This document shows, piece after piece, positions 1 to 64,000 of a stretch of 64,000 nucleotides of DNA. The notes below the pieces were generated by a model. It did not search any database, was not told the DNA's origin, and saw only the letters and a list, made by a program, of their open reading frames with translations. A program made the translations under genes and the position numbers. Source of the DNA: Peltaster fructicola (taxonomy: Eukaryota > Ascomycota > Dothideomycetes); NCBI GenBank assembly GCA_001592805.2, contig CP051142.1, positions 3,286,001 through 3,350,000 on the forward strand, in the 5' to 3' direction. The stretch's first letter is position 1, and each line of letters starts with the position of its first letter.

Positions 1-493
1 GTCGACAACATCAAGGGCACTGTACTGCCTCAGCTATAGATGCTCATCCAATGATCACCGTTATGCTGTATATGAAGACGAACGCAGCAGCAATACATGG
101 GGCTTAACCACAACCAGTTGGCTAACCGCTGCGGGGTTCAGAAGCTCTCAGACACCGCACCCTTGCTAAATGGCTACAGCTGCAAGACTTCTAGAAACGC
201 TTGAGAAGCTCATTGTTGTACCTTGTCTCTGCATCATCATCCTGCACATTAACGCTATCTCTGCTCGGGGTTTCGTCTCCTTGCAACACAGTAATCTCAG
301 TCTCTCTTGTTGAGGACAGTGGAGAGCGCGGGGTGCTGAGCGACGATTTTATCACTCATCGACTGCAGATCACCGCACCAGCTTGCCGTCCGCATCTGAA
401 CATCATATCCATCCCGCCGCGCACACGACATAGTTGTGTTCGCATTCGCCCATCTCGCACACGCACCGTCTCAATCACGTTTCACCGTGGCCT
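1..493. other. Upstream region of the PKA regulatory subunit gene
   Basis: No supportable gene. The last 200 bases are C-rich and lead into the PKA-R start codon, as fungal 5' leaders often do. An open frame beginning at 201 overlaps the PKA-R coding region in another frame and has no recognisable protein features. Confidence 0.4.
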
Positions 494-1873
494 ATGTCTC
501 TACCCAGCAGCTACAGCAACGAGATTGAAGCCCTTTCTCGCGAAGTGCGCAAGCAACAACCTAGCGACGTCCTACAATTCTGTGCCAACTTCTTCCAACG
601 CCGTCTCGAGAGCCAGCGCGCAGAGTTCGTGCTCACGCAGCACCATTCCAGCCAGACGGGTATGGCCGAGTCAACCTTCCCGGGCAGCAGTAATCCCTTT
701 GGTGCGACCAACAACTCCAGTGCCGCTGCCACTTCAAGGTCCATCCCTCCTGCTACCGGCATGCATTCTGTCGCGGAGGAAGATGATGAGCACGCCGACT
801 TCGCCTCGCCTACCGCTTCGTCTTTCCCGCCCAATGTGCGAGACAACTCTTCCAGCAACAGTGGCTCGACCTTTGGAAACTTCGCTTTCAATCCGTCGTC
901 CAGCGGTACTCAACAGCAACAGTCACAGAGTCCGGCCATGGACAACCCGCAATCATACCCCAAGGAGTACAACCTGAACCGCCGCACATCTGTATCTGCT
1001 GAGTCGCTCGCACCATCAGCTGCGAACGACACCAACTGGAAAGTCCCCAGCTTTCCTAAGACGAGCGAGCAAGAATCGCGCTTAAGAGCTGCAGTTGCCC
1101 ACAACTTCCTCTTCGCACATCTCGATGACGAGCAAACTACACAAGTGCTAGGCGCCCTGCAAGAGAGGAAGATACCAGCCAAGGACGTGCGTGTCATTGT
1201 GCAAGGAGATCCGGGAGACTACTTCTACGTTGTGGAGAGTGGTACATTCGACATCTTCGTGAGTAAAAGTGGCCACGTCCAGCCGGGGCCAGATGGTATG
1301 GGCTCAAAAGTAGCAACCAGCGGCCCAGGCACATCGTTTGGTGAGCTGGCTCTCATGTACAATGCCCCTCGAGCAGCTACAGTTGTCTCGACAGAAGCCG
1401 GCATCTTGTGGCAGCTCGACCGTGTCACATTCCGACGCATTCTGATGGACTCAGCCTTCCAGCGCCGTAGGATGTACGAGACTTTCCTGGAGGAAGTGCC
1501 ATTGCTCGCACAATTGTCCTCTTACGAGCGCTCGAAGATTGCAGATGCCCTTGAAACTGTCAAATTCACGCCTGGCAGCCTGATCATCCGCGAGGGCGAC
1601 GTTGGTGACAAGTTTTACATCCTCGAGTCCGGCACAGCTGAAGCTGTCAAGCGTGGTTCGGAGCAGCCTCTCAAGACATACAGAAAGGGCGACTACTTTG
1701 GCGAACTAGCATTGCTGGAGGACAAACCTAGAGCTGCCAGTGTGCAGGCTCAGACTGAAGTCAAGCTTGCAACACTTGGTAAGGATGGCTTTCAGCGATT
1801 GCTGGGACCTGTGGAAAGCATTATGCGTCGTAACGATCCTCGCAAGATGGAGTCTACGGATCCGCTGCACTGA
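494..1873 (+). CDS. pkaR: cAMP-dependent protein kinase regulatory subunit
   Basis: Single-exon gene for about 459 residues. The regulatory subunit holds the PKA catalytic subunit inactive in the cytoplasm until cAMP binds. Seen in order: an N-terminal helical segment fitting the RII-type dimerisation/docking region (residues about 5-45), a long Ser/Asn/Gln-rich linker, the inhibitor sequence RRTSV at about 163-167, and two cyclic-nucleotide-binding domains. Each has a phosphate-binding cassette, FGELALMYNAPRAATV near 282 and FGELALLEDKPRAASV near 402, with the expected Glu and Arg. The serine in RRTSV makes it an RII-like substrate inhibitor. The frame is open 60 bases upstream, but the ATG at 494 gives the usual fungal start. 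It converges on the eIF2-beta gene. Length and motifs fit the family well. Confidence 0.96.
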   Translation: MSLPSSYSNEIEALSREVRKQQPSDVLQFCANFFQRRLESQRAEFVLTQHHSSQTGMAESTFPGSSNPFGATNNSSAAATSRSIPPATGMHSVAEEDDEHADFASPTASSFPPNVRDNSSSNSGSTFGNFAFNPSSSGTQQQQSQSPAMDNPQSYPKEYNLNRRTSVSAESLAPSAANDTNWKVPSFPKTSEQESRLRAAVAHNFLFAHLDDEQTTQVLGALQERKIPAKDVRVIVQGDPGDYFYVVESGTFDIFVSKSGHVQPGPDGMGSKVATSGPGTSFGELALMYNAPRAATVVSTEAGILWQLDRVTFRRILMDSAFQRRRMYETFLEEVPLLAQLSSYERSKIADALETVKFTPGSLIIREGDVGDKFYILESGTAEAVKRGSEQPLKTYRKGDYFGELALLEDKPRAASVQAQTEVKLATLGKDGFQRLLGPVESIMRRNDPRKMESTDPLH

Positions 1874-2139
1874 GGCAGAGTCTGGTTTGGCTAGACATGA
1901 ACTTATGCGCTATCATGACATTAGATAAGGAAGACTTTGTGTTTAGCAAAGTAATTTTATAAGGAGTTCAACAAGCATGCTGATACGAGCCACGTCTATG
2001 GTGTCACAACGTGCGAGAAAACTAGAAGCTCATCAAGTATGAATGTTCCTTCAGTGTGATTGTGTACCAGGCTATAGCATCTTATAGGTGCACAACCATG
2101 ATAATCCTGCTAACGCCCATAATGCCATCCATCGTGAGA

Positions 2140-3130
2140 TTATCCTTGAATACGCTTACGCTTGCCGACTTGAGCCGAGAAACCAGTCTTGATGGCAGTG
2201 ACAGATCGTCTCGATCCACAAGAGTTGCAAGTGACGAAAGAAAGACGGTTCTCTCCCTTGCTGAGCTCGGTATCTGGCGACCTGCAGGTCTTGCACGTAA
2301 CGTACTCGACTGTGATAGTGTCAGTATATTGCTCAGAACATTCGCACGATTGGACTCACCGATATATCTCCGCAGCACGTTCTCGATCTGCTTCTGTTGG
2401 AAGCGACCCTTGATGACCAGTCGCTTCGAGCCGTCCACGGAACCACTCGTTCCCAGTTCAGCAAACAAGAACTGTCGCACGTGCTCGTCTGTTCGCTTGA
2501 CACGCTTGCAGATCTCTGCAATGTTCGCGAAGATAGTCTTCTTGTTTCCTTCACGCAGACACTGTGGTGGTGGGATCCTGTAGCTCTTCATACCACCTCC
2601 GCTAAGGTCGCCATGGCTGTCGTGCAGCAGTGTGAAGAATCGAGTGAGTAAGCTGGCGTAATTGAGCTGTGTAGTGTTGTCGTGTTGCCAGACTCCTGTG
2701 CCCTTAAAGAGATCACCCTCCTGCTCAGCCTGCTCGACATTCTCTGCCTCGCCCTTGGTCTCGTCTGCCTCCGTGGCTCCAGCCTCCGCGAGCTTGGCCT
2801 CGAAGTCATCTGTGTCTGTGGTCTTTGGCTTCTTCTTCTTTTCTTCTTCAATGCAGAGGTCGATGTCGCCGTCGTCCTCGACCTTCTCGGCAGCCTCTTC
2901 CCCGTCCTCTGCCGTCTTGGTCGACTTCTTTTCTTCTTCTTGCCGAGTGTGAGAGCGTCGAAGTCTTCGGTAGCTTCCTCTACAGCCTTGCCAGAGTGCG
3001 ACTCGGCACTGTCCTTCTCGCCATCAAATTGGCCGCCGCCGTTGGTGACTTCTCCGTTGGAATCGACAATTGTCTCTCCGTCAGCAAATGCTACTGACTT
3101 GCGCGGCTTGCGCTCTTCGACCTCCGCCAT
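2140..3130 (-). CDS. SUI3: Translation initiation factor eIF2 subunit beta, with an apparent frame break
   Basis: Two exons with an intron at 2310-2359 (minus strand, GTGAGT...CACAG). eIF2-beta is part of the heterotrimer that brings initiator tRNA to the 40S subunit. The N-terminus ([20 protein letters not shown]) is typical of fungal eIF2-beta. Lysine-rich K-boxes follow, then the core with [20 protein letters not shown], and a C-terminal C2-C2 zinc finger (CKTC...CNSC) ending GKRKRIQG. The frame at the N-terminus and the frame of the rest do not join: near 2929-2932, in an AAG/AAAA run of the first K-box, one base seems missing. No plausible GT-AG intron explains it, and family-like protein continues on both sides in two frames. 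A sequencing or assembly error is likeliest. It is divergent from the Mim2-like gene, 266 bp apart. Confidence 0.93.
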
Positions 3131-3396
3131 GATTGCGATCTTGTACTGTTGTTGAAGTGTGATGGATGCTCGCTCGAAAGCTGTCAGCTGTATTGTGGTA
3201 TGTGGCGTGGATTGGCAAGAGAATGTGGTAGAATGATGGACAAAATATTGACTCATCAATGCCAGCGGGGAGTCATGTGTGTGACGTCCAGCATCGGCCG
3301 AATATTCCCCGAGGCTCCGGCTTTGAGCTTCGACGATGTCCACAGTGAGGATGACAACCATTGAACAGTATACATAGCTCTCCATTCATCACTGCA

Positions 3397-3786
3397 ATGG
3401 CGGAGCCTACCGTATCGCACGACCCGCTCGAGCACATATTACAGCACGATGACACCGACTCGCTACCTTCGGCATCCGCATCAACCACTTCTTCATCGTC
3501 CAGTGACGACTTTGAGGAATCCGATGCAGAAAGAGAATGGCGAGAGAGCTTACAACAGTTGGAGTTGCTGCTGACTATGGTACTCGTACCATATCTTGGA
3601 AAATACTTCGGTCGAAGATGCGCATACTGGGGTGAGTAGAGTGAGGACAATGGGGGCTATGAGCATAGCTGACACGTAATAGCATGGGCCAGATACATGG
3701 AATGGCAATATCCTGTCAGTATCGAGTTTAGCAGCAAGAGAACATTCAAGGTCACTGGTGCGATTGAAGCCGCTGCTTCTCTATGA
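3397..3786 (+). CDS. Mim2-like mitochondrial outer-membrane insertion factor
   Basis: Two exons (3397-3631, 3683-3786; 51-nt intron GTGAGT...AATAG) give 112 residues. The N-terminal half is acidic and Ser-rich. A single hydrophobic segment follows (LELLLTMVLVPYLGKYFGRR), then a compact aromatic stretch (AYWAWARYMEWQYPV) and an Ala-rich tail. I recall this arrangement from fungal proteins annotated as Mim2, which with Mim1 inserts alpha-helical proteins into the mitochondrial outer membrane. The splice was chosen because it restores the YWAWARYMEW motif. Yeast Mim2 is shorter and diverges strongly, so the family call is moderate; a small single-pass membrane protein is certain. Confidence 0.7.
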
Positions 3787-4076
3787 ACAACGTAGAAGTG
3801 CGAAGAGCAGACGTGTCCTTAGCTGGCAAGAATATGGCAGCCTAGTAAAACTGATACTACAGCAAGGCACAGTGGCATCGAGGCAGAGGACACTTGTTAC
3901 GAAGTGCATCGAATATTTGCAGCCTGACGCTGTTGGCGGACAGCTGTCCAGTCTAACAGCATCCGAGCATTGAGTCATCGATGGTCGGATAGTCACAATG
4001 TGAGCTATCGACATTTACACGATACAAGAATGGACGGACCTGTTTTCAAGGCTGCCATGTCGCCATATCAGCTACA

Positions 4077-4888
4077 ATGCACCTCGAGATCTATCGAATG
4101 GCCCTGGCCATCATCACCGACTATTACAACTGCCTCCTCGCCATGTTTTGGCCGTTGACCTCACCTCGAACAGCACAGAAACAGAGACACCATCGACAAC
4201 TCAGCTTCTTCTTTCTAGAGCTCGATCGTCCACTTGCTAAGAATGTTGTCGCTGGCAACAACAAAGCAGCTTTATTCCATCTGCTGGCTTGCATGAGTAA
4301 CGGACTATACGAGGATGGTCAAATCTTCTGGGGAGCCTGCGGACTGGACAAGACAATTCTGGTTGCGTTCCGTAAGCGTCACGGCGCCACGCTCGGTGTT
4401 GCTGCTAACAATTGAAAGAACACTCTGCTTCAGGCGATACAACAGGCAGTGTCAATGATGGAGTCCCCGAGCTTGTCACTCGCACGATGGGCGATGCTGT
4501 GGTCTCTCGGCCAGCAGTTTGCTCTGCTCCTTTCAAGGCAGATGTCATTCACCGAGACACTTTGACCATCAAGAATGCCACTCTTCATCTTCTCATGTCG
4601 TTCACCCTTCGCAGATACGCGCAAATGCCTGGAGCTTGGGACGCTCCTTGTGAAGCAGTCCGCCTGCCAATACTTGACAAGGAGATGATACTAGAAAGAT
4701 ATCGCGTTCGACCAGGGTCATTGAGAGCACTTGAGGAGTGTGTGCCCCGATCTGCGGAGGTATCAGATCCTGTGCCCACCATATCGAAGCAGGAGGAGAA
4801 GGACAGCTCGTTGACAAGCAGTGGTCCCCAAGAACCTCATCTCGACGATCTCGACTGGGTCCTCATCGATGACAAAGCTATTATATAG
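4077..4888 (+). CDS. Hypothetical protein, two exons
   Basis: Proposed exons 4077-4371 and 4418-4888 with a 46-nt intron (donor GTAAGC, acceptor AAAG) give about 254 residues. I do not recognise it. Visible features are a hydrophobic N-terminal stretch with ITDYYNCLLAMFWPL, a Cys/Gly patch around FWGACGLDK, a segment ILDKEMILERYRVRPGSL, and an acidic C-terminus ending DDLDWVLIDDKAII. The frame is long and has non-random composition, which favours a real gene. The true start could lie in an upstream exon. No function is proposed. Confidence 0.5.
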
Positions 4889-5485
4889 CCCTGCGAACGC
4901 GATAGCAGACTGTGGCTCACAGAAAAGACTGTCCACGATCTCGGCATCGTCCCTCCGTGCAATACACTTTGACTTCTCTAAGTACGACAGGCTTTTCCAA
5001 TTCATGCTGCCGCCTGACCCGTGTGACAACCGTGTTGATCGACTGCCGAAGGCTAGCATTAGCAACGCTGCATCTGCCTGCTGATTAAGCTTTCCAGAAT
5101 TGACTATGGCTTCTGAATCCTACAACTATCATCACAGTCTTATTGGACACGCCGTACGGAGTAGATCTGCCTCTTCATCCTCAATGCATGCCTTACAAAA
5201 CCGCTATACGTCTGGCCCCCACAAGAGGTTCTATACGGTCCATGTGTCTATGTGCGGAGAAAGCCCACTTCACAATCCTGCATCGATTGGTAATGACCGT
5301 TAGCTGACGAGAGACTGTACTGCATGCTTGTGTCGGTGGAGAAATCTTCGTATCCTGAGCTACAGAAACAAACAGACCGCGCGATGGTACGAAATGGGGG
5401 CTCAAGTTGCTCGAGAGGAAGGATAAATAGGACGTCGTTCGCTGCGTGGTAGGTGAGCAGCCACTCACCATTCATCATCGACACC
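4889..5485. other. Intergenic region with cutinase promoter
   Basis: No supportable gene. It holds the 3' flank of the orphan gene and the promoter of the cutinase gene. Short open frames here have no family-like features. Confidence 0.4.
5423..5429 (+). promoter_or_regulatory. TATA-like box of the cutinase gene
   Basis: ATAAATA lies 57 bases before the cutinase start codon, within GGATAAATAGG. Position and sequence fit a core promoter of an inducible secreted-enzyme gene. Inference from motif and position only. Confidence 0.45.
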
Positions 5486-6227
5486 ATGCTCAGCAGTTTC
5501 CTCTCACTCTCTGCCTTCGTGGCATCAGCTCTTGCCAGTCCCATCGAGACACGAGCAACCTGCTCTGGCGCACATGTCCTCTGGGCTCGAGGCTCATACG
5601 AGACATACGCCAACAGCACGCTGCTTCCTCTCGTGAACAAGATCGCCACCACCACAGGAGGCTCCAGCTCAGCAATCATCTACCCTGCCACCGTCATCAA
5701 TGCGACTGTTTCCAGCGACTATGACAACTCTGTTGCAGCGGGTATCAACAACACCATCCTGCAGATCAAGCAGTATGTCGCATCCTGCGGGTCCAGCAGT
5801 CGAGTGGTCCTGGTCGGGTACTCTCAAGGAGGTCAAGTTATGACAGATACTTTGGTCGGCGGTGCCTTTGAGCCTGCGGGCATTGATTCATCGTACTGGA
5901 AGTACAGTAAGTTGAAAGAAGGTTTGTAAGAAAGATCCACTCTGACAGCTTTCAGTCACCGCCAGCGTAGTCTTCGGTGACCCAACCTTCACTTACCCAT
6001 CGAAATACGCAGCTGGAAACGCTACCACGAGTGGTATCAGTCAGCGCTTTCAGAATGACCCGACAGAGGTGTCATTGAACAACAACTTTGCCAACACTCT
6101 TCGCAGCTATTGCACGGTAAACGATCCGATCTGTGCAGGTCTTGAATTCACCAATGCTGGTGCACACCAGGCTGAGGTTCGAGACCATCAGGCTGCTGCT
6201 CAAGCTTTCGTCCTGGGTTTTCGGTAA
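5486..6227 (+). CDS. Cutinase / carbohydrate esterase family 5, secreted
   Basis: Two exons (5486-5906, 5956-6227; 49-nt intron) give 230 residues, normal for CE5. A signal peptide occupies about residues 1-18 (MLSSFLSLSAFVASALAS). The catalytic serine is S113 in GYSQGG. Asp197 lies in YCTVNDPICA and His211 in NAGAHQ, which complete the expected Ser-Asp-His triad. Cysteines near 26, 101, 193 and 200 match the two family disulfides. CE5 members cleave cutin or acetylated xylan; which substrate applies cannot be told from sequence. Two to four N-glycosylation sites are visible. For a plant-associated fungus it would help to breach the cuticle or wall. Confidence 0.93.
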
Positions 6228-7394
6228 ATGAAGGAGCCTGACTCCGGTCCAGTCAAAGATGTTCTCTTGTCTTTAGACCAGCATTGTATGTTAGCATAGT
6301 GAATCTCAAGTCGTTGCTCGCTCATTATTGAATGCCAGACGAGCGGACACTCAGCAGTAGTACTAGCTTGCTCAAACATCAATCACCAGTCTCGCCAGAG
6401 TGCCTCATGGCTCGTTCGGTTCCAACTTGCCCTCTCTCCTAGAGTGGTGAGCAGCGACCGTAAAGGTAAGCACAGTCCTTTGCAAGGGTTCACAACCATC
6501 GGAAGGTTCTCGTGATGATCAACGAGCTGAAACGCCCCTGATGAAGTGCATCTCAAGGAGCGTACGCTACTGCAGCTTGATAGCGATGTGCTCCAGCTAC
6601 TGCAATGCTTGCATTTGCTTGGCAAAGCCACGAGCCTCACGCAGGGACTTACCCTGATCGAACGTCGACCCAAGCTTCTTGCGTGTGTATGACATGTGCT
6701 GCACAGGAGCCGGGAGTAAATGAAAGGAATGTGCGGAGAATGCTGTGCGTCCATTGCAGCTTCTCAGTCCAGTGTTGCCAGGACTTCTGTGCCCGGCAGT
6801 AGCACATACCTCACACATGGTGGGCATGTGGTTTCGGACAGTGGTTTGATAAGCCGGCCCATCCAGGGCAATGATGCACGGGGCGTGGCGGCGTTGATGC
6901 AGCTTTAAGGGAAGTGATTTGCTTCGTGCCGGCTCGCGAAGCTTAATAAGTGACCACAGCGCTCCTCTCACCAATGCTGTCATCTTTCGCCATTCGTCCT
7001 ACACTTCTGCCTTTGTACTCCTCTTCTGATTGCTTTCGGTGCGTTCGGAGCAGATGCACAGGACGCAGAGACGACGTTTCGCGACAGCAAATATGCGATA
7101 GAGATCAGCGCAGACTGCTATTGTTCGGACGGCAGGATCACTAGCGAATCGCCACACTTCCAGCAGTGACACACAGCTGTCCTAGAGCCAGTCTGAGACG
7201 GACGACAGGGTGCCGGCATCTTTATATCGGCGTCAGCATTCGAGGATAGGCAAGAGAGCGACACCTCAGCTTCCGGCGTACTACCGTTGCACAGCATAAA
7301 CGACTTCCGCACGTGTTCCCTTGCTTGAGGGCCATTTATCAGATTGAGGTCGTCGTCGGCGCGTTGGATTGTGCTGTCACTTATACCAACAGCC
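6228..7394. other. Intergenic region, about 1.2 kb
   Basis: Several open frames of 60-130 codons occur on both strands but none shows a domain, signal peptide or credible splice structure. Nothing else seen. Confidence 0.4.
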
Positions 7395-8818
7395 ATGTTG
7401 ACATCACGGGCGGCCGAGCACCTGGGCATTTGGGATGACAGCGTCCCTAACCAGAGTCCAAAGCTGGTTATTGTCTCTATCGTCTTCTTCATAATCTCCT
7501 CGCTGGTGATGTTGGTGCGATTCGCCTGGAGATGGGCACATCAGCAGCGAGGATGGGACGACCTTATGGCATTGTGCGCATATGTGAGTTTTTGTTACAT
7601 GTGTCATGGGTTCATAGGCTGACCTTGCAGGCCATACTACTGATCATGACCGTCTTCGGCTTCATTGCTGCAGACTATGGCTTCGGCAAGCCTTCACAGT
7701 ACATCATGTCGACCCTACCAGAAGCACTCGAGGTATGGCATCGACATCTAAGGTGCCGTCCGATCACTGACACGTGCAGTACTTCTACCTCTATCAGATC
7801 TGTTATAAGCTGCTTGGCGGTTTCACAAAACTCACCTTCTGCTTCTTATACTTGAGGATCTTCCCTCAAAAGAGCTTCAACAGACTCATCATCGCTGTTG
7901 CCGTCATTATCGCAACTGGCACATTCGCCTTCACGATAGGCACTGTCTTTCAGTGCACACCCGTCGAAAGAGCTTGGAACCACAACATACCTGGTACTTG
8001 TACCAGCAACACTGGTTTCTGGTACTCACATGCCGCCTTCAACACCTTCATGGATATCGTGGTCTATGTCCTGCCCATCCCGTTAATCCGCACACTCAAA
8101 CTCGAACGTGGTACCAAGACTGGTCTCATTTCCATCTTTGTAAGCATATGCTCTGACTACAACATCAATCCAGGCTAATAGGCTGCAGGGTCTCGGTGCT
8201 TTCGTCATCGCAGCATCAATTGTGCGTATGGTCTCGTTGAGATCCAGCGCGCTCACTACCGATCCCACCTGGGGTTCTCTAGACGCATTGATGTGGACTG
8301 AGATAGAAGGCAACACTTCAGTAATCTGTTGCTGCATGCCCGCTCTTCGTGTTCCCGTACTCAATCTCTGGCACAAGATCTTCGAGCGGACCCGAGCAGT
8401 CACATCGCGCTCTCGCTCCATCGCTCCAGAGCAGAAGGATGCAGCCTGGGACGGACCTCATCGCAGCACAGCACAAGTCGGTCATGGTGCTGCTAACGTG
8501 AAGAGCTCCTACACGAACAACAGCTCCAGCAGCGGTAGCAACAGCAACAGCAATAGTCGCAAGACTGGGCGCGCAGAGACGTGGTACGAGCGTGCGCTGA
8601 AGAGTTTGAACCGGGATGAGACCACGATGGTCATGAGCAGGAACTCTTCGCAAGACGAGCTGGCTAAACCAGAGGGAGTAGGACATGGTGTTCCTGAGGT
8701 CATGGAGCTGGGCGCCATCTATAAGACGACCGATTTGCACGTCAGCACTAGCGATGTCAAGAAAGAGCCGAAGCCTGAACGACGGATGAGTCTGGCAGAC
8801 TTCTTGAAAGAAGGTTAG
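7395..8818 (+). CDS. Rhodopsin-domain (PTH11-related) integral membrane protein
   Basis: Four exons (7395-7583, 7631-7732, 7780-8139, 8189-8818) with introns of 47, 47 and 49 nt give 426 residues. About seven hydrophobic segments occupy residues 15-290. The family pattern is present: RFAWRW...RGWDDLMALCAY at the end of exon 1, a GFG motif after the third helix, FCFLYLRIFP, a Cys pair (FQCTPVERAWN ... GTCTSNTGFWY) and DIVVYVLPIPLI. This matches the large fungal 'rhodopsin' (PF20684-type) family, some of whose members act in surface sensing like PTH11. No CFEM domain is present. The cytosolic tail (residues 300-426) is hydrophilic with a Ser/Asn repeat and a C-terminal SLADFLKEG motif often seen in this family. 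Ligand unknown. Confidence 0.9.
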
Positions 8819-9694
8819 CAGTATGGCGAGCAGATCGATGCTTTCGAGCCGGGCGTTATGGTGTAAGGAAAGGGATACCCAATGTTGATATGGTCGCGCA
8901 ACGAAACGAAGGAGAGCATTCCCAACGTTGACATAGTTGCGAAATGAAGTCGAGCTTCAACATGCACTCGCTTGCCTTCTTCAGTCCTGCCACTCAGGCA
9001 TACTACCTCACTTCTGAAAGCTGAGCTGTGTTCCAGCCTCAATCTCCCAACATATCTTGAGTTCCTGGCCCTCGTGCCGCTCGCGTGCAGCACTCAATGG
9101 CCGTGTCGATTCCAATGGTTTCAGGCGGATTTCGATCCATATTCAGCCCTCAGGGTCCATGCAGTCGCAGGAGCAACAGTAGCTCGGTCTGTACAGCTAG
9201 TGTCACATCAAGAAAATACCGCAAACTATCAATTCTGCCAGCACTCTTCGATAAATCACGCAACCTTGATCTGGTAAAGCTATCAACCACGGTAGACAGC
9301 ACCGATAGCATCGTGGCCTTCAGTCGATTCGATAGCTGCAGGCGGTGTCGCTTGCCCACGCGACTGAGCGATGTAATCCGGTAATGACTCTTGCTTTGCT
9401 TTGCTGACCACCCGGACGAGGCTGTGCCACTTGCCCAGTCTGCGTCCACCAGATCACCAACAATGCAAATGCTGTTGGTCATAGACATGGTAGGCTCCAC
9501 GTGCATTATCGCGCAACCGCCACGCATTTCTTGTCGATTGAAGCTATGCCTCTTGCACAGCGTTACAGCTATCATTCGCTATATTTAACAGGACCTTTGT
9601 TCAAAAGTGAGGCCCTCCTTTCAGCCTTTCTTGTCCCTCTCCTCCACCTGCCTTTTAACCTCCATTCTTAAGTGCTTCAGTGCTTCGAGGAACC
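8819..9694. other. Intergenic region with promoter of the P-type ATPase
   Basis: No gene supported. A pyrimidine-rich tract at 9606-9663 precedes the ATPase start, typical of fungal promoters just upstream of transcription starts. Confidence 0.4.
9580..9588 (+). promoter_or_regulatory. TATA-like element before the P-type ATPase
   Basis: TATATTTAA occurs 107 bases before the ATPase start codon and is followed by a CT-rich tract. The pair is a plausible core promoter, judged by position only. Confidence 0.35.
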
Positions 9695-12600
9695 ATGGAG
9701 AGGACGCCTACGAGTGACAGTCTTGCTGCGGCGAAATCACCAGCAGCAGAGACCATCAGTGAGATCAAGTCGCCTGCAACCGACAGTGTTGCCTTTGGCG
9801 ACGATGTGGAGCGCCAGCAGATCGGTCGAGGACGGAATCTCACATTCGCGAGCGATCTGAACGACAGACTGATGCGCACGACCTCACGATCACGCTCACG
9901 CAGTCGACGAGGCTCTATGGACTCCATGTCGATTCACACAGCTGGCCGGCGACGCAGCGTTGATCCATCCCTGGCCTTACCACCACAGTTTAGAACGCTG
10001 TCTTTCAATATCGATGAGAGCAAGCGTAAGAGCTTTAACATCAAGGACACGATACCGCATTCTGAGAAGAGCAAGAAGGCGAAACCTGCTGAGATTGGTA
10101 CGTTGACTGGTGTTCTCGTGGATGCAGGCTGATTTTGTGTACAGAGTTCAGCAATGTCGACAACCATACCGCATCAATTGACACCCTTCTCGCAAGATTC
10201 TCTTCACCTCGTGCGAGTGGTCTGACGAGCACACAAGCACAACAGAAGCTGAAAGAAGTCGGTCCAAACATGCCATCGAAGCCTCCCTCAAGGTGGTTTC
10301 AGAAGACTATATCCTATCTCTTTGGTGGCTTTGGCTCAATCCTGTTCATCGCTGGCATCCTCGTCTTTATCGCCTGGCAACCACTTGGTCAGCCAAACCC
10401 ACAAGTCGCCAATCTTGCGCTGGCAATTGTCCTCGAAATCGTCTGGGTTGTGCAGGCTTTCTTCTCCTGGTGGCAGGACTTCTCAAGCTCTCGAGTTATG
10501 GCATCTATCTCAACCATGCTGCCAGAACAGTGTATCGTTCTTCGTGATGGACAACAGAAGCAGATCGAGGGAAGGGAAGTCGTGCCAGGAGATATCCTTC
10601 GCATCACTCTCGGCAACAAGCTACCAGCAGATGTCCGATTTATTGAAGTTTCCTCCGATGCTCGCTTCGACAGATCAATTCTGACTGGCGAGACTGTGCC
10701 TCTTCTCGGCTCTGTGGACTCTACAGATGACAATTACCTCGAAACTGCATGTATCGGTATGGCTGGAACACATTGCGTCTCCGGCAGCGCTTGGGGTCTT
10801 GTGCTCGATACTGGCGACAGGACTGTCTTTGGCCGCATCGCAAAATTGACCAGCACTCCGAAAGGAGGACTCACGCCTTTGCAACGCGAGATCTACATAT
10901 TCGTGGGTATCATTGTCTGCCTGATGTTGACCATGGTCCTCGTCGTCATTGGAGTCTGGGCTGGATATCTGCGGTATCAGCACCCAGACTGGATCAACGT
11001 TCCTACTTTGATTGTGAGTACACTCCTTGAAGCATTCTTGCTGTCAAGCTAATCGATCACAGGTCAGTTGTGTCTCCGTCGCAGTGGCCTTCATACCAGA
11101 AGGTCTCCCCATCGCCGTCACAGCATCTCTCACAATCACCGCCAACATCATGAGAAAGAACAAGATCCTTTGCAAAAGTTTGAAGACAGTCGAGACGCTT
11201 GGAGCCGTCAACGTGATCTGCTCAGACAAGACCGGCACATTGACACGCAACCAGATGTCTGTGACAGACTACCTGATTGGTAAGACCACCAAGCTTGCTG
11301 TCGATGCGCCTGGTCTTCACGACACCAGCAAGGGGCTCAAGGAACTGGCGACGCTCAGCTCAATCTGCAATGCTGCCGAATTTGACGCTACCACGATCAA
11401 TGCTCCGCTCGCTGACCGCAAGATCAACGGAGATGCCACTGATTCCGCCATCTTACGCTTTGCTGAGAGTATGACTGTTGTATCAGCTGTGCGAAATGCC
11501 TGGAGGTCGATCTTCAAGGTTGCATTCAACAGCAAGAACAAGTTCGCCATTGAACTCGTCCAGCCAAACGAAGACGAGAAAGAGACTGTCCTGATGATCA
11601 AGGGTGCCCCAGACGTCCTCATCACACGCTGCTCCTCGTATCTCGACGAGAACGGCTCTGTTGAGCCTTTGACTGAAGCAGGTCGCAAGGAGATCGAAGC
11701 TCTCAAGGATCATTGGTCGTCTCAAGGAAAGCGTGTCATTCTTCTGGCTAAGAGACGACTGGAGACTCTAACTTTCGATCCTGTTGAACAGCCGAGAGAG
11801 TTCGAGCGAGACATCATGAGCAGAGCATCTTCAGAGCTTACCATTGTTGGTCTGGTCGCCATTGTCGATCCTCCTCGCGCTGAGATTCCTGAAGTCGTCC
11901 GGACGCTCCGTGGAGCTGGTATTCGCGTGTTCATGGTTACTGGAGACTTCCGACTGACAGCATCTGCCATTGCCGCTGACTGCGGCATCTTCACTGTCCC
12001 TCACAGTCAAGTGCACGATGTCACAAACCTGGCATTTGACGACGACTATCTCGAGAGTGCTGGCATCAAGGAGACAGCATCTTCGATCAACTCATCAAGT
12101 ACAAAATCACTCGTGCTCAGCGGATCTGATCTCGACACTCTCGATGACCACCAATGGGACAAGATCTGCAAGTACGACGAGATCGTCTTCGCACGTACAA
12201 CTCCAGAGCACAAACTGCGAATCGTCAACGAGCTTCAACACAGAGATCTCACCGTCGGAATGACGGGAGACGGCGTCAACGATGCTCCAAGTCTGAAGCA
12301 AGCCGATATTGGTATCGCAATGGGCTCCGGCAGCGATATTGCCATCGAGGCCTCCGACATGGTCCTCCTCGACTCCTTCGCAGCCATTATCGAAGCTGTG
12401 CGCTACGGCAGAGTCGTCAACGACAACCTCAAGAAGACCATCTGTTATCTGCTCCCAGCAGGTAGTTTCTCGGAGTTCTGGCCGGTCATTACCAACGTTG
12501 TGTTCGGTCTGCCACAGGTGCTCAGCAGTTTCCTCATGATCATCATTTGCTGCTTCACCGATTGCGCTGCTGCCACCGCACTCGCTTATGAGAAGCCTGA

Positions 12601-13195
12601 AGCTGATGTGTTGACGCGCCCACCACGTAACGCAAAGAAGGACCGTCTAGTCGACTTCAAGCTGATCTTCCAAGCTTACGGTTTCGTCGGCCTGATCGAG
12701 ACTCTGACCTCCTTCGCAATGGCATACTGGTACTGCCAAAAACAAGGACTATACTTTTCCGTGCAATGGTTCGGCTTCGGCGCCCTGCCAACTGGAATGA
12801 GTGCGGACACTCAGACGAACATCCTCAACACCGCAAGTTCCATCTATTTTGTGAATCTGGTTGTCATGTAAGTCGAGCATGAGACGTTTCAGGCATATGC
12901 TGACAATCCTGGCAGGCAATGGTTCAACCTGTTCGCGCTACGCACCCGCCGCCGGTCAGTACTGGCCCATTCGATGAACTGGTACCTTGTGCCAGCCGTT
13001 ATCTTCGCGTTGCTCATCGCCATCTTCTTCCTATATGTACCCAACTTCCATGACTCGCTTGGTACATCAACGGTACCGGTAGAGTACTGGTTCTTGCCTA
13101 TGGGCTTCGGCATGGGTCTCTTGCTTCTGGATGAGGGTAGGAAATTCTTGGTAAGACGATTTCCTACAAGCTTCCTCGCTAGGATCGCTTGGTGA
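9695..13195 (+). CDS. P-type cation ATPase, fungal Na+/K+-exchanging (IIC-like)
   Basis: Four exons (9695-10097, 10145-11013, 11063-12867, 12916-13195), introns 47-49 nt, 1,118 residues. It should pump cations across the plasma membrane or an endomembrane using ATP. The N-terminal 120 residues are Ser/Arg-rich. Then come the cation-ATPase N-domain, the actuator loop with LTGET, the fourth helix motif IPEGLP, the phosphorylation site DKTGTLT (Asp about 479), the nucleotide domain (KGAPDVL), and the hinge TGDGVNDAPSLKQADIGIAMG. Six C-terminal membrane segments end in exon 4. N-terminal GYL-like and C-terminal layout resembles fungal proteins annotated as Na+/K+-exchanging ATPase alpha chains rather than ENA or PMR1 types, but exact ion specificity is inference. 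No beta subunit gene is nearby. Confidence 0.9.
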
Positions 13196-13970
13196 GGTCG
13201 CGTGCCACTTTCGGTCTGCCTAAGCATTAGCTAGCGTAAGGATAGAAGCAGCGTATAGCCAAGGCTTTTTGGGCGCTTCCCACCAATGTCATCCTCATCT
13301 CTTTTGCGGCTCGCCTCCCTGATGCTTATCTAGCAAGTAGGATCACATCACAACAGGCTGCATGGCTGGCTGACCGGCTGTCTTCGACACCCAAATAGAT
13401 AAACTAGGCGAGGCTGAGAATATCACGGATGTCTTGGTCCTTGCGATCCAGGTCACTGCAGCTCTTGAATCACAGCTGTACCGAGCGACATCTTTTCCCT
13501 GGTCTGGTGTGTGTGAGCTGTAGATCCGTGTCACAGCTGCACAACGGTTACTTCTAGGCACCTCGCGGACAAGGACAAGTTACAACGAGGAAGATCCATG
13601 CATCAGGTTGGACCTCCTGGTTGAGCTACATCCAGGAACGCTCCAGACTAGCAACGGGTACGTACCGTTCGCACTAGAGATGAAACCAATCGCGCTGCCC
13701 GACGAACAATCTGGTGGATTCCTTAGAGCGCTATAGCAGCTCCTTGAAAAGCCTCATCCTGACCAAAACAGAGTTTCACTTCGTTAGCGACCTCGTGTCG
13801 AGAGATTGCAGTGCACCATGCAGAAACCTCTTATACCACCGCCTTGCACTTGCTGAGGTGATGGGCTCGTATACCTTCAAGATCTGCTTCTTACACAGCT
13901 TCTTTTCTTAATCCACACCCACGCTCTTTTCCAACTCAACCACACTCATTTGATCCATTCCAAAGCAAAT
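13196..13970. other. Intergenic region, about 0.8 kb
   Basis: Holds the 3' flank of the ATPase and the promoter of the secreted NTF2-like gene; the last 60 bases are C/A-rich leader. No gene seen. Confidence 0.4.
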
Positions 13971-14616
13971 ATGAAGTTCACTGTTGCTGCTATCGCCGCC
14001 GCCGCCCTGGCATTCGCTGGCTCTGCTTTCGCCGCCGCCGACTACGAGTGCTGGCTTTCGCAAGATGACGCAGAGGATATCGTCGGATACTACTCGTCCA
14101 TTCTTCAGAATGTGACCTACAACGGCCATACCGCGGTGGAGAACTACAAGATCGCTCTTGCTGAGGACTACGTCGAGTACTCCGACTCCATCCAGTCGCT
14201 GGTGTCCAAGAACAACACTGTAAGTCATGGTCATGCTGCTGCTTGCTGAAGATGGTCGCTAACTCAACGACAGCTTGGCGAGGACGCAAAGCCAGCTGCT
14301 GTTGGCCGTGACCAGTGGTTCGCAGGTGTCTCCCAGCACCCAATCCCAAAGATCATCACCAAGCAGATCCTCGTTGCAGGCGGTAACAAGGTCCTCTGGT
14401 ACTGGACCTTCGAAGGCGTCGGAATTAACAAGTACCCAATCACGGGTTTCAACCTCTTTTCCATCGACGAGAACCTCCAGATCAGCAGCGCCGATATCGA
14501 GTTCAACAGCATCGCCTGGGTAAGCTTTCTTCAACCACAGATGTCTGTATCGACGACTAACATCGCCACAGGCAATTGATGCATTCGAGATCAGCCAATA
14601 TTGCACAGGCCCATAG
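13971..14616 (+). CDS. Small secreted protein with NTF2/SnoaL-like layout, effector candidate
   Basis: Three exons (13971-14219, 14274-14519, 14572-14616), introns 54 and 52 nt, 179 residues. A clear signal peptide (residues 1-22, Ala-rich) precedes ADYECWLSQDDAEDIVGYYS. The mature part has two N-glycosylation sites (NVT, NNT) and one Cys close to each end (YECW, QYCTGP), which could form a disulfide tying the termini. Segments such as KVLWYWTFEGVG and the alternating helix/strand pattern resemble secreted NTF2-like proteins of ascomycetes. No enzymatic residues are recognisable. Size, secretion and lack of catalytic motif make it an effector candidate, but a conserved housekeeping secreted protein is equally possible. 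The last exon encodes only 14 residues. Confidence 0.8.
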
Positions 14617-15220
14617 ATTCGCAGTATGAGGTTGATCAGGCCGGAATGTTGCCGAGAGATATCAATGACCAGGTGTGTTGGACAACACATTCCTGGTCAA
14701 TTAGTCAGCAGTATGGAGTGGTTGATGCCCGGGGTAATATATGCAAGCATGGTACACACTGCTGCTGCTCCGCAGCATAACTATTGCATTAGCTGTACTG
14801 ATGACATGCTGTGGAACGAGTCGAGTGACGTGACCTGCTGTGATTGATGCGATGCAGAACGCTGGAAAACAAACAATAGCATTCGAAGAACGATTTGGCT
14901 TAACTCGACAGCATGTGCACAATGCAATAAGCTGAACGAACGAGAGCAGCGAGGATCATGAGTATGTCCTATACAGTAGCATACCCCGTGAGAAGGATGT
15001 CTGGAAGCATGATAGGACTAGACTCGTGTCTCATGCATATCCTCGTCGTGAGGCGCTCAATCCTCTAGTCTGGTCTGCTGCAGAATTGTTGATGGCAGCA
15101 GTGCTAGTGGCCACTCAAACTCAAATGGCACTAGGTGCGACCTCACCTCGATGCATCATCATCCGTTGTAGAAGTCTCTCTTCATAACACGCACAGCTCT
15201 TGTTACACTGAGACTCAGAC
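14617..15220. other. Convergent intergenic region, about 0.6 kb
   Basis: Lies between the ends of two convergent genes. No coding or RNA feature recognised. Confidence 0.4.
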
Positions 15221-16160
15221 TCATCTCCATCGAGGCTTCTCTTTATCCTTACTTGGCTTGCCGCCTGCCGCGTCGTCGTGCTGTTCCTTGAGAGAACGAG
15301 TCGATTTTGTTCCACGCAAACGAGGTACAGCGGGAGTGTTTGACGGGAGAGAGTCCTGCGACAAGGGAGGTTGTGCGACTGGCGGCGAGGACTGTGGCGG
15401 TGAAGATTGCGGCGGAGAGACTGTGATGGGCGAGGTAGATGGTTCAGACTGTGGGAGAACAGAACTACTACGGGCAGGAAAAGGCGACGTCGAGGAGTCC
15501 TGGCTAGATGACGTCCGCTCGAAAGGCAGCAGTCGGCGTGGTCTGGATGGATCTAGCCCAGGTGAAGGCAGAAGACCTCGAGGACCTTGAGCCGAGCCAA
15601 AGGTCCAGCCTTCAGTGAGCGCAGGGAGATCTGGAGAAGCCCATCGTCCACGAGGAGTTGTGTCGCTTTCAGGAGCCTCTATACATCGTCAGCAGTGCCT
15701 CAACATCATTCTGCGCGGACATACCCATCACCACATCGTCATCTTCCTCTTCGGATCTCTCTGACGGGCTCTCATCCTCTAGGTACTCCTCCGCCATCTT
15801 CAGTAGGTCGCGAGCTCGCTGGTAATCAATCACAGGTACGCTCTGACCTGCCATACGACGCTGGTTGAGTATCCGAACTGCGTCCTGCGCATGTAGCACA
15901 GCAGAACGAGTACCAAGTCTTATTGCTAGGAGCGAGTGAGCTCGTGCTCTCAGCAGAGTTGGGAGTCGGGGCTCAAGGAGAAGACTTTCTGCGATATCGA
16001 AGCTGCGGTCAAAGTCATCAGCATTCGCAGCAGCGTGCATCTCACGGTCAAGGTGTAGCCAGAATTGTCGCTTCAGAGACAAGCCAGTGAAACGACCGCC
16101 TGGGTTGAGACTCTCGTTCGCGGCAACTGGTACCAAAGAGGCATTCTCTTGGTCGTCCAT
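15221..16160 (-). CDS. Hypothetical protein, two exons, Pro/Ser-rich C-terminus
   Basis: Exons 16160-15725 and 15678-15221 on the minus strand (46-nt intron GTATGT...TATAG) give 297 residues. Without splicing the first exon would end at a stop soon after the donor; the splice opens a second frame with ordinary protein composition for another 150 residues. The N-terminal half is helical (SLKRQFWLHLDREMHAA, RSFDIAESLLLEPRLPTLLR), perhaps a TPR-like helical bundle. An acidic patch (SERSEEEDDDV) leads to a disordered Pro/Ser/Gln half and a Lys-rich end (KPSKDKEKPRWR). I do not recognise a family. Confidence 0.65.
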
Positions 16161-16385
16161 CCTTCTTGAGGTCGTGTCGTCTCCGTCGACTATGGTGATG
16201 TCTGTTTCGTATCTTTACGGGAACCGGGGAGCAAGCCAGTGGCTCGGAGTAAGTACACAAGGTTGGTGTTTGTCGCTTTCTCATGTTCATGGATGATCGT
16301 GCTTAGCATTTCCAATTACATGCATGTATGATCATGCCTATGCCTATTCAGATAAAGTCCGCTGCGCGCTCTCGCACTTATCCCC

Positions 16386-16517
16386 TCCATTATGTCATGT
16401 AAACAACCCACTACAAACAGCTCATCACAAACAACTCATCACAAATAACCCACGGCAGTATTATCACCAACCACAGACAACCTACCACAGGCAATCCGCC
16501 ACAGACAATCTACCACA
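16386..16517 (+). repeat. Short CA-rich degenerate repeat array
   Basis: Successive variants of a roughly 14-17-base unit, such as CTCATCACAAACAA, CTCATCACAAATAA, CTACCACAGGCAA, CGCCACAGACAA and CTACCACAGAAGA, occur head to tail. The units share the core CACAnAnAA. Directly visible; function unknown. Confidence 0.7.
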
Positions 16518-16528
16518 GAAGATCCCTG

Positions 16529-16841
16529 ATACAGCTACAGGTCGTGTGAAGAAGCTTTTCATCGCTGCCTTTGGGATATTGTTGTTGTATCAAGCAATCT
16601 TCTCAGCTCAAGCATCTTGCCGAGCTATTCATCATCCTTGTGAAGATCGTGCCAGGGATCTATCGCCAAACCGAAGAACACATCAACTCGTCAAGCTGTT
16701 CCCCGTCCTCGCGGCAAGGAGATCGTTACAGGCACTCATCGGTATAACGGAGACTATAGGGTGCTTCGTCAAGTCGTTCTCCATCCTTGTAGCAAGGCTA
16801 TCGTCCCAGGCACACATCGCTACATCGGAGATCTTACTGTA
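16529..16841 (+). repeat. About four degenerate tandem copies of a 78-bp unit
   Basis: The best pair begins at 16690 and 16768 (period 78). Both contain GTCAAG followed by variants of TCCTTGTAGCAAGG, ATCGT, CAGGCAC and ATCGG.A..GGAGA. Two weaker copies lie upstream, near 16535 and 16612. Translated in the Ulp1-gene frame the two best copies read VKLFPVLAARRSLQALIGIT and VKSFSILVARLSSQAHIATS. The copies are old (many substitutions). No other copy was noticed in the window. Confidence 0.65.
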
Positions 16842-16869
16842 CATTCACGGAAACAGCACTTCGTGAATC

Positions 16870-19800
16870 ATGGAGTCTGATAACCCACAATCGCGCAAGA
16901 ACAAACGCAAGCAATCCAAGAAGGATTTGAGAGGGCAAGCCGAGATCGAGAAGTCTTCTCACGAAGAAGAGCGTGGCACCTCATCAGCATCGGACATTGC
17001 ACAACCGCACAAACGACGAAAGAGCATCGGAAGCCCTGCTGCAGGCTCTCCTCAGCCAAGCTTTGCACCGCTCTCTACCCAGGGATTGCAGAAGAAGAAA
17101 AGCACAGCCTCGCTTCGAAGCATACTAGGCGGGCGGTTGAAACGGAAGAGCAATGAGTCGCTAAGATCAATCAAGTCGCTGCATTTTCAGCAGGATGTTG
17201 TCGCAGACAAACCTGTTACTCCCTCGACCAGGCAAGGTGTTCAGCAGCAGTCGGAAGTTGCAGATCTGGGAACTCACAAGGCACTTCCGCCAATTCCAAT
17301 TCTAATCGAGAGTGGTTCTGAAGCTGATGATTCAGTCGAACACCCGTCCGCTCCGTCTGCTCCAATGTCTGATAACCCAGAGCAGTCACCAGTCTCTGCC
17401 GCACAGGTTGTTTCTCGCAAGAAGCGCAGCAAAAAGCCGTCTCTAAGGCACCTGTATCGCGAGAAGTTCGTCTCTACAGACATCAATGATGATGTTGCCC
17501 GCGAAGATGAAGAACTTAACCAAGAGGCTGTGTACTGCGATTACAATCTACTGCGCATCGAGGTATACAGAGACTTGCTCAAGAGCTGTGAACTTTCGGA
17601 GAAAGCAAGACGTATAAGCATTGAGCAACAACTACAGAACACCCTCCTCAGCCAGCAAGGAGACACCGCGAATCCGTGGCGAGTGGTTCGCTACATTGGC
17701 AATCGAGGGACCGCTAGAAAGGGCGACCTAGCGTTCCAGATCAATCAAAAGCTTCCAAGCCTAGAGTTCAAGATCGAGCGAGGACTTGGAAAAGCTGTCG
17801 AGCGCATCAAGATGGACCGACACTTACGTGAGTTCGGAGGCTTGAACGTCCACGATCGCAAGACAGTGGCTGGTTGGCTGATCAATTTCGAGCGCTTGGC
17901 TAACGCTTGGCCTATTGCTGCGAACTTTAGCTCCTCGTCAGCCAAAAGCATGTTGGTCCGCGCAACAACTGCCTTGACACTGGATGGTAATCAGAGGTTC
18001 CTGGACGTTCGATGGGATCATACAGGCTGCACCATCAGATTCGAATACATCGATGAGAGTACTGGTGAGGTGAAGGCTCTCACAAACAGCAGTCTGTTGC
18101 CTTTCACATGGCTGCATGACGCACCAATTGTGGCGGACAATGTTACTTTCTATAGAGGTGGAAGTGGCCTTCCGTATAGTGAGACTGAGCGAGAGACCCT
18201 CGTGGACGGCAGTACCTGCCTGCAGACGTTGATACCTGACGACGCGCTGACAACGATATTTGCCAAGACTCAGGCAAAGCCTACCATGGAAGAGTTGCGT
18301 GCCCGTGAACACTTTCAACGGCACATTGCCATCTGGTGCACTGGTCTTATCTCGACAGCAGACAAGCTGCAACAACTTATTGCCAATCTCAACACACAGC
18401 ACGGTGTCCTACAGCAACTCAAGAATAGGGCTGGACGAAAAGAGGCTCTTCGTGGTCTTTGTCGCTTCTATCAGCCAAAGCATCGACGAAGCACGGACAT
18501 ACATTGCTCATCAGCGAACCTTATTCAGCGGCTAGGACTCCAAACCGACCGAATTACCCAGATCAACACTCGAGATCAGCGATGGATCGCATACCTGATC
18601 AATTGCGTGCGGCCATGGCTGTTCGGCACATCGTTCGACCTAGTCAAGACATTCACAGCACTTCTCGAGACTGTTGATGAGATCGACAGCCTTATCAATG
18701 CTGGTGAGGAGCCTCCAGCATTGTGTGATTGTTCGCCAGATGAAAGACTAGTCGAGATACATGCTTGCAGTGTCTGCCACGAAGAGACATTGTGCATCGA
18801 CCTCGAGACCAGCCCACAAGGGCATGCACTCTGTCAGAACTGTACTCACATAGGGCTGCAGTTGTCTGAGGAGAGCAAGGAAGCTCATCTTCGTGATCGA
18901 CTGCATATTGCTATCGAGAAAGATCGTAAAGGATATGGGTTCGCAAGCAATCAAGTCAATGCTATTGTCGACGATTGCACAGCTGTACTCATGGCTCGCA
19001 TGGAAGGATTCCACCATCCAGACTTTAATTGTGAGTACTCAACACACACTGCTCGACAGCGCTCTGCCTGGAATCCCTTCAACTCGTCAATTGAAGCTCC
19101 TCGTGCATTCGGACGACTGGACAACGACACAATCACAACGCACACACCCGATAATGTGGTCATCGTTCAGATCTGGCTTAACTACGCTCACTATCTCTAC
19201 CACATCGGCTTCCTTGAGGAGGCAGCGAAATGGGAGCGAAGTACCAAATCAGCACAAGCTAAGCAGCACCTGGTAGACCAAGAGGATAGGTTACATCGAG
19301 TGTCTCTCAGCTGGGACATCTTCAAAGCTGCTAGGCTGAAAAGAATGACCAAAGAGGAATATGATGCCGTTAAGCAAAATTGGACCAGTGGTGATCCTAG
19401 TCAACTCAACATTTCTGACGAACTTCAATACCACTTCTTTCCCAGTCGCAACCGCCGGAGCATGATACAATGTGCATGGTCTGAGGAGGAATTCACAATC
19501 GCACTCACGCTAATGGATGACATGGTTGAACGACATGGCTGCCGCGAAATACTTGACAAGTCTGGGGATACGGTCTGGTTCACACCACTTGGACAACGTC
19601 CTGCTCAATGGAATCGCGACACTTTGTACACCTTCTTCTACATCCGCGGTCTTCGTGTCCACAACACCTGCAACGCCCGTTGGCGCCACCTAAACAAGAT
19701 CGACAATCCTTACACCTACCTGCTCGAACTTTGCTGGCAGTTGTGTGCGAAGGCTAGTGGCGCCGGATATAAGTCCCTTTTCGATCTTCCAATGAACATC

Positions 19801-21825
19801 TGGTCACGCTCAGCTCTTTGTGTAAGCTTGGGTCATGCAGCTCATGGTTCAGGAATGGCAACAGGCTAGTCGTCTGCTCGCCCTACCTCAATTGATCAGC
19901 GAATTGACGCCAAGAACAATCTTCTGATCGAAACAGCCTTCGAAAACAAGAGTCGTTGGAACTGGCACCCAGACGATGTGGCTTTGTTGCCGGACAGTCT
20001 ACGACAGGTCAAGATTCCTGAACGTTTGTACAACCCACTCTCGGCGCCAGTTCCTGTGCCACAGAGCGTGAACGAGGTACTACGGACATACGCAGGCGTT
20101 GAGGTTGAAGACACTGCTTTTGATCTACCGGACGATGAAGTCCAGCTTCAGGCGTCCCAAGCTCACGCTCGACCATCTCGTGTCACAAAACCGTCCACGA
20201 CAGTGTCTGCAAGCACCCGTCTCACTTCTCCTCAGGTATCTTCCGGCACAGCTGCTCGTCAAGCATCTCATACAGGTACCGTGACCCCTGATACTACCGC
20301 AACTCCCCAGACAGTTCTCCGAAAGCCTGCTGGGAAGTCCTATGCTACATTACCACCTTTGGTCCTCGCAGAACGCAACAAGCACGATTACGATACTGCT
20401 ATTACTGAGCTCATCAAGTTGTATACCACATGGCTTGGTAAATCACCTACAGCGATTCATGGCAAAGACGACCATACACTCAGCCGTCCAACACCCAGCG
20501 GTCGTCTCGCTGGCATGATCCTGCCAAACATGAAGGATATCTGGACCATCGTTGGACGAGAGACTGGCCACGCAAGAGAAGATGCAAAGCAAGACGATCC
20601 AGTGGATAAAGCTGGCGATGACTGGGCAACGGTTGATCTGATGAACTTCATCCTAGGGGTCTACACATCGTCGCATATGCTAAGAGATGGCGTATGGATC
20701 GTACCAGACCAGTACGCCGTGGCTCTTTTCCTTGGCGAACCTGGTCAACGCAAGCAGATCGATGCCATACGAGATTATCAAGCCAAGAACGAGTGGCGCC
20801 TGCATTCTGGAGAGCAGGGCGAGTTCCCGTTGATGAACATGCCGATTGGCACCGAGTTGGCCCTGATCAACTGGAACATCGATGATTGGCATTTCATCCT
20901 CGTACGGCTGGACATCGATCATGACATGAAGAAGGTTGACATCATTATCTATGACTCCCAGTATGATGGTGTGCTCGATCTAGACACCCAGCATAATCAC
21001 CTTGCCATTCAGATATTCGTTCAGATGGCCACGTACAAGAAGAGCTCGCCAATTCACAAGTACCAGGTTGGTCTGCCAGAGTCTGGTGCCTGCGCCAGAC
21101 AGACTGGAGGTAATTGTGGCTACCACGTCATGCACAACATCTTCGAACTCGCCGAGGGTCGCGAGCTCAACGTGTTTCCCAAGACTCTGGCTGAACGCCA
21201 GAAGTTTGGCGAGGACCTTCGCTGGGAGTTCTTCCAGATGATCTTCGAGGCCATTACTGGCAAGGCTCTCGTTGTGCCCTGGCAGAGACCTGTAACAGTT
21301 ACACCTCGACTCGCTTCTCTTCCTAGCGAACGCTCATCGACAGGAACACGCACGAGCGAGACAGTGATTCCCGCGACAAGCACAGGCTCGCCTCGGCCCA
21401 CGAAGTCGCGACTAGAAGCAGCAAAAGAAAGACTGGAGGCGCACAAGGCTCGAGGTGCAAAAGCCGCGCCACCAGGACGGGCACCAGTCCTGCCAGCAGA
21501 TCAGGATGTGGTAATGACCGAGGCAAGCCCCCAACTCATCGTGGCTGGTCAAAGAAGCACGTACGAGCGATTCTACAAGGCCTTCAAGACTCGTGCTTTG
21601 ACACTATCGAGAGCCATGACTGTGGAACTGGAGAAGGCTGTGGTCGATTTTCAATATGTCACCAGCATTATGTCCATGCAGACACTGATGTTAACCTTGC
21701 AGGCGAACCTTCATGCTTGGCTTGCCTCTGCATCAGACGACGAAACGCGAGATTCAGATGCACTCTTCGAATTCGTGGATGACTACATCAGCAAGCATAT
21801 TCGCAGGGCTGACAATCAGGAGTGA
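16870..21825 (+). CDS. Very large orphan protein with C-terminal Ulp1/C48-type protease domain
   Basis: Proposed exons 16870-19821 and 19870-21825 give 1,635 residues. The 48-nt intron (GTAAGC...CTAG) removes a lone in-frame TAG and keeps the frame; it matches local intron sizes. Residues 1-200 are basic and disordered with NLS-like clusters (RKNKRKQSKK, SRKKRSKKPSLR). A Cys cluster at 619-658 (CxC-x11-CxxC-x5-C-x12-CxxC) looks zinc-binding. Residues about 1240-1440 resemble the Ulp1 fold: DDWATVDLMNFILG, then DWHFILVRLD with His1325, IYDSQ with Asp1346, and QTGGNCGYHV with Gln1395 and Cys1400, which completes the catalytic set for SUMO or ubiquitin-like proteases. A helical tail follows. I do not recognise the N-terminal 1,000 residues. 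It could be a SUMO-pathway protease, or derived from a DNA transposon protein, some of which carry Ulp1 domains; no terminal repeats were found to support that. Confidence 0.8.
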
Positions 21826-22402
21826 GAATACTTTAGTAGACAGCATCTTTGATTACTCTGTCAATGCTAGACCTTTTGGTGCTCCAACATCAGCTCACTA
21901 GAACGAACAGCAGCTAACAGGGGCGAGTGGAGGACAATGACGACGATGGGCAGCGTGGACGTACAGAATGATTGTGATGTGTCTATGTATGATATTGTAT
22001 TTCATGGCAATGCTAGGCAATGATCCGCATTACAAAGCCTCGCCCTCCTTCAATTGCAGTGCTTGAACCGCCAAGATGCATAAATATGTTGTACAGTCTG
22101 TTCGTTGTCAAGGAACCGGTTCATGTGATGGACCTATGCGGATTCAATTCGCCTTGCAGCTTCATATCGACCTGGCAATAGTGCGATAGTCAGGGTCGTG
22201 CTTACCAAGACATCCGATCACAAGTTTGTTCATACAACGATTTTGTGAACATGTGCCGTTTATCTTGTGAGTTTCACTAGCTTACAAGGCAGCCAGCACA
22301 ACAGCTGCCATCAAGATGTGACAACATGACAGCCTGCTGACACATATCTTCTTTACAGCATTTGTTGACCTGTTTTCAGTGTAGTCACAATGCCCAACAG
22401 CA
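21826..22402. other. Intergenic region before vps34
   Basis: Contains the 3' flank of the Ulp1-domain gene and the vps34 promoter. No gene or repeat seen. Confidence 0.4.
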
Positions 22403-25154
22403 ATGGAGCCGTTCACATTTGCGAGCTCTTCACAGCTGCAGCTACCCGTGGCTGTCAAGGTGTAGGCACATCGATGCCGCAGCAAGGAAGAAATGACTAA
22501 ACAATCCCAGCAATCGCCTTGAAGGCTACGAGAAACCTCTCCCGTACTCTACGCTCCTCCGAAGACCAGATCTCCGACATCGAGGCAGCAACCTCAGCCC
22601 ATCGTCCGAGCTCTACATCACAGTACAGCCATTCTCCGATTCCAAACCACTCACAGTACACACACAAACACCGTACAAGCACTTCAAGACGAGTCGAGTA
22701 TGGAACCAGTGGCTCACACTCCCTATCAAATATGCCACTCTGCCAGCAAATGCACAGCTTGCAATCACCTTGTGGGACCTATCGCCTGTAAATCCGAATG
22801 GAGGAGACAAGAGCCATCACATACCTTTCGGCGGCACAACTATACGACTCTTCGATGATGATGGAGCGCTGAGGACTGGCAGGCAGAAATGTCGAATATG
22901 GCGACACAAAGCAGCGGACGGCTTCTCGGACAGTACGACGCCCTGGCAAGAACGAAAGGGTCGTAGAGGCGAAGAGCTTGTAGTACAGGGAGAGAAGCAA
23001 AGCCGAAGGGACGCTGAGCTGGAACGTCTTGTCGACCTCGTCAAGAAGCATGAGATGGGAGATATGGAGCAGAACAAGTGGCTCGATCAAATGGTCTTCA
23101 GACAGATCGAGAAGTTGGAGAGACAGAATGTGCGCATCTCGTCGAAACCGAAATCGACCTCTCACGGCGAGATGTGCGTTGACCAGGATGTCGATCACAT
23201 CGACGGCACATTCTTCCTCTATCTTGAGCTACCACGATTCGATCTGCCTATTGTCTTCACCGACCACGAATACGGCCCGCCACCAGTCAGCAGTATTCAC
23301 GCGCCGCAACCACAATCAGCAGCCGTCAATTTCAAGCCACCTCCCGACATACAGCCTGGACCTCAAGGCCATAGCAGCGACACAGAAGGAGGACGACTCA
23401 TCCGTATATACGATCCAGAGGTCGGTCACGCCGACAATCCAGCCGAGACAAAGCACAGGAGGCTCGTCAGAGGTCAACGCAATGCACTGGATCGTGATCT
23501 CAAGCCCAATCCCAAGCTTCGAGACTTCCTCAACCACATCATGTCCTATGGCCCAGCTGTCGAGCTCAGCGACAAGGAGAAAGATGAGGTTTGGCGTTTC
23601 CGACACCACCTGACTCGTCACAAGCGAGCTCTCACCAAGCTGGTCAAGTCTGTCAACTGGAGTGAGCCGACTGAGAGCAAGCAGGCTATTGCACTGCTAC
23701 CTAAGTGGGCTGAGATCGACGTCGATGACGCTCTCGAACTGCTGGGACCCGGTATCGAAAGTCAAGCCGTCCGCGCATATGCTGTGGATAGACTCCGAAA
23801 GGCGGACGATGACGAGCTTCTGCTATATCTGCTGCAGCTTGTGCAAGCATTGAAGTTTGCACCATCGACAGATCAATCGCCTGACTCGTCACTATCGTCC
23901 TTCCTGATCTCACGCTCAGCGGCAAACCTCAAGCTCGGCAACTTTCTACATTGGTATCTGATGGTTGAGCTTGACGACGAAGCGCCGACCAAATCCGCCG
24001 AAGATCGCAAGCTCTTTGCAAAGGTGTCGTATGAGTTCATGCGGGAGCTGGACAAAACAAGCGAAGGCAGAGCAAGACGTCTGATCCTTCGTCGACAGGG
24101 CGAGTTCATCACAGTCTTGAGCAAAATCAGCAGCGACGTGCGAAGCTCAAGAACAGATCGACTGAAGAAGATTGAGCAGTTCAGGAAGACTCTGGCCGAT
24201 CCCAAGTCGGAGATGCTCGACATCGATCCACCGCTGCCACTGCCACTTGATCCTGAGGTGCTCATTACCGGCGTGATACCAGATGCGTGCTCGGTATTCA
24301 AGTCATCGCTCTTCCCGTTGTCGTTGAAGTTCAACACTGCGAGCGGCGAACCGTACCATCTCATCTTCAAGACTGGCGACGATTTGCGACAGGATCAGCT
24401 TGTGATCCAGATCATTGCACTGATGGACAGATTGCTGCAGAAGGAGAACCTGGACCTCAGACTCATGCCGTACCGAATCCTGGCGACTTCCACCCTCGCT
24501 GGTGCCATTCAGCTCGTCCCGGGTGTGCCCATATCCACGATCCTGAGCGATGCCAAATACAAAGGCTCAATACTTGGTTACCTTCGCCATCACAGCCCTC
24601 CCGTACCCGGAGAGCCAACCATTCTTGGCGTGCGCAAGGAGGCCATGGACAATTACGTACGCTCTGTCGCTGGCTACTGTGTCATCACATACTTGCTCGG
24701 TGTCGGCGACAGACATCTGGACAACCTTCTCATGACCCCTGACGGCCACTTCCTACACATAGACTTTGGCTACATCCTCGGCAGAGATCCGAAACCGATG
24801 GCTCCGTTGATGAAGCTCTCACGAGAGATGGTCGAGGGCATGGGAGGCTCGACCGGGTCGCCAGAAAGTCAGTTTGATGCGTTTCGGCAGTACTGCTTCA
24901 CAGCATACACAACGTTGCGACGCAGCAGCAGTCTGATCCTGAACCTCTTCGCGCTGATGCAGGATGCCAACATCCCTGGGTTGATGGTGTTCGGCGATCA
25001 GGCAGTTCGCAAGGTCGAGGAACGGTTCAAGCTAGATGTCAGTGAAGACGAGGCTATTGGCTTTTTCGGCCAACTGATCGAGCGCGAGATGGGCGCTTGG
25101 GGAGCGGTAGTCATTGACAAATTGCACGGCATTGTGCAAGGATGGAGGACATGA
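22403..25154 (+). CDS. vps34: Phosphatidylinositol 3-kinase Vps34
   Basis: Two exons (22403-22461, 22511-25154) give 900 residues. Vps34 makes PI3P on endosomes and autophagosomes in complex with Vps15 and Atg6. The start MEPFTFASSSQLQLPV matches fungal Vps34. The intron donor is GTAGGC with branch GACTAAAC and acceptor CCCAG; this choice joins VAVKV to NRLEGYEKPLPYS in the C2 domain (about 20-270, interrupted by a charged insert). The helical PIK domain spans about 330-520. The kinase domain (about 590-890) has the KTGDDLRQDQL lysine loop, catalytic GDRHLDNLL, HIDFGYILGRDPKP with the DFG Asp near 771, and a C-terminal amphipathic helix ending KLHGIVQGWRT, which family members need for membrane activity. 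Confidence 0.96.
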
Positions 25155-25815
25155 TACAATGACAGTGATGAGCAATGATTTGGATGTAGACAGAGTATGA
25201 CCGTCATCGAAACTTCCGAGCTACCAGTATATGTCCAGTCCTACACAGCTGCGATCTCTGATTTTCACATCATCTGATGTTTCTGCGCACCATAAATCGG
25301 ATCGTCGGCATCACGATCCGGTTGCAGAGATACCATAGCTAGTGGTGAAAGTCAAAGAGCATTGACGCTCTTCTTTCTTCGTCATAGCTACGCGCTGGCC
25401 AAGCCTTGCAGATACGCATAGTGACACGCCAAGCAGGACGAGAAGGTCAGAAATTGAGCAGGATGACTGCCGTGCCAAATGCCAAGTACTCTTCAACCAC
25501 ACCACGAGTGGGATCATGCATGAGCAAAGTCTCGTGCTCGCTTTGCTCGCGTTAAGCAGTTCGCTGGCGCCGCACCAAAACCCCACTGGCGTAGAGAAGG
25601 TCGCCTCGGATCCTGACGGCATGACTACAGTTGTGCAAAGAAATGCGGGCTTCGTGGATCTCGTGGAACGACAGTGCGTGTGACTTTGGTGCGGTGAGAC
25701 AAAGATATTTTGCTGGCGATGCTGCTTCACGCATCCTCGTTGTGACACTTCCAATCTGCATTCGTGCGCTGAGTCGTCGTTGTCGTTCTGTCACAAAGTC
25801 GATCCTGCAGCAGCC
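25155..25815. other. Intergenic region, about 0.66 kb
   Basis: Open frames occur on the minus strand but are rich in Cys/Ser and show no family feature. Treated as non-coding. Confidence 0.4.
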
Positions 25816-26588
25816 ATGATACAAAGTACACCCAAAGACCGACAGAATACGAGGGCACAACCAGCGGAAATGTAAGAGAAAAACAGCCACACTCATGACA
25901 TGAGCTTCGCTGACCTTTAAGAAGCAAATCAGCATTGCCATTGGCGTCTGCTGCGATCTGCTTGTCTTATAATGCGTTGACTGTGGTCTTGTGCGATCAC
26001 TTACCGTATGATCCGTTCCAACTAGCGACGTACATTCATATCTACGCCTTGGTCGGATGCCTTATCAGCATTGTCGGCATATACGGCATCACATCGGTAT
26101 GCGTAAATCGTAACAGGAACGGCCTTCTTGCTGACTGAACTGCGCAGAGGAGGCCTATCCTTGTGAAAGTGTTTGCACAGTACCTGCTGATTGACGCCTT
26201 CGTCTCGGTCATCTGTCGGATGCTGCTTGAGGAGTTCTTCATCGAAACGCTCTACGACTCCAATGTCTGTGACCAGACTTTCGACGGTCTGAACACAGGA
26301 TACGCCAGCATGACGAGTGGTCGATGGGAGAGCAAGTTCAAGCGTTTCTTCAACGGCTTTGAGAGCTGTGCAATTGCGCTTGCTACGCTGCACTTCGTCG
26401 CCATCGGTGCCATGATCTTGACTTCGGCCGCACAGATCTCGCTGGCTGTTGTGATGCAACAGTTTGGCAAGCAGCTGAGCAGCATAAAGACACGCCAGCT
26501 GTGGACGATTGTGGAGGTCGACGAGGAGGCTGCTGAGGTCGAGCTCTGGCCAAGTGCAACAGCCGAGAAGCTGCTTCAGTCGCGCTGA
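25816..26588 (+). CDS. Tetraspan-like membrane protein, unknown function
   Basis: Three exons (25816-25871, 25922-26096, 26148-26588), introns 50 and 51 nt, 223 residues. The first exon encodes a short polar N-terminus (MIQSTPKDRQNTRAQPAE). Three to four hydrophobic segments follow: SALPLASAAICLSYNALTVV, YIHIYALVGCLISIVGIYG, LVKVFAQYLLIDAFVSVICR and IALATLHFVAIGAMILTSAA. A loop between helices three and four has a single Cys (SNVCDQTF). The C-terminal tail is acidic (VDEEAAEVELWPS). This layout is common among fungal four-TM proteins without assigned function. Splice sites were chosen for frame and a GCTGAC branch site. It converges with the DUF6536 gene, 120 bp apart. Confidence 0.7.
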
Positions 26589-26708
26589 TAGTAACGACCT
26601 TACGACTATTTACGACCATAGACCAGCAAGACTTTCATGAGTGAAGTGGCCGCTTGTTGATTCGTGAAGATCCGGTAAGTATCTGCTCTTCCGGGTCCAC
26701 ATCTCAGC

Positions 26709-29244
26709 TCAGCCTGTAAGTCTCACGGTCTCGTCATCGTCATCTTTCCGTCGTAGGGGATGCAGACGTATGCTACGATACCTAGACTCTCCAAAGGAAG
26801 ACGTCTTCTGCCCAATCCAAGAGCGCGTCCATGCTGCGTTCATCTTTCGCGTAGGCGGCAGTAGACGATCTACATGGAAGGATGTAAAGGCGAAATGTCG
26901 TCGACCATCCGCTTCGTACGCAGTAGTCTCTCCATATCGGATCAGCGTCTTCGATGCTCCATAGTCATCTCTGGGACGGTGGCAGGCGGATGCTATTGCC
27001 AACGAGCAGGACGCAGCAAGAGGCATTGGACTTTTGAACCGCCTGAATACGGCGAATGCCAAGATGGTGAAGAACAAAGCCAAGCCGATAAGCATTGCAC
27101 AGAGAATCGGTACTGGGGAGTATCCCAGCTCGGTTCTGAGAGATGTCGTGCCGTTGGAGCTGGCGTGGCTATGATCGCCCGTAGGATAGAATACGATCGT
27201 AGAGTTCACGGCAATATATTGGTTGTCCCATTTGCCTATGCTGGAATACACGTCAGCATTAGTCTGATAGTGAGCATCATTCATCTCGACTCTCGCAATG
27301 AAAATCGCCTCGGAGATGACCCAATGCAGCACGGTTGTTGTCGTCAACAGTGGTATACTGTACTGCAGTGGTAGTTGTAGCCAATGCGTCGATTTCTGTG
27401 CTCCCGTTGGCGTGGTCACACGCAGCGGAAGCTTCTCGACTGCATAGCGGCTCCATTCGTGGCTGAGGTGCATGATGGAGAATAGTCCATTGTATAGCAC
27501 GTACGCGATCGACAGAATGAACTGCGGCAGATTGGCAATAAGAATAGCGCCGATCAGTGATTGCGGTGTTTCGTAGTTTGGTAGGACGTTCTCGATGAGC
27601 GTATATGGTGTCATCGCTCCAAATGTCAGCTGAAATGGTGAGCCATTGCGTGTCTTCTCCGTAGCACCGCTGAAGGCGATACTGAGGATCCATGCAAGAG
27701 TAGAGAAGATCGCAGTGCAGAGGACAAGAAAGCAAACCCATTGTAGGAAGCTTGGCGCCGTTGCCCATCGGCGAGGGTATGTCGCCTTCGACGCCGTGCC
27801 TGCTGCATCGACTTGAGTATAGCCAATCTCTGCTGAGCGGCTTGCTCGAACCTTGCTCTGGGCATTGTACTTATCCAGTGTACCTAGATCTCTTGTGACT
27901 GCATCAGGCTCGTCGAGAAAGCTGCATAGCGCATCTCCAAGAACCACAAGCGTGGGATGCTTCTGCTTGAACAACAGTGCCATCATGACAGCAGCCTTGA
28001 CGGCATTGCAAGCTATGACAATCGCAAGCAGTGTGACACTGAACTCCAGACGACAGCGTTCCGGGACCATCTGTGCCAAGGCATACTCTGGCTTGTAGCC
28101 GAATATAGAGTAAGTGTTGTCGTCCACTTGCTGTAGGAGGTCTTTTGCACTGCATGGTAGGAATTTGTACGTCCATTCGTAGACATTGGAGCATAGCCAT
28201 GCATACGAGATACCTCCTCCAGCCATGTCTAGATCGAAGAGAGGCGTGTATACGATTCCATTTGGCGAGGTGGTGTTCTTCACTACCAATAGGACATCGT
28301 TGAAGTTCTGGATGTAGTCGTTTGCGTAAGTATTGATGAACTGCTTCATATCCAGCATCTGCCAGTCGCTACTATCGGTGAGATAGCTCTGCTGCATGTC
28401 TAAGTAGACAGATGGCACGATGAATCCCGAGACCGCGTCTGGTGAGGAGACATACTGTGTCCTGGCGAAATCGTCTACAGAGTCAAATTGGACCGGCTGA
28501 CCACGTATGAAAGCTTCATTCACCACGAGTGACCGGATGTTGTTGGCCGAGAGGGTTTTGAAGACTGTAGAGTTGTAGAGCAGGTGTATGGGCATGCTGG
28601 AGATGCACAAGATAGACCACAGCACTATTCGGTGCCATTTGAGCTTAAAGATGTTGCGTACGCTGAGTACGCCAATGTCGAGCCAGTCTCCACGAGCATG
28701 AGCAACATCTAGTTCTTCTGCAATTGCCGTCAGTTGAGTTTGCAGTCATGCGGATCATCTTACCTCGAGTCGGCGCTGCGAGACATTGCATACAGTAGTT
28801 CGAAGCAGTCAAAAGTAGAGATCCAACTATGTTGATGAGGATATGCAGTCCGGTTGCCATTCTGTTCGTCTTATCGCAGCTCCCGGTGTAAGCTACACCA
28901 ATACCGTCCTGGACTCTGAAAGTTGCGACTGCATATATTGTGCAGATGAGGTTGGTCGTGAGCGCGATAAGCGCCGTACAGGTTGCCAGATACACGCCAT
29001 ATCTCCAGCCTGTTGTTCTTCTCAATCCTCGTGCAGAAGACTCTGTCTCGAGTGGAATCGGTGGAAGTGGCTTGATGTTGTCAAGAGCCGCCTGTACACT
29101 GACAGTGCTCTGTCTATGTGCACTCTTGAAGGTTTCGTAGCTGTAGTCATCGAACACCGCCTGCGATGGCTTATGCTTTACTGGTGAATAGCTCAACGTA
29201 ACATCTTCGTTCGTGATGCTGATCGGGCTAACAGGAGGGCGCAT
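26709..29244 (-). CDS. DUF6536-type multi-pass membrane protein
   Basis: Exons 29244-28764 and 28717-26709 (46-nt intron GTAAGA...TGCAG) give 829 residues. The N-terminal ~95 residues are cytosolic and contain KPLPPIPLE. The DUF6536 module begins at GWRYGVYLATCTALIAL, continues with YTGSCDKTNRMATGLHILIN and NYCMQCLAAPTR, and after the splice reads ELDVAHARGDWLDIGVLSVRN, the family signature. About eight transmembrane segments are visible in total, separated by a large extracytoplasmic region (about 210-370) with N-glycosylation sites and by a central cytosolic loop. Function is unknown in the family; such proteins are numerous in ascomycetes. The Lys/Arg-rich C-terminus is likely cytosolic. 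Confidence 0.9.
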
Positions 29245-30657
29245 ATCTTGTCCTGAGACATGTCTTGAGACATGTGCGAACGGCGAGAATCAGATAGTTG
29301 TAGGGTCGCATCCTTCAACTCGGTTGACGCCACGCAGGATCAGCCTCAGCGCTACAGCGACTCGACAGATCCATGAGCCGGTGCGGCTGAGGCATTGCTG
29401 TGACGTGACGCGAGCTACATCGACGTTGGCAGGCTGCCATCTGAAAGATGCATTTGAGAAATGGCATGCTTCACTGTCTTGCAAGGTAGGTTGTCGTCGA
29501 CCTGAAAAGCTCTCTGGAAGTTGTGTCTAGTTTTGGCTCCATTGTGGCTATACTTCGTCACCACCAACAACAACGGCAACGACAACCGTCAATCTGCCAC
29601 CACCACAACCACAGACGCCGCAGACGATCTTATGACACGATCGCTGTTGGTCTGAGATGCTTCTGCCGGCACAGTCACTTCACCACATCATCAGCAAGCG
29701 AAAACTGCGGCGACCATCACCACACCAACGCCTCACTCGATATCCATTGTTAGCACAAAGCAGACCATCGCTCGGCGTCAGAGTGACTCTGCGCAACAGG
29801 TGTTGTGCTACCACCGACACGTGCACTGATCTCGTGAAGTAGGGCAGCCTTGAGGTCACACGAGATCTGGCGACGGACGACTGCATACTCTCGATCTGGC
29901 CGTCATCAGCCTTCTGGAAGCTTGTTTGTTCTTTGACCTCATAAGCGCGACCGAGGAATACCCTCGATAGAGGGGCCCGCACTGCATGCACTTCCTTGAT
30001 GCAGTGGCTCTGTAGACGAACTGCCATTGGATGAAGCAGCATCGACGGCTTCATATTACATGCAATTCGACCTCAGTCAGCCGATCGAAAGATGCCGCAA
30101 CAGGGACACATCGCAACGCTACAAGCTCACAACGTACTCATCACCCGCTCGGAAGTCAACAAGAGCTGCTGCAATGCCAGCAATAGCAAGCCGAGAGCGT
30201 GGTTGAAGGGTATCATCTCATCTCCGCCCAATAACTTAGACCTAGCGTGAACTCCCCGTTTAGTCTTTTCCCTTTCTCTTCCACCTGCCCCATTATCCCG
30301 AGTCTCTCCTTCCTGGCTGCCAGCATCTGCATTATCTCAGCATTATTCGACCTTCTGTTTCTACGCCCATTCGTCTTGTTCCTGATTGCTGTTTTCATCC
30401 ATTGTTGTTATTGTGGTACTGACCCTGCTGCTTGAGAAGAAAGAGAACTGACGTCTGGTCGGCGGAACCACCAATCCGCGACCACGTCAATAAGGAAAGG
30501 TAGGCATTGACTGTGACAACTACGATCTCGCAGCTGCTACACGCAGTACATGATCCAAGCATACGGACGCTGACTTGCACAGATCTTTCTCACTCCTACG
30601 ATCACATTGGCGATACACGCATCGCTCATTCCTGACCACACTTTCCATCCACGAAAC
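29245..30657. other. Divergent intergenic region, 1.4 kb
   Basis: Shared upstream region of the DUF6536 gene and the next plus-strand gene. It includes a CAN-triplet-rich stretch (about 29560-29630), a direct repeat TTGAGACATGT-like near 29255-29278, and a CT-rich tract at 30260-30300. No gene or tRNA recognised. Confidence 0.4.
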
Positions 30658-31810
30658 ATGAGCTTTTACGACAATGACAATGCCTGGTCAGCCCAAGGCC
30701 GACAACCATCCTGGGAGCAACAGATTCCCTCCCGGTCTGGTGCAAGCTCTGCTCTGTCGCAGCACCAAGCACACACAGCAGAGCCCAATGCCTTCGCTGC
30801 ACAATTCGAAGAGATCGAGCGCGCAACAGACAACCTTGCGAGGAGCGGAAAGTGGTTTCCTGGCGGAGCATCAGGCCCTGGTGGAAATCGAAGAGACAGT
30901 ACTACTGGAGGACGAAACCAGGACAATGGTGAGCAGCGCGGATCCAGACACAATGACTTCGACAATGGCCGTCCAGGCTCGTCAGGCTTGCAGGGATACT
31001 ATCAGGGCCAGCGCTTTCCTTCCAGGCAGAGTGAGGCTGAGCAGGTTCTGCATGCTAAGCGTCGGATGGCTGCACAAAGAGAGCGCGAGCTGCGCAACTA
31101 TCATCAAGAGCAGCAGTACAATCGCAGTGAGTGGTGTGGTTAGGGAGGAGTGAGAATACCGCTGACTTCAGCTAGATGCATCATCAGCCAAGTCGGATCG
31201 ATCGATGAGCCCAAACACCATGAGTGAGGAGGATCGCCGAGATCTCATCGCGCGCCAACACCGCGCATTGTACGGTGACAACTCGAGCCTGTATAATCCT
31301 GATGGGTCAGCGCGAGCTAAGAGTCAGGATGTGAGATCAGTTGGAAGAGGACCGTCGCCGCTGGCGTTCGACCAATACGGGAGCCAGGCACAACCCGGAG
31401 CTGACGGCCAGGTGTCACGGGACCGCACAGAGAGTACTGCATCGCCGGCAGCTCAGCAAGCACTTGGCGAGACTCAACAGCGTACCTCTACGACTTCTCC
31501 AGGCGCATCTCCACCTCATCAGAGTGGACCGAGAGGCTCGAGCGTTGCGCCTATCGGTACAAGACCACCACAAGGAGCTCCTGGTATGAATAAGCGTGCA
31601 ACCACACCTCTTACGCCATCATCCTTGGGCTATGGCTACTCTGGAGAGCCACAAGGTGCTAATCTTGGCAAAGATGAGCACGCTGCAGCTGCTACCACGA
31701 ATTCGTCCCTGTCAGGCGACAAGGTCGGTCCTCTTGGCGGTAACTGGGGTAGCAACAGTGGTGTCTGGGGCAAGAGTACCCTCAATTCACAAGCCTCAGT
31801 CTGGGGCTAG
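30658..31810 (+). CDS. Conserved-looking disordered fungal protein of unknown function
   Basis: Two exons (30658-31126, 31176-31810), 49-nt intron ending CTAG, 367 residues. Exon 1 is Gln/Arg/Gly-rich with RSGKWFPGGASGPGG and a charged helix (EAEQVLHAKRRMAAQRERE). Exon 2 begins ASSAKSDRSMSPNTMSEEDR, then RQHRALYGDNSSLY, a Ser/Pro/Gln linker, KRATTPLTPSSLGYGY and a C-terminal GNWGSNSGVWGKS...ASVWG repeat of Trp-Gly motifs. I recall this end pattern from uncharacterised ascomycete proteins. The Arg/Gly and Trp-Gly character suggests RNA-granule or protein-scaffold use, which is only inference. The acceptor was chosen to connect NR to NASSAKSDRS in frame. Confidence 0.75.
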
Positions 31811-32479
31811 AAGCTCCTCGCTTCCAAGCAACATAAATGCCTGCTAAGGGCGTGAAGGTCTGTCGATGGACGTGTGTTTCGAGATGGAGTTCTTTTTCGG
31901 GGATGTGGGCTGGCATACGACTTCTGTGAGAGGAGTAACAAAATTTCGTTGCTGACGAAAGCATTGGGGCATGGTTTCTCATCTTATGTGGTTCTACTTG
32001 GCGGGATTGCAGACAGCGTTGTTATTGTCGTTTTTGTTTTGGTCATGGGAATGGATGGACAAGCATATATCGGCTTGCGGAAAGCAGCTTGCATGGGTCA
32101 TTGGGAGTAGCCTGTGCTAAAGGGCGGTTCTTCCTACGGTCAGGCATGCGGACGGCGTCATTTCCTGAGTGTTCTCTCACAGATACCATTGAATCGATCA
32201 TCGTTATGTGCTTGTCACGTCGTGGGCGTCTCGATTATTGAGCAGTATGAAGCTGATGTCTAGTGCCAAGCAATGCGGCTAAACTTGACCCTGTCCTGGT
32301 TCATTACGAAAGATGAAGCGTGTCTTTACTGAGGTGACAATTATTCGCAGCACACGACAATCACCACTTCCTGCTCTCTCTTTCCATCCCATTGCCTACT
32401 AGCTCACCTTACGAGACTGGAGTCCTAACGTCGCTACCTTCTCACGACTATACCATCGATAGCGCGCGCAACAGACACA
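31811..32479. other. Intergenic region before Sec61-beta
   Basis: No gene seen. T-rich 3' flank of the previous gene, then the Sec61-beta promoter with C-rich leader. Confidence 0.4.
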
Positions 32480-32924
32480 ATGGTAAGACAGCATCTACAG
32501 CAGCGACTTCATCCTCTTGAATTCACCATTGCATCTAGAGCTCGTTGCTGACCATTCCAGGCTTCAACCACAGGCGCGTCACCACCAGGTAGTATCGCCC
32601 GAGCTGCCTCGCCAAAAGCACCAGGAGGACCAGCCACAGCGATCAGGAGAAAGGCCGCAGCAGATCGAGCAGACAAAGTCGCAAACACACGACCATCAAG
32701 CACAAGAGCCGCAGGAGCCGGTGGAAGTAGCAGCACGATGTTGAAGCTGTACACAGATGAGTCGCCAGGATTGAAGGTCGATCCATTCGTGGTTATGGTG
32801 CTGTGTATTGGCTTCATCATCAGTGTGGTCGCATTGCACAGTAAGTCTTATCGATCCAAATATGGTACGATTCGCTCATCCCTGCACAGTCTTTGCCAAG
32901 GTGTTCAAGCGAATGTCCTCCTAA
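32480..32924 (+). CDS. sbh1: Sec61-beta / Sbh1, ER translocon subunit
   Basis: Three exons: 32480-32482 (only the start codon), 32561-32840, 32890-32924, for 105 residues. Sec61-beta is the small tail-anchored subunit of the ER protein channel. The protein begins MASTTGASPPGSIARAASPK, is basic and disordered, then has the family motif AGGSSSTMLKLYTDESPGLK, followed by the tail anchor VDPFVVMVLCIGFIISVVAL and a short end IFAKVFKRMSS. The first intron (78 nt, GTAAGA...TTCCAG) splits right after ATG; the second is 49 nt. Both were chosen because together they give the complete conserved protein. Confidence 0.93.
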
Positions 32925-33246
32925 TCACGGGTGAAAGAGCATGGCGTTTATTTTGGTCGCATACTTGTGGTCAGGGTTGGGATGGTACAAAAGCTGTAGC
33001 AACATCACAGCTACGTGGGCATACAGCCCACAAATCATACACAAGCAGAACACTACCACAGCATATCCAATTCGCATAAAGGTCTGGCAGAGTCACAGCT
33101 AGTTATGCCACACGAAACAGGTGATGCTCAAAAGCCTGTATTATTGATTGCTCGCTACTTTGACATAGAGTAAGTCCATTGTTCGTTCATCTCTGGTCGT
33201 GGCGTTACAGCATAGCTCGATGGCACGCTTCATTATGGTGCCGTTC
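32925..33246. other. Convergent intergenic region, about 0.3 kb
   Basis: 3' flanks of Sec61-beta and the small membrane protein gene. Nothing else seen. Confidence 0.4.
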
Positions 33247-33748
33247 TCATCTCTTAGCAACATCATTGCTGTACTTGTTCTCGTTGATGGTGGTGTCGAC
33301 AACAATGGTCTCGACCTCCTCAGGGGACTCCTCGATATCCTTAACGTACACTCGACTGCCTTTGTACCATGGTGTGCATCGGAGAATCAGAGTGGTGATC
33401 AAGAAGAGAAGCGATGCACCCATAAATCCGGTAAAGATCCAGAACAGAAGTACCATCAGCGGACGCCACTGGCGACAATAAGCTGTCGGGTAGACAGGAC
33501 ATCCCATCAGGATAGCTTCAAGGAGAGCAGACCAAACCCAGGTCTATGCCGTCAATCGGTGTACATCGATATATCGCGGAGGCTTGACTTACGAAGACGA
33601 CACTGAGAGTTATGGCGGCGATGAGCATGTTCTGCCAAGTCTTCTTGCGAGCTGGAGTTGCACCAGTACGTGGGCTTCTAGGTGGTCGAGCCTGTCATTT
33701 CGCATTAGCTGACCATATCACAGGTGATAGATGATAGCCGCCTACCAT
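33247..33748 (-). CDS. Small two-TM membrane protein, unknown
   Basis: Proposed exons 33748-33746 (start codon only), 33691-33593 and 33543-33247, introns 54 and 49 nt, 132 residues. The protein starts MARPPRSPRTGATPARKKTW (basic, cytosolic), then has two hydrophobic segments (MLIAAITLSVVFTWVW and LMVLLFWIFTGFMGASLLFL) with Cys residues in the loop (GCPVYPTAYCRQW), and ends in an acidic tail (KDIEESPEEVETIVVD). The first exon is uncertain: a longer coding exon could exist upstream. I do not recognise the family. Confidence 0.6.
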
Positions 33749-34811
33749 GATGAATGATTCGGGCACTGAGACCTGGACGTGTGTGGCGCTCGGGAATCTC
33801 TCTTCGACGATGAGTGAGGTTTGACCACGAAGCAACAAAACTAAAGCTTGTCAAGGCAGCAGATACCACAAGCCTTATAAGTCACACAGCCGCATTCATA
33901 ATGGATTGGCAAGCATTTCTTCTCGGCCGTCTGCTGCGTACTCGCAGCCATTGAGCAAGCACAGCATTCGAAAAGCCCATGGAAGCAGCTTGAGCTACAT
34001 CCTTCGCTCGGAAAGCGCCAAGCGTACACGCAAGCAATCTCGTATTCACGGCGTGCGAACCTTGTCGATCATACAGGGAGGGTGCTAGAGTGACAAACTC
34101 TGCGTTTGATACTACTGACAGCAATCCATGCAGGCCTTCGATTACAACAAGAATAGTAGCACCAGGATTGAGGTATGCTGGAAACACAGAGGTCATCGTT
34201 TGTGAGCAGTCACTAGCAAGCTCTCGGTAGTACAACCTGATCACGATAGGCAGACGGAAAGCTACGTCGCGGTTTGGCTCGGCCTAGAGTAATGCAGCAT
34301 TCAACGATGTACAGTAGATCACTTCTGAAAGTGAATATAAGCTTCAAGGCATGCATCCTGCCAGAACAAGCAGCCTGTCTTCTTGGCACTAGACAACGTA
34401 ATCTACGGCACACATTCCATCACTCTCGTTTCCCTTAGCCCTACGACAGTCGAGGTGCGGGTTCGCCATTGATAAGACCGTCCTTAAGCGATTGTAGGCC
34501 AAGGAATGATCACGTGATGCGTGCCAATTCCTTGACCAACATCTCGCGAGAGCTCCCATCAAGCTCTGAACGCCATCAACTGCTATTATGCTCACTTCTG
34601 TGCTTGACGATGGCAGAACGCAGCGGCATCCCTAGGGACAAACCACAAAGCGCTCAAGTGGGGTTTGGTCTGAGAAAGTACGTCACGTCATACTGTCTGG
34701 CTGCTTAGAAATGCGATGAGAGTATCACAGTGATGATGCTATAAAGTATACTTGGTGAGAGCTGCTTCCATTCCTATTTCTACCTTCGCCTCAAGCTCAA
34801 CTATCATCACA
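33749..34811. other. Intergenic region, 1.1 kb
   Basis: Divergent region between the small membrane protein and the GST gene. A minus-strand frame at 33882-34244 is open for 120 codons but shows no family feature. No RNA gene recognised. Confidence 0.4.
34740..34746 (+). promoter_or_regulatory. TATA box of the GST gene
   Basis: TATAAAG lies 66-72 bases upstream of the GST start codon, a typical distance in filamentous fungi for stress-inducible genes. Confidence 0.5.
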
Positions 34812-35592
34812 ATGGCCTCACACAACCTCTATACCAGCGAGACTCCTGACGATGTCAAGAACGCCAAAGGCTTGCATCTCATCACTCAGAGCACACCCAA
34901 CGGACAAGCAACTCAGATCTTCCTGGAGGAGCTCAAGGATGTGTACGGTACTGAATGGACTACCACTTTGATCAACATTTCCACCAACGTTCAGAAGAGC
35001 GATTGGTTTCTGAGGCTCAACCCAAATGGTATGGAAGACTGCGCTGACCTAACAAGAATACTGACACGCACTAGGACGCATCCCAGTCCTGGTCGACAAC
35101 ACCCAAAGCCCACCATTCGCCGTTCACGAGACATCAGCCCAGCTCTTCTACCTCCTCAAATTCGCGGATAAGAAGGACGTCTTCGGATTCACAGACGACC
35201 TTGAGCGAAATGAGGCCTTGCAGTGGACCTTCTTCTTCCATGGCAGTGCCGCTCCTTATTTCGGGCAGTGGAACCACTTCAACAAGGCCGCACCAGAGAA
35301 GCTTCCATACGCCATCAACCGCTTCAAGAACGAGACCCAGCGTGTCCTGGGCGTACTCGAGATCCGTCTGAGTGGCAAATATACCGGCGAGCCACGCGAG
35401 TACCTCGCTGGAGCCGGTAAGGGAAAGTACTCGGTCGCTGATATCAAGTCCTGGCCATGGGCGAAGAACGTGCGCAACATCCTCAACGAAGAGGAGCTGA
35501 AGGAGGTTCCACACCTTCTGAAGTGGATTGACAGGATTGCTGAGAGACCAGCGGTGAAGCGTGGATCGGGCGAGGCTTACCAACAGAAGTGA
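34812..35592 (+). CDS. Glutathione S-transferase, Ure2/GstB-like
   Basis: Two exons (34812-35028, 35075-35592; 46-nt intron) give 244 residues. GSTs of this class conjugate glutathione to electrophiles in the cytosol. The N-terminal thioredoxin-like domain has ITQSTPNGQATQIFLEELKD and, across the splice, NPNGRIPVLVDN with the cis-Pro, then VHETSAQLFYLLKFADKKD with the ES-like glutathione-binding pair here read ET. The helical C-terminal domain contains WTFFFHGSAAPYFGQ, RVLGVLEIRLS, the N-capping box SVADIKSWPW, and VPHLLKWIDRIAERPAVKRG. These match fungal Ure2-like GSTs closely. It converges on securin, 148 bp apart. Confidence 0.94.
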
Positions 35593-35740
35593 GTGGTCTC
35601 GAGCGCTAAAGTCGGGACGGCCATGTCGTATAGGCAGAAAAGAGAGGCTAGCTGACTGACAACGAATGTTGTAGAAAATCGAAAATATGATCATGTTCTT
35701 GAAATGATGGATCGAGTGTTGCAAGAGGTTGAGGATATCT

Positions 35741-36912
35741 TCAGTCGTCTGGAACCTCAGCTCCGAAGTCTCTCAAGTCGCCCAGGTCGATGTCTTCCAA
35801 CATAGGTGCATTGAAGTCATCAACCTCATCGTCGCTGGAACTTGCTCGCCACATAGCATTTAGGACGCTGTTCCTCTCGACCGGTGTGAGTGGACTGTAT
35901 TCATCCTTGACACCCTGCTTTCCAATCACATGTGCGTGTTGTCCAGTTGTTGCAGGTTGCTTCGGAATGTCAATTGACTGCTGCCCGTTCGACACTCTTC
36001 GGCCTTTAGAATAGCCGATTGTGGTATTGGACACAGCCTTGGCAACTGTATGGCGCTGGCTAAGGAGCGATGCCTTTGTAGATGTCTTCTTCACAGCCAA
36101 AGGTACCTTGGAGCGTGCGGCGCTTGCTGACGTTGCTGATGCAAAGCTCGCTGTCCCTCGCTCCGCACCTAGAGCAGAGGCAGCTCTGGCAGACGTGAGT
36201 GTCGCTGGTGCTGCAGAGGAGAAGGTAATCTTTGACTTGTCTTGCTCAGCTTCGAATTGCTTCATTCTGGTGTTGAAGTCATCCTCCTCTTCATCAAAGA
36301 ATTCCAGCGCCCAACCCTTGGTGAAGTTGGCGCCTTCAAATTGAGGATATGTCCGGTCATGCGGCCATACATCGTCGTCTGGCACATCTGGCAGCGGTAT
36401 CTCACGCGGATGCATGATCTCAATCTCCCTCTCTTCTGACTTGGGCTCAGGCACGTCGTCCTTAGCTTCGTGCACCTGAAACTTTGCCCGTCGTAGTCTT
36501 GGGCTCGTAGCTTTGATCAACACCTTTTGTTGCGTCAATGCTCGAGCTGGGGTCTGGATGGCATTGCCCTTGGCATTCGCGGTCTTCGCGCCCAACGGCG
36601 CTCTTGTGCGTGCTTCTTAGGAGCTGTTAGTACTTCGGATGCTGACACGATGAAAACCATACCGGCTGGGGTGCACACACTGAAGGTGGTCTTCTTCTCG
36701 AGCGCTGCAACTGCATCCTTGACTTTGCCATCGCCATTCTTCACACTGATCGCATTCTCGTCGTGACGCTTGCCACGGAAAGGTGTTTTGGACGTCTGCT
36801 GTGATGGTGTTTTGGGGGCCAGTGGCTTTGCGCCGGATGATTTCGCGAATACTGCCTTTTGCTGTGCATGGACAGCATTCTCCTGATCACGCCTCGAGGC
36901 TAGCATCGTCAT
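35741..36912 (-). CDS. Securin (Cut2/Pds1 type), separase inhibitor
   Basis: Exons 36912-36663 and 36615-35741 (47-nt intron with perfect ACTAAC branch) give 374 residues. Securin holds separase inactive until the APC/C destroys it at anaphase. The layout fits fungal securins: a degradation-signal N-terminus, RTRAPLGAKTANAKGNAIQTP with an RxxL D-box (RAPL) formed across the splice, then an acidic centre with HPREIPLPDVPDDDVWPHDR and KGWALEFFDEEEDDF, the region expected to contact separase, and a C-terminal PVERNSVLNAMWRASSSDDE / APMLEDIDLGDLRDFG. No exact KEN box is seen; DQEN and HDEN near residues 10 and 51 are the closest. An in-frame second ATG lies two codons downstream of the first. Confidence 0.83.
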
Positions 36913-37227
36913 TTCCCTGCTCTGCTCGATGTGTTGACCAGGGTTGTGCGCAAGAGCGCGCGAGCTATGTAACAGGCATGTAATTGTTGATGATGTGTCT
37001 ACACACTGCTATTTATGGCATAGCGTACGTTTCTAGGCTGTTGTTCTAGCAGGGTCCATCCACTGTAGTCTCTTGCCCGCCATTTCGAAGAAGGAGTAAG
37101 ACCACACACGCATCCACCACGATCTCTACACGTACTTGACACCTCTCAGCTCTATTGGAGAGTTCTATCTGCATTTGCAAGCGTACGCCAGAATCTCATA
37201 ACACCCACCAAAAGCAAATCACACAAT
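36913..37227. other. Divergent promoter of securin and tropomyosin
   Basis: About 315 bases shared between two divergent cell-division/cytoskeleton genes. No further feature recognised. Confidence 0.4.
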
Positions 37228-37840
37228 ATGGACGCCATCAAGAAGGTAGGGCATGCCCCTCAATGTATACAGCGTGGCCTTGACCGCTGTATCAAGGCCA
37301 AGCACATTCCGGCTGACACGACTTAGCGAATGGAAGCCCTCCGAACTGAGGCAGACAGTTCCGCAGCCAAGGTCGATGAGCTTACCGCAAAGGTCAAGGC
37401 ACTGGAGCAGGAGAACCTTCAGAAGGAGCAGGAAATCACATCTTTGCAGCACAAGAACTCTGTTCTCGAGAAGGACAACGAGAGGATAGATGGACTCCAC
37501 AAGGATGCAAAGGCCTCCGTTGAGCAGAGTAAGGACCACGGAACACAAGCAGAGAGCCTTCAGCGCAAGGTCACAGTCCTCGAGGAGGAAGCAGAGCAGA
37601 CAGACAAACAGCTGAGGGAAACTACCGAGAAGTGAGAACTACACAGAACCCTCGAAGACTGTGCTGACATTCTTTAGGCTGCGACTCACTGACGTCAAGG
37701 CCGGCCACTACGAGCGCAAGGTCCAAGCTCTCGAACAGACTGCTGAGCAATGGGAGAAGAAGTACGAGGAGATGGCCAAGAAGTACAACGACACCAAAAA
37801 CGAGCTCGACGCATTTGTGGCCGAGATCAACAACATCTAG
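37228..37840 (+). CDS. tpm1: Tropomyosin
   Basis: Three exons (37228-37245, 37327-37631, 37678-37840), introns 81 and 46 nt, 161 residues, exactly the length of fission yeast Cdc8. It should form a coiled-coil dimer along actin cables and the contractile ring. The N-terminus is MDAIKKRMEALRTEADSSA, with the six-residue first exon that fungal tropomyosin genes often have. The remainder is one continuous heptad coiled coil (KVDELTAKVKALEQENLQKE and so on), ending AFVAEINNI as in the family. Splice choices are fixed by the unbroken heptads and by the joined K-L at exon 2/3. Confidence 0.95.
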
Positions 37841-38006
37841 GCTGGAGTCATCGATCTGCGAATCGAGTATCATCGACGCGACAACTTTTCCAGCAGTCTG
37901 TGATGTGGTCAGCGCAAATAGCGAGTATGAGCAGGCGTTAAAACAGAGGCAAATCTCCACAGCGCGATACCCTGAGTCCGATAGCTCAGACGATACCGAC
38001 TATACA

Positions 38007-38651
38007 TCATGTCGCTTTTTCTCTTCTAGCTTTGGCTTCTCTGCTATTCTTGGCTTTCTGCTTCCGTCTCGTCTCTTGACGCTCATGCTTGGATTCGTAC
38101 CGGAACTTCTTTTCTTCTTTTCGCGGAAAAAGGCGACTTTGCTTCGCCGTCGACTCCTTGAATGTGTCAGGGACGGGGTTGTCTATGGCATCAACCTCCC
38201 CTTCTGATTCCTCGCCCATTGCTTCCACGGTCACAGTGGTGTACTTGTCCTCGTCCACATACTCTTCTTCCTGCTCATCAAGTGGCGTGCTAGCAGTTAT
38301 AGGCACTTCCTCGTCGAGCAGCTCCTCGTCGTCGGAGCTGAGATCAGGATTCATCTTTCTGAGTTCCTTATTGACATCGCGAACATGTTGTTGAAGATCC
38401 TCCTTGCGTTGTTCTCGCATCTGTCGCGAGATCAGCACTGCCAATGGCTAGGATCATCTACAACCCACCTGGCGCCTCTCCTTGATCTTATCCTCCCTCT
38501 CACGCTTCACAGCGATCTCTTTCGCATGCTCTTTTCGCGCAACCTTACGCTTGTGAAATCCTGTGAGGTAATCTTGCCGCGCAGACACGTCAAAGAGGAT
38601 CTCGGACGGCTGATCGTTTGAAAACTTTGTTCGCTTCCTGGGAGGCGGCAT
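38007..38651 (-). CDS. rrp17: Ribosomal RNA-processing protein 17 (Nop25/NOL12 family)
   Basis: Exons 38651-38469 and 38420-38007 (48-nt intron) give 198 residues. Rrp17 is a nucleolar 5'-3' exonuclease for 60S subunit maturation. The family signature is at the start: MPPPRKRTKFSN, then EILFDVSARQDYLTGFHKRK and a long basic helix (ARKEHAKEIAVKREREDKIK) that continues across the splice into MREQRKEDLQQHV. The middle is acidic and the C-terminus strongly basic (KHERQETRRKQKAKNSREA), typical for nucleolar retention. It is divergent from big1 with only 139 bp between start codons. Confidence 0.92.
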
Positions 38652-38790
38652 CTCGGTGGTGGTATGTGTAGTCGGGCAATCATGATATTCCTCGAGATAT
38701 CATCTTCATGTGCGCACGGACCATTACGTACAACCTATCTTCACGTCACTTTCAACGAGCAAGCTATCAGTCCCACAACACCACAACACA

Positions 38791-39816
38791 ATGATGCTAC
38801 GGAGGATAACAGCGCTGCTGTCACTACTGACAGCAGCGCAGGCATTCAAGAACTCAGCTCCATTCTTGATGTTGTCAAATCAGGCGTATGTTGGGCACAG
38901 CCGCAGTCGAGATACCATCTAATCCTTCCAGGCTCGACAAGGTTATGCAGCCTGCAGAGGTGCAGACTTCCGACAAGATCGAATCAGCTGTAGCGCAGTA
39001 CTACTCTGACAAGAGCGTATGTAAAACAGGCCGCCACATACTCGTATCACAGCCAGGCCTGAGTTCGAACGATCTGCAATCTATGCCAAAGTTCGGCGCC
39101 ATAGCGACATCCACAAAGCTGCCTTGGCAACTCACGATCCCAAATGTCATCGGAGAGCTCGATGTCGAGTCGATGCGATACTATATGGAGGGCGCATGTG
39201 GTTCGGCGTGGGCCATCACAGATAAGAGCTGGTCGTGGACATCTACCAAGGCCAAGGATGCGCGGTTGTCGTTGATTCGTGGCGAGGCATTGCCAAGTGA
39301 TGAGAAGGCAAGAAACGAAGCGTTGGAAAAGCTGGGTATGTGCTGAAGGTGCGAGTACAATGACATCGGCTGATCACAATAGATGCACGACTTGACACCA
39401 TCCTGGGTGCCTTCCCTGAAGGGCCATACACAATAGTCCTTGTTGCGAAGCCAGACCTTGACGAGAGTAGCCGATATGAGATGGACGGTCCATATCAGGA
39501 GGTGCTTCATCAGGAGTTGAAGCGTGACACAGGACTTCGAGCTCGTGCTTCTAACAGCAGCTCCAACCACACAGGCGACAACTTCCAGGACGGTCTACCG
39601 CTTTTCGAGAGATATGCCTACTTCTCGCCAGGTGAGTCCGAGGCCCACTTATCATTGCACAACTGATTGCCTGCAGCACTGTTCATGGGTATGTCTGTGA
39701 CTATCCTGCTACTCGTCATCTTGTACGTGGGTATCTCTGCAATCGCTGGCCTAGAAGTGTCGTACATGGCTTTTAGCAAGGACATGGCGCCACAGAACCA
39801 AAAGAAGCAGCAATAA
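38791..39816 (+). CDS. big1: Big1-like ER membrane protein for cell-wall glucan
   Basis: Four exons (38791-38885, 38932-39335, 39383-39631, 39677-39816), introns 45-47 nt, 295 residues. BIG1 is an ER membrane protein needed for normal beta-1,6-glucan; family members also overlap with the V-ATPase accessory Ac45-like fold. A signal peptide (MMLRRITALLSLLTAAQAF) precedes FKNSAPFLMLSNQA, the classic Big1 start. The lumenal part has a Ser/Asn-rich stretch with N-glycosylation sites. After LFERYAYFSPALFMGMSVTI comes the single transmembrane helix and then ISAIAGLEVSYMAFSKDMAP with a Lys-rich C-terminus (KKQQ) that may serve ER retrieval. All three splice joins restore conserved words, for example FSP|ALFMG. 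Confidence 0.9.
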
Positions 39817-39951
39817 GTGGTGTATATGACAGCGAATACAATCTGTATCTTGACGGCAAAGGTCTACTATACTTGTCTCTCACACTTTTGACTCTAGCCA
39901 AAGCAGAGAGGACGAGACGGTCCAGGAAAGCTTGCGCCACCCCGCCGACTT

Positions 39952-40977
39952 CTAGGCGCTCCTCTTGAGAAAGCTGGCGATCTCATCTTTCATGAACTCG
40001 GTATCCTCCTTGGTCCCACTACCGCCACCTGCAATATGGCCCCAGACAGTCTCGACGACCTTCAGCTCACCATGCTGTAAGTGCTTGACCTCATACTCAC
40101 TATCCTCTGGCGGGAAATACTGATCAGTACGAGTGGGCATAATCAAGCAGCGAGCTTTGATCCGTCTCAGCGCCTTCGCCAGATCGTTCTGATCTTCCTG
40201 ATGGTAGATCGCAATATCGCCATGCTGCCAGGTCCAGGTTAGGGCTAGCAGGTCGTTCGCATCCTGGCCACCGCCCCAATATGCGTCCAGATACTCCTCG
40301 AGACTCTTGAAGCCGGCTTGCTCCCAGCACTTCTCTCTGAACCATCCTTGAGACAATGCCCAGGTCGAATAGACTCTCGACCACGCAAGCGTTCCCCTTT
40401 TGACAGGCTCAGTGTAGTGGCCGCCTTTGAAGTCTTCAGACATGATCAATGCATGCTTTGGACCTTCCAGAAAGCACCAATTGTGAGCGCTTGTCTTCGC
40501 CGAGCCTGCGATGCAGACGATGTTCTTCACGAAGTCTGGGAACAACGCCGCGAAGTGATATGATTGTTGTCCACCCATCGAGAAGCCGATGTATGCATGC
40601 AGTTCCTTGACCCCCAGGGACACGCAGAGCGAATGTTGGAGTCGCACATTATCTTCATAGGTGACCTTGGGGAAGTTGGGACCATTGAGTGGCGCTGCTG
40701 TGTTTGATGGTGAGCTACTCTCGCCGCCACCAAGCAGCGCTGTGACAATGATGAAATACTCTTCGATCGGAAACACTGGACGATCGCTGTTCTCGCTCTT
40801 GTATAAAAAAGGTGTTGTCGTTGCTAATGTGCCTCCGAAACATGTCGGTAGGAGCACTGCCGGCTTTGATGCATCGCCATACGTTTCGTAAGCGAGACGA
40901 GCATTGAACTTCGCTCGTGGTGGCTCTGACAGAGCAGAGAGCTCGATCTCGCGCTCGAAGAATTGCTTACCAGACAT
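39952..40977 (-). CDS. Alpha/beta hydrolase of the homoserine O-acetyltransferase (MetX-like) family
   Basis: Intronless, 341 residues. The nucleophile elbow GFSMGGQQ puts the catalytic serine at 133; Asp follows in PTRTDQYFPP and His in ETVWGHIAGGG, the order and spacing of the MetX family. LAYETYGDASKPAVLLPTCF near the N-terminus and VTALLGGGESSSPSN match MetX-like proteins that lack the extra lid of true homoserine acetyltransferase. Fungi usually have several such paralogs of unknown substrate, so an actual role in methionine synthesis is unproven. The next gene upstream, cct2, lies in the same direction. Confidence 0.9.
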   Translation of the reverse strand: MSGKQFFEREIELSALSEPPRAKFNARLAYETYGDASKPAVLLPTCFGGTLATTTPFLYKSENSDRPVFPIEEYFIIVTALLGGGESSSPSNTAAPLNGPNFPKVTYEDNVRLQHSLCVSLGVKELHAYIGFSMGGQQSYHFAALFPDFVKNIVCIAGSAKTSAHNWCFLEGPKHALIMSEDFKGGHYTEPVKRGTLAWSRVYSTWALSQGWFREKCWEQAGFKSLEEYLDAYWGGGQDANDLLALTWTWQHGDIAIYHQEDQNDLAKALRRIKARCLIMPTRTDQYFPPEDSEYEVKHLQHGELKVVETVWGHIAGGGSGTKEDTEFMKDEIASFLKRSA

Positions 40978-41362
40978 GATGATATTGTGCTGTCAGTTGT
41001 CATCGAGAAAACTACCTTAGGGTGACATCAAGCACAAGAGCTCCACCAATTCCATATCAGGAAGGTGATTCAATGCGTACAAATCCACTACTCCAGACGT
41101 CGGATACATCAGTTGATACAGCTTGACTGCTATCGCAGCTCTTAGACTGCTGGAATATCAGCGCCGTTGCAACCATCCTGGCAGTTATCGTCATCATGAA
41201 GGCTTCGACATCCTCTTCTTGTGATGTTGACATGACCTTCATACTTCTTCAGACAAGCCAATCTTTGGTCGACGTTCGGGGCTCTTGATAGTCTTGTATT
41301 ATCGACTTACATTCGTAGCTCCATCGAAGGGTATCTTTACATCATGTATATGTACGCTGCAC
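40978..41362. other. Tandem intergenic region
   Basis: About 385 bases between the cct2 stop and the hydrolase start, both on the minus strand. Nothing recognised beyond the expected promoter. Confidence 0.4.
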
Positions 41363-42991
41363 TTACATACGTTCACGCTTGCGCGGCGCTGCTCGGATGA
41401 TGTTGTCGACTCTGAGAAGCAGTTCAGCAGCCTCCGAAGCAGAATTCACAACGGCACGCTTGAGCTTATAGCTCTCCACGATACCCAGCTCGCGCATATC
41501 TGCGACACGACCACCAGGCGTCATAAGATCCAATCCAGAACTGCTCATGCCAGAGTATACAGCCTTGCGAAGACGGGCGACAAGATCGCTGGAATCCAGA
41601 CCTGCGTTGTCTGCGAGGATCGTTGGGAGCTGTCGTAGTGCTTTGCTGAAGCTGTCCACGGCGAGTGCCTTCTTGCCTGCCACGTTATGTGCTGCCTGGT
41701 CCACAGCTTTGCTCATAATCATCTCTGCACAACCACCTCCCAGAGTCGTCCGGGGAAATTTGACAGTCTGTGAGAGCACGGCGAGTGCGTCGTGCAGACT
41801 GCGCTCTGCCTCGTCCAGGAGCTGCTCTGTTGCACCTCGGAGCACCACCGTACATGCTCGACCAGCAGCGACGCCCGAGAATCTGATGAGCGTGTCCTCT
41901 CCAATGATGACCTCTTCGATGAGGTCACATCGGCCAAGCTTGACGTGCTCTGGATGGTCGAATGTGCTCGTGATCTCTGCGCCGGTGACCAGTGCTAATC
42001 GCTCAACACCATCGAAGTCTGCATGCTCAATGCTGGCAATGCCGACATCGGCAAAGAGCTGCTCCGGCCAGTTGTAAATCAGTTGTCGGTTGACGAAGCA
42101 GTTAATGCCATGTGTCTTGATCCTCTCCACCTTGGCCTTCATCTTCTCTCTCTCCGCCTTCTCAAGCTCTGCAAGCTTTCCGGTAGAGTCAACCTTCACT
42201 CGAGCACCAAAGATCTTGACCTTGTCTGTGTCCATGCTAGTATTCGCAACCAGGATCTTAGCATTCTCTATCCTCCTAGGCTGGTTGACACCGAACTTCT
42301 TGTCGAGGATGAAGCCAGAGTCGAGATATGAATCGGACAGCTTTCCGCCAGCCTTCTTGATGATCTGAATGTGTGTGAGGTCTGTCGAGTCGCCAAGTCG
42401 CAGCACTGCATCAACAGCAAGCTTCGAGAATTGTTCTTTGTCTTGGCTCAGAACCTTAGAGCTAAGTGTCGTTCGTGCGATGTTGATCAAATCTCTTCTG
42501 AATGCTTCCGGGTCCGTACTGCGGTCCACACTGTGCTCCTCGAGAGCTCGCAGAGCTGCAGCACTTGCGATTCTGTAGCCTTCGATGATCGTTTGTGGGT
42601 GGATTTTCTGATTGACAAGCTGTTCTGCCTCGCGGAGGAGCTCTGCAGCAAGAACCGCGACTGATGTTGTGCCGTCTCCTACTTCGTCATCTTGCACCTT
42701 CGAGATGTTCACCAGCACTTTCGCAGCTGCATTATCCAGTGCTATGCTCTTGAGAATTGTTGCACCGTCGTTTGTGACCATGACTGTGCCGGTGGATGCG
42801 GATTGTAAGATCTTGTCCATGCCTTTTGGTCCCAGCGTGGACTTGACGAGGTCGCCAATGGCTATTGCGCCTGTGAATGCTGCCAATCGTGCATTCTCTC
42901 CTTTCTCTTCCTGCACATCATCTGCGAAGATCTGTGTTGCCTGGAGAAGTGTTAGCTGGCAAGGGCTTGAGCTCGATTTTCAACGCACCAT
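41363..42991 (-). CDS. cct2: T-complex protein 1 subunit beta (CCT2)
   Basis: Exon 1 is only the start codon (42991-42989); after a 48-nt intron (GTGCGT...CTAAC...CCAG) exon 2 runs 42940-41363, for 526 residues, the normal length. CCT is the cytosolic chaperonin that folds actin and tubulin. The joined start is [20 protein letters not shown], as expected for CCT2. ATP-site motifs are present: [23 protein letters not shown] and the [19 protein letters not shown] stretch, as is [11 protein letters not shown]. The C-terminus (AAPRKRERM) is the typical basic end. It shares a 221-bp divergent promoter with sad1. Confidence 0.96.
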
Positions 42992-43212
42992 GGTGACGGC
43001 AGCGACGAGCCTGTCCTTTCGTCAAAAGAGGGACGGATCGGTTACACTTCAGAATGGTGGTGTATCTGCCAGGTTGTTTCGCAGAAAAGTGGTCTTGAAT
43101 TGTTTGCAGACACGAGTCGCGTGCAAGAAATTCCACTCAAGCTGCGGGCTTCATCATAGCTTAGAACCACGGATGTGCCGCAGCTCACTCACACAAATAC
43201 AACAGGACAACC

Positions 43213-44897
43213 ATGACGAAGCGACCAGCCGAGGCAGCCTTAGAAGATACGATACCTACGGAATCACCGCTACCGAAGCGAGCGCGTGTTGACGAGCTGC
43301 CTGCGCAGGTGAAGCCGTCACAAGTTGAGGCGCATAAGAATGGTGTTGCAATAGTGGATGTTGAAGACGCGAGCAACACGCCAGCAGCATTCCGTACACA
43401 AGATGCGAACAGCAGCGCGGCGGCAGTAGCAGCAGCAGAAGCAGCAGGGGAGATACAGAAGCTGACGATGACGACGAAGACGACGATGAGCAGCAAGAAA
43501 CACGAACTACTGCGCCGGCTGAGGGCTTCTCAGACCTCTACCTGGATACCATATCACGCCCACGACTAGACTTCGACTTTGAGAAGCTTTGCTCCGTGAC
43601 GCTTAGCAATATCAACATCTACGCCTGCCTAGTATGCGGAAAGTACTTCGCCGGCCGAGGGCCCAAGACACCAGCCTACCTGCACGCTGTGAACGTCGAC
43701 CACCACGTGTATATCAACATGCAATCGAAGAAGGTCTACGTCATGCCGGAAGGCTACGAAGTCAAGAGTAAGAGCTTGGAAGACATCAAGTACGTGGTGG
43801 ACCCAACATACACATCCGCCGAAGTAAGACTGCTCGATAAAGTCCCGAAGCCAGCATGGGATCTCGGAGGGAAGAAGTACATCCCTGGCTACGTTGGCCT
43901 GAACAACATCAAGGCGAACGACTACTTCAACGTCATCATACAAGCTCTCGCACACGTAGCGCCACTACGACACTTCCTCATGCTAGAGGACTTCTCTTCT
44001 CGACCACAGCTCGTGCAGCGCACGTCCATCCTCATACGCAAAATTTGGAACCCAAGAAGTTTCAAGTGCCATGTCAGTCCTCATGAGCTCATGCAGGAGA
44101 TCAGCCTAGTCTCTGGCAAGAAATTCAACCTGACACAGCAATCTGATCCTATCGACTTCTTGAGCTGGTTGCTAAATACTATTCACCTGTCGTTAGGAGG
44201 CAGCAAGACGAAGCCACAGTCGTCGATCATACAACAGATCTTCCAAGGCAAGGTTCGGATCGAATCACAAAACATCACTGCCAGGGCAGACGCTAGTGAT
44301 CGCCTCAGATTTGAGGACACGGAGATCAAGTCCCAGACCTCGCCTTACATGGTCTTGACTCTTGATCTGCCGCCACCGCCACTCTTCCAGGACGATACTG
44401 ACAGGAATATCATCCCTCAGATACCGTTGACTGAGGTATTGAGGAAGTACAACGGCATAAGTGCTCAAGAGAGACTGAACACTCGCGTACGGTACAGACT
44501 ACTCCATCCACTGCCGCCGTATCTGATCATGCACATCAAGCGGTTCGAGCTCAACAAATTCTCAGGGAAGCAACGTAATCCGACCATTGTCACCTTCAAC
44601 CCAAAAGCACTAGACATGTCACCATATGTCGAGCCCAACCCGAAGCTCCATCCCGTGTCCGAACCGGTCATCTATGACCTTGTCGCGAACATCACGTACG
44701 AAGGCGTCAAGATTCGTGACGATTCGGTCGAAGGTGAAGCAGAAAAGAAGATCTGGAAGGTGCAGGTTCGAGAGGGCGCATCTCTTGATCAATGGTGGGA
44801 AATGCAAGATCTGTTCGTCGAGAAAGTCAATGCTGATCTCCTCACCACGAAAGAAGCATACATCATGGTGTGGGAGCGGAGGAGGCAAAAGAAGTGA
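43213..44897 (+). CDS. sad1: Sad1/USP39, inactive ubiquitin protease-like splicing factor, with an apparent frame break
   Basis: Sad1 supports assembly of the U4/U6.U5 tri-snRNP. The N-terminus (MTKRPAEAALEDT) is acidic/basic and low-complexity with a GCA-repeat (AAAVAAAEAAG). Then the frame changes: the acidic segment ADDDDEDDDEQQE and the diagnostic SDLYLDTISRPRLDFDFEKL that lead into the main frame read one base off, so a base appears missing near 43447-43450 (a run of four G). The UBP zinc finger begins CLVCGKYFAGRG...HHVYIN. The catalytic Cys box is replaced by GLNNIKANDYFN, the known loss in this family, and the domain continues to LPPYLIMHIKRFELNKF and YIMVWERRRQ. No good GT-AG intron resolves the shift; a consensus error is likeliest. 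Confidence 0.92.
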
Positions 44898-45098
44898 TGG
44901 AGGGAACCGACTCCAAGCGTGCGTGTGGCAGGGTAGTGTTCAAGGAAGCACTTCACATTTCGAGCGCAAGGTAAGATAATCTCTTCCAAAAATGATACCC
45001 CAATTTGAGTCTCGACGACTTCTGTACTGTTCTCATCTCGCTTGGGCATTGCATGTGTCCTCTGGTATATCCTCCAAACATGTTGTAGTCATCATCAA

Positions 45099-46238
45099 TC
45101 AAGCCTTCTCAGACTTCATGTAACGACCTGTGTCTTGCGCTTCAAATGAAAATGGGCTTTTCGTCATCTCGGGACTTCGTGGACTCATAGGTAGTGCGAA
45201 GAGATCATCCTCGTCTTTTTCATCTCCAACTGCTGGCTGACTGGTGGAGAAGCTGTGTGGTGCCGTAGTGAAGGCATTCAGTGAGCCCATGCCGCCACCA
45301 GCTTGTCTCTGTTGTGCCGCGAAAGACTCTGGCGGTCGTTGCGCGACTATCTTGCGAGATGTTGGTGGTTGTGCTGGCTTGGCTGCCATGGAAGACGGAT
45401 CTGCTACACCTTTCAGTGCTGCAAAGCTGCCGAAGCTGCCTACTGCCACGTCTGAGCCCTCTGGACTCAGAGGGTTGTGCCATCCTGAGGGTATACCAGG
45501 CTCGTCGCGCGCCGGAGTCTGTAGCTGCTGTTCGCTGGTGCCCAATTTCAGGCCCTTCAGCTTTCCCAGCAGTCTACCGCCGCCTGGCGTTCGTGGGCTC
45601 GTTGGGCTGTTCAAGCTTGCTGTAGGCACATCTGAGGTCGTGATTGACAAGCCATTCACGCGTGGGTGTACTCCAAAATTCTGCTCGATCCACTCCTTCT
45701 CTGCAACAGCCATCTCAAGTCCGACACCCTCTGCATTGTTTGCCTCCGAGTCAATCTCTTGCTGGAGTACCTGTAAGCGCTTCTTCGCCCAGATGGTGTG
45801 CAGGACTCCCTTTTTTCCAGCTTGCCGTGCTGTAGCTCCTAGCTCGGGTGAGAAGATGGCTGGTAGAGGATTCGTCCGCCAAGCGACTGAGCCCTTCTGA
45901 AGATGCACAGCAGATGGCACAGTGATACCGGCTCCGAGTAGGAAGTAGAGTCTGTTGATCGGATTATCGGTGCCTTCCTGCGCGTGTCCTCGCGCAGGCA
46001 AGACATGTCGTCTGTCGTCCCAGCTGATCTCCCAATCCTCATCGATGGCTCGTGTTACATCGTCGTCTTCCCACTCTACCATGAGCACCTTCGTGCCATC
46101 TTTGCTGTGTCCTGGTTCAAATTCGAAGCGAGCGAGGGCGTTGCTTGAGGACAAGGAAGGACTCTCAACATCGTCTTTGGGCGCACCCTGCGCAATTGCG
46201 GTATCGACGGGTTTGAAGCCAGCTTCAGTTGTAGCCAT
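45099..46238 (-). CDS. Conserved fungal protein of unknown function
   Basis: Intronless, 379 residues. The core (about 35-200) has ARFEFEPGHSKDGTKVLMVE, WEISWDDRRHVLPA, NRLYFLLGAGITVPSAVHL and LPAIFSPELG, then a helical stretch GKKGVLHTIWAKKRLQVLQQ and LEMAVAEKEWIEQNFGV. I recall these words from uncharacterised proteins present across Pezizomycotina. A disordered Ser/Pro-rich tail includes two short TSPRTPGGG- and MSPRSPE-like motifs that look like proline-directed phosphorylation sites. No enzymatic residues recognised. It converges with sad1, 201 bp apart. Confidence 0.83.
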   Translation of the reverse strand: MATTEAGFKPVDTAIAQGAPKDDVESPSLSSSNALARFEFEPGHSKDGTKVLMVEWEDDDVTRAIDEDWEISWDDRRHVLPARGHAQEGTDNPINRLYFLLGAGITVPSAVHLQKGSVAWRTNPLPAIFSPELGATARQAGKKGVLHTIWAKKRLQVLQQEIDSEANNAEGVGLEMAVAEKEWIEQNFGVHPRVNGLSITTSDVPTASLNSPTSPRTPGGGRLLGKLKGLKLGTSEQQLQTPARDEPGIPSGWHNPLSPEGSDVAVGSFGSFAALKGVADPSSMAAKPAQPPTSRKIVAQRPPESFAAQQRQAGGGMGSLNAFTTAPHSFSTSQPAVGDEKDEDDLFALPMSPRSPEMTKSPFSFEAQDTGRYMKSEKA

Positions 46239-47318
46239 GTTGAATGCCGATGGGTCTCAAGGAGTGTCGGTGCAATCAGTGTAGATGTATGTAGTGTCTG
46301 CTGTCGTCGTCGTCAGCTGGTCCAATGGACTGCAAATGACAAGAGCTGCAGAGGCGGGCCACTACGCTCTCAAACCAGAGATCAGAAGGTGTCCAGCGCC
46401 TCGTGATGAGGAAAGGGAAGAAGCATATAAACTGAAGTTAGCTGAAGATGGTTATAGCTGGTTGGTAGTAGACTGTAGTGGTGCTTGCTGAGCCACAACT
46501 ACTACCTTCTGCCGTTTGTCCTACATGATTTCTTACTACTACCACTACTACAGATAAGTCGTGACGAACGCTAGAGGGACCAAGCAGGCCTAAGCTGTGT
46601 GTGCCTCCACCCCGAGAGAGTCGCTGATGGGATGGATCTGTCGCGGTCCATAGGCTGGATTGGGCAAATGAGCGGCGTAAGTTGCAGCAAGTAGTCGAGC
46701 TATTGATGGGAAAGGTAGCTTTATTTTTAGCAACAGCAGCTGACCTTGTCGATCTGCTTCTCGCCGGTGTTCCAGGAACGCTGGCTGCAAGAGAGAGTGT
46801 GCCTCAGCTTCCCATACTGATCATCGATCACTCTCACAGAGTGTGACAGCCATATTGTGCTGCGGGCTCGATTGCTCTGGACTTTTCACTGAACACACGT
46901 CCCTTGCATGAAGGTCGGAACCACATGGCCATGCAGTAGTAGCATGCATGATGTCGAGACCCAATATTCGGGCGCACAAGGTGGGAAACGGGAGAAGTAG
47001 AAGGCACGGAGAATGAGGCAAAAGATCTCGATCGTTGTGATGTGTTTTAGATTGTTTTTCTGCTTTTGCGACATATCGTCTATAGCTATTCGTCCACCAT
47101 AATCCACCTGAACCTGAGAGCTGCACTAGATCAGGCCAGTCCATAATAATCACCAGGATGTAGTAATGTAATCCCGAGTCCAGACCATTGGGGGTATCAT
47201 GCTTGTGCAAGCAGAAAGAAGAGCGATGAGGAGGAAGCTCTTCGAGCACCATCGCTATGCAAGTAATAGTACAAGGAAAGTTGAAGAATGAATGAAGCAG
47301 AGTGGCGGCGAGGGGCTT
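46239..47318. other. Intergenic region, 1.1 kb
   Basis: Upstream of the conserved gene and downstream of pro1. Short ACT/CTA triplet runs occur near 46535-46555. No gene recognised. Confidence 0.4.
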
Positions 47319-49322
47319 CTAGATCAACAAGAAATCCCAGTCCTTGCTCTGCATCACATCGCGCCAGTGGACGCCTCGGAGTTCGCCCTGGGCAGCGTTG
47401 GCATCATTGATCGCCCAGATGTCGTGGAGGAGCTCGCGCACTCGACCAAACGAGCCAAACTCAGCTGCTTCACCGAGCTTTGCGCATCGTTCGGCGAACA
47501 TGGCGCGGAAGGGAGTCTCAGGTGCGGCATTGGCGCCTGCAATGAGCAATGGCCAAGCTAGGCATCGGTCGAAACCTTCTGGTCCTTCGGGAATGTAGTT
47601 CATCGCCCATGTGAAGCGGTTGGTGACATGGCGCATGCTGAGGCTGCCGGGGTCGTTGCCAGGCACGAGTGCGCACAAGTAGATGCGAGCCGCGAGAGCG
47701 AAGATGGCTGTGAGGTTGGTGCGAAGCTGCTTGGGTCGAATGGCACCTGTGGTTGAGAAGCAGTTCTGGATGTCTTCGTCTGTTGGCTCGAGCTCGCCAA
47801 TCTCCTTTGCGATGAGACTAACGTAGCTGCAGAGTGCCTCCTCAGTGAGACCGTCGCTCTTCTGCATGTCGAGGCAGGCGATTTCGCTGATCAGATACAT
47901 GATGCGGTCATCGCAACCCATGAGCTCAGCAAGGCCTGCACTGGCAGATCGCACGTTGAGCTCGCGGTAGGTGTCTGCATAGATTGGAGCTCGACCGAGC
48001 ATTGTAGCACCAAGGATGTCGATCCACGATGTCAAAGTCATGTTGAAGGTTGGAGGCATAGAGGTCTTCTTCTCGTCAACAGCCTCGATGAGGCTTCCAG
48101 GCAGCTGCAGAGTGTTGACCAGATCGCTGGCGGCTTGGAAGTGCTGATGCCATGGGATGTCAGGAAGAGCCTCCTTTGCGCGACCCACCGAGCACTGGAA
48201 GAAGATCATGCCGAGCGTTGCTTCCAGGATTGAGTTGCGGTCGCTGTTCTGGTTGTTGAGCGCCTCACAAAGCTCAGTGATTGCAGCATATCGATGTCGG
48301 ATGATGTCGTTGTCGATTTGCTCGCTCATGAGGCCTTGCGTGGCTTTCATGTGCGTAGCTGCAATGCTCAAACAGCTGTGCAGGTAAGCCTTGTTGGATT
48401 CCAGCGCAGGGACGACGACATCCATGCGCACAGAGCCGTGCTGGTTGGCGTCGAGGACTGGAAAGATGAGCTTGATCACTTTGTCCAGAAAGTGGTTCAG
48501 CAGATACTTGTCACAGTCGTCGACCTCGATCAGAGACTCATGGTTGGGAGACATCTGGCCGTGCTGGAAGTCGAAGAAGTTGAAATCAATGGCTCTTCTG
48601 GAAAGGTTTCGTTGAGGCTCTCGTGGTACTCTTGCTGCACCCAGCTATCACCTGGTACGTTCGATATGCCGACTGGCGGCTGGTACGTGCTGAATGTTGA
48701 GATAGTCGAGTCTCGTCGCATCTGAATATCGTTCACAAAACTGATCGCTCAGTCTTGATGTCGATCTCATATGGCGAAAGGCCGAGAATTGAGGGTGGTT
48801 TGCCAGCTGATGTGGATGAGCAGGAAGCTGAAAGAAGCCATCTTGTGGGAACTGGTTGAAGTCTGCAATGCCTGAGAATGGCGAATCGACTGAGCCTTGC
48901 CTCGTGTGCGGTATCGAATCTGTGAAGATCTCTGCTGTGGTAGGGACTGATTGCACTGAATGGCACAGTTCTGGCGGCGTGCTCATTCCGGTGTGCGATT
49001 GCTGCGCTTGTTGCGCCTTCTTCGTCAGTTGAGTCTGCTTGATGACATTCTTGATCATCTCCTTCTGTTGTCGTCGCTGTTCGCCGTTCGACCACCACAT
49101 TGGTCGCTTGTAGTTGCAAGTGAGGCCGAGATGAGTGCATGCTTTGCAGGCAGGTTTGCCTTCCTCGCACTTTTTCCTTCGCAGTCTGCAAGTGAAGCAG
49201 CCAGAGCGAGATCTGCGGTGCATCTTTGATGCGGTCTTTGCCTCTGTCGAAGGCGACTCGCTCTTGAGAGCAGCCATCTTAGAGAGAGGTTTGGAGGGTG
49301 TTGAGTGTGCGAATGAAGACAT
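47319..49322 (-). CDS. pro1: PRO1/ADV-1-type Zn2Cys6 transcription factor, reading frame broken three times
   Basis: PRO1 is a C6 regulator of sexual development and cell fusion in filamentous ascomycetes. The binuclear cluster is complete: RSRSGCFTCRLRRKKCEEGK, then PACKACTHLGLTCNYKRPMWW, followed by the PRO1-specific helix RRQQKEMIKNVIKQTQ. The C-terminal fungal_trans_2 region is intact from ESLIEVDDCDKYLLNHFLDK to the stop, with LESNKAYLHSCLSIAATHMK and FFQCSVGRAKEALPDIPWHQ. Between them, family words (LSPYEIDIKTER; VNDIQMRRDSTIST; FPEEPL then DFNFFDFQHGQMSP) lie in successive different frames. One base seems missing near 48782, near 48737-48740 and near 48587. Starts at 49322 or 49277 are both possible. 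Consensus error or real decay cannot be separated here. Confidence 0.88.
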
Positions 49323-51845
49323 GTGATTGCTGATATTAAAAGTATTGGACCACCGGGGTACCAAATGTGAGAGATGCGCCAATGGCTGGGGTGATGCAAC
49401 GGATTAGAATGTAATAGGTAGTAGGACGATCCGGGTATACTGTCTAGATCGTGAGTAGCGTAAAGTCCCTGGACCAGCCTGGGAGAATGAGGAGAGCAGC
49501 GAAGAAAGACAAGAAAGCGAGCAAATTACTTCGATCAACGAGTTACTGAGACGCTCAGCATCTGGGAGAGAAGAGAGGTTATATGCCCAAAGGCAGAGAG
49601 AGAATCGTCCCAAATAGCGATCTATTTCTGGCAGAGTGCAGCAAAGATAGCTCCACCGACCGGCGAGGGTGACGAGAAGGCAGTAAATTAGCTGTATTGC
49701 AGGTGGAGCCTTGTGCCCAAGTATGGCAGTCCTGTCGAGTATGTGGCTTGCAGGATGGCGCGACTGAGGTGGTTGGCCAGCTATTCGTGCAGCCGCTGTA
49801 GCACTGAACCGCATAGAGTTTAGAACTGCATGCCAAAACCTTGAAGGACGCTTTGATAATCTGCTGGCGATGCCGTTTCGTCCAATGCTTCAGTGCGGCA
49901 CATGACGGTCACTGGTCATGCCGTCCGTGACTTCAGACGGTGAAGGAAGAGGATCCCATCTCGACGGCCTTGCGCTCCACTTCTTCCCTAGAGCCAGCTG
50001 ACGGGATGTCGTGCTTTCAGTAATCGTGCCGCACGGCTTCGTCCATCCAGATCTGCGTGCGACAGATAGGGTTAACGTTTGATGACCACAATGCGAGTCG
50101 CACAACGGATGCAGAGGCCATGCTCCGCGAACGCCTACTCAATATCGTGAAAGCCACGATGCCCGGATGGTTGTCCTGTCACAACACAGACGGGTAGATT
50201 GACTCGTGTCTGGTTGAGCTCGCTCCTCTCGCAAGCCTGGCCATCGTCATGAAATGCAATTTTGTGTTCATCACAAGATTCATGCGCTGGTCTGTCGACT
50301 CGAAGCGAGTATGACAACTGACAAACCAGGGTAAAGAAGCTGAGCTGTAAGCGCTGAGTGGACAAGCATGCTGTGATGTGATGGAAGTGAGGTGTGCATT
50401 AAAGCGGCGCTAAAGAGTGCAAGGGCGACGACCCAGTAGCGAATCAGCTGTCTCAGGTGGAAGGTTCCCCCACACGCTCGTGATCCGCAACTCGAACCGC
50501 ATGCTAAGGAGCACAGACTGGTTGCTGGAGTACTACAAGATCGTCTGAAAGTCTACGCACGGATAGACGATAATGGTCGACGACGTGGCTGCGGGCCAGA
50601 GCAGACCTTCTGCGGCGAGCCTTCTTTCCCGTACGTACATGCGACGACCACGCCGGAGCCATGACGTTGGCAGAGGACTCATGTCGAGATATGCCTGTCG
50701 AAGTGAGTACCAGCTGAAGCTGTACGTCGTGACGCAGGCCCGGGAGTGCGATCGGCAGCACTCGAAAGTCAGTTCCTGAGTGCGTGGCCGAGCGAAGAAG
50801 ACAATTTGATACCGACAGAAGGGATTCATTAGTCTTTATCCTCCCATCTTCCTGCCTCTCTACTTTCCCAAACGAGCTTGGATGGACCGCTCAACACTCG
50901 ATCGACACCTCAGTAGCACATATGTCTCTCAATTCTCTGAAGAGCTGCCCTTAGCATCGCGGAGGGACAGGACAGGGTCCCCACCAGTGAGTGAGGATCG
51001 GCTACAAGGTCTCTAGACCCTTTCTGTGACCCAGACGTTGCTTGTGCCGTGTGGTGTCCTGCTTCAGGGTGTCACAGTCGTCGAGGCGACACGAGCGCCA
51101 TGCGACCACTTCCACATTGGCACGTTGTGTCCCGCCTGGCAGGACAGAAGCATGCCGTGACCAAGAGCATGCATCGTCCTCTGTTCATGGATCTCCACAA
51201 GCGCACAACGGTGCTTGTGAGAAGGTTCTCGCCGGTCTGCTGCTCGCCATCTTGACTCTCTCGCTTGACGTCTTGCCCGTTACGTTCCGAAGCGCATCTA
51301 TACGAAAGCATGCGCATGGGCCAGAAAATGGCAGCAGCATTTAGCAGCATTTGGAAAGCCCGAATTAGCCAGTCTTTTGTCGAGAGAGTGAGATTGCTAG
51401 ATCCATAGGCCAGCCATTCACTGATGACGAGAGACCTTGCGGGATACATTAGCTTCAGTAGCCAATGTCCAATGGCTGGTAACCGCCAGGATCTTTGAGA
51501 ATAGATCGAAATACTGAGGGCAGGGAAAGTGGGATGGCCATGGGTGTGACCAAGCATCTTGCCGTGCTCGCCTGCGCTCGCAGATCCATTTGGCGTGCTC
51601 TCGCTGGGTGATACTGCAGCTTTGGACACATCTTTTAGCTCGTCCCATTCGTCGACCTGCTTGCCGCCCGTTGGACTTCGAAGGAAGCCGCATAGAAGAG
51701 CCATGCGAGCAGCGCACCTTTCCAGTCAGATTTCGTTATAGGACAGAGACTCCTCGCCAGATCGCTCGCGCGTTGAAACTTCCGCCGTTCCAATGCCAAT
51801 CTGAGTGTCGTTGTCTCTCACAGCACGTACACCACAACCGCAGTC
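49323..51845. other. Long gene-poor region upstream of pro1
   Basis: About 2.5 kb between pro1 and the SAM/PH gene, the longest gap in the window. Apart from one possible minus-strand frame (51072-51704) nothing coding is supported. It may hold a long pro1 leader and regulatory sites; a stretch near 50484-50499 superficially resembles a tRNA B box but no tRNA folds around it. Confidence 0.4.
51072..51704 (-). CDS. Possible hypothetical protein, weak
   Basis: An ATG-started frame of 210 codons. The first 50 residues have ordinary protein composition (GGKQVDEWDELKDVSKAAVS), the middle has a hydrophobic stretch, and the end is Cys/Arg-rich and less convincing. Introns may have been missed. No family recognised; a chance frame is quite possible. 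Confidence 0.25.
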   Translation of the reverse strand: MALLCGFLRSPTGGKQVDEWDELKDVSKAAVSPSESTPNGSASAGEHGKMLGHTHGHPTFPALSISIYSQRSWRLPAIGHWLLKLMYPARSLVISEWLAYGSSNLTLSTKDWLIRAFQMLLNAAAIFWPMRMLSYRCASERNGQDVKRESQDGEQQTGENLLTSTVVRLWRSMNRGRCMLLVTACFCPARRDTTCQCGSGRMALVSPRRL

Positions 51846-54247
51846 ATGCAGGCCATGACGCCAATCACCCCATTGGAGCGAGGAGGAGAGATGTTCTCAA
51901 GAGCCAAGACCATGTCGGTGTTTCTCGATTCGTGGGACCGACCAGTATCAGTGGTGACAGACACAACGGAGTTCGAGGGACAAGAAGAGGATATGAGCGA
52001 TTTCGACAGTGGCTCTCGTAGCAGATCAGCAAGTCCAGTAAGTCGAGAAGTATATGCGGAGTTACGCTGCTGACCATCGATCAGGACTCAGGCAAGCGAC
52101 GCAGCCAGACAACAATCGGCTCATACGATGAAGCTCCAACACCCAGGTCTGGCAGAGGTCAGCGACGATTGCCGTTACGACTGCAGTCGGTAGAAGGACC
52201 CAAGGGACCACATCTATTCCGCAGCTCGCAAACATCAGCAGACTTCGAGCTTGCTTTGCAAATGTCGCCAATGCTTCCGAAGCAGATGGAATTTCGCACA
52301 GAGACTGCTTTCTCGCAAGACACCATAACGCAAGTCGTACTGCCTGACCAATCATTCGACTTCTCCATCAATCGATTGAGCGACTCGAGCACGTCGTCCG
52401 AGGTACGAAGATGGACCTCGACTCAGGTTATCGACTGGCTCGTCGACTCTCAGATCGAGTCCTCAATCATCGCATGCTTCGAACTGCACGACATCACCGG
52501 AGATGTCCTCATGGATTTGACATTCGAGGATCTCAAAGATCTTGGCGTGACATCCTTTGGCAAGCGACACCAGCTGTGGAACTTGCTTTGCATCCTTCAG
52601 GGTCGACCTGACGATTTGAGCCCATGTCAGACAACATTCGATGATGTCAGTCGACCCTGCACAACCCGGCCAGAAGCTTTCACGCCAATCGACGACGGTA
52701 CTGGCAAGAAGCGTCGTGGTCGCAAGCCTGCAAAGACTGGAGACGTGATCACCCCAGGAGAATCCGTCTCAATCGTCGCGATCGAGCAACTTCTGCCAAA
52801 AGCACACAGATGCGCAAAAGGAGAACGATGTGCGAAGTGGCGAAAGCAGCAGCGAGAGCTGCAACGACTCCAGGACGAGCATGAGCTCGGACAATGGCCT
52901 ATCAGTCCAACCAAGGGCGGACACATCTTCGTTGCGGGTAATCCTGGCAACGCTTCGACTGCAGACCACATGCAGACCTTTGCACAGCAGGCCGATGACT
53001 TCTACAGACCACAGTCCGAGGCCGAGCCATCAGTGGTCGCATCCTCAGATCTCCTTGGACCTGGTCAACTTCCCGACTTCGTCCTCGACGCCGATATGCT
53101 CGACCAGCTGGACAAGCGTGATCCTCAGGAGAATGTAAAGGCTTTCTTGAGCTTCCAGCACTTGAATTCGCCCTGCGCTCCGATGGACGATGTGTTTGCG
53201 GATGCCATACTAACTCCTGTCCAAAGTAAGTTCAAGGCGCAGGAGCCTGTATTTGAGATGTTCCCTTCGGAACATGTCCCTAGCTTTGCTGCTACACAGC
53301 CAGCCTTCCAGCTGCCACAGCGACCACATACCGCGAATCAGCAATTGAAGAGTCTACCGCGACTGGACATCCCTCGCTCCTCCAGCGCACAGGCGACTGC
53401 AGCAAGACAATCACCTCTCACAGCCACGCAAGCATCGCCTGTAAATCTTGTTCGGTTCGCAACTCCAGCGTCTGACATGGACGTCCCAGTCTCTGCACAA
53501 CCAATCATTCCACGTAACACATCGCAGTCGGTACCCCCAGATATGCAGTACAGGCAGCAAAAACCACTGAGCCGATCACACTCTCGCACAGGCAAGTGGC
53601 GACGACCATCCATGGCATTAGAGAGCGTCAAGGAGAACGAGATCCTCTCGCCCGTTGCAGCACCACGACCAAGCATAAGCACTCAGCGAAGTGGTTCGAG
53701 CGGTTGTATCAGCACCACTTCTTCATTGAGAAGTTCGGTGCCTGATCCAGCTCATCACGAACCAGAGGTCAAGGTCTTCGGCTACGGAACTGACTGCACA
53801 CAAGCTGGCTGGATGCGAAAGCGAAAGACCAAGTTGCTGCGACATGAGTGGCAAGATGCTCATTTCCGGCTCAAGGGCTCTGAGTTGGCGATGCACGCTG
53901 ATGAGAAGTATCACAGCGCAGCCAAGGAGACCATCAATGTCGATCAATACTCAGTCGCCTGTAGCAGTGGTCCTTCAGCCAGCAAGCTGGGAGCTGCATT
54001 CAAGAGTTTGGCCATCATGAACTCGTCGCCGGAGAAGAAAGGCAAGGTCGTCGATCCCACAGCCTTTGCCTTTCAGCTCGTCCCAGAGAGCAAGGACCGC
54101 GAGAGGTTTTCCTCTGCAAAGACTCATCACTTTGCCGTAAAGACAAAAGATGAGCGAATCGACTGGATGAGGGAACTGATGCTTGCGAAAGCTCTGCAAG
54201 CCAAGCGTGAAGGCTACGAGGTTGAGATCAACGGCGTACAAGCCTGA
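51846..54247 (+). CDS. SAM and PH domain protein
   Basis: Two exons (51846-52037, 52085-54247; 47-nt intron) give 784 residues. An N-terminal Ser-rich region precedes a SAM domain (about 140-210): EVRRWTSTQVIDWLVDSQIE to GVTSFGKRHQLWNLLCILQG. Next a basic patch (GKKRRGRKPAK), a helix with two Cys (KAHRCAKGERCAKWRKQQRE), and a long disordered Ser/Pro/Gln middle. A C-terminal PH domain (about 625-770) starts CTQAGWMRKRKTKLLRHEWQ and ends DERIDWMRELMLAKALQAK. The order resembles Boi/Boi-like polarity proteins without an SH3 domain; ascomycete proteins of this SAM-PH type exist. A role at the cell cortex in polarity or MAPK signalling is inference. Confidence 0.88.
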
Positions 54248-54720
54248 GGGCGGCAAGCGGTTGGTTGGCATGCTCTACGAACTTTGATGACCCTTCTGTA
54301 TACCCATAATCATTAGATCCTTCTTCTGCTTGCGTTTCTCGACTTGGGTTTCGGCGAAGCACAGACGGACAGGGCAACCTGGCATAGATGCTAGACGTAG
54401 CAATACGATTCCAGCACCGTATTTTCACTCATGCACTGCAGTGTCATAACGGTTTGTGACCCTTGTGCATGCATCCTGCTGTGATCAAGTGCTTGCATCA
54501 ATAGTGTGTTTACGAGGCAGGATCCGTGCGACGTTGCAGGCATTGGAGACCTCGGACCTGACCCAGCCTGTGGTATTGCATACGATGGGGCCATGTGAAG
54601 AGTTCTGTGGTCGTACTCTGGACTGTGGTGATGGCGCTCCAGCAGGCGCCTAGCAGGCTGTAGGAGTGATGTATACGCAACGTTCCTCCTGCGCGGCGGG
54701 AGGATCAGCGCAATGTATGC
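54248..54720. other. Convergent intergenic region
   Basis: 3' flanks of the SAM/PH and bud23 genes. No other feature recognised. Confidence 0.4.
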
Positions 54721-55557
54721 TCAAAATGCAGTCCTCCTCTTGCGGCCAGTGTATTTCGAGCTGGCCTTGACTACCTTGCCCTTGGCCTCCATTTGGCCTT
54801 TCTTGCGCATGATGTATGCCTTGGTCCCTTTGATGCGATCTGCGGGCTCTGTACCACGCTTACGTTCCGTCTTACGTGAGTCCAAGACATCGACATCGTT
54901 CATGCCGTTCACAGCTTGGGTGACATCTGTGCCACCGACAGTGAGCACAAGATAGACTTTGACATTCTTGGTTTCTGGATCATCTTCGAGGAGACCAGCG
55001 CCGAATCCTGCCTTGATAGCTGCAGCTGAGATCATGTTTCGTTGAGTCGTGTTCTTGGGGTAGAACTGGCAGACGGCTCGTCCGCCTCGCCTCAGACTTG
55101 CGTATAGACCGTCGAAGAAGCGCTTCAATCTGTGTGCAGGATCTTCGCCGTCCGCGTTTGTTTCTGCATTGCAGAGCCACTGGATTGCAGATATCGAGAT
55201 GGCAGCGTCAAATGTGCCTGGTCGGAAGGGCACGCCTTGGCCTATGTCGGCAAGGAACATGTCGCCTTCAACGTCACGTTCTAGTGCTTCGCCAAGCATT
55301 GATGCGCTGATGTCCATGCCAATCCACGCGTGAGGACCGCCATCTTCAGGCTCGACTTCGGATAAGATCTCGCCTGAGAGTCCTGAGCCACAGCCGACGT
55401 CAAGAATGAGTGATGGGTGTTGTAGATTGAGCAGCTCGAGAGCACGGTTTGTCATAGACGCCTGTATGTTTTTTATGCGGGAGTTCGTTGTGTATTTCTT
55501 CGACTCGATGTCATTGTAGAAGAGGTCAGGCGGTAAGAGGTCTTCAGGTCGAGACAT
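54721..55557 (-). CDS. bud23: 18S rRNA (guanine-N7) methyltransferase Bud23
   Basis: Intronless, 278 residues. Bud23 with Trm112 methylates a guanine of 18S rRNA during 40S maturation in the nucleus. The start MSRPEDLLPPDLFYND and AxKYTTNSRIKNIQASMTNR-like segment are family-specific. SAM-binding motif I is LILDVGCGSGLSGEIL; motif II region WIGMDISASML; post-motif DAAISISAIQWLCNA. The basic C-terminus (RIKGTKAYIMRKKGQMEAKG) with KYTGRKRR at the end is the nucleolar-targeting, rRNA-binding tail seen in Bud23/WBSCR22. Divergent from svp26 with 255 bp between start codons. Confidence 0.95.
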   Translation of the reverse strand: MSRPEDLLPPDLFYNDIESKKYTTNSRIKNIQASMTNRALELLNLQHPSLILDVGCGSGLSGEILSEVEPEDGGPHAWIGMDISASMLGEALERDVEGDMFLADIGQGVPFRPGTFDAAISISAIQWLCNAETNADGEDPAHRLKRFFDGLYASLRRGGRAVCQFYPKNTTQRNMISAAAIKAGFGAGLLEDDPETKNVKVYLVLTVGGTDVTQAVNGMNDVDVLDSRKTERKRGTEPADRIKGTKAYIMRKKGQMEAKGKVVKASSKYTGRKRRTAF

Positions 55558-55812
55558 GATCGTGCAAGAAGCCTTCGCTCATATGAAAGCGTACACACGC
55601 CTTGCCAATGTCTTACTGGGCAGCTTGATTGAGCAGGACTCGCTTGTCCTTGGGTTTGGCCGCTGTCATGGAATTTTGGGTGCAAATCAGATCAGATCTA
55701 ATCTTATCAATCGGAGCAGGGTCCAGCACAGGACACATTTCGTCATTGGAAGGTGCAATGTTTCGAGTCGCGTGTTGTTCCAACTTCTCTTCCTACTTCA
55801 AGAAGCTACAGG

Positions 55813-56561
55813 ATGTGGATTCTGCCATTGCTGGTGAGTTCAGCTGTCTGTGGTGCTATCGATCTTTACGCTGACAGTTGTAGGGCATCATCGGCCTGGT
55901 GCTTGGCTTCCTGTTCCTGACGCTCGCCATTGCCTCTGGCCTCTACTACCTCTCAGAGCTTGTCGAGGAACACTCTGTCCTCACGAAGAAGTTCCTCTCA
56001 TATCTCGTGTTCGTTATCATCGGCATACAGGTCCTACTCCTGATCGATCGACTCCCTCTTACCCTCTCACTACTCTCGATCGCATCTCATGTCATCTACC
56101 TACAGAATCTACGAAGATTTCCTTGGGTCAAACTCTCCGATCCTATTTTCATAGCATCATGTGTGCTAGTCCTCGTCAATCACTACCTCTGGTTCAAGCA
56201 CTTCAGCAAGACGCCGGAGCCCACAATGCGCTACAACTACTACGACACGCCCAAGGTGCCGAGCTTCACGGAGATTGCCAGCTTCTTCGGTATCCAGGTC
56301 TGGCTGGTGCCATTCGCGCTATTCATCAGCTTGAGCGCCGGCGAGAACGTGCTACCAAGCATGGGCTCGGAGTATGCTACTGGCGCAGGCAGTAGTTTCG
56401 CGCGACCTGGACTCGAACCTGATACTGGCAAAGGTAAAGGGCTATTGCACAGAGAGGGTCTGGCTAAGAAGGTGGTGAGTTCTGCAAGAGATTGGATGAG
56501 TGAGACGGGTGAGGTACTTGGGCTTTGGAAAGGCGAGCGCACAAGGCCTATGCGGGTGTAA
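55813..56561 (+). CDS. svp26: Svp26/Tex261, ER-Golgi membrane protein
   Basis: Two exons (55813-55833, 55884-56561; 50-nt intron) give 232 residues. Svp26 is an export adaptor for Golgi mannosyltransferases. The joined N-terminus MWILPLLGIIGLVLGFLFLT and the following LAIASGLYYLSELVEEHS are diagnostic. Four hydrophobic segments occur between 5 and 130, with LPLTLSLLSIASHVIYLQNL and NHYLWFKHFS, and a fifth around YDTPKVPSFTEIASFFGIQV. The cytosolic tail is basic and ends GERTRPMRV. The seven-residue first exon is supported by the clean GTGAGT donor. Confidence 0.94.
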
Positions 56562-56680
56562 TCGATGGCAACACAACAAGCACAATGCTCGTCGCCACAG
56601 AACAGCTGGGCGACTTCAATAAGGACTTGCCCAATGCTGGATACTTTATGGCGTGTCCAACGATATGCATGGATCTCGAC

Positions 56681-57745
56681 CTACTGCTCGGCTCGTGGCT
56701 TTGTCTTGTACATACCCTCGAGTACACCCAACGCTACCCGCCTCACCTCCTCTGTGATCACCTCTGCAGACCGCACACTTTTCACAAGTCCGACACCAGT
56801 TCCAGCATAGGTGGTAAGCCTGGCCTGTGAGCCCCAACCAGAATCACCCTTCTTCAACGCCTCATCGTACAGTAGCTTGTTCTCTTCAAAGCTCATACCT
56901 TTGCCATTGTCGAACCAGCTCTCGTTGAGAACTCCTCGCCCACCATAACGATCCGGCCAATCAGTCGTGCCTCGAAGTGCATCATACAACTTGCCTCTCG
57001 CCGTAGTGACACCGCCATCCGCCGCGCACAGCACGGCGTCTTGGTAGCCCTTCGCTATGTTGGCTTCCGGCGTGGCAAGATAGGCAGTGCCGAGACACAC
57101 TCCTGTGGCGCCCAAGGCGAGAGCAGCGGCAACACCACGACCATCCATGATGCCGCCTGCGCCAATCAGCTGTGGTTTGGGTTTCCCATCAGAGACACAG
57201 ACGGGACCGATCGCATCGTCAACCTCTGGCAGCAGCGTGATAATCGAGGCACCTTGATTAAGTCCATGACCTCCGGCGTCCGTACCCTGAACGACTAGGA
57301 CGTCGGGACTGCATGACTTTGTTACTTCACAGGCATCGGCGACCGTACCGATCTGTATCCAAATTTTGGTCTGGTTGTCGGTCACTCGACGCATCTCCTC
57401 GGTCCACTGCGACAGCTGATGCTTCTCCTTAGGCGCGAAGAGCCATACAGCTGCGGGTCTGTACTTGGCCACAATTTGGAGGGCTTTCTGTAGAAGACCA
57501 TCACCAGCCCAGACAAGAAAGCCAACACCTATAGGAAGGACATTAGATCCGCTTTGCACCCGTAGCAGCTTCTTCGACTTCTCAAGCTCCTCTTCAAGGT
57601 TGGAGACATCATTGCCTGCTCCAATGAAGCCGAGTCCTAGAGCGTTGGACACAGCACATGCTAGTTCTGAAAGAGCTATGAGCCGCATCGGAGCGGCCGC
57701 AATCAGCGGCTCTTCAGTCCATGGGTAGTCGTTTGTATTTGCCAT
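56681..57745 (-). CDS. Nitronate monooxygenase (2-nitropropane dioxygenase type)
   Basis: Intronless, 354 residues. An FMN-dependent TIM-barrel enzyme that oxidises alkyl nitronates such as propionate-3-nitronate. Visible: N-terminal IAAAPMRLIALSELACAVSN (first barrel strand, with Leu where bacterial enzymes have M/A), LGFIGAGND, VQGTDAGGHGLNQG with the conserved GTDAGGH loop and catalytic-region His, IGAGGIMDGRGVAAALALGA phosphate-binding segment, and GVCLGTAYLATPEA. These fit class I fungal NMOs. A peroxisomal signal is not present (ends RAEQ). It converges with svp26, 119 bp apart. Confidence 0.92.
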   Translation of the reverse strand: MANTNDYPWTEEPLIAAAPMRLIALSELACAVSNALGLGFIGAGNDVSNLEEELEKSKKLLRVQSGSNVLPIGVGFLVWAGDGLLQKALQIVAKYRPAAVWLFAPKEKHQLSQWTEEMRRVTDNQTKIWIQIGTVADACEVTKSCSPDVLVVQGTDAGGHGLNQGASIITLLPEVDDAIGPVCVSDGKPKPQLIGAGGIMDGRGVAAALALGATGVCLGTAYLATPEANIAKGYQDAVLCAADGGVTTARGKLYDALRGTTDWPDRYGGRGVLNESWFDNGKGMSFEENKLLYDEALKKGDSGWGSQARLTTYAGTGVGLVKSVRSAEVITEEVRRVALGVLEGMYKTKPRAEQ

Positions 57746-58062
57746 AGTATAGTCAATCGACAGGAAGTGTTGCTGTGAGTAGTCAATGTAAGTGATGAAT
57801 CCGCTTTCCCGGGGAGAGTTGATTCTTTATTGATTCAGTACTCTGGTATCTCTCTCCGGATACACATGCGCCGTCGCCTTGATATCGTACAGCAGCGAGA
57901 AGCGATCTGACGAATTGGTGCAGCAGCGAGGTCGGTACGATTTCTTACATCATCAGCAAGCCGCGCGCTCCCCAGACGCGACCTCATCAAGAATTTCGCG
58001 TACCTTCCACTTCATTAACTTATAACACTTCATGTTTGCGTAGCAACCGAAACTACGCAATT
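57746..58062. other. Divergent promoter of NMO and rpb11
   Basis: About 317 bases. No additional feature recognised. Confidence 0.4.
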
Positions 58063-58806
58063 ATGAACGCGCCAGAAAGGTATGTCTTCTCCTTTTCACC
58101 CTTTGCATTTGCACAGCATCTGCATAACAAGCACCATAAGAAGCGGCATACTATACGAGCATCACAACGATGACAGAAAACATACCTCCAGTCTGCTACA
58201 CTCAAATCACATCTTCCCTCTCGACCGCTGCGATTCGCGAAAGCGTCCTCCTCGGTTCGCAGGGCGAGCATGTGTCTCCTTCCTTAGTCCACCCTGCACG
58301 TATCTCTGCCTCCTACAACCACACGCTTGGCACCCGAGACTCTCGCATTCGTGGCTGCACATACACAAAGGTCAAAGCTGAGGAAGATCACCCGGACAGG
58401 CACGAGCTTTTCTTACTTGGAGATGGAGAGAAGAAGGTCGAAGTAGAGGCTGTCACTCGTATGTCATATCCTTTCTCGATTCACAACCACTGACCTGATT
58501 TTAGAGATTGCAAACGCAGCCATCTTCAAATTCAACAAGGAAGACCACACCCTCGCGAACATGCTTCGCGATAAGCTGTTCCGACTTGAGCATGTCACCT
58601 TCGCAGCTTACAAGGTTCCGCACCCTCTCTTCGCAACCTTCGAGCTTCGTGTCCACACCGACGGCGAGATTTCACCGAAAGAGGCTGTCGTGAAGGCCTG
58701 TCAGGAGCTAGTGCAGGAGTTACAGGTTCTTGATCAGGAGTTCACCAAGGAGTTCGAGCTTCGCAAGATAACAGGACAAGGACCAAGTGCTGGACTTGAC
58801 ATCTAG
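58063..58806 (+). CDS. rpb11: RNA polymerase II subunit Rpb11
   Basis: Three exons (58063-58079, 58400-58458, 58505-58806) give 125 residues. Rpb11 pairs with Rpb3 like the bacterial alpha dimer. The protein reads MNAPERHELFLLGDGEKKVE, then IANAAIFKFNKEDHTLANML with the alpha-motif HTLAN, and YKVPHPLFATFELRVHTDGE. The C-terminal helix ends with a short Gly-rich tail. Intron 1 is 320 nt, far longer than other introns here, and splits after MNAPE; a long first intron after MNAPDR is, as I recall, common in ascomycete rpb11. Intron 2 is 46 nt. An open frame inside intron 1 continues into exon 2 but has no Rpb11-like start. Confidence 0.94.
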
Positions 58807-58994
58807 ATCATGCTTCAGCATGCCTTGCTGCTTGGATGTACTCGTAAAGAGTCAGGCGCAAAGTTGTATGACGAATGGCGCTGCTTGGCAGCTGTATGAT
58901 ACGAATGATACCCTGATGTCGAGCTACATCAACGAATACAATATGAGCTACGCTGAGTGGCAATCATCCATCTCATTCTACGCTGTGTCTACTA

Positions 58995-59742
58995 CTAAAG
59001 CATGGCGCGGAAGCCTTCACCTTGCCGTTCGAGCCCTAAGTGATCGATGACCTGTCCAAGATGGTCGAATCCCCAGAAGGCCTCCGACTCTCCCTTGACG
59101 TTCGTGGCGATGTAGTAAGGCAGGCCGAAGCAGCCTTCCTTCAAGGCATAGTCTGTGTTGTCGACTAATTGTTTCTTGATTTCGGGCTGAGAGGACATCT
59201 CGACAATCTCTTTGACCTCGCTCTCGCTGAATATCCTATTGAGATACTGAGCAAACACTTCCGCCTTGCCGACGGGCTTCAAGTCGAGCCAGAGTGCATT
59301 ATACAGCTCCACGAATGCGGCAGAGAGCTTATCAGGATGTTTTGCCTTGATGGCACAAAGAGCACGCAAGGCCTGAATCGTAGGCTGTGGGAAAGGCTCA
59401 GGGAAGCTCTCTGATATCGGAATGCCAAACTTCTTGATCCATCGCATGCGGTCTTTCTGGAGATATGCACCTTTGTCTGTGATTGTGAGCTGGATCTCGA
59501 ACATTGCGCATGTAGCATACTCTGGATTGACAAGGGCGGGCGATTGCCAGTGCTCTGCATAACACCGCCCAGAAAGACTGGGACCAAATCTACATCGCAT
59601 CCTTTGAATGTCGGGTTGTTCTATAATGAGGTCAGCAGTGATTGCAGCGCGACGTCTTAAGTCCCACGCGTATGACATAGAATGCCATATAGGCAAATGG
59701 CGATATCGGATCGAGGAACAACGTGAGCTTCGGTCGCGCCAT
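58995..59742 (-). CDS. Kappa-class GST / DsbA-like oxidoreductase (HCCA isomerase family)
   Basis: Exons 59742-59668, 59620-59521 and 59476-58995, introns 47 and 44 nt, 218 residues. The start MARPKLTLFLDPISPFAYMA has the family SPFAY motif with Ser as the glutathione-contacting residue in kappa GSTs. After splicing, NNPTFKGCDVDLVPVFLGGV and MQSTGNRPPLSIQNKGAYLQ-like words appear, then KDRMRWIKKFGIP and the helical insert. The end has GCFGLPYYIATNVKGESEAF and WGFDHLGQVIDHLGL, the conserved C-terminal pattern. Likely a mitochondrial or peroxisomal/cytosolic glutathione-dependent enzyme; the substrate is unknown. It lies immediately downstream of idh1 on the same strand. Confidence 0.92.
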
Positions 59743-59923
59743 GGTTGTTTCAGTGTGCACGCAGTCTGGTCTGGCGATGAACAGAAGTGAGTGTCAGTCG
59801 AATGCATTGGCGTGCTTCCATTTATGCGAACTAGCAAAGCCGAGGTGTTCTACTTGCGACCACAATGCTTCAAGTATGAGGTATATACAGTGCAGGCTAC
59901 ATAATGAGAAAGCGTCAAGTCAT

Positions 59924-61257
59924 CTATGCTGTCTCCATGCTGTCAAGGATAGCCCTTGTGAACTCGTGTGTTGTGGCCGAACCTCCCATATCCCTCGTCC
60001 TGACCTTGCCCTGTCCAATGACATCGTAAACCGCCTTGCTGATTCTGTTGGCATGCTCATCGAGACCGAGGTGTCGTAGCATCATGCTGCCAGACAGCAG
60101 AAGAGCTGTAGGGTTTGCTTGATCCTTGCCCTTGATATCAAGACCGACGTGTCGGCATCCTGGCTCAAAGACAGCTACCTCGCGGCCCATATTGCATCCA
60201 GGGACAATTCCGGGCCCTCCTACAAGGCCAGCACCGATGTTGGACAGGATACCTCCGTACAGGTTGGGCATAACCATCACGTCGAATTGCTGTGGTCGGC
60301 TGACGCACTGCATGCTAGCGTTATCGACGATCATGTCGTTGGTCTCGATGGTTGGGTACTCCTCGCCGACCTTCTTGACAGTGTTTCGGAAGAGTCCATC
60401 GGCCAGCTTCATGATGTTGGCCTTGTGGATGCAGGTAACCTTGCGCCGGTTGTTGGCCAGGGCGAAAGAGAAGGCGAATTTGGCAATACGCTCTGACTTG
60501 GCACGGGTGATGATCTTGAGAGACTCAACGACACCGCTGACTGACTGATGCTCGAGACCCGAGTACTCGCCCTCGGTGTTCTCACGGATGATACAGAGGT
60601 CGACATTCTTGTGTCGTGTCTCGTATCCTGGGATGTTCTTGATGAGGACAATCGAGGCATAGATGTCGAGCTCCTGTCGCAGAGCAACGTTGAATGACTG
60701 ATGTCCAGAGCGCTCGACTGGGGTGTGCAAGATACCCTTGAGTCCGACCTTGTTGCGCTTCAATGAAGCAATTGACTCGCGGAAGAGCTCTTCGGTGTGC
60801 TTGTCACCGTCCTCCATTCCGGAGACATCGACCTGCTCCCACTCGACTGGAACGTTGTCTGCCTTGAACACAGTCTTCACTGACTCCGAGACCTCTGCTC
60901 CAATACCATCACCTGTTGTTGTAGTTTAGCCGCTGTTGTGCTTTGCTTTTTACCACTCTGCGGCGCGTACCTGGGATGAGAGTGACAGTGTATTTACCAC
61001 CAAACTTGGTTGGCTTGAAGATGTCGGCGCTGACGGTCGCGTACGCTGTTCGTGGTATTAGCGAGACTGTATGTGGTACGATCATTCGTTGCTGAATCTG
61101 ATGTGACGTACATCGTGCAGCTATCGAAGGGGTGGTTGTGCATTGAGCACGTTGCGCGGCGCGCAGCAGCGTCTAACCGGTTGAATTAGTATGGTATCTC
61201 GACAGTAACTCCGGATAGGATGCTCACAGAAGCTGCTCCACTGCTTTTGCTCAACAT
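59924..61257 (-). CDS. idh1: NAD+-dependent isocitrate dehydrogenase subunit 1, mitochondrial
   Basis: Four exons (61257-61228, 61172-61112, 61045-60971, 60912-59924), introns 55, 66 and 58 nt, 384 residues, the usual length. It is the regulatory subunit of the TCA-cycle enzyme converting isocitrate to 2-oxoglutarate. The three small 5' exons assemble a mitochondrial presequence (MLSKSSGAASTLLRAAQRAQ, then ...IAARSYATVSAD) and then IFKPTKFGGKYTVTLIPGDG. Introns 1 and 2 have CTAAT branch sites. Conserved words follow: IIRENTEGEYSGLEHQSV, VTCIHKANIMKLADGLFRN, DNASMQCVSRPQQFDVMVMP, NLYGGILSNIGAGLVGGPGI and NPTALLLSGSMMLRHL. An internal ATG at 61085 would give a shorter protein without a presequence and was rejected. 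Confidence 0.95.
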
Positions 61258-62297
61258 GTTGGTGTGTTGTCGGGTAGATGGAGGACTTCCAACAAAGAAG
61301 AAAGCTTCAGTATCCGGCCAGAGCTTCGCCGTTGCAAGCGTCCGCGGGAAAGATCCGCTGCAAAAGCATTGGTCCTTGTCGTCACCTCTTATCTTCCACA
61401 ACATCAGCATCCGATATATATTCATGCACCTTGCTCCATCTCGAGGAGTTCTCTACTGACATGAGAAGTCAGTATTCCGTCGGTGTATAACCTCATCCTC
61501 ATGCTTTCCTGAGCACAGCAGCGCTCCGGTGACTGAGTCCGTGAGCGTCGACGACAGCATCAGGTTGGGCACATCTTCTAGCACGCCGAAGATACATCGT
61601 TCCAAAGCTTCAACGCACGAGCGACGCATGATCTATGCTCATTTGGTCCCGACCTTCTTGCTGTCATGCAGACAGCGCCCAGCTCTTTGACCATTTCACA
61701 GCCTTCATTTAGAACAAGCGATGCGACCTCTATTGACACCAAGATCGGGTATGGTGTGCGAGTATGGCCATCAATGCATCTTTTGTTCAACAATGATACA
61801 CGAGCACCCTCGGACAACACAAGGTCTTAATAGTTGCGGTCATTGGTGCAGTTCTTTGCGCAATGAGAACGAACTGTGAGGCTGCCATCGACCATCGCAG
61901 AGCCACGTCTGGCACCAGTGCAACAGTTTGACGAGATTTCTGTGTCCACAGCGCTACGTTCCACGTTGGCTTCATGGCCATGGATCGATGGTTAATCTCA
62001 TACCATAAGGCAGGTCACGATGCGTTCTGTTGTTGTGTAGCCACCCGCTCTCTTGTGTCTCTCAATGGCAGCCATTGGCATTGACATGCTTTATCCCTGT
62101 CCCTATTGACACACTGTTTAGGCGATATGGTCTTTGGAGCAGCTACTGTCTATAAGAGCTTCTATCTCAACCGTTTGCGGTCTCGTCCCCGTCTCCTACA
62201 CTCATTCAATACTCATAAGGACCACCTACTTGCAATTTCCCATTTCCCTAAGTTTCTCATAACTTGAAACTTCAAGGTATATCATCAGATCTACACC
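61258..62297. other. Divergent region between idh1 and the pheromone precursor
   Basis: About 1 kb. The last 140 bases are CT-rich and hold the TATA box and leader of the pheromone gene. No other gene recognised. Confidence 0.4.
62151..62157 (+). promoter_or_regulatory. TATA box of the pheromone-precursor gene
   Basis: TATAAGA at 141-147 bases before the start codon, followed by a C/T-rich leader. The position is plausible for a strongly expressed fungal gene. Confidence 0.5.
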
Positions 62298-63092
62298 ATG
62301 AAGGTCGCAACCGTCGTCGCCATCATGGCGTTCACTGCAGCCCAAGCTGCTGCCGTCGCCGAGGCTGATCCACGCTGGAAGATCTGGAGCTCATGCGGTC
62401 CACCAGGAATCACTTGTGCCAAGACCAAGCGTGCAGCTCTTGCTGTCGCTGAAGCCCTTGCAGAGTTTGAGCCCCATCGTGCACACTCTTCCACTTGTAA
62501 CTTCCCAGGCGCCAAATGTCACAACGCCCGTCGCTCTATCGAGCAGCTCGGCGCTGCCACCGAGAGCACTCTCGATAATGTGCTTGCCCTCGACAAGGAC
62601 GACGATGCTATTGCATACAAGGACAAGCTCCTCCACGCTGGGTTCCCAAGCACCAAGCGTACTGCTAAGCGTGATGCTGAGATCAACGCACGTTGGAAGA
62701 TCTGGAGCTCCTGTGGCCCACCAGGAATCACCTGCGCCAAGGCTAAGCGTGGTATTGATCTCATCAAGGAGGACTTCCCAGACATTCACAAGGAAGAGTG
62801 CTTCGCCAAAGGCGGCGAGTGTCACGCCGTCTTGAAGGCTCGTGCTGCTTTCGATGCAGCCGTTAAGCGTGAGGAAGGTGCGGACATCTCATCATGTGGA
62901 CAGCCAGGCTTCACTTGCGCCCAGGACGTCTACGACTATGCCGCTGCTAAGCTCAAGCGTGACCCAGCAGCTGACAAGGCTGATGAGGAGTGTAATGGTC
63001 CAGAAGGCGACTGCACTAAGGCTCAGACATACTTCGATGAGCTCGATGCCGCTCTTACAAAGGCCCAAGAGGATGTTCTCAAGGACAACTAA
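62298..63092 (+). CDS. ppg1: Alpha-type mating pheromone precursor (ccg-4/ppg1-like), multi-unit
   Basis: Intronless, 264 residues. A signal peptide (1-20, MKVATVVAIMAFTAAQAAAV) is followed by AEADP and the candidate peptide RWKIWSSCGPPGITCAK (26-42), ending at K-T-K-R. An identical copy at 132-148 follows KRDAEINA. Four further CX6C units are at 67-74 (CNFPGAKC), 168-175 (CFAKGGEC), 200-207 (CGQPGFTC) and 232-239 (CNGPEGDC). Kex2-type sites are at 44-45, 120-121, 124-125, 150-151, 190-191, 220-221, with RR at 78-79. Sordariomycete alpha-pheromones also have a CX6C core with a G-Q-P/S before the second Cys, and Neurospora ccg-4 has the same signal-spacer-peptide-KR plan. X-Ala/X-Pro pairs before the copies suit Ste13-like trimming. 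It could instead be another kexin-processed repeat peptide. Confidence 0.8.
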   Translation: MKVATVVAIMAFTAAQAAAVAEADPRWKIWSSCGPPGITCAKTKRAALAVAEALAEFEPHRAHSSTCNFPGAKCHNARRSIEQLGAATESTLDNVLALDKDDDAIAYKDKLLHAGFPSTKRTAKRDAEINARWKIWSSCGPPGITCAKAKRGIDLIKEDFPDIHKEECFAKGGECHAVLKARAAFDAAVKREEGADISSCGQPGFTCAQDVYDYAAAKLKRDPAADKADEECNGPEGDCTKAQTYFDELDAALTKAQEDVLKDN

Positions 63093-63552
63093 GCATTGCG
63101 ATGACAACGGTGATCATGATCACATTCGCTTAAAATCTTCCATGATGACCAGTCGAAGCTGGTTGACCTCTGGTGGCATCAGAGATTGTACCAAGATGTG
63201 GAAGTACATCACCAACAATGCTCATCAATGCCTACTGTCGGCTTTTATTGAGCGAGTCTCTGCCGTTTGCGCTCGAGGCTAGTGTATACAACAAATCAAT
63301 AGACATCACACCTGAACAACATTTCACGTATAGCATTCTCTTCTTGTGTCAGTCTCGTGGCAATCGAGAGAAAGACACAATATGTAACGGAATGCTATTC
63401 CTCTTCCGCCTTGCAATGCTTGACATACCATAGAGCTGAGGTATGCTTGCGTAAACTTGCAAACGGTTGTGAGACTGAGAAATGTCTCAGAGTGGACGTT
63501 GTAATGCTACAGTACTACTGCTACAGTGGGTATCGTGTTATAGTGTACAGGA
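63093..63552. other. Convergent intergenic region
   Basis: 3' flanks of the pheromone precursor and mrh4. Nothing else seen. Confidence 0.4.
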
Positions 63553-64000
63553 TCAGATGAGGGCAGCCCCCTTGAACATACCCTCTCTGACTTCTTTGAC
63601 GATATCCTTTCGATCGTGCCGGCCGACCAGGACAATGCCGCGACCTCTTCGACCCATGCGTCCCACACGACCCAGTCGATGAATGAAGTCGATCGAAGTA
63701 TGCGGCACATCGAATAATATGACATGCTTGACAGGTGTAGTGTCGATGCCACGAGAAGCAATGTCAGTCGTGACCAAGACACGAGTCTGAGCAAGCTTGC
63801 GCGTAGGTGTTGATATGTCAGTGAGCTCGCTAGGAGCAATCGCCGTGGTAGGAGGACTTTCTTTGCTAGGCATGGCGACACCAGTAAAAGCGGCGAGCAC
63901 GTCCTCGTTCTGACGCTGATCGCTGTCGCGTGAGAAGCCATACGCATCGATGCCCTTCTGCTGAAGATATGCTGTGAGCGTGGCGGCAGTCTCCCTTTCA
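63553..64000 (-). CDS. mrh4: Mrh4-like mitochondrial DEAD-box RNA helicase, C-terminal part
   Basis: The gene runs off the right edge; only the last 148 codons are present. The frame is open from 64000 to the stop at 63553. Visible are helicase domain 2 motifs: ETAATLTAYLQQKGIDAYGF (start of the domain), a low-conservation insert, TRVLVTTDIASRGIDTTPVK (motif V), and HRLGRVGRMGRRGRGIVLVG (motif VI, with the Mrh4-typical second GRRGRG). The end DRKDIVKEVREGMFKGAALI is characteristic of Mrh4, which helps assemble the mitochondrial large ribosomal subunit. Confidence 0.88.
   Translation of the reverse strand, partial: ERETAATLTAYLQQKGIDAYGFSRDSDQRQNEDVLAAFTGVAMPSKESPPTTAIAPSELTDISTPTRKLAQTRVLVTTDIASRGIDTTPVKHVILFDVPHTSIDFIHRLGRVGRMGRRGRGIVLVGRHDRKDIVKEVREGMFKGAALI

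Follow-up and report, generated by a model that had tools for sequence, protein, structure and literature searches.

A probable alpha-type pheromone precursor gene of Peltaster fructicola and a second gene carrying almost the same core peptide

The open reading frame at 62298–63092 (plus strand) of the 64,000-nucleotide stretch of genome analysed here (the window, C4:3286001–3350000) is, on the evidence as a whole, very probably a canonical alpha-type mating-pheromone precursor of Peltaster fructicola. We base this on features that are directly observed: the anatomy of the protein, its membership of a family, the receptor and protease-family genes present in the genome and the divergence of its two core copies by synonymous changes only. 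Judged by its sequence, the gene is a genuine but ordinary new member of the ccg-4/ppg1 type. Two-cysteine alpha pheromones were reported in 2019 from 13 Dothideomycete species (PMC6339444, excerpt), and the window gene alone is therefore less surprising than first thought. The unusual part is a companion gene on C3, AMS68_004488, and not the window gene.

The coding sequence is a single intact, intron-free exon of 264 codons followed by TAA, whose coordinates and translation were re-checked; both its relatives and the profile matches described below support it. The start codon lies in the context CACCATG, and ~140 bases 5′ of it, at 62151–62158, is TATAAGAG, which may be its TATA element. On one side lies a gene of the isocitrate/isopropylmalate dehydrogenase type (59924–60880, minus strand) and on the other, convergent with the pheromone gene, a DEAD-box helicase gene (63553–63999, minus strand) that runs on past the window end to L014 8445. 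A keyword search of three papers found no synteny of these isocitrate dehydrogenase and DEAD-box helicase neighbours with other alpha loci.

Residues 1 to ~20 (62298–62357, plus strand; the end is approximate) form a probable signal peptide, the N-terminus being hydrophobic, as it is in the relatives (best 12-residue Kyte–Doolittle mean 2.3, a measure of hydropathy only). All 12 cysteines of the protein are paired as CX6C, in six units starting at residues 33, 67, 139, 168, 200 and 232, just as an earlier note on this DNA had described them. When the residues were shuffled 100,000 times, the maximum was four such pairs, reached in nine of the shuffles. The earlier note also placed the units between Kex2-type sites and this stands in part: dibasic sites follow units 1 to 5 but there is none after unit 6, and it is the signal peptide, not a Kex2 site, that precedes unit 1. 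The dibasic sites are at residues 44, 78 (RR), 120, 124, 150, 190 and 220. On the DNA (all plus strand) these are a Kex2-type KR after unit 1 (62427–62432), the RR after unit 2 (62529–62534), two KR sites before unit 3 that read KRTAKR and are followed by a Ste13-type DA (62655–62672), and single KR sites after unit 3 (62745–62750), unit 4 (62865–62870) and unit 5 (62955–62960).

The intact core peptide is found in units 1 and 3. Copy 1, RWKIWSSCGPPGITCAK (62373–62423, plus strand), has a Ste13-type EA-DP in front of it, and copy 2 (62691–62741, plus strand) consists of the identical 17 residues. The two differ at six DNA positions and all six differences are third-position and synonymous; comparison of the codons thus bears out the claim that the two copies are protein-identical and separated by six silent changes. 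Six random substitutions made in copy 1 were all silent in 4e-5 of trials when substitutions were uniform, and in 1.6e-4 of trials when five transitions and one transversion were used. The cores are 88% identical as DNA, compared with 22–47% (ungapped) for the four 51-base blocks flanking them. The core loop, CGPPGITC, has a PG turn at loop positions 3–4, and alpha-pheromone cores are described as having two cysteines with a PG or GQ turn (PMC10569646, excerpt). With its 17 residues the unit exceeds the 9–14 quoted for alpha pheromones (PMC10569646 and PMC6265332, excerpts), which tells against the pheromone reading. KR is found one residue past each core, as CAK-T-KR in copy 1 and CAK-A-KR in copy 2. 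On the N-terminal side the Ste13-type dipeptide DP abuts copy 1 and NA abuts copy 2, but in the latter EI sits between DA and NA.

A protein search at E ≤ 0.01 returned 16 other proteins: fifteen on the same scaffold, including proteins of Rachicladosporium, Neophaeotheca and Hortaea, and the product of the C3 gene of this genome (P0013). The window protein and the fifteen scaffold relatives were aligned (alignment A1, 16 rows); P0013, whose scaffold could not be aligned with theirs, was omitted, so that the alignment is missing the only homologue without the scaffold loops. A profile search with A1, in which scoring was limited to the 7997 candidates with most words in common, gave at least 56 proteins at E ≤ 0.01. 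Five of the 56 (P0027, P0037, P0048, P0050 and P0052) bear a pheromone or ccg-4 name. The E-values were 4.2e-29 for a Fusarium pheromone precursor 1, 1.5e-17 and 1.6e-13 for Sporothrix pheromone proteins, 1.0e-15 for a Madurella ccg-4 and 3.5e-72 for a Meristemomyces protein that is called a clock-controlled pheromone in one source.

To control for an effect of composition, a rebuilt profile was scored against nine proteins, each in its real order, reversed and shuffled. Among these were the four Sordariomycete precursors that carry a name, which gave 69.0–120.1 bits, compared with at most 7.3 bits for residue shuffles (200 each), at most 10.8 for the reversed sequences and at most 36.5 for shuffles that kept the CX6C blocks (200 each). 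Four unnamed or uncharacterised proteins gave 82.6–196.3 bits against block-shuffle maxima of 25.5–51.1, and P0013 gave 47.3 bits against a maximum of 38.9. Since the block shuffles keep some score, part of it comes from the loops; most of it needs the order of the scaffold, except for P0013. The controlled profile homology, together with the fifteen CX6C-repeat relatives, supports the earlier identification of the gene as a ccg-4/ppg1-type alpha precursor. Homologues without KR-flanked repeats, or a loop unit not conserved in relatives, had been named beforehand as observations that would count against it, and both points came out in its favour: in the units of 17 proteins the repeats are followed by basic sites, and C-G-x-P-G-x-T-C is kept in the closest relatives P0002, P0003 and P0005.

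The window protein had no Pfam match above the cut-off, and a given family matched three of the 16 aligned proteins at most; the weak matches seen (conotoxin, halocidin, gallidermin and others) were taken to reflect cysteines or composition. The AlphaFold model of the window protein has a mean pLDDT of 72.8, a pTM of 0.70 and eleven helices, with residues 1–32, including the start of core 1, at pLDDT < 50; we draw no conclusion from it. Foldseek gave no match in the PDB at E ≤ 0.001 (best 0.35).

A protein that is cysteine-rich, repeated and probably secreted, from a fungus living on plant surfaces, might instead be an effector or an antimicrobial repeat protein with no role in mating, and pheromone genes can themselves act outside mating (PMC10057649, excerpt). 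The homology to pheromone precursors, which survives the profile controls, and the Kex2/Ste13 layout make this very improbable. We also give very little credence to a RiPP-type, KEX2-processed repeat protein (ustiloxin/dikaritin-like), the peptide of which would be cyclised by UstYa-type enzymes to give a metabolite. Kex2-flanked repeats are common to both classes (PMC7329392, excerpt), but Tyr is absent from the core, some of the family carry pheromone names, and both precursors, at C4:3.35 Mb and C3:1.57 Mb, are far from the only two UstYa (DUF3328) loci found in the genome, C1:1.69 Mb and C3:2.94 Mb. A neighbouring DUF3328 gene is missing at 98.6% of 216 putative fungal pheromone genes, according to the same excerpt.

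Comparison with the Sordariomycete ccg-4/ppg1 proteins (Fusarium albosuccineum P0037, Sporothrix P0048 and P0052, Madurella P0050) shows what the window gene shares with them and where it differs. They likewise have a hydrophobic N-terminus, two-cysteine repeats with a loop G, and KR sites, and the Madurella and Sporothrix precursors have scaffold elements in common with the window protein, namely a KRAAxA spacer and a C-terminal C-x-A-P-x-G-x-C loop. Their cores, however, are of the WCVWPGQPCW or QKYCPLKGQSCW types, whereas that of the window is RWKIWSSCGPPGITCA; the tryptophans of the window core precede the loop while those of the Sordariomycete cores stand around it. The peptide is unlike the Sordariomycete form, as had been claimed. 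Madurella cores are also mostly CX7C rather than CX6C, and P0037, which is partial, is without the C-terminal loop. The alpha pheromones of non-Pleosporalean Dothideomycetes are of the same class, with two cysteines and Kex2-processed repeats (PMC6339444, excerpt), a comparison made at the level of the class. Relatives P0002–P0012 and P0014–P0017 have the same scaffold with the same two scaffold loops, and their core loops are mostly C-G-x-P-G-x-x-C; the N-terminus of the core is lineage-specific (RWRYPW, WNYIPW, KIKSRYGL, RGGQIGF). Most of the tabulated relatives have more intact core copies than the window protein.

The alignment largely answers the question, left open earlier, of whether the four other units are degenerate copies or separate peptides: two are decayed cores and two are conserved loops of the scaffold, not copies of the core. 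Unit 2 (CNFPGAKC, 62496–62519, plus strand) and unit 5 (CGQPGFTC, 62895–62918, plus strand), which is without the N-terminal tryptophans, are best read as decayed core copies because P0002, the closest relative, has full cores at the aligned positions. That protein has four near-identical cores, RWRY[Q/P/A]WSSCGAPGITC; in P0003 unit 2 is degenerate as well and unit 5 is intact. Unit 4 (CFAKGGEC, 62799–62822, plus strand) and the C-terminal unit 6 (CNGPEGDC, 62991–63014, plus strand) are, as judged from the 16 aligned proteins, conserved loops of the propeptide scaffold. Both cysteines and one glycine of each are invariant in 16/16, with the unit-6 loop of P0017 two residues shorter. These two units are unlike the core of their own protein, yet alike between species whose cores differ, and similar loops are found further afield, CVAEGGSC (unit 4) in Madurella ccg-4 and CNAPDGAC and CYAPGGAC (unit 6) in the Madurella and Sporothrix precursors, respectively. 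The scaffold-loop pattern is present in 31 of the 57 family proteins; the 26 from which it is absent include P0013, the partial Fusarium P0037 and near misses such as P0025 and P0027. The spacer opened by the KR after unit 1, KRAALAVAEALAE, is similarly widespread: K44, R45 and A47 are invariant in 16/16 rows of A1 and a loose pattern for it matches 53/57 proteins, the match in P0026 and P0027 being to a Ste13-type run and not to the spacer.

The layout suggests how the pheromone would be made. The precursor would enter the secretory pathway, where a kexin would cleave the KR and RR sites, Kex1-type trimming would take basic residues off the C-terminus and X-A/X-P pairs would be removed from the N-terminus by a dipeptidyl peptidase of the Ste13 type. 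Two peptide copies close to RWKIWSSCGPPGITCA(K) would be released, probably with a disulphide-closed CX6C loop and PG turn, and would be recognised by the receptor, Ste2, on cells of the opposite mating type. An X-A/X-P dipeptide is found 5–14 residues upstream of 69 of the 79 CG..G..C units in the 16 aligned proteins, a count made with a loose pattern and no chance control in linkers that are A/P-rich. The exact ends of the peptide are uncertain since EI could stop Ste13: trimming may halt there before copy 2, and the N-termini of the two copies may then differ. The copies would also differ at the C-terminal end, one finishing in CAKT and the other in CAKA once Kex1 had trimmed them.

Components of this pathway are present in the genome (18,987,130 bases in five contigs were searched). 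A kexin P domain and a DPPIV-family domain were each found at a single locus, the latter match being insufficient by itself to name the Ste13 enzyme. STE2 gives a PF02116 match of 196.2 bits with one intron-like break, and STE3 gives 187 and 88.9 bits over two stretches. We infer that the STE2 product is the cognate receptor of the window peptide.

The strain is probably MAT1-2, as assigned by eye and from context. There are eleven HMG-box matches in the genome. The one at C3:2331673, in a gene at C3:2331649–2332455, was kept as the probable MAT1-2 locus because of its neighbours, Exo_endo_phos (APN2-like) and ANAPC5 genes, genes of the kind that flank a MAT locus (APN2, APC5). A split match on C1 (Nhp6-like, by eye) and one on C4 were set aside as candidates for MAT1-2-1. 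The others were judged from their translations; fungal HMG proteins at C2 and C5 have boxes similar to that of the C3:2331673 candidate and are possible alternatives to it. No MATalpha box was found above the cut-off in the genome; a single sub-threshold match (20 bits) was rejected because its 540-residue frame is an M1-type aminopeptidase (ERAP1_C 299.5 bits, Peptidase_M1 142 bits). Alpha pheromone is expected to be low in the MAT1-2 type, a point against the pheromone reading; the window gene would presumably be under mating-type control. The two papers on the P. fructicola genome never use the words mating, pheromone or sexual in their main texts, and neither the peptide strings nor AMS68_004488 appear in any paper of the literature searched.

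The second peptide gene was located by a genome search with P0013 at C3:1570235–1571183 (L013 ~3734–4684, minus strand), and when spliced it gives the AMS68_004488 protein letter for letter. Across the genome the loop pattern has five matches, of which the window gene holds three and the C3 gene two; the reversed pattern has none. The C3 gene also has six CX6C units. Units 3–6 are RWKP units with the sequence RWKPWSSCGPPGITCA, except that in unit 5 one P has become R. Three of the four RWKP units are identical to the window core at 15/16 residues (P for I) and the fourth also has R for P. The introns are 46, 47 and 46 bases long, each in phase 1 within the second-cysteine codon of units 1–3; the median intron in P. 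fructicola is 50 bp (PMC7181583, excerpt). There is no KR beside the C3 cores and the linkers are acidic. Three of the cores (L013 ~3870–4113, minus strand) come directly after S/T-[IV]-EGR, that is, after a single arginine with no X-A/X-P dipeptide.

Outside the peptide we found no relationship between the two proteins. Unmasked, the C3 protein matches the window protein with E 5e-18 over stretches that include the cores. With the CX6C units masked, BLASTP gives no match of the C3 protein to the window protein, P0002, P0003 or P0006 at E ≤ 10, whereas P0002 and P0003 keep their matches to the window protein after masking (1.5e-41 and 4e-38; the mask letters inflate the printed identities). 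No homologue of the C3 scaffold was found: the database search with P0013, which reaches only relatives with exact shared words and similar length, returned only itself, P0003 (6.2e-16) and the window protein (E ≤ 0.1, 2350 candidates), and neither of the latter two matches it after masking. The resemblance of W..W..C in the C3 protein to thrombospondin was discounted, since the only match was to TSP1_spondin with an E of 2.4, far below the cut-off.

For the six cores, two in the window gene and four in the C3 gene, per-site synonymous divergence exceeds nonsynonymous in 15/15 pairs (pS 0.36–0.83, pN 0–0.20). In raw counts synonymous differences are more numerous in 11 of the pairs, tied in one and fewer than nonsynonymous in three; the raw nonsynonymous counts are inflated because AGC/TCN serine swaps pass via other residues and the I/P change takes two bases. 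Between C3 units 4 and 5 the linker has pS 0.24 and pN 0.09 over 72 aligned sites, and the cores of these two units have pS 0.64 and pN 0.03. The numbers are small and the pairs non-independent, but they are suggestive of constraint on the cores at both loci. The codons of the core's serine pair are AGC-TCN in both window copies and in unit 3 of the C3 gene and TCN-AGC in C3 units 4–6, the peptide being unchanged there. The window and C3 cores are nearer each other than to those of P0002 and P0003, a closeness that fits either late capture of the peptide or its parallel retention under one receptor.

How the two genes are related can be read in more than one way. The window gene could be a decaying pheromone gene in a genome-reduced fungus, its role taken over by the C3 gene: two of the four homologous core positions (units 2 and 5) are degenerate where P0002 keeps all four, and the C3 gene exists with three exact copies of its own core. 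We consider this unlikely, since the window frame and scaffold loops are intact, the two cores that remain differ only by six silent changes in their DNA, and the genome has both STE2 and STE3. A tentative reading, which we regard as possible but rather less than even in its chances, is that the one fungus encodes the same alpha pheromone in two precursors that are non-homologous outside the peptide. The window gene would then be the ancestral Kex2/Ste13 type, and the C3 gene a lineage-specific precursor built of exon-sized units that had captured or re-evolved the peptide. The C3 peptide would be freed by a non-dibasic cut, at the single R before the core, or kept unreleased as a display or decoy, and selection by a single Ste2 receptor would hold both peptides nearly identical. 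The literature searched yielded no account of a single species having two alpha precursors with unrelated scaffolds, which is a weak negative. A duplicated alpha-pheromone gene is described in Berkeleyomyces (PMC13037118, excerpt). Alpha precursors that have no recognisable Kex sites are described in Erysiphaceae, and one of the Leotiomycetes seems to depend more on Ste13 (both PMC10569646, excerpt).

The window gene gives a sooty-blotch fungus of the apple surface a defined candidate for its mating pheromone and, with STE2 located, the pheromone–receptor pair is directly testable in yeast. The division into core, decayed core and scaffold loop helps in reading the alpha precursors of this lineage, in which a scaffold loop might be taken for one more peptide. 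At the second locus one can test how a peptide signal may persist through the replacement of its precursor, and whether dibasic Kex2 processing is dispensable.
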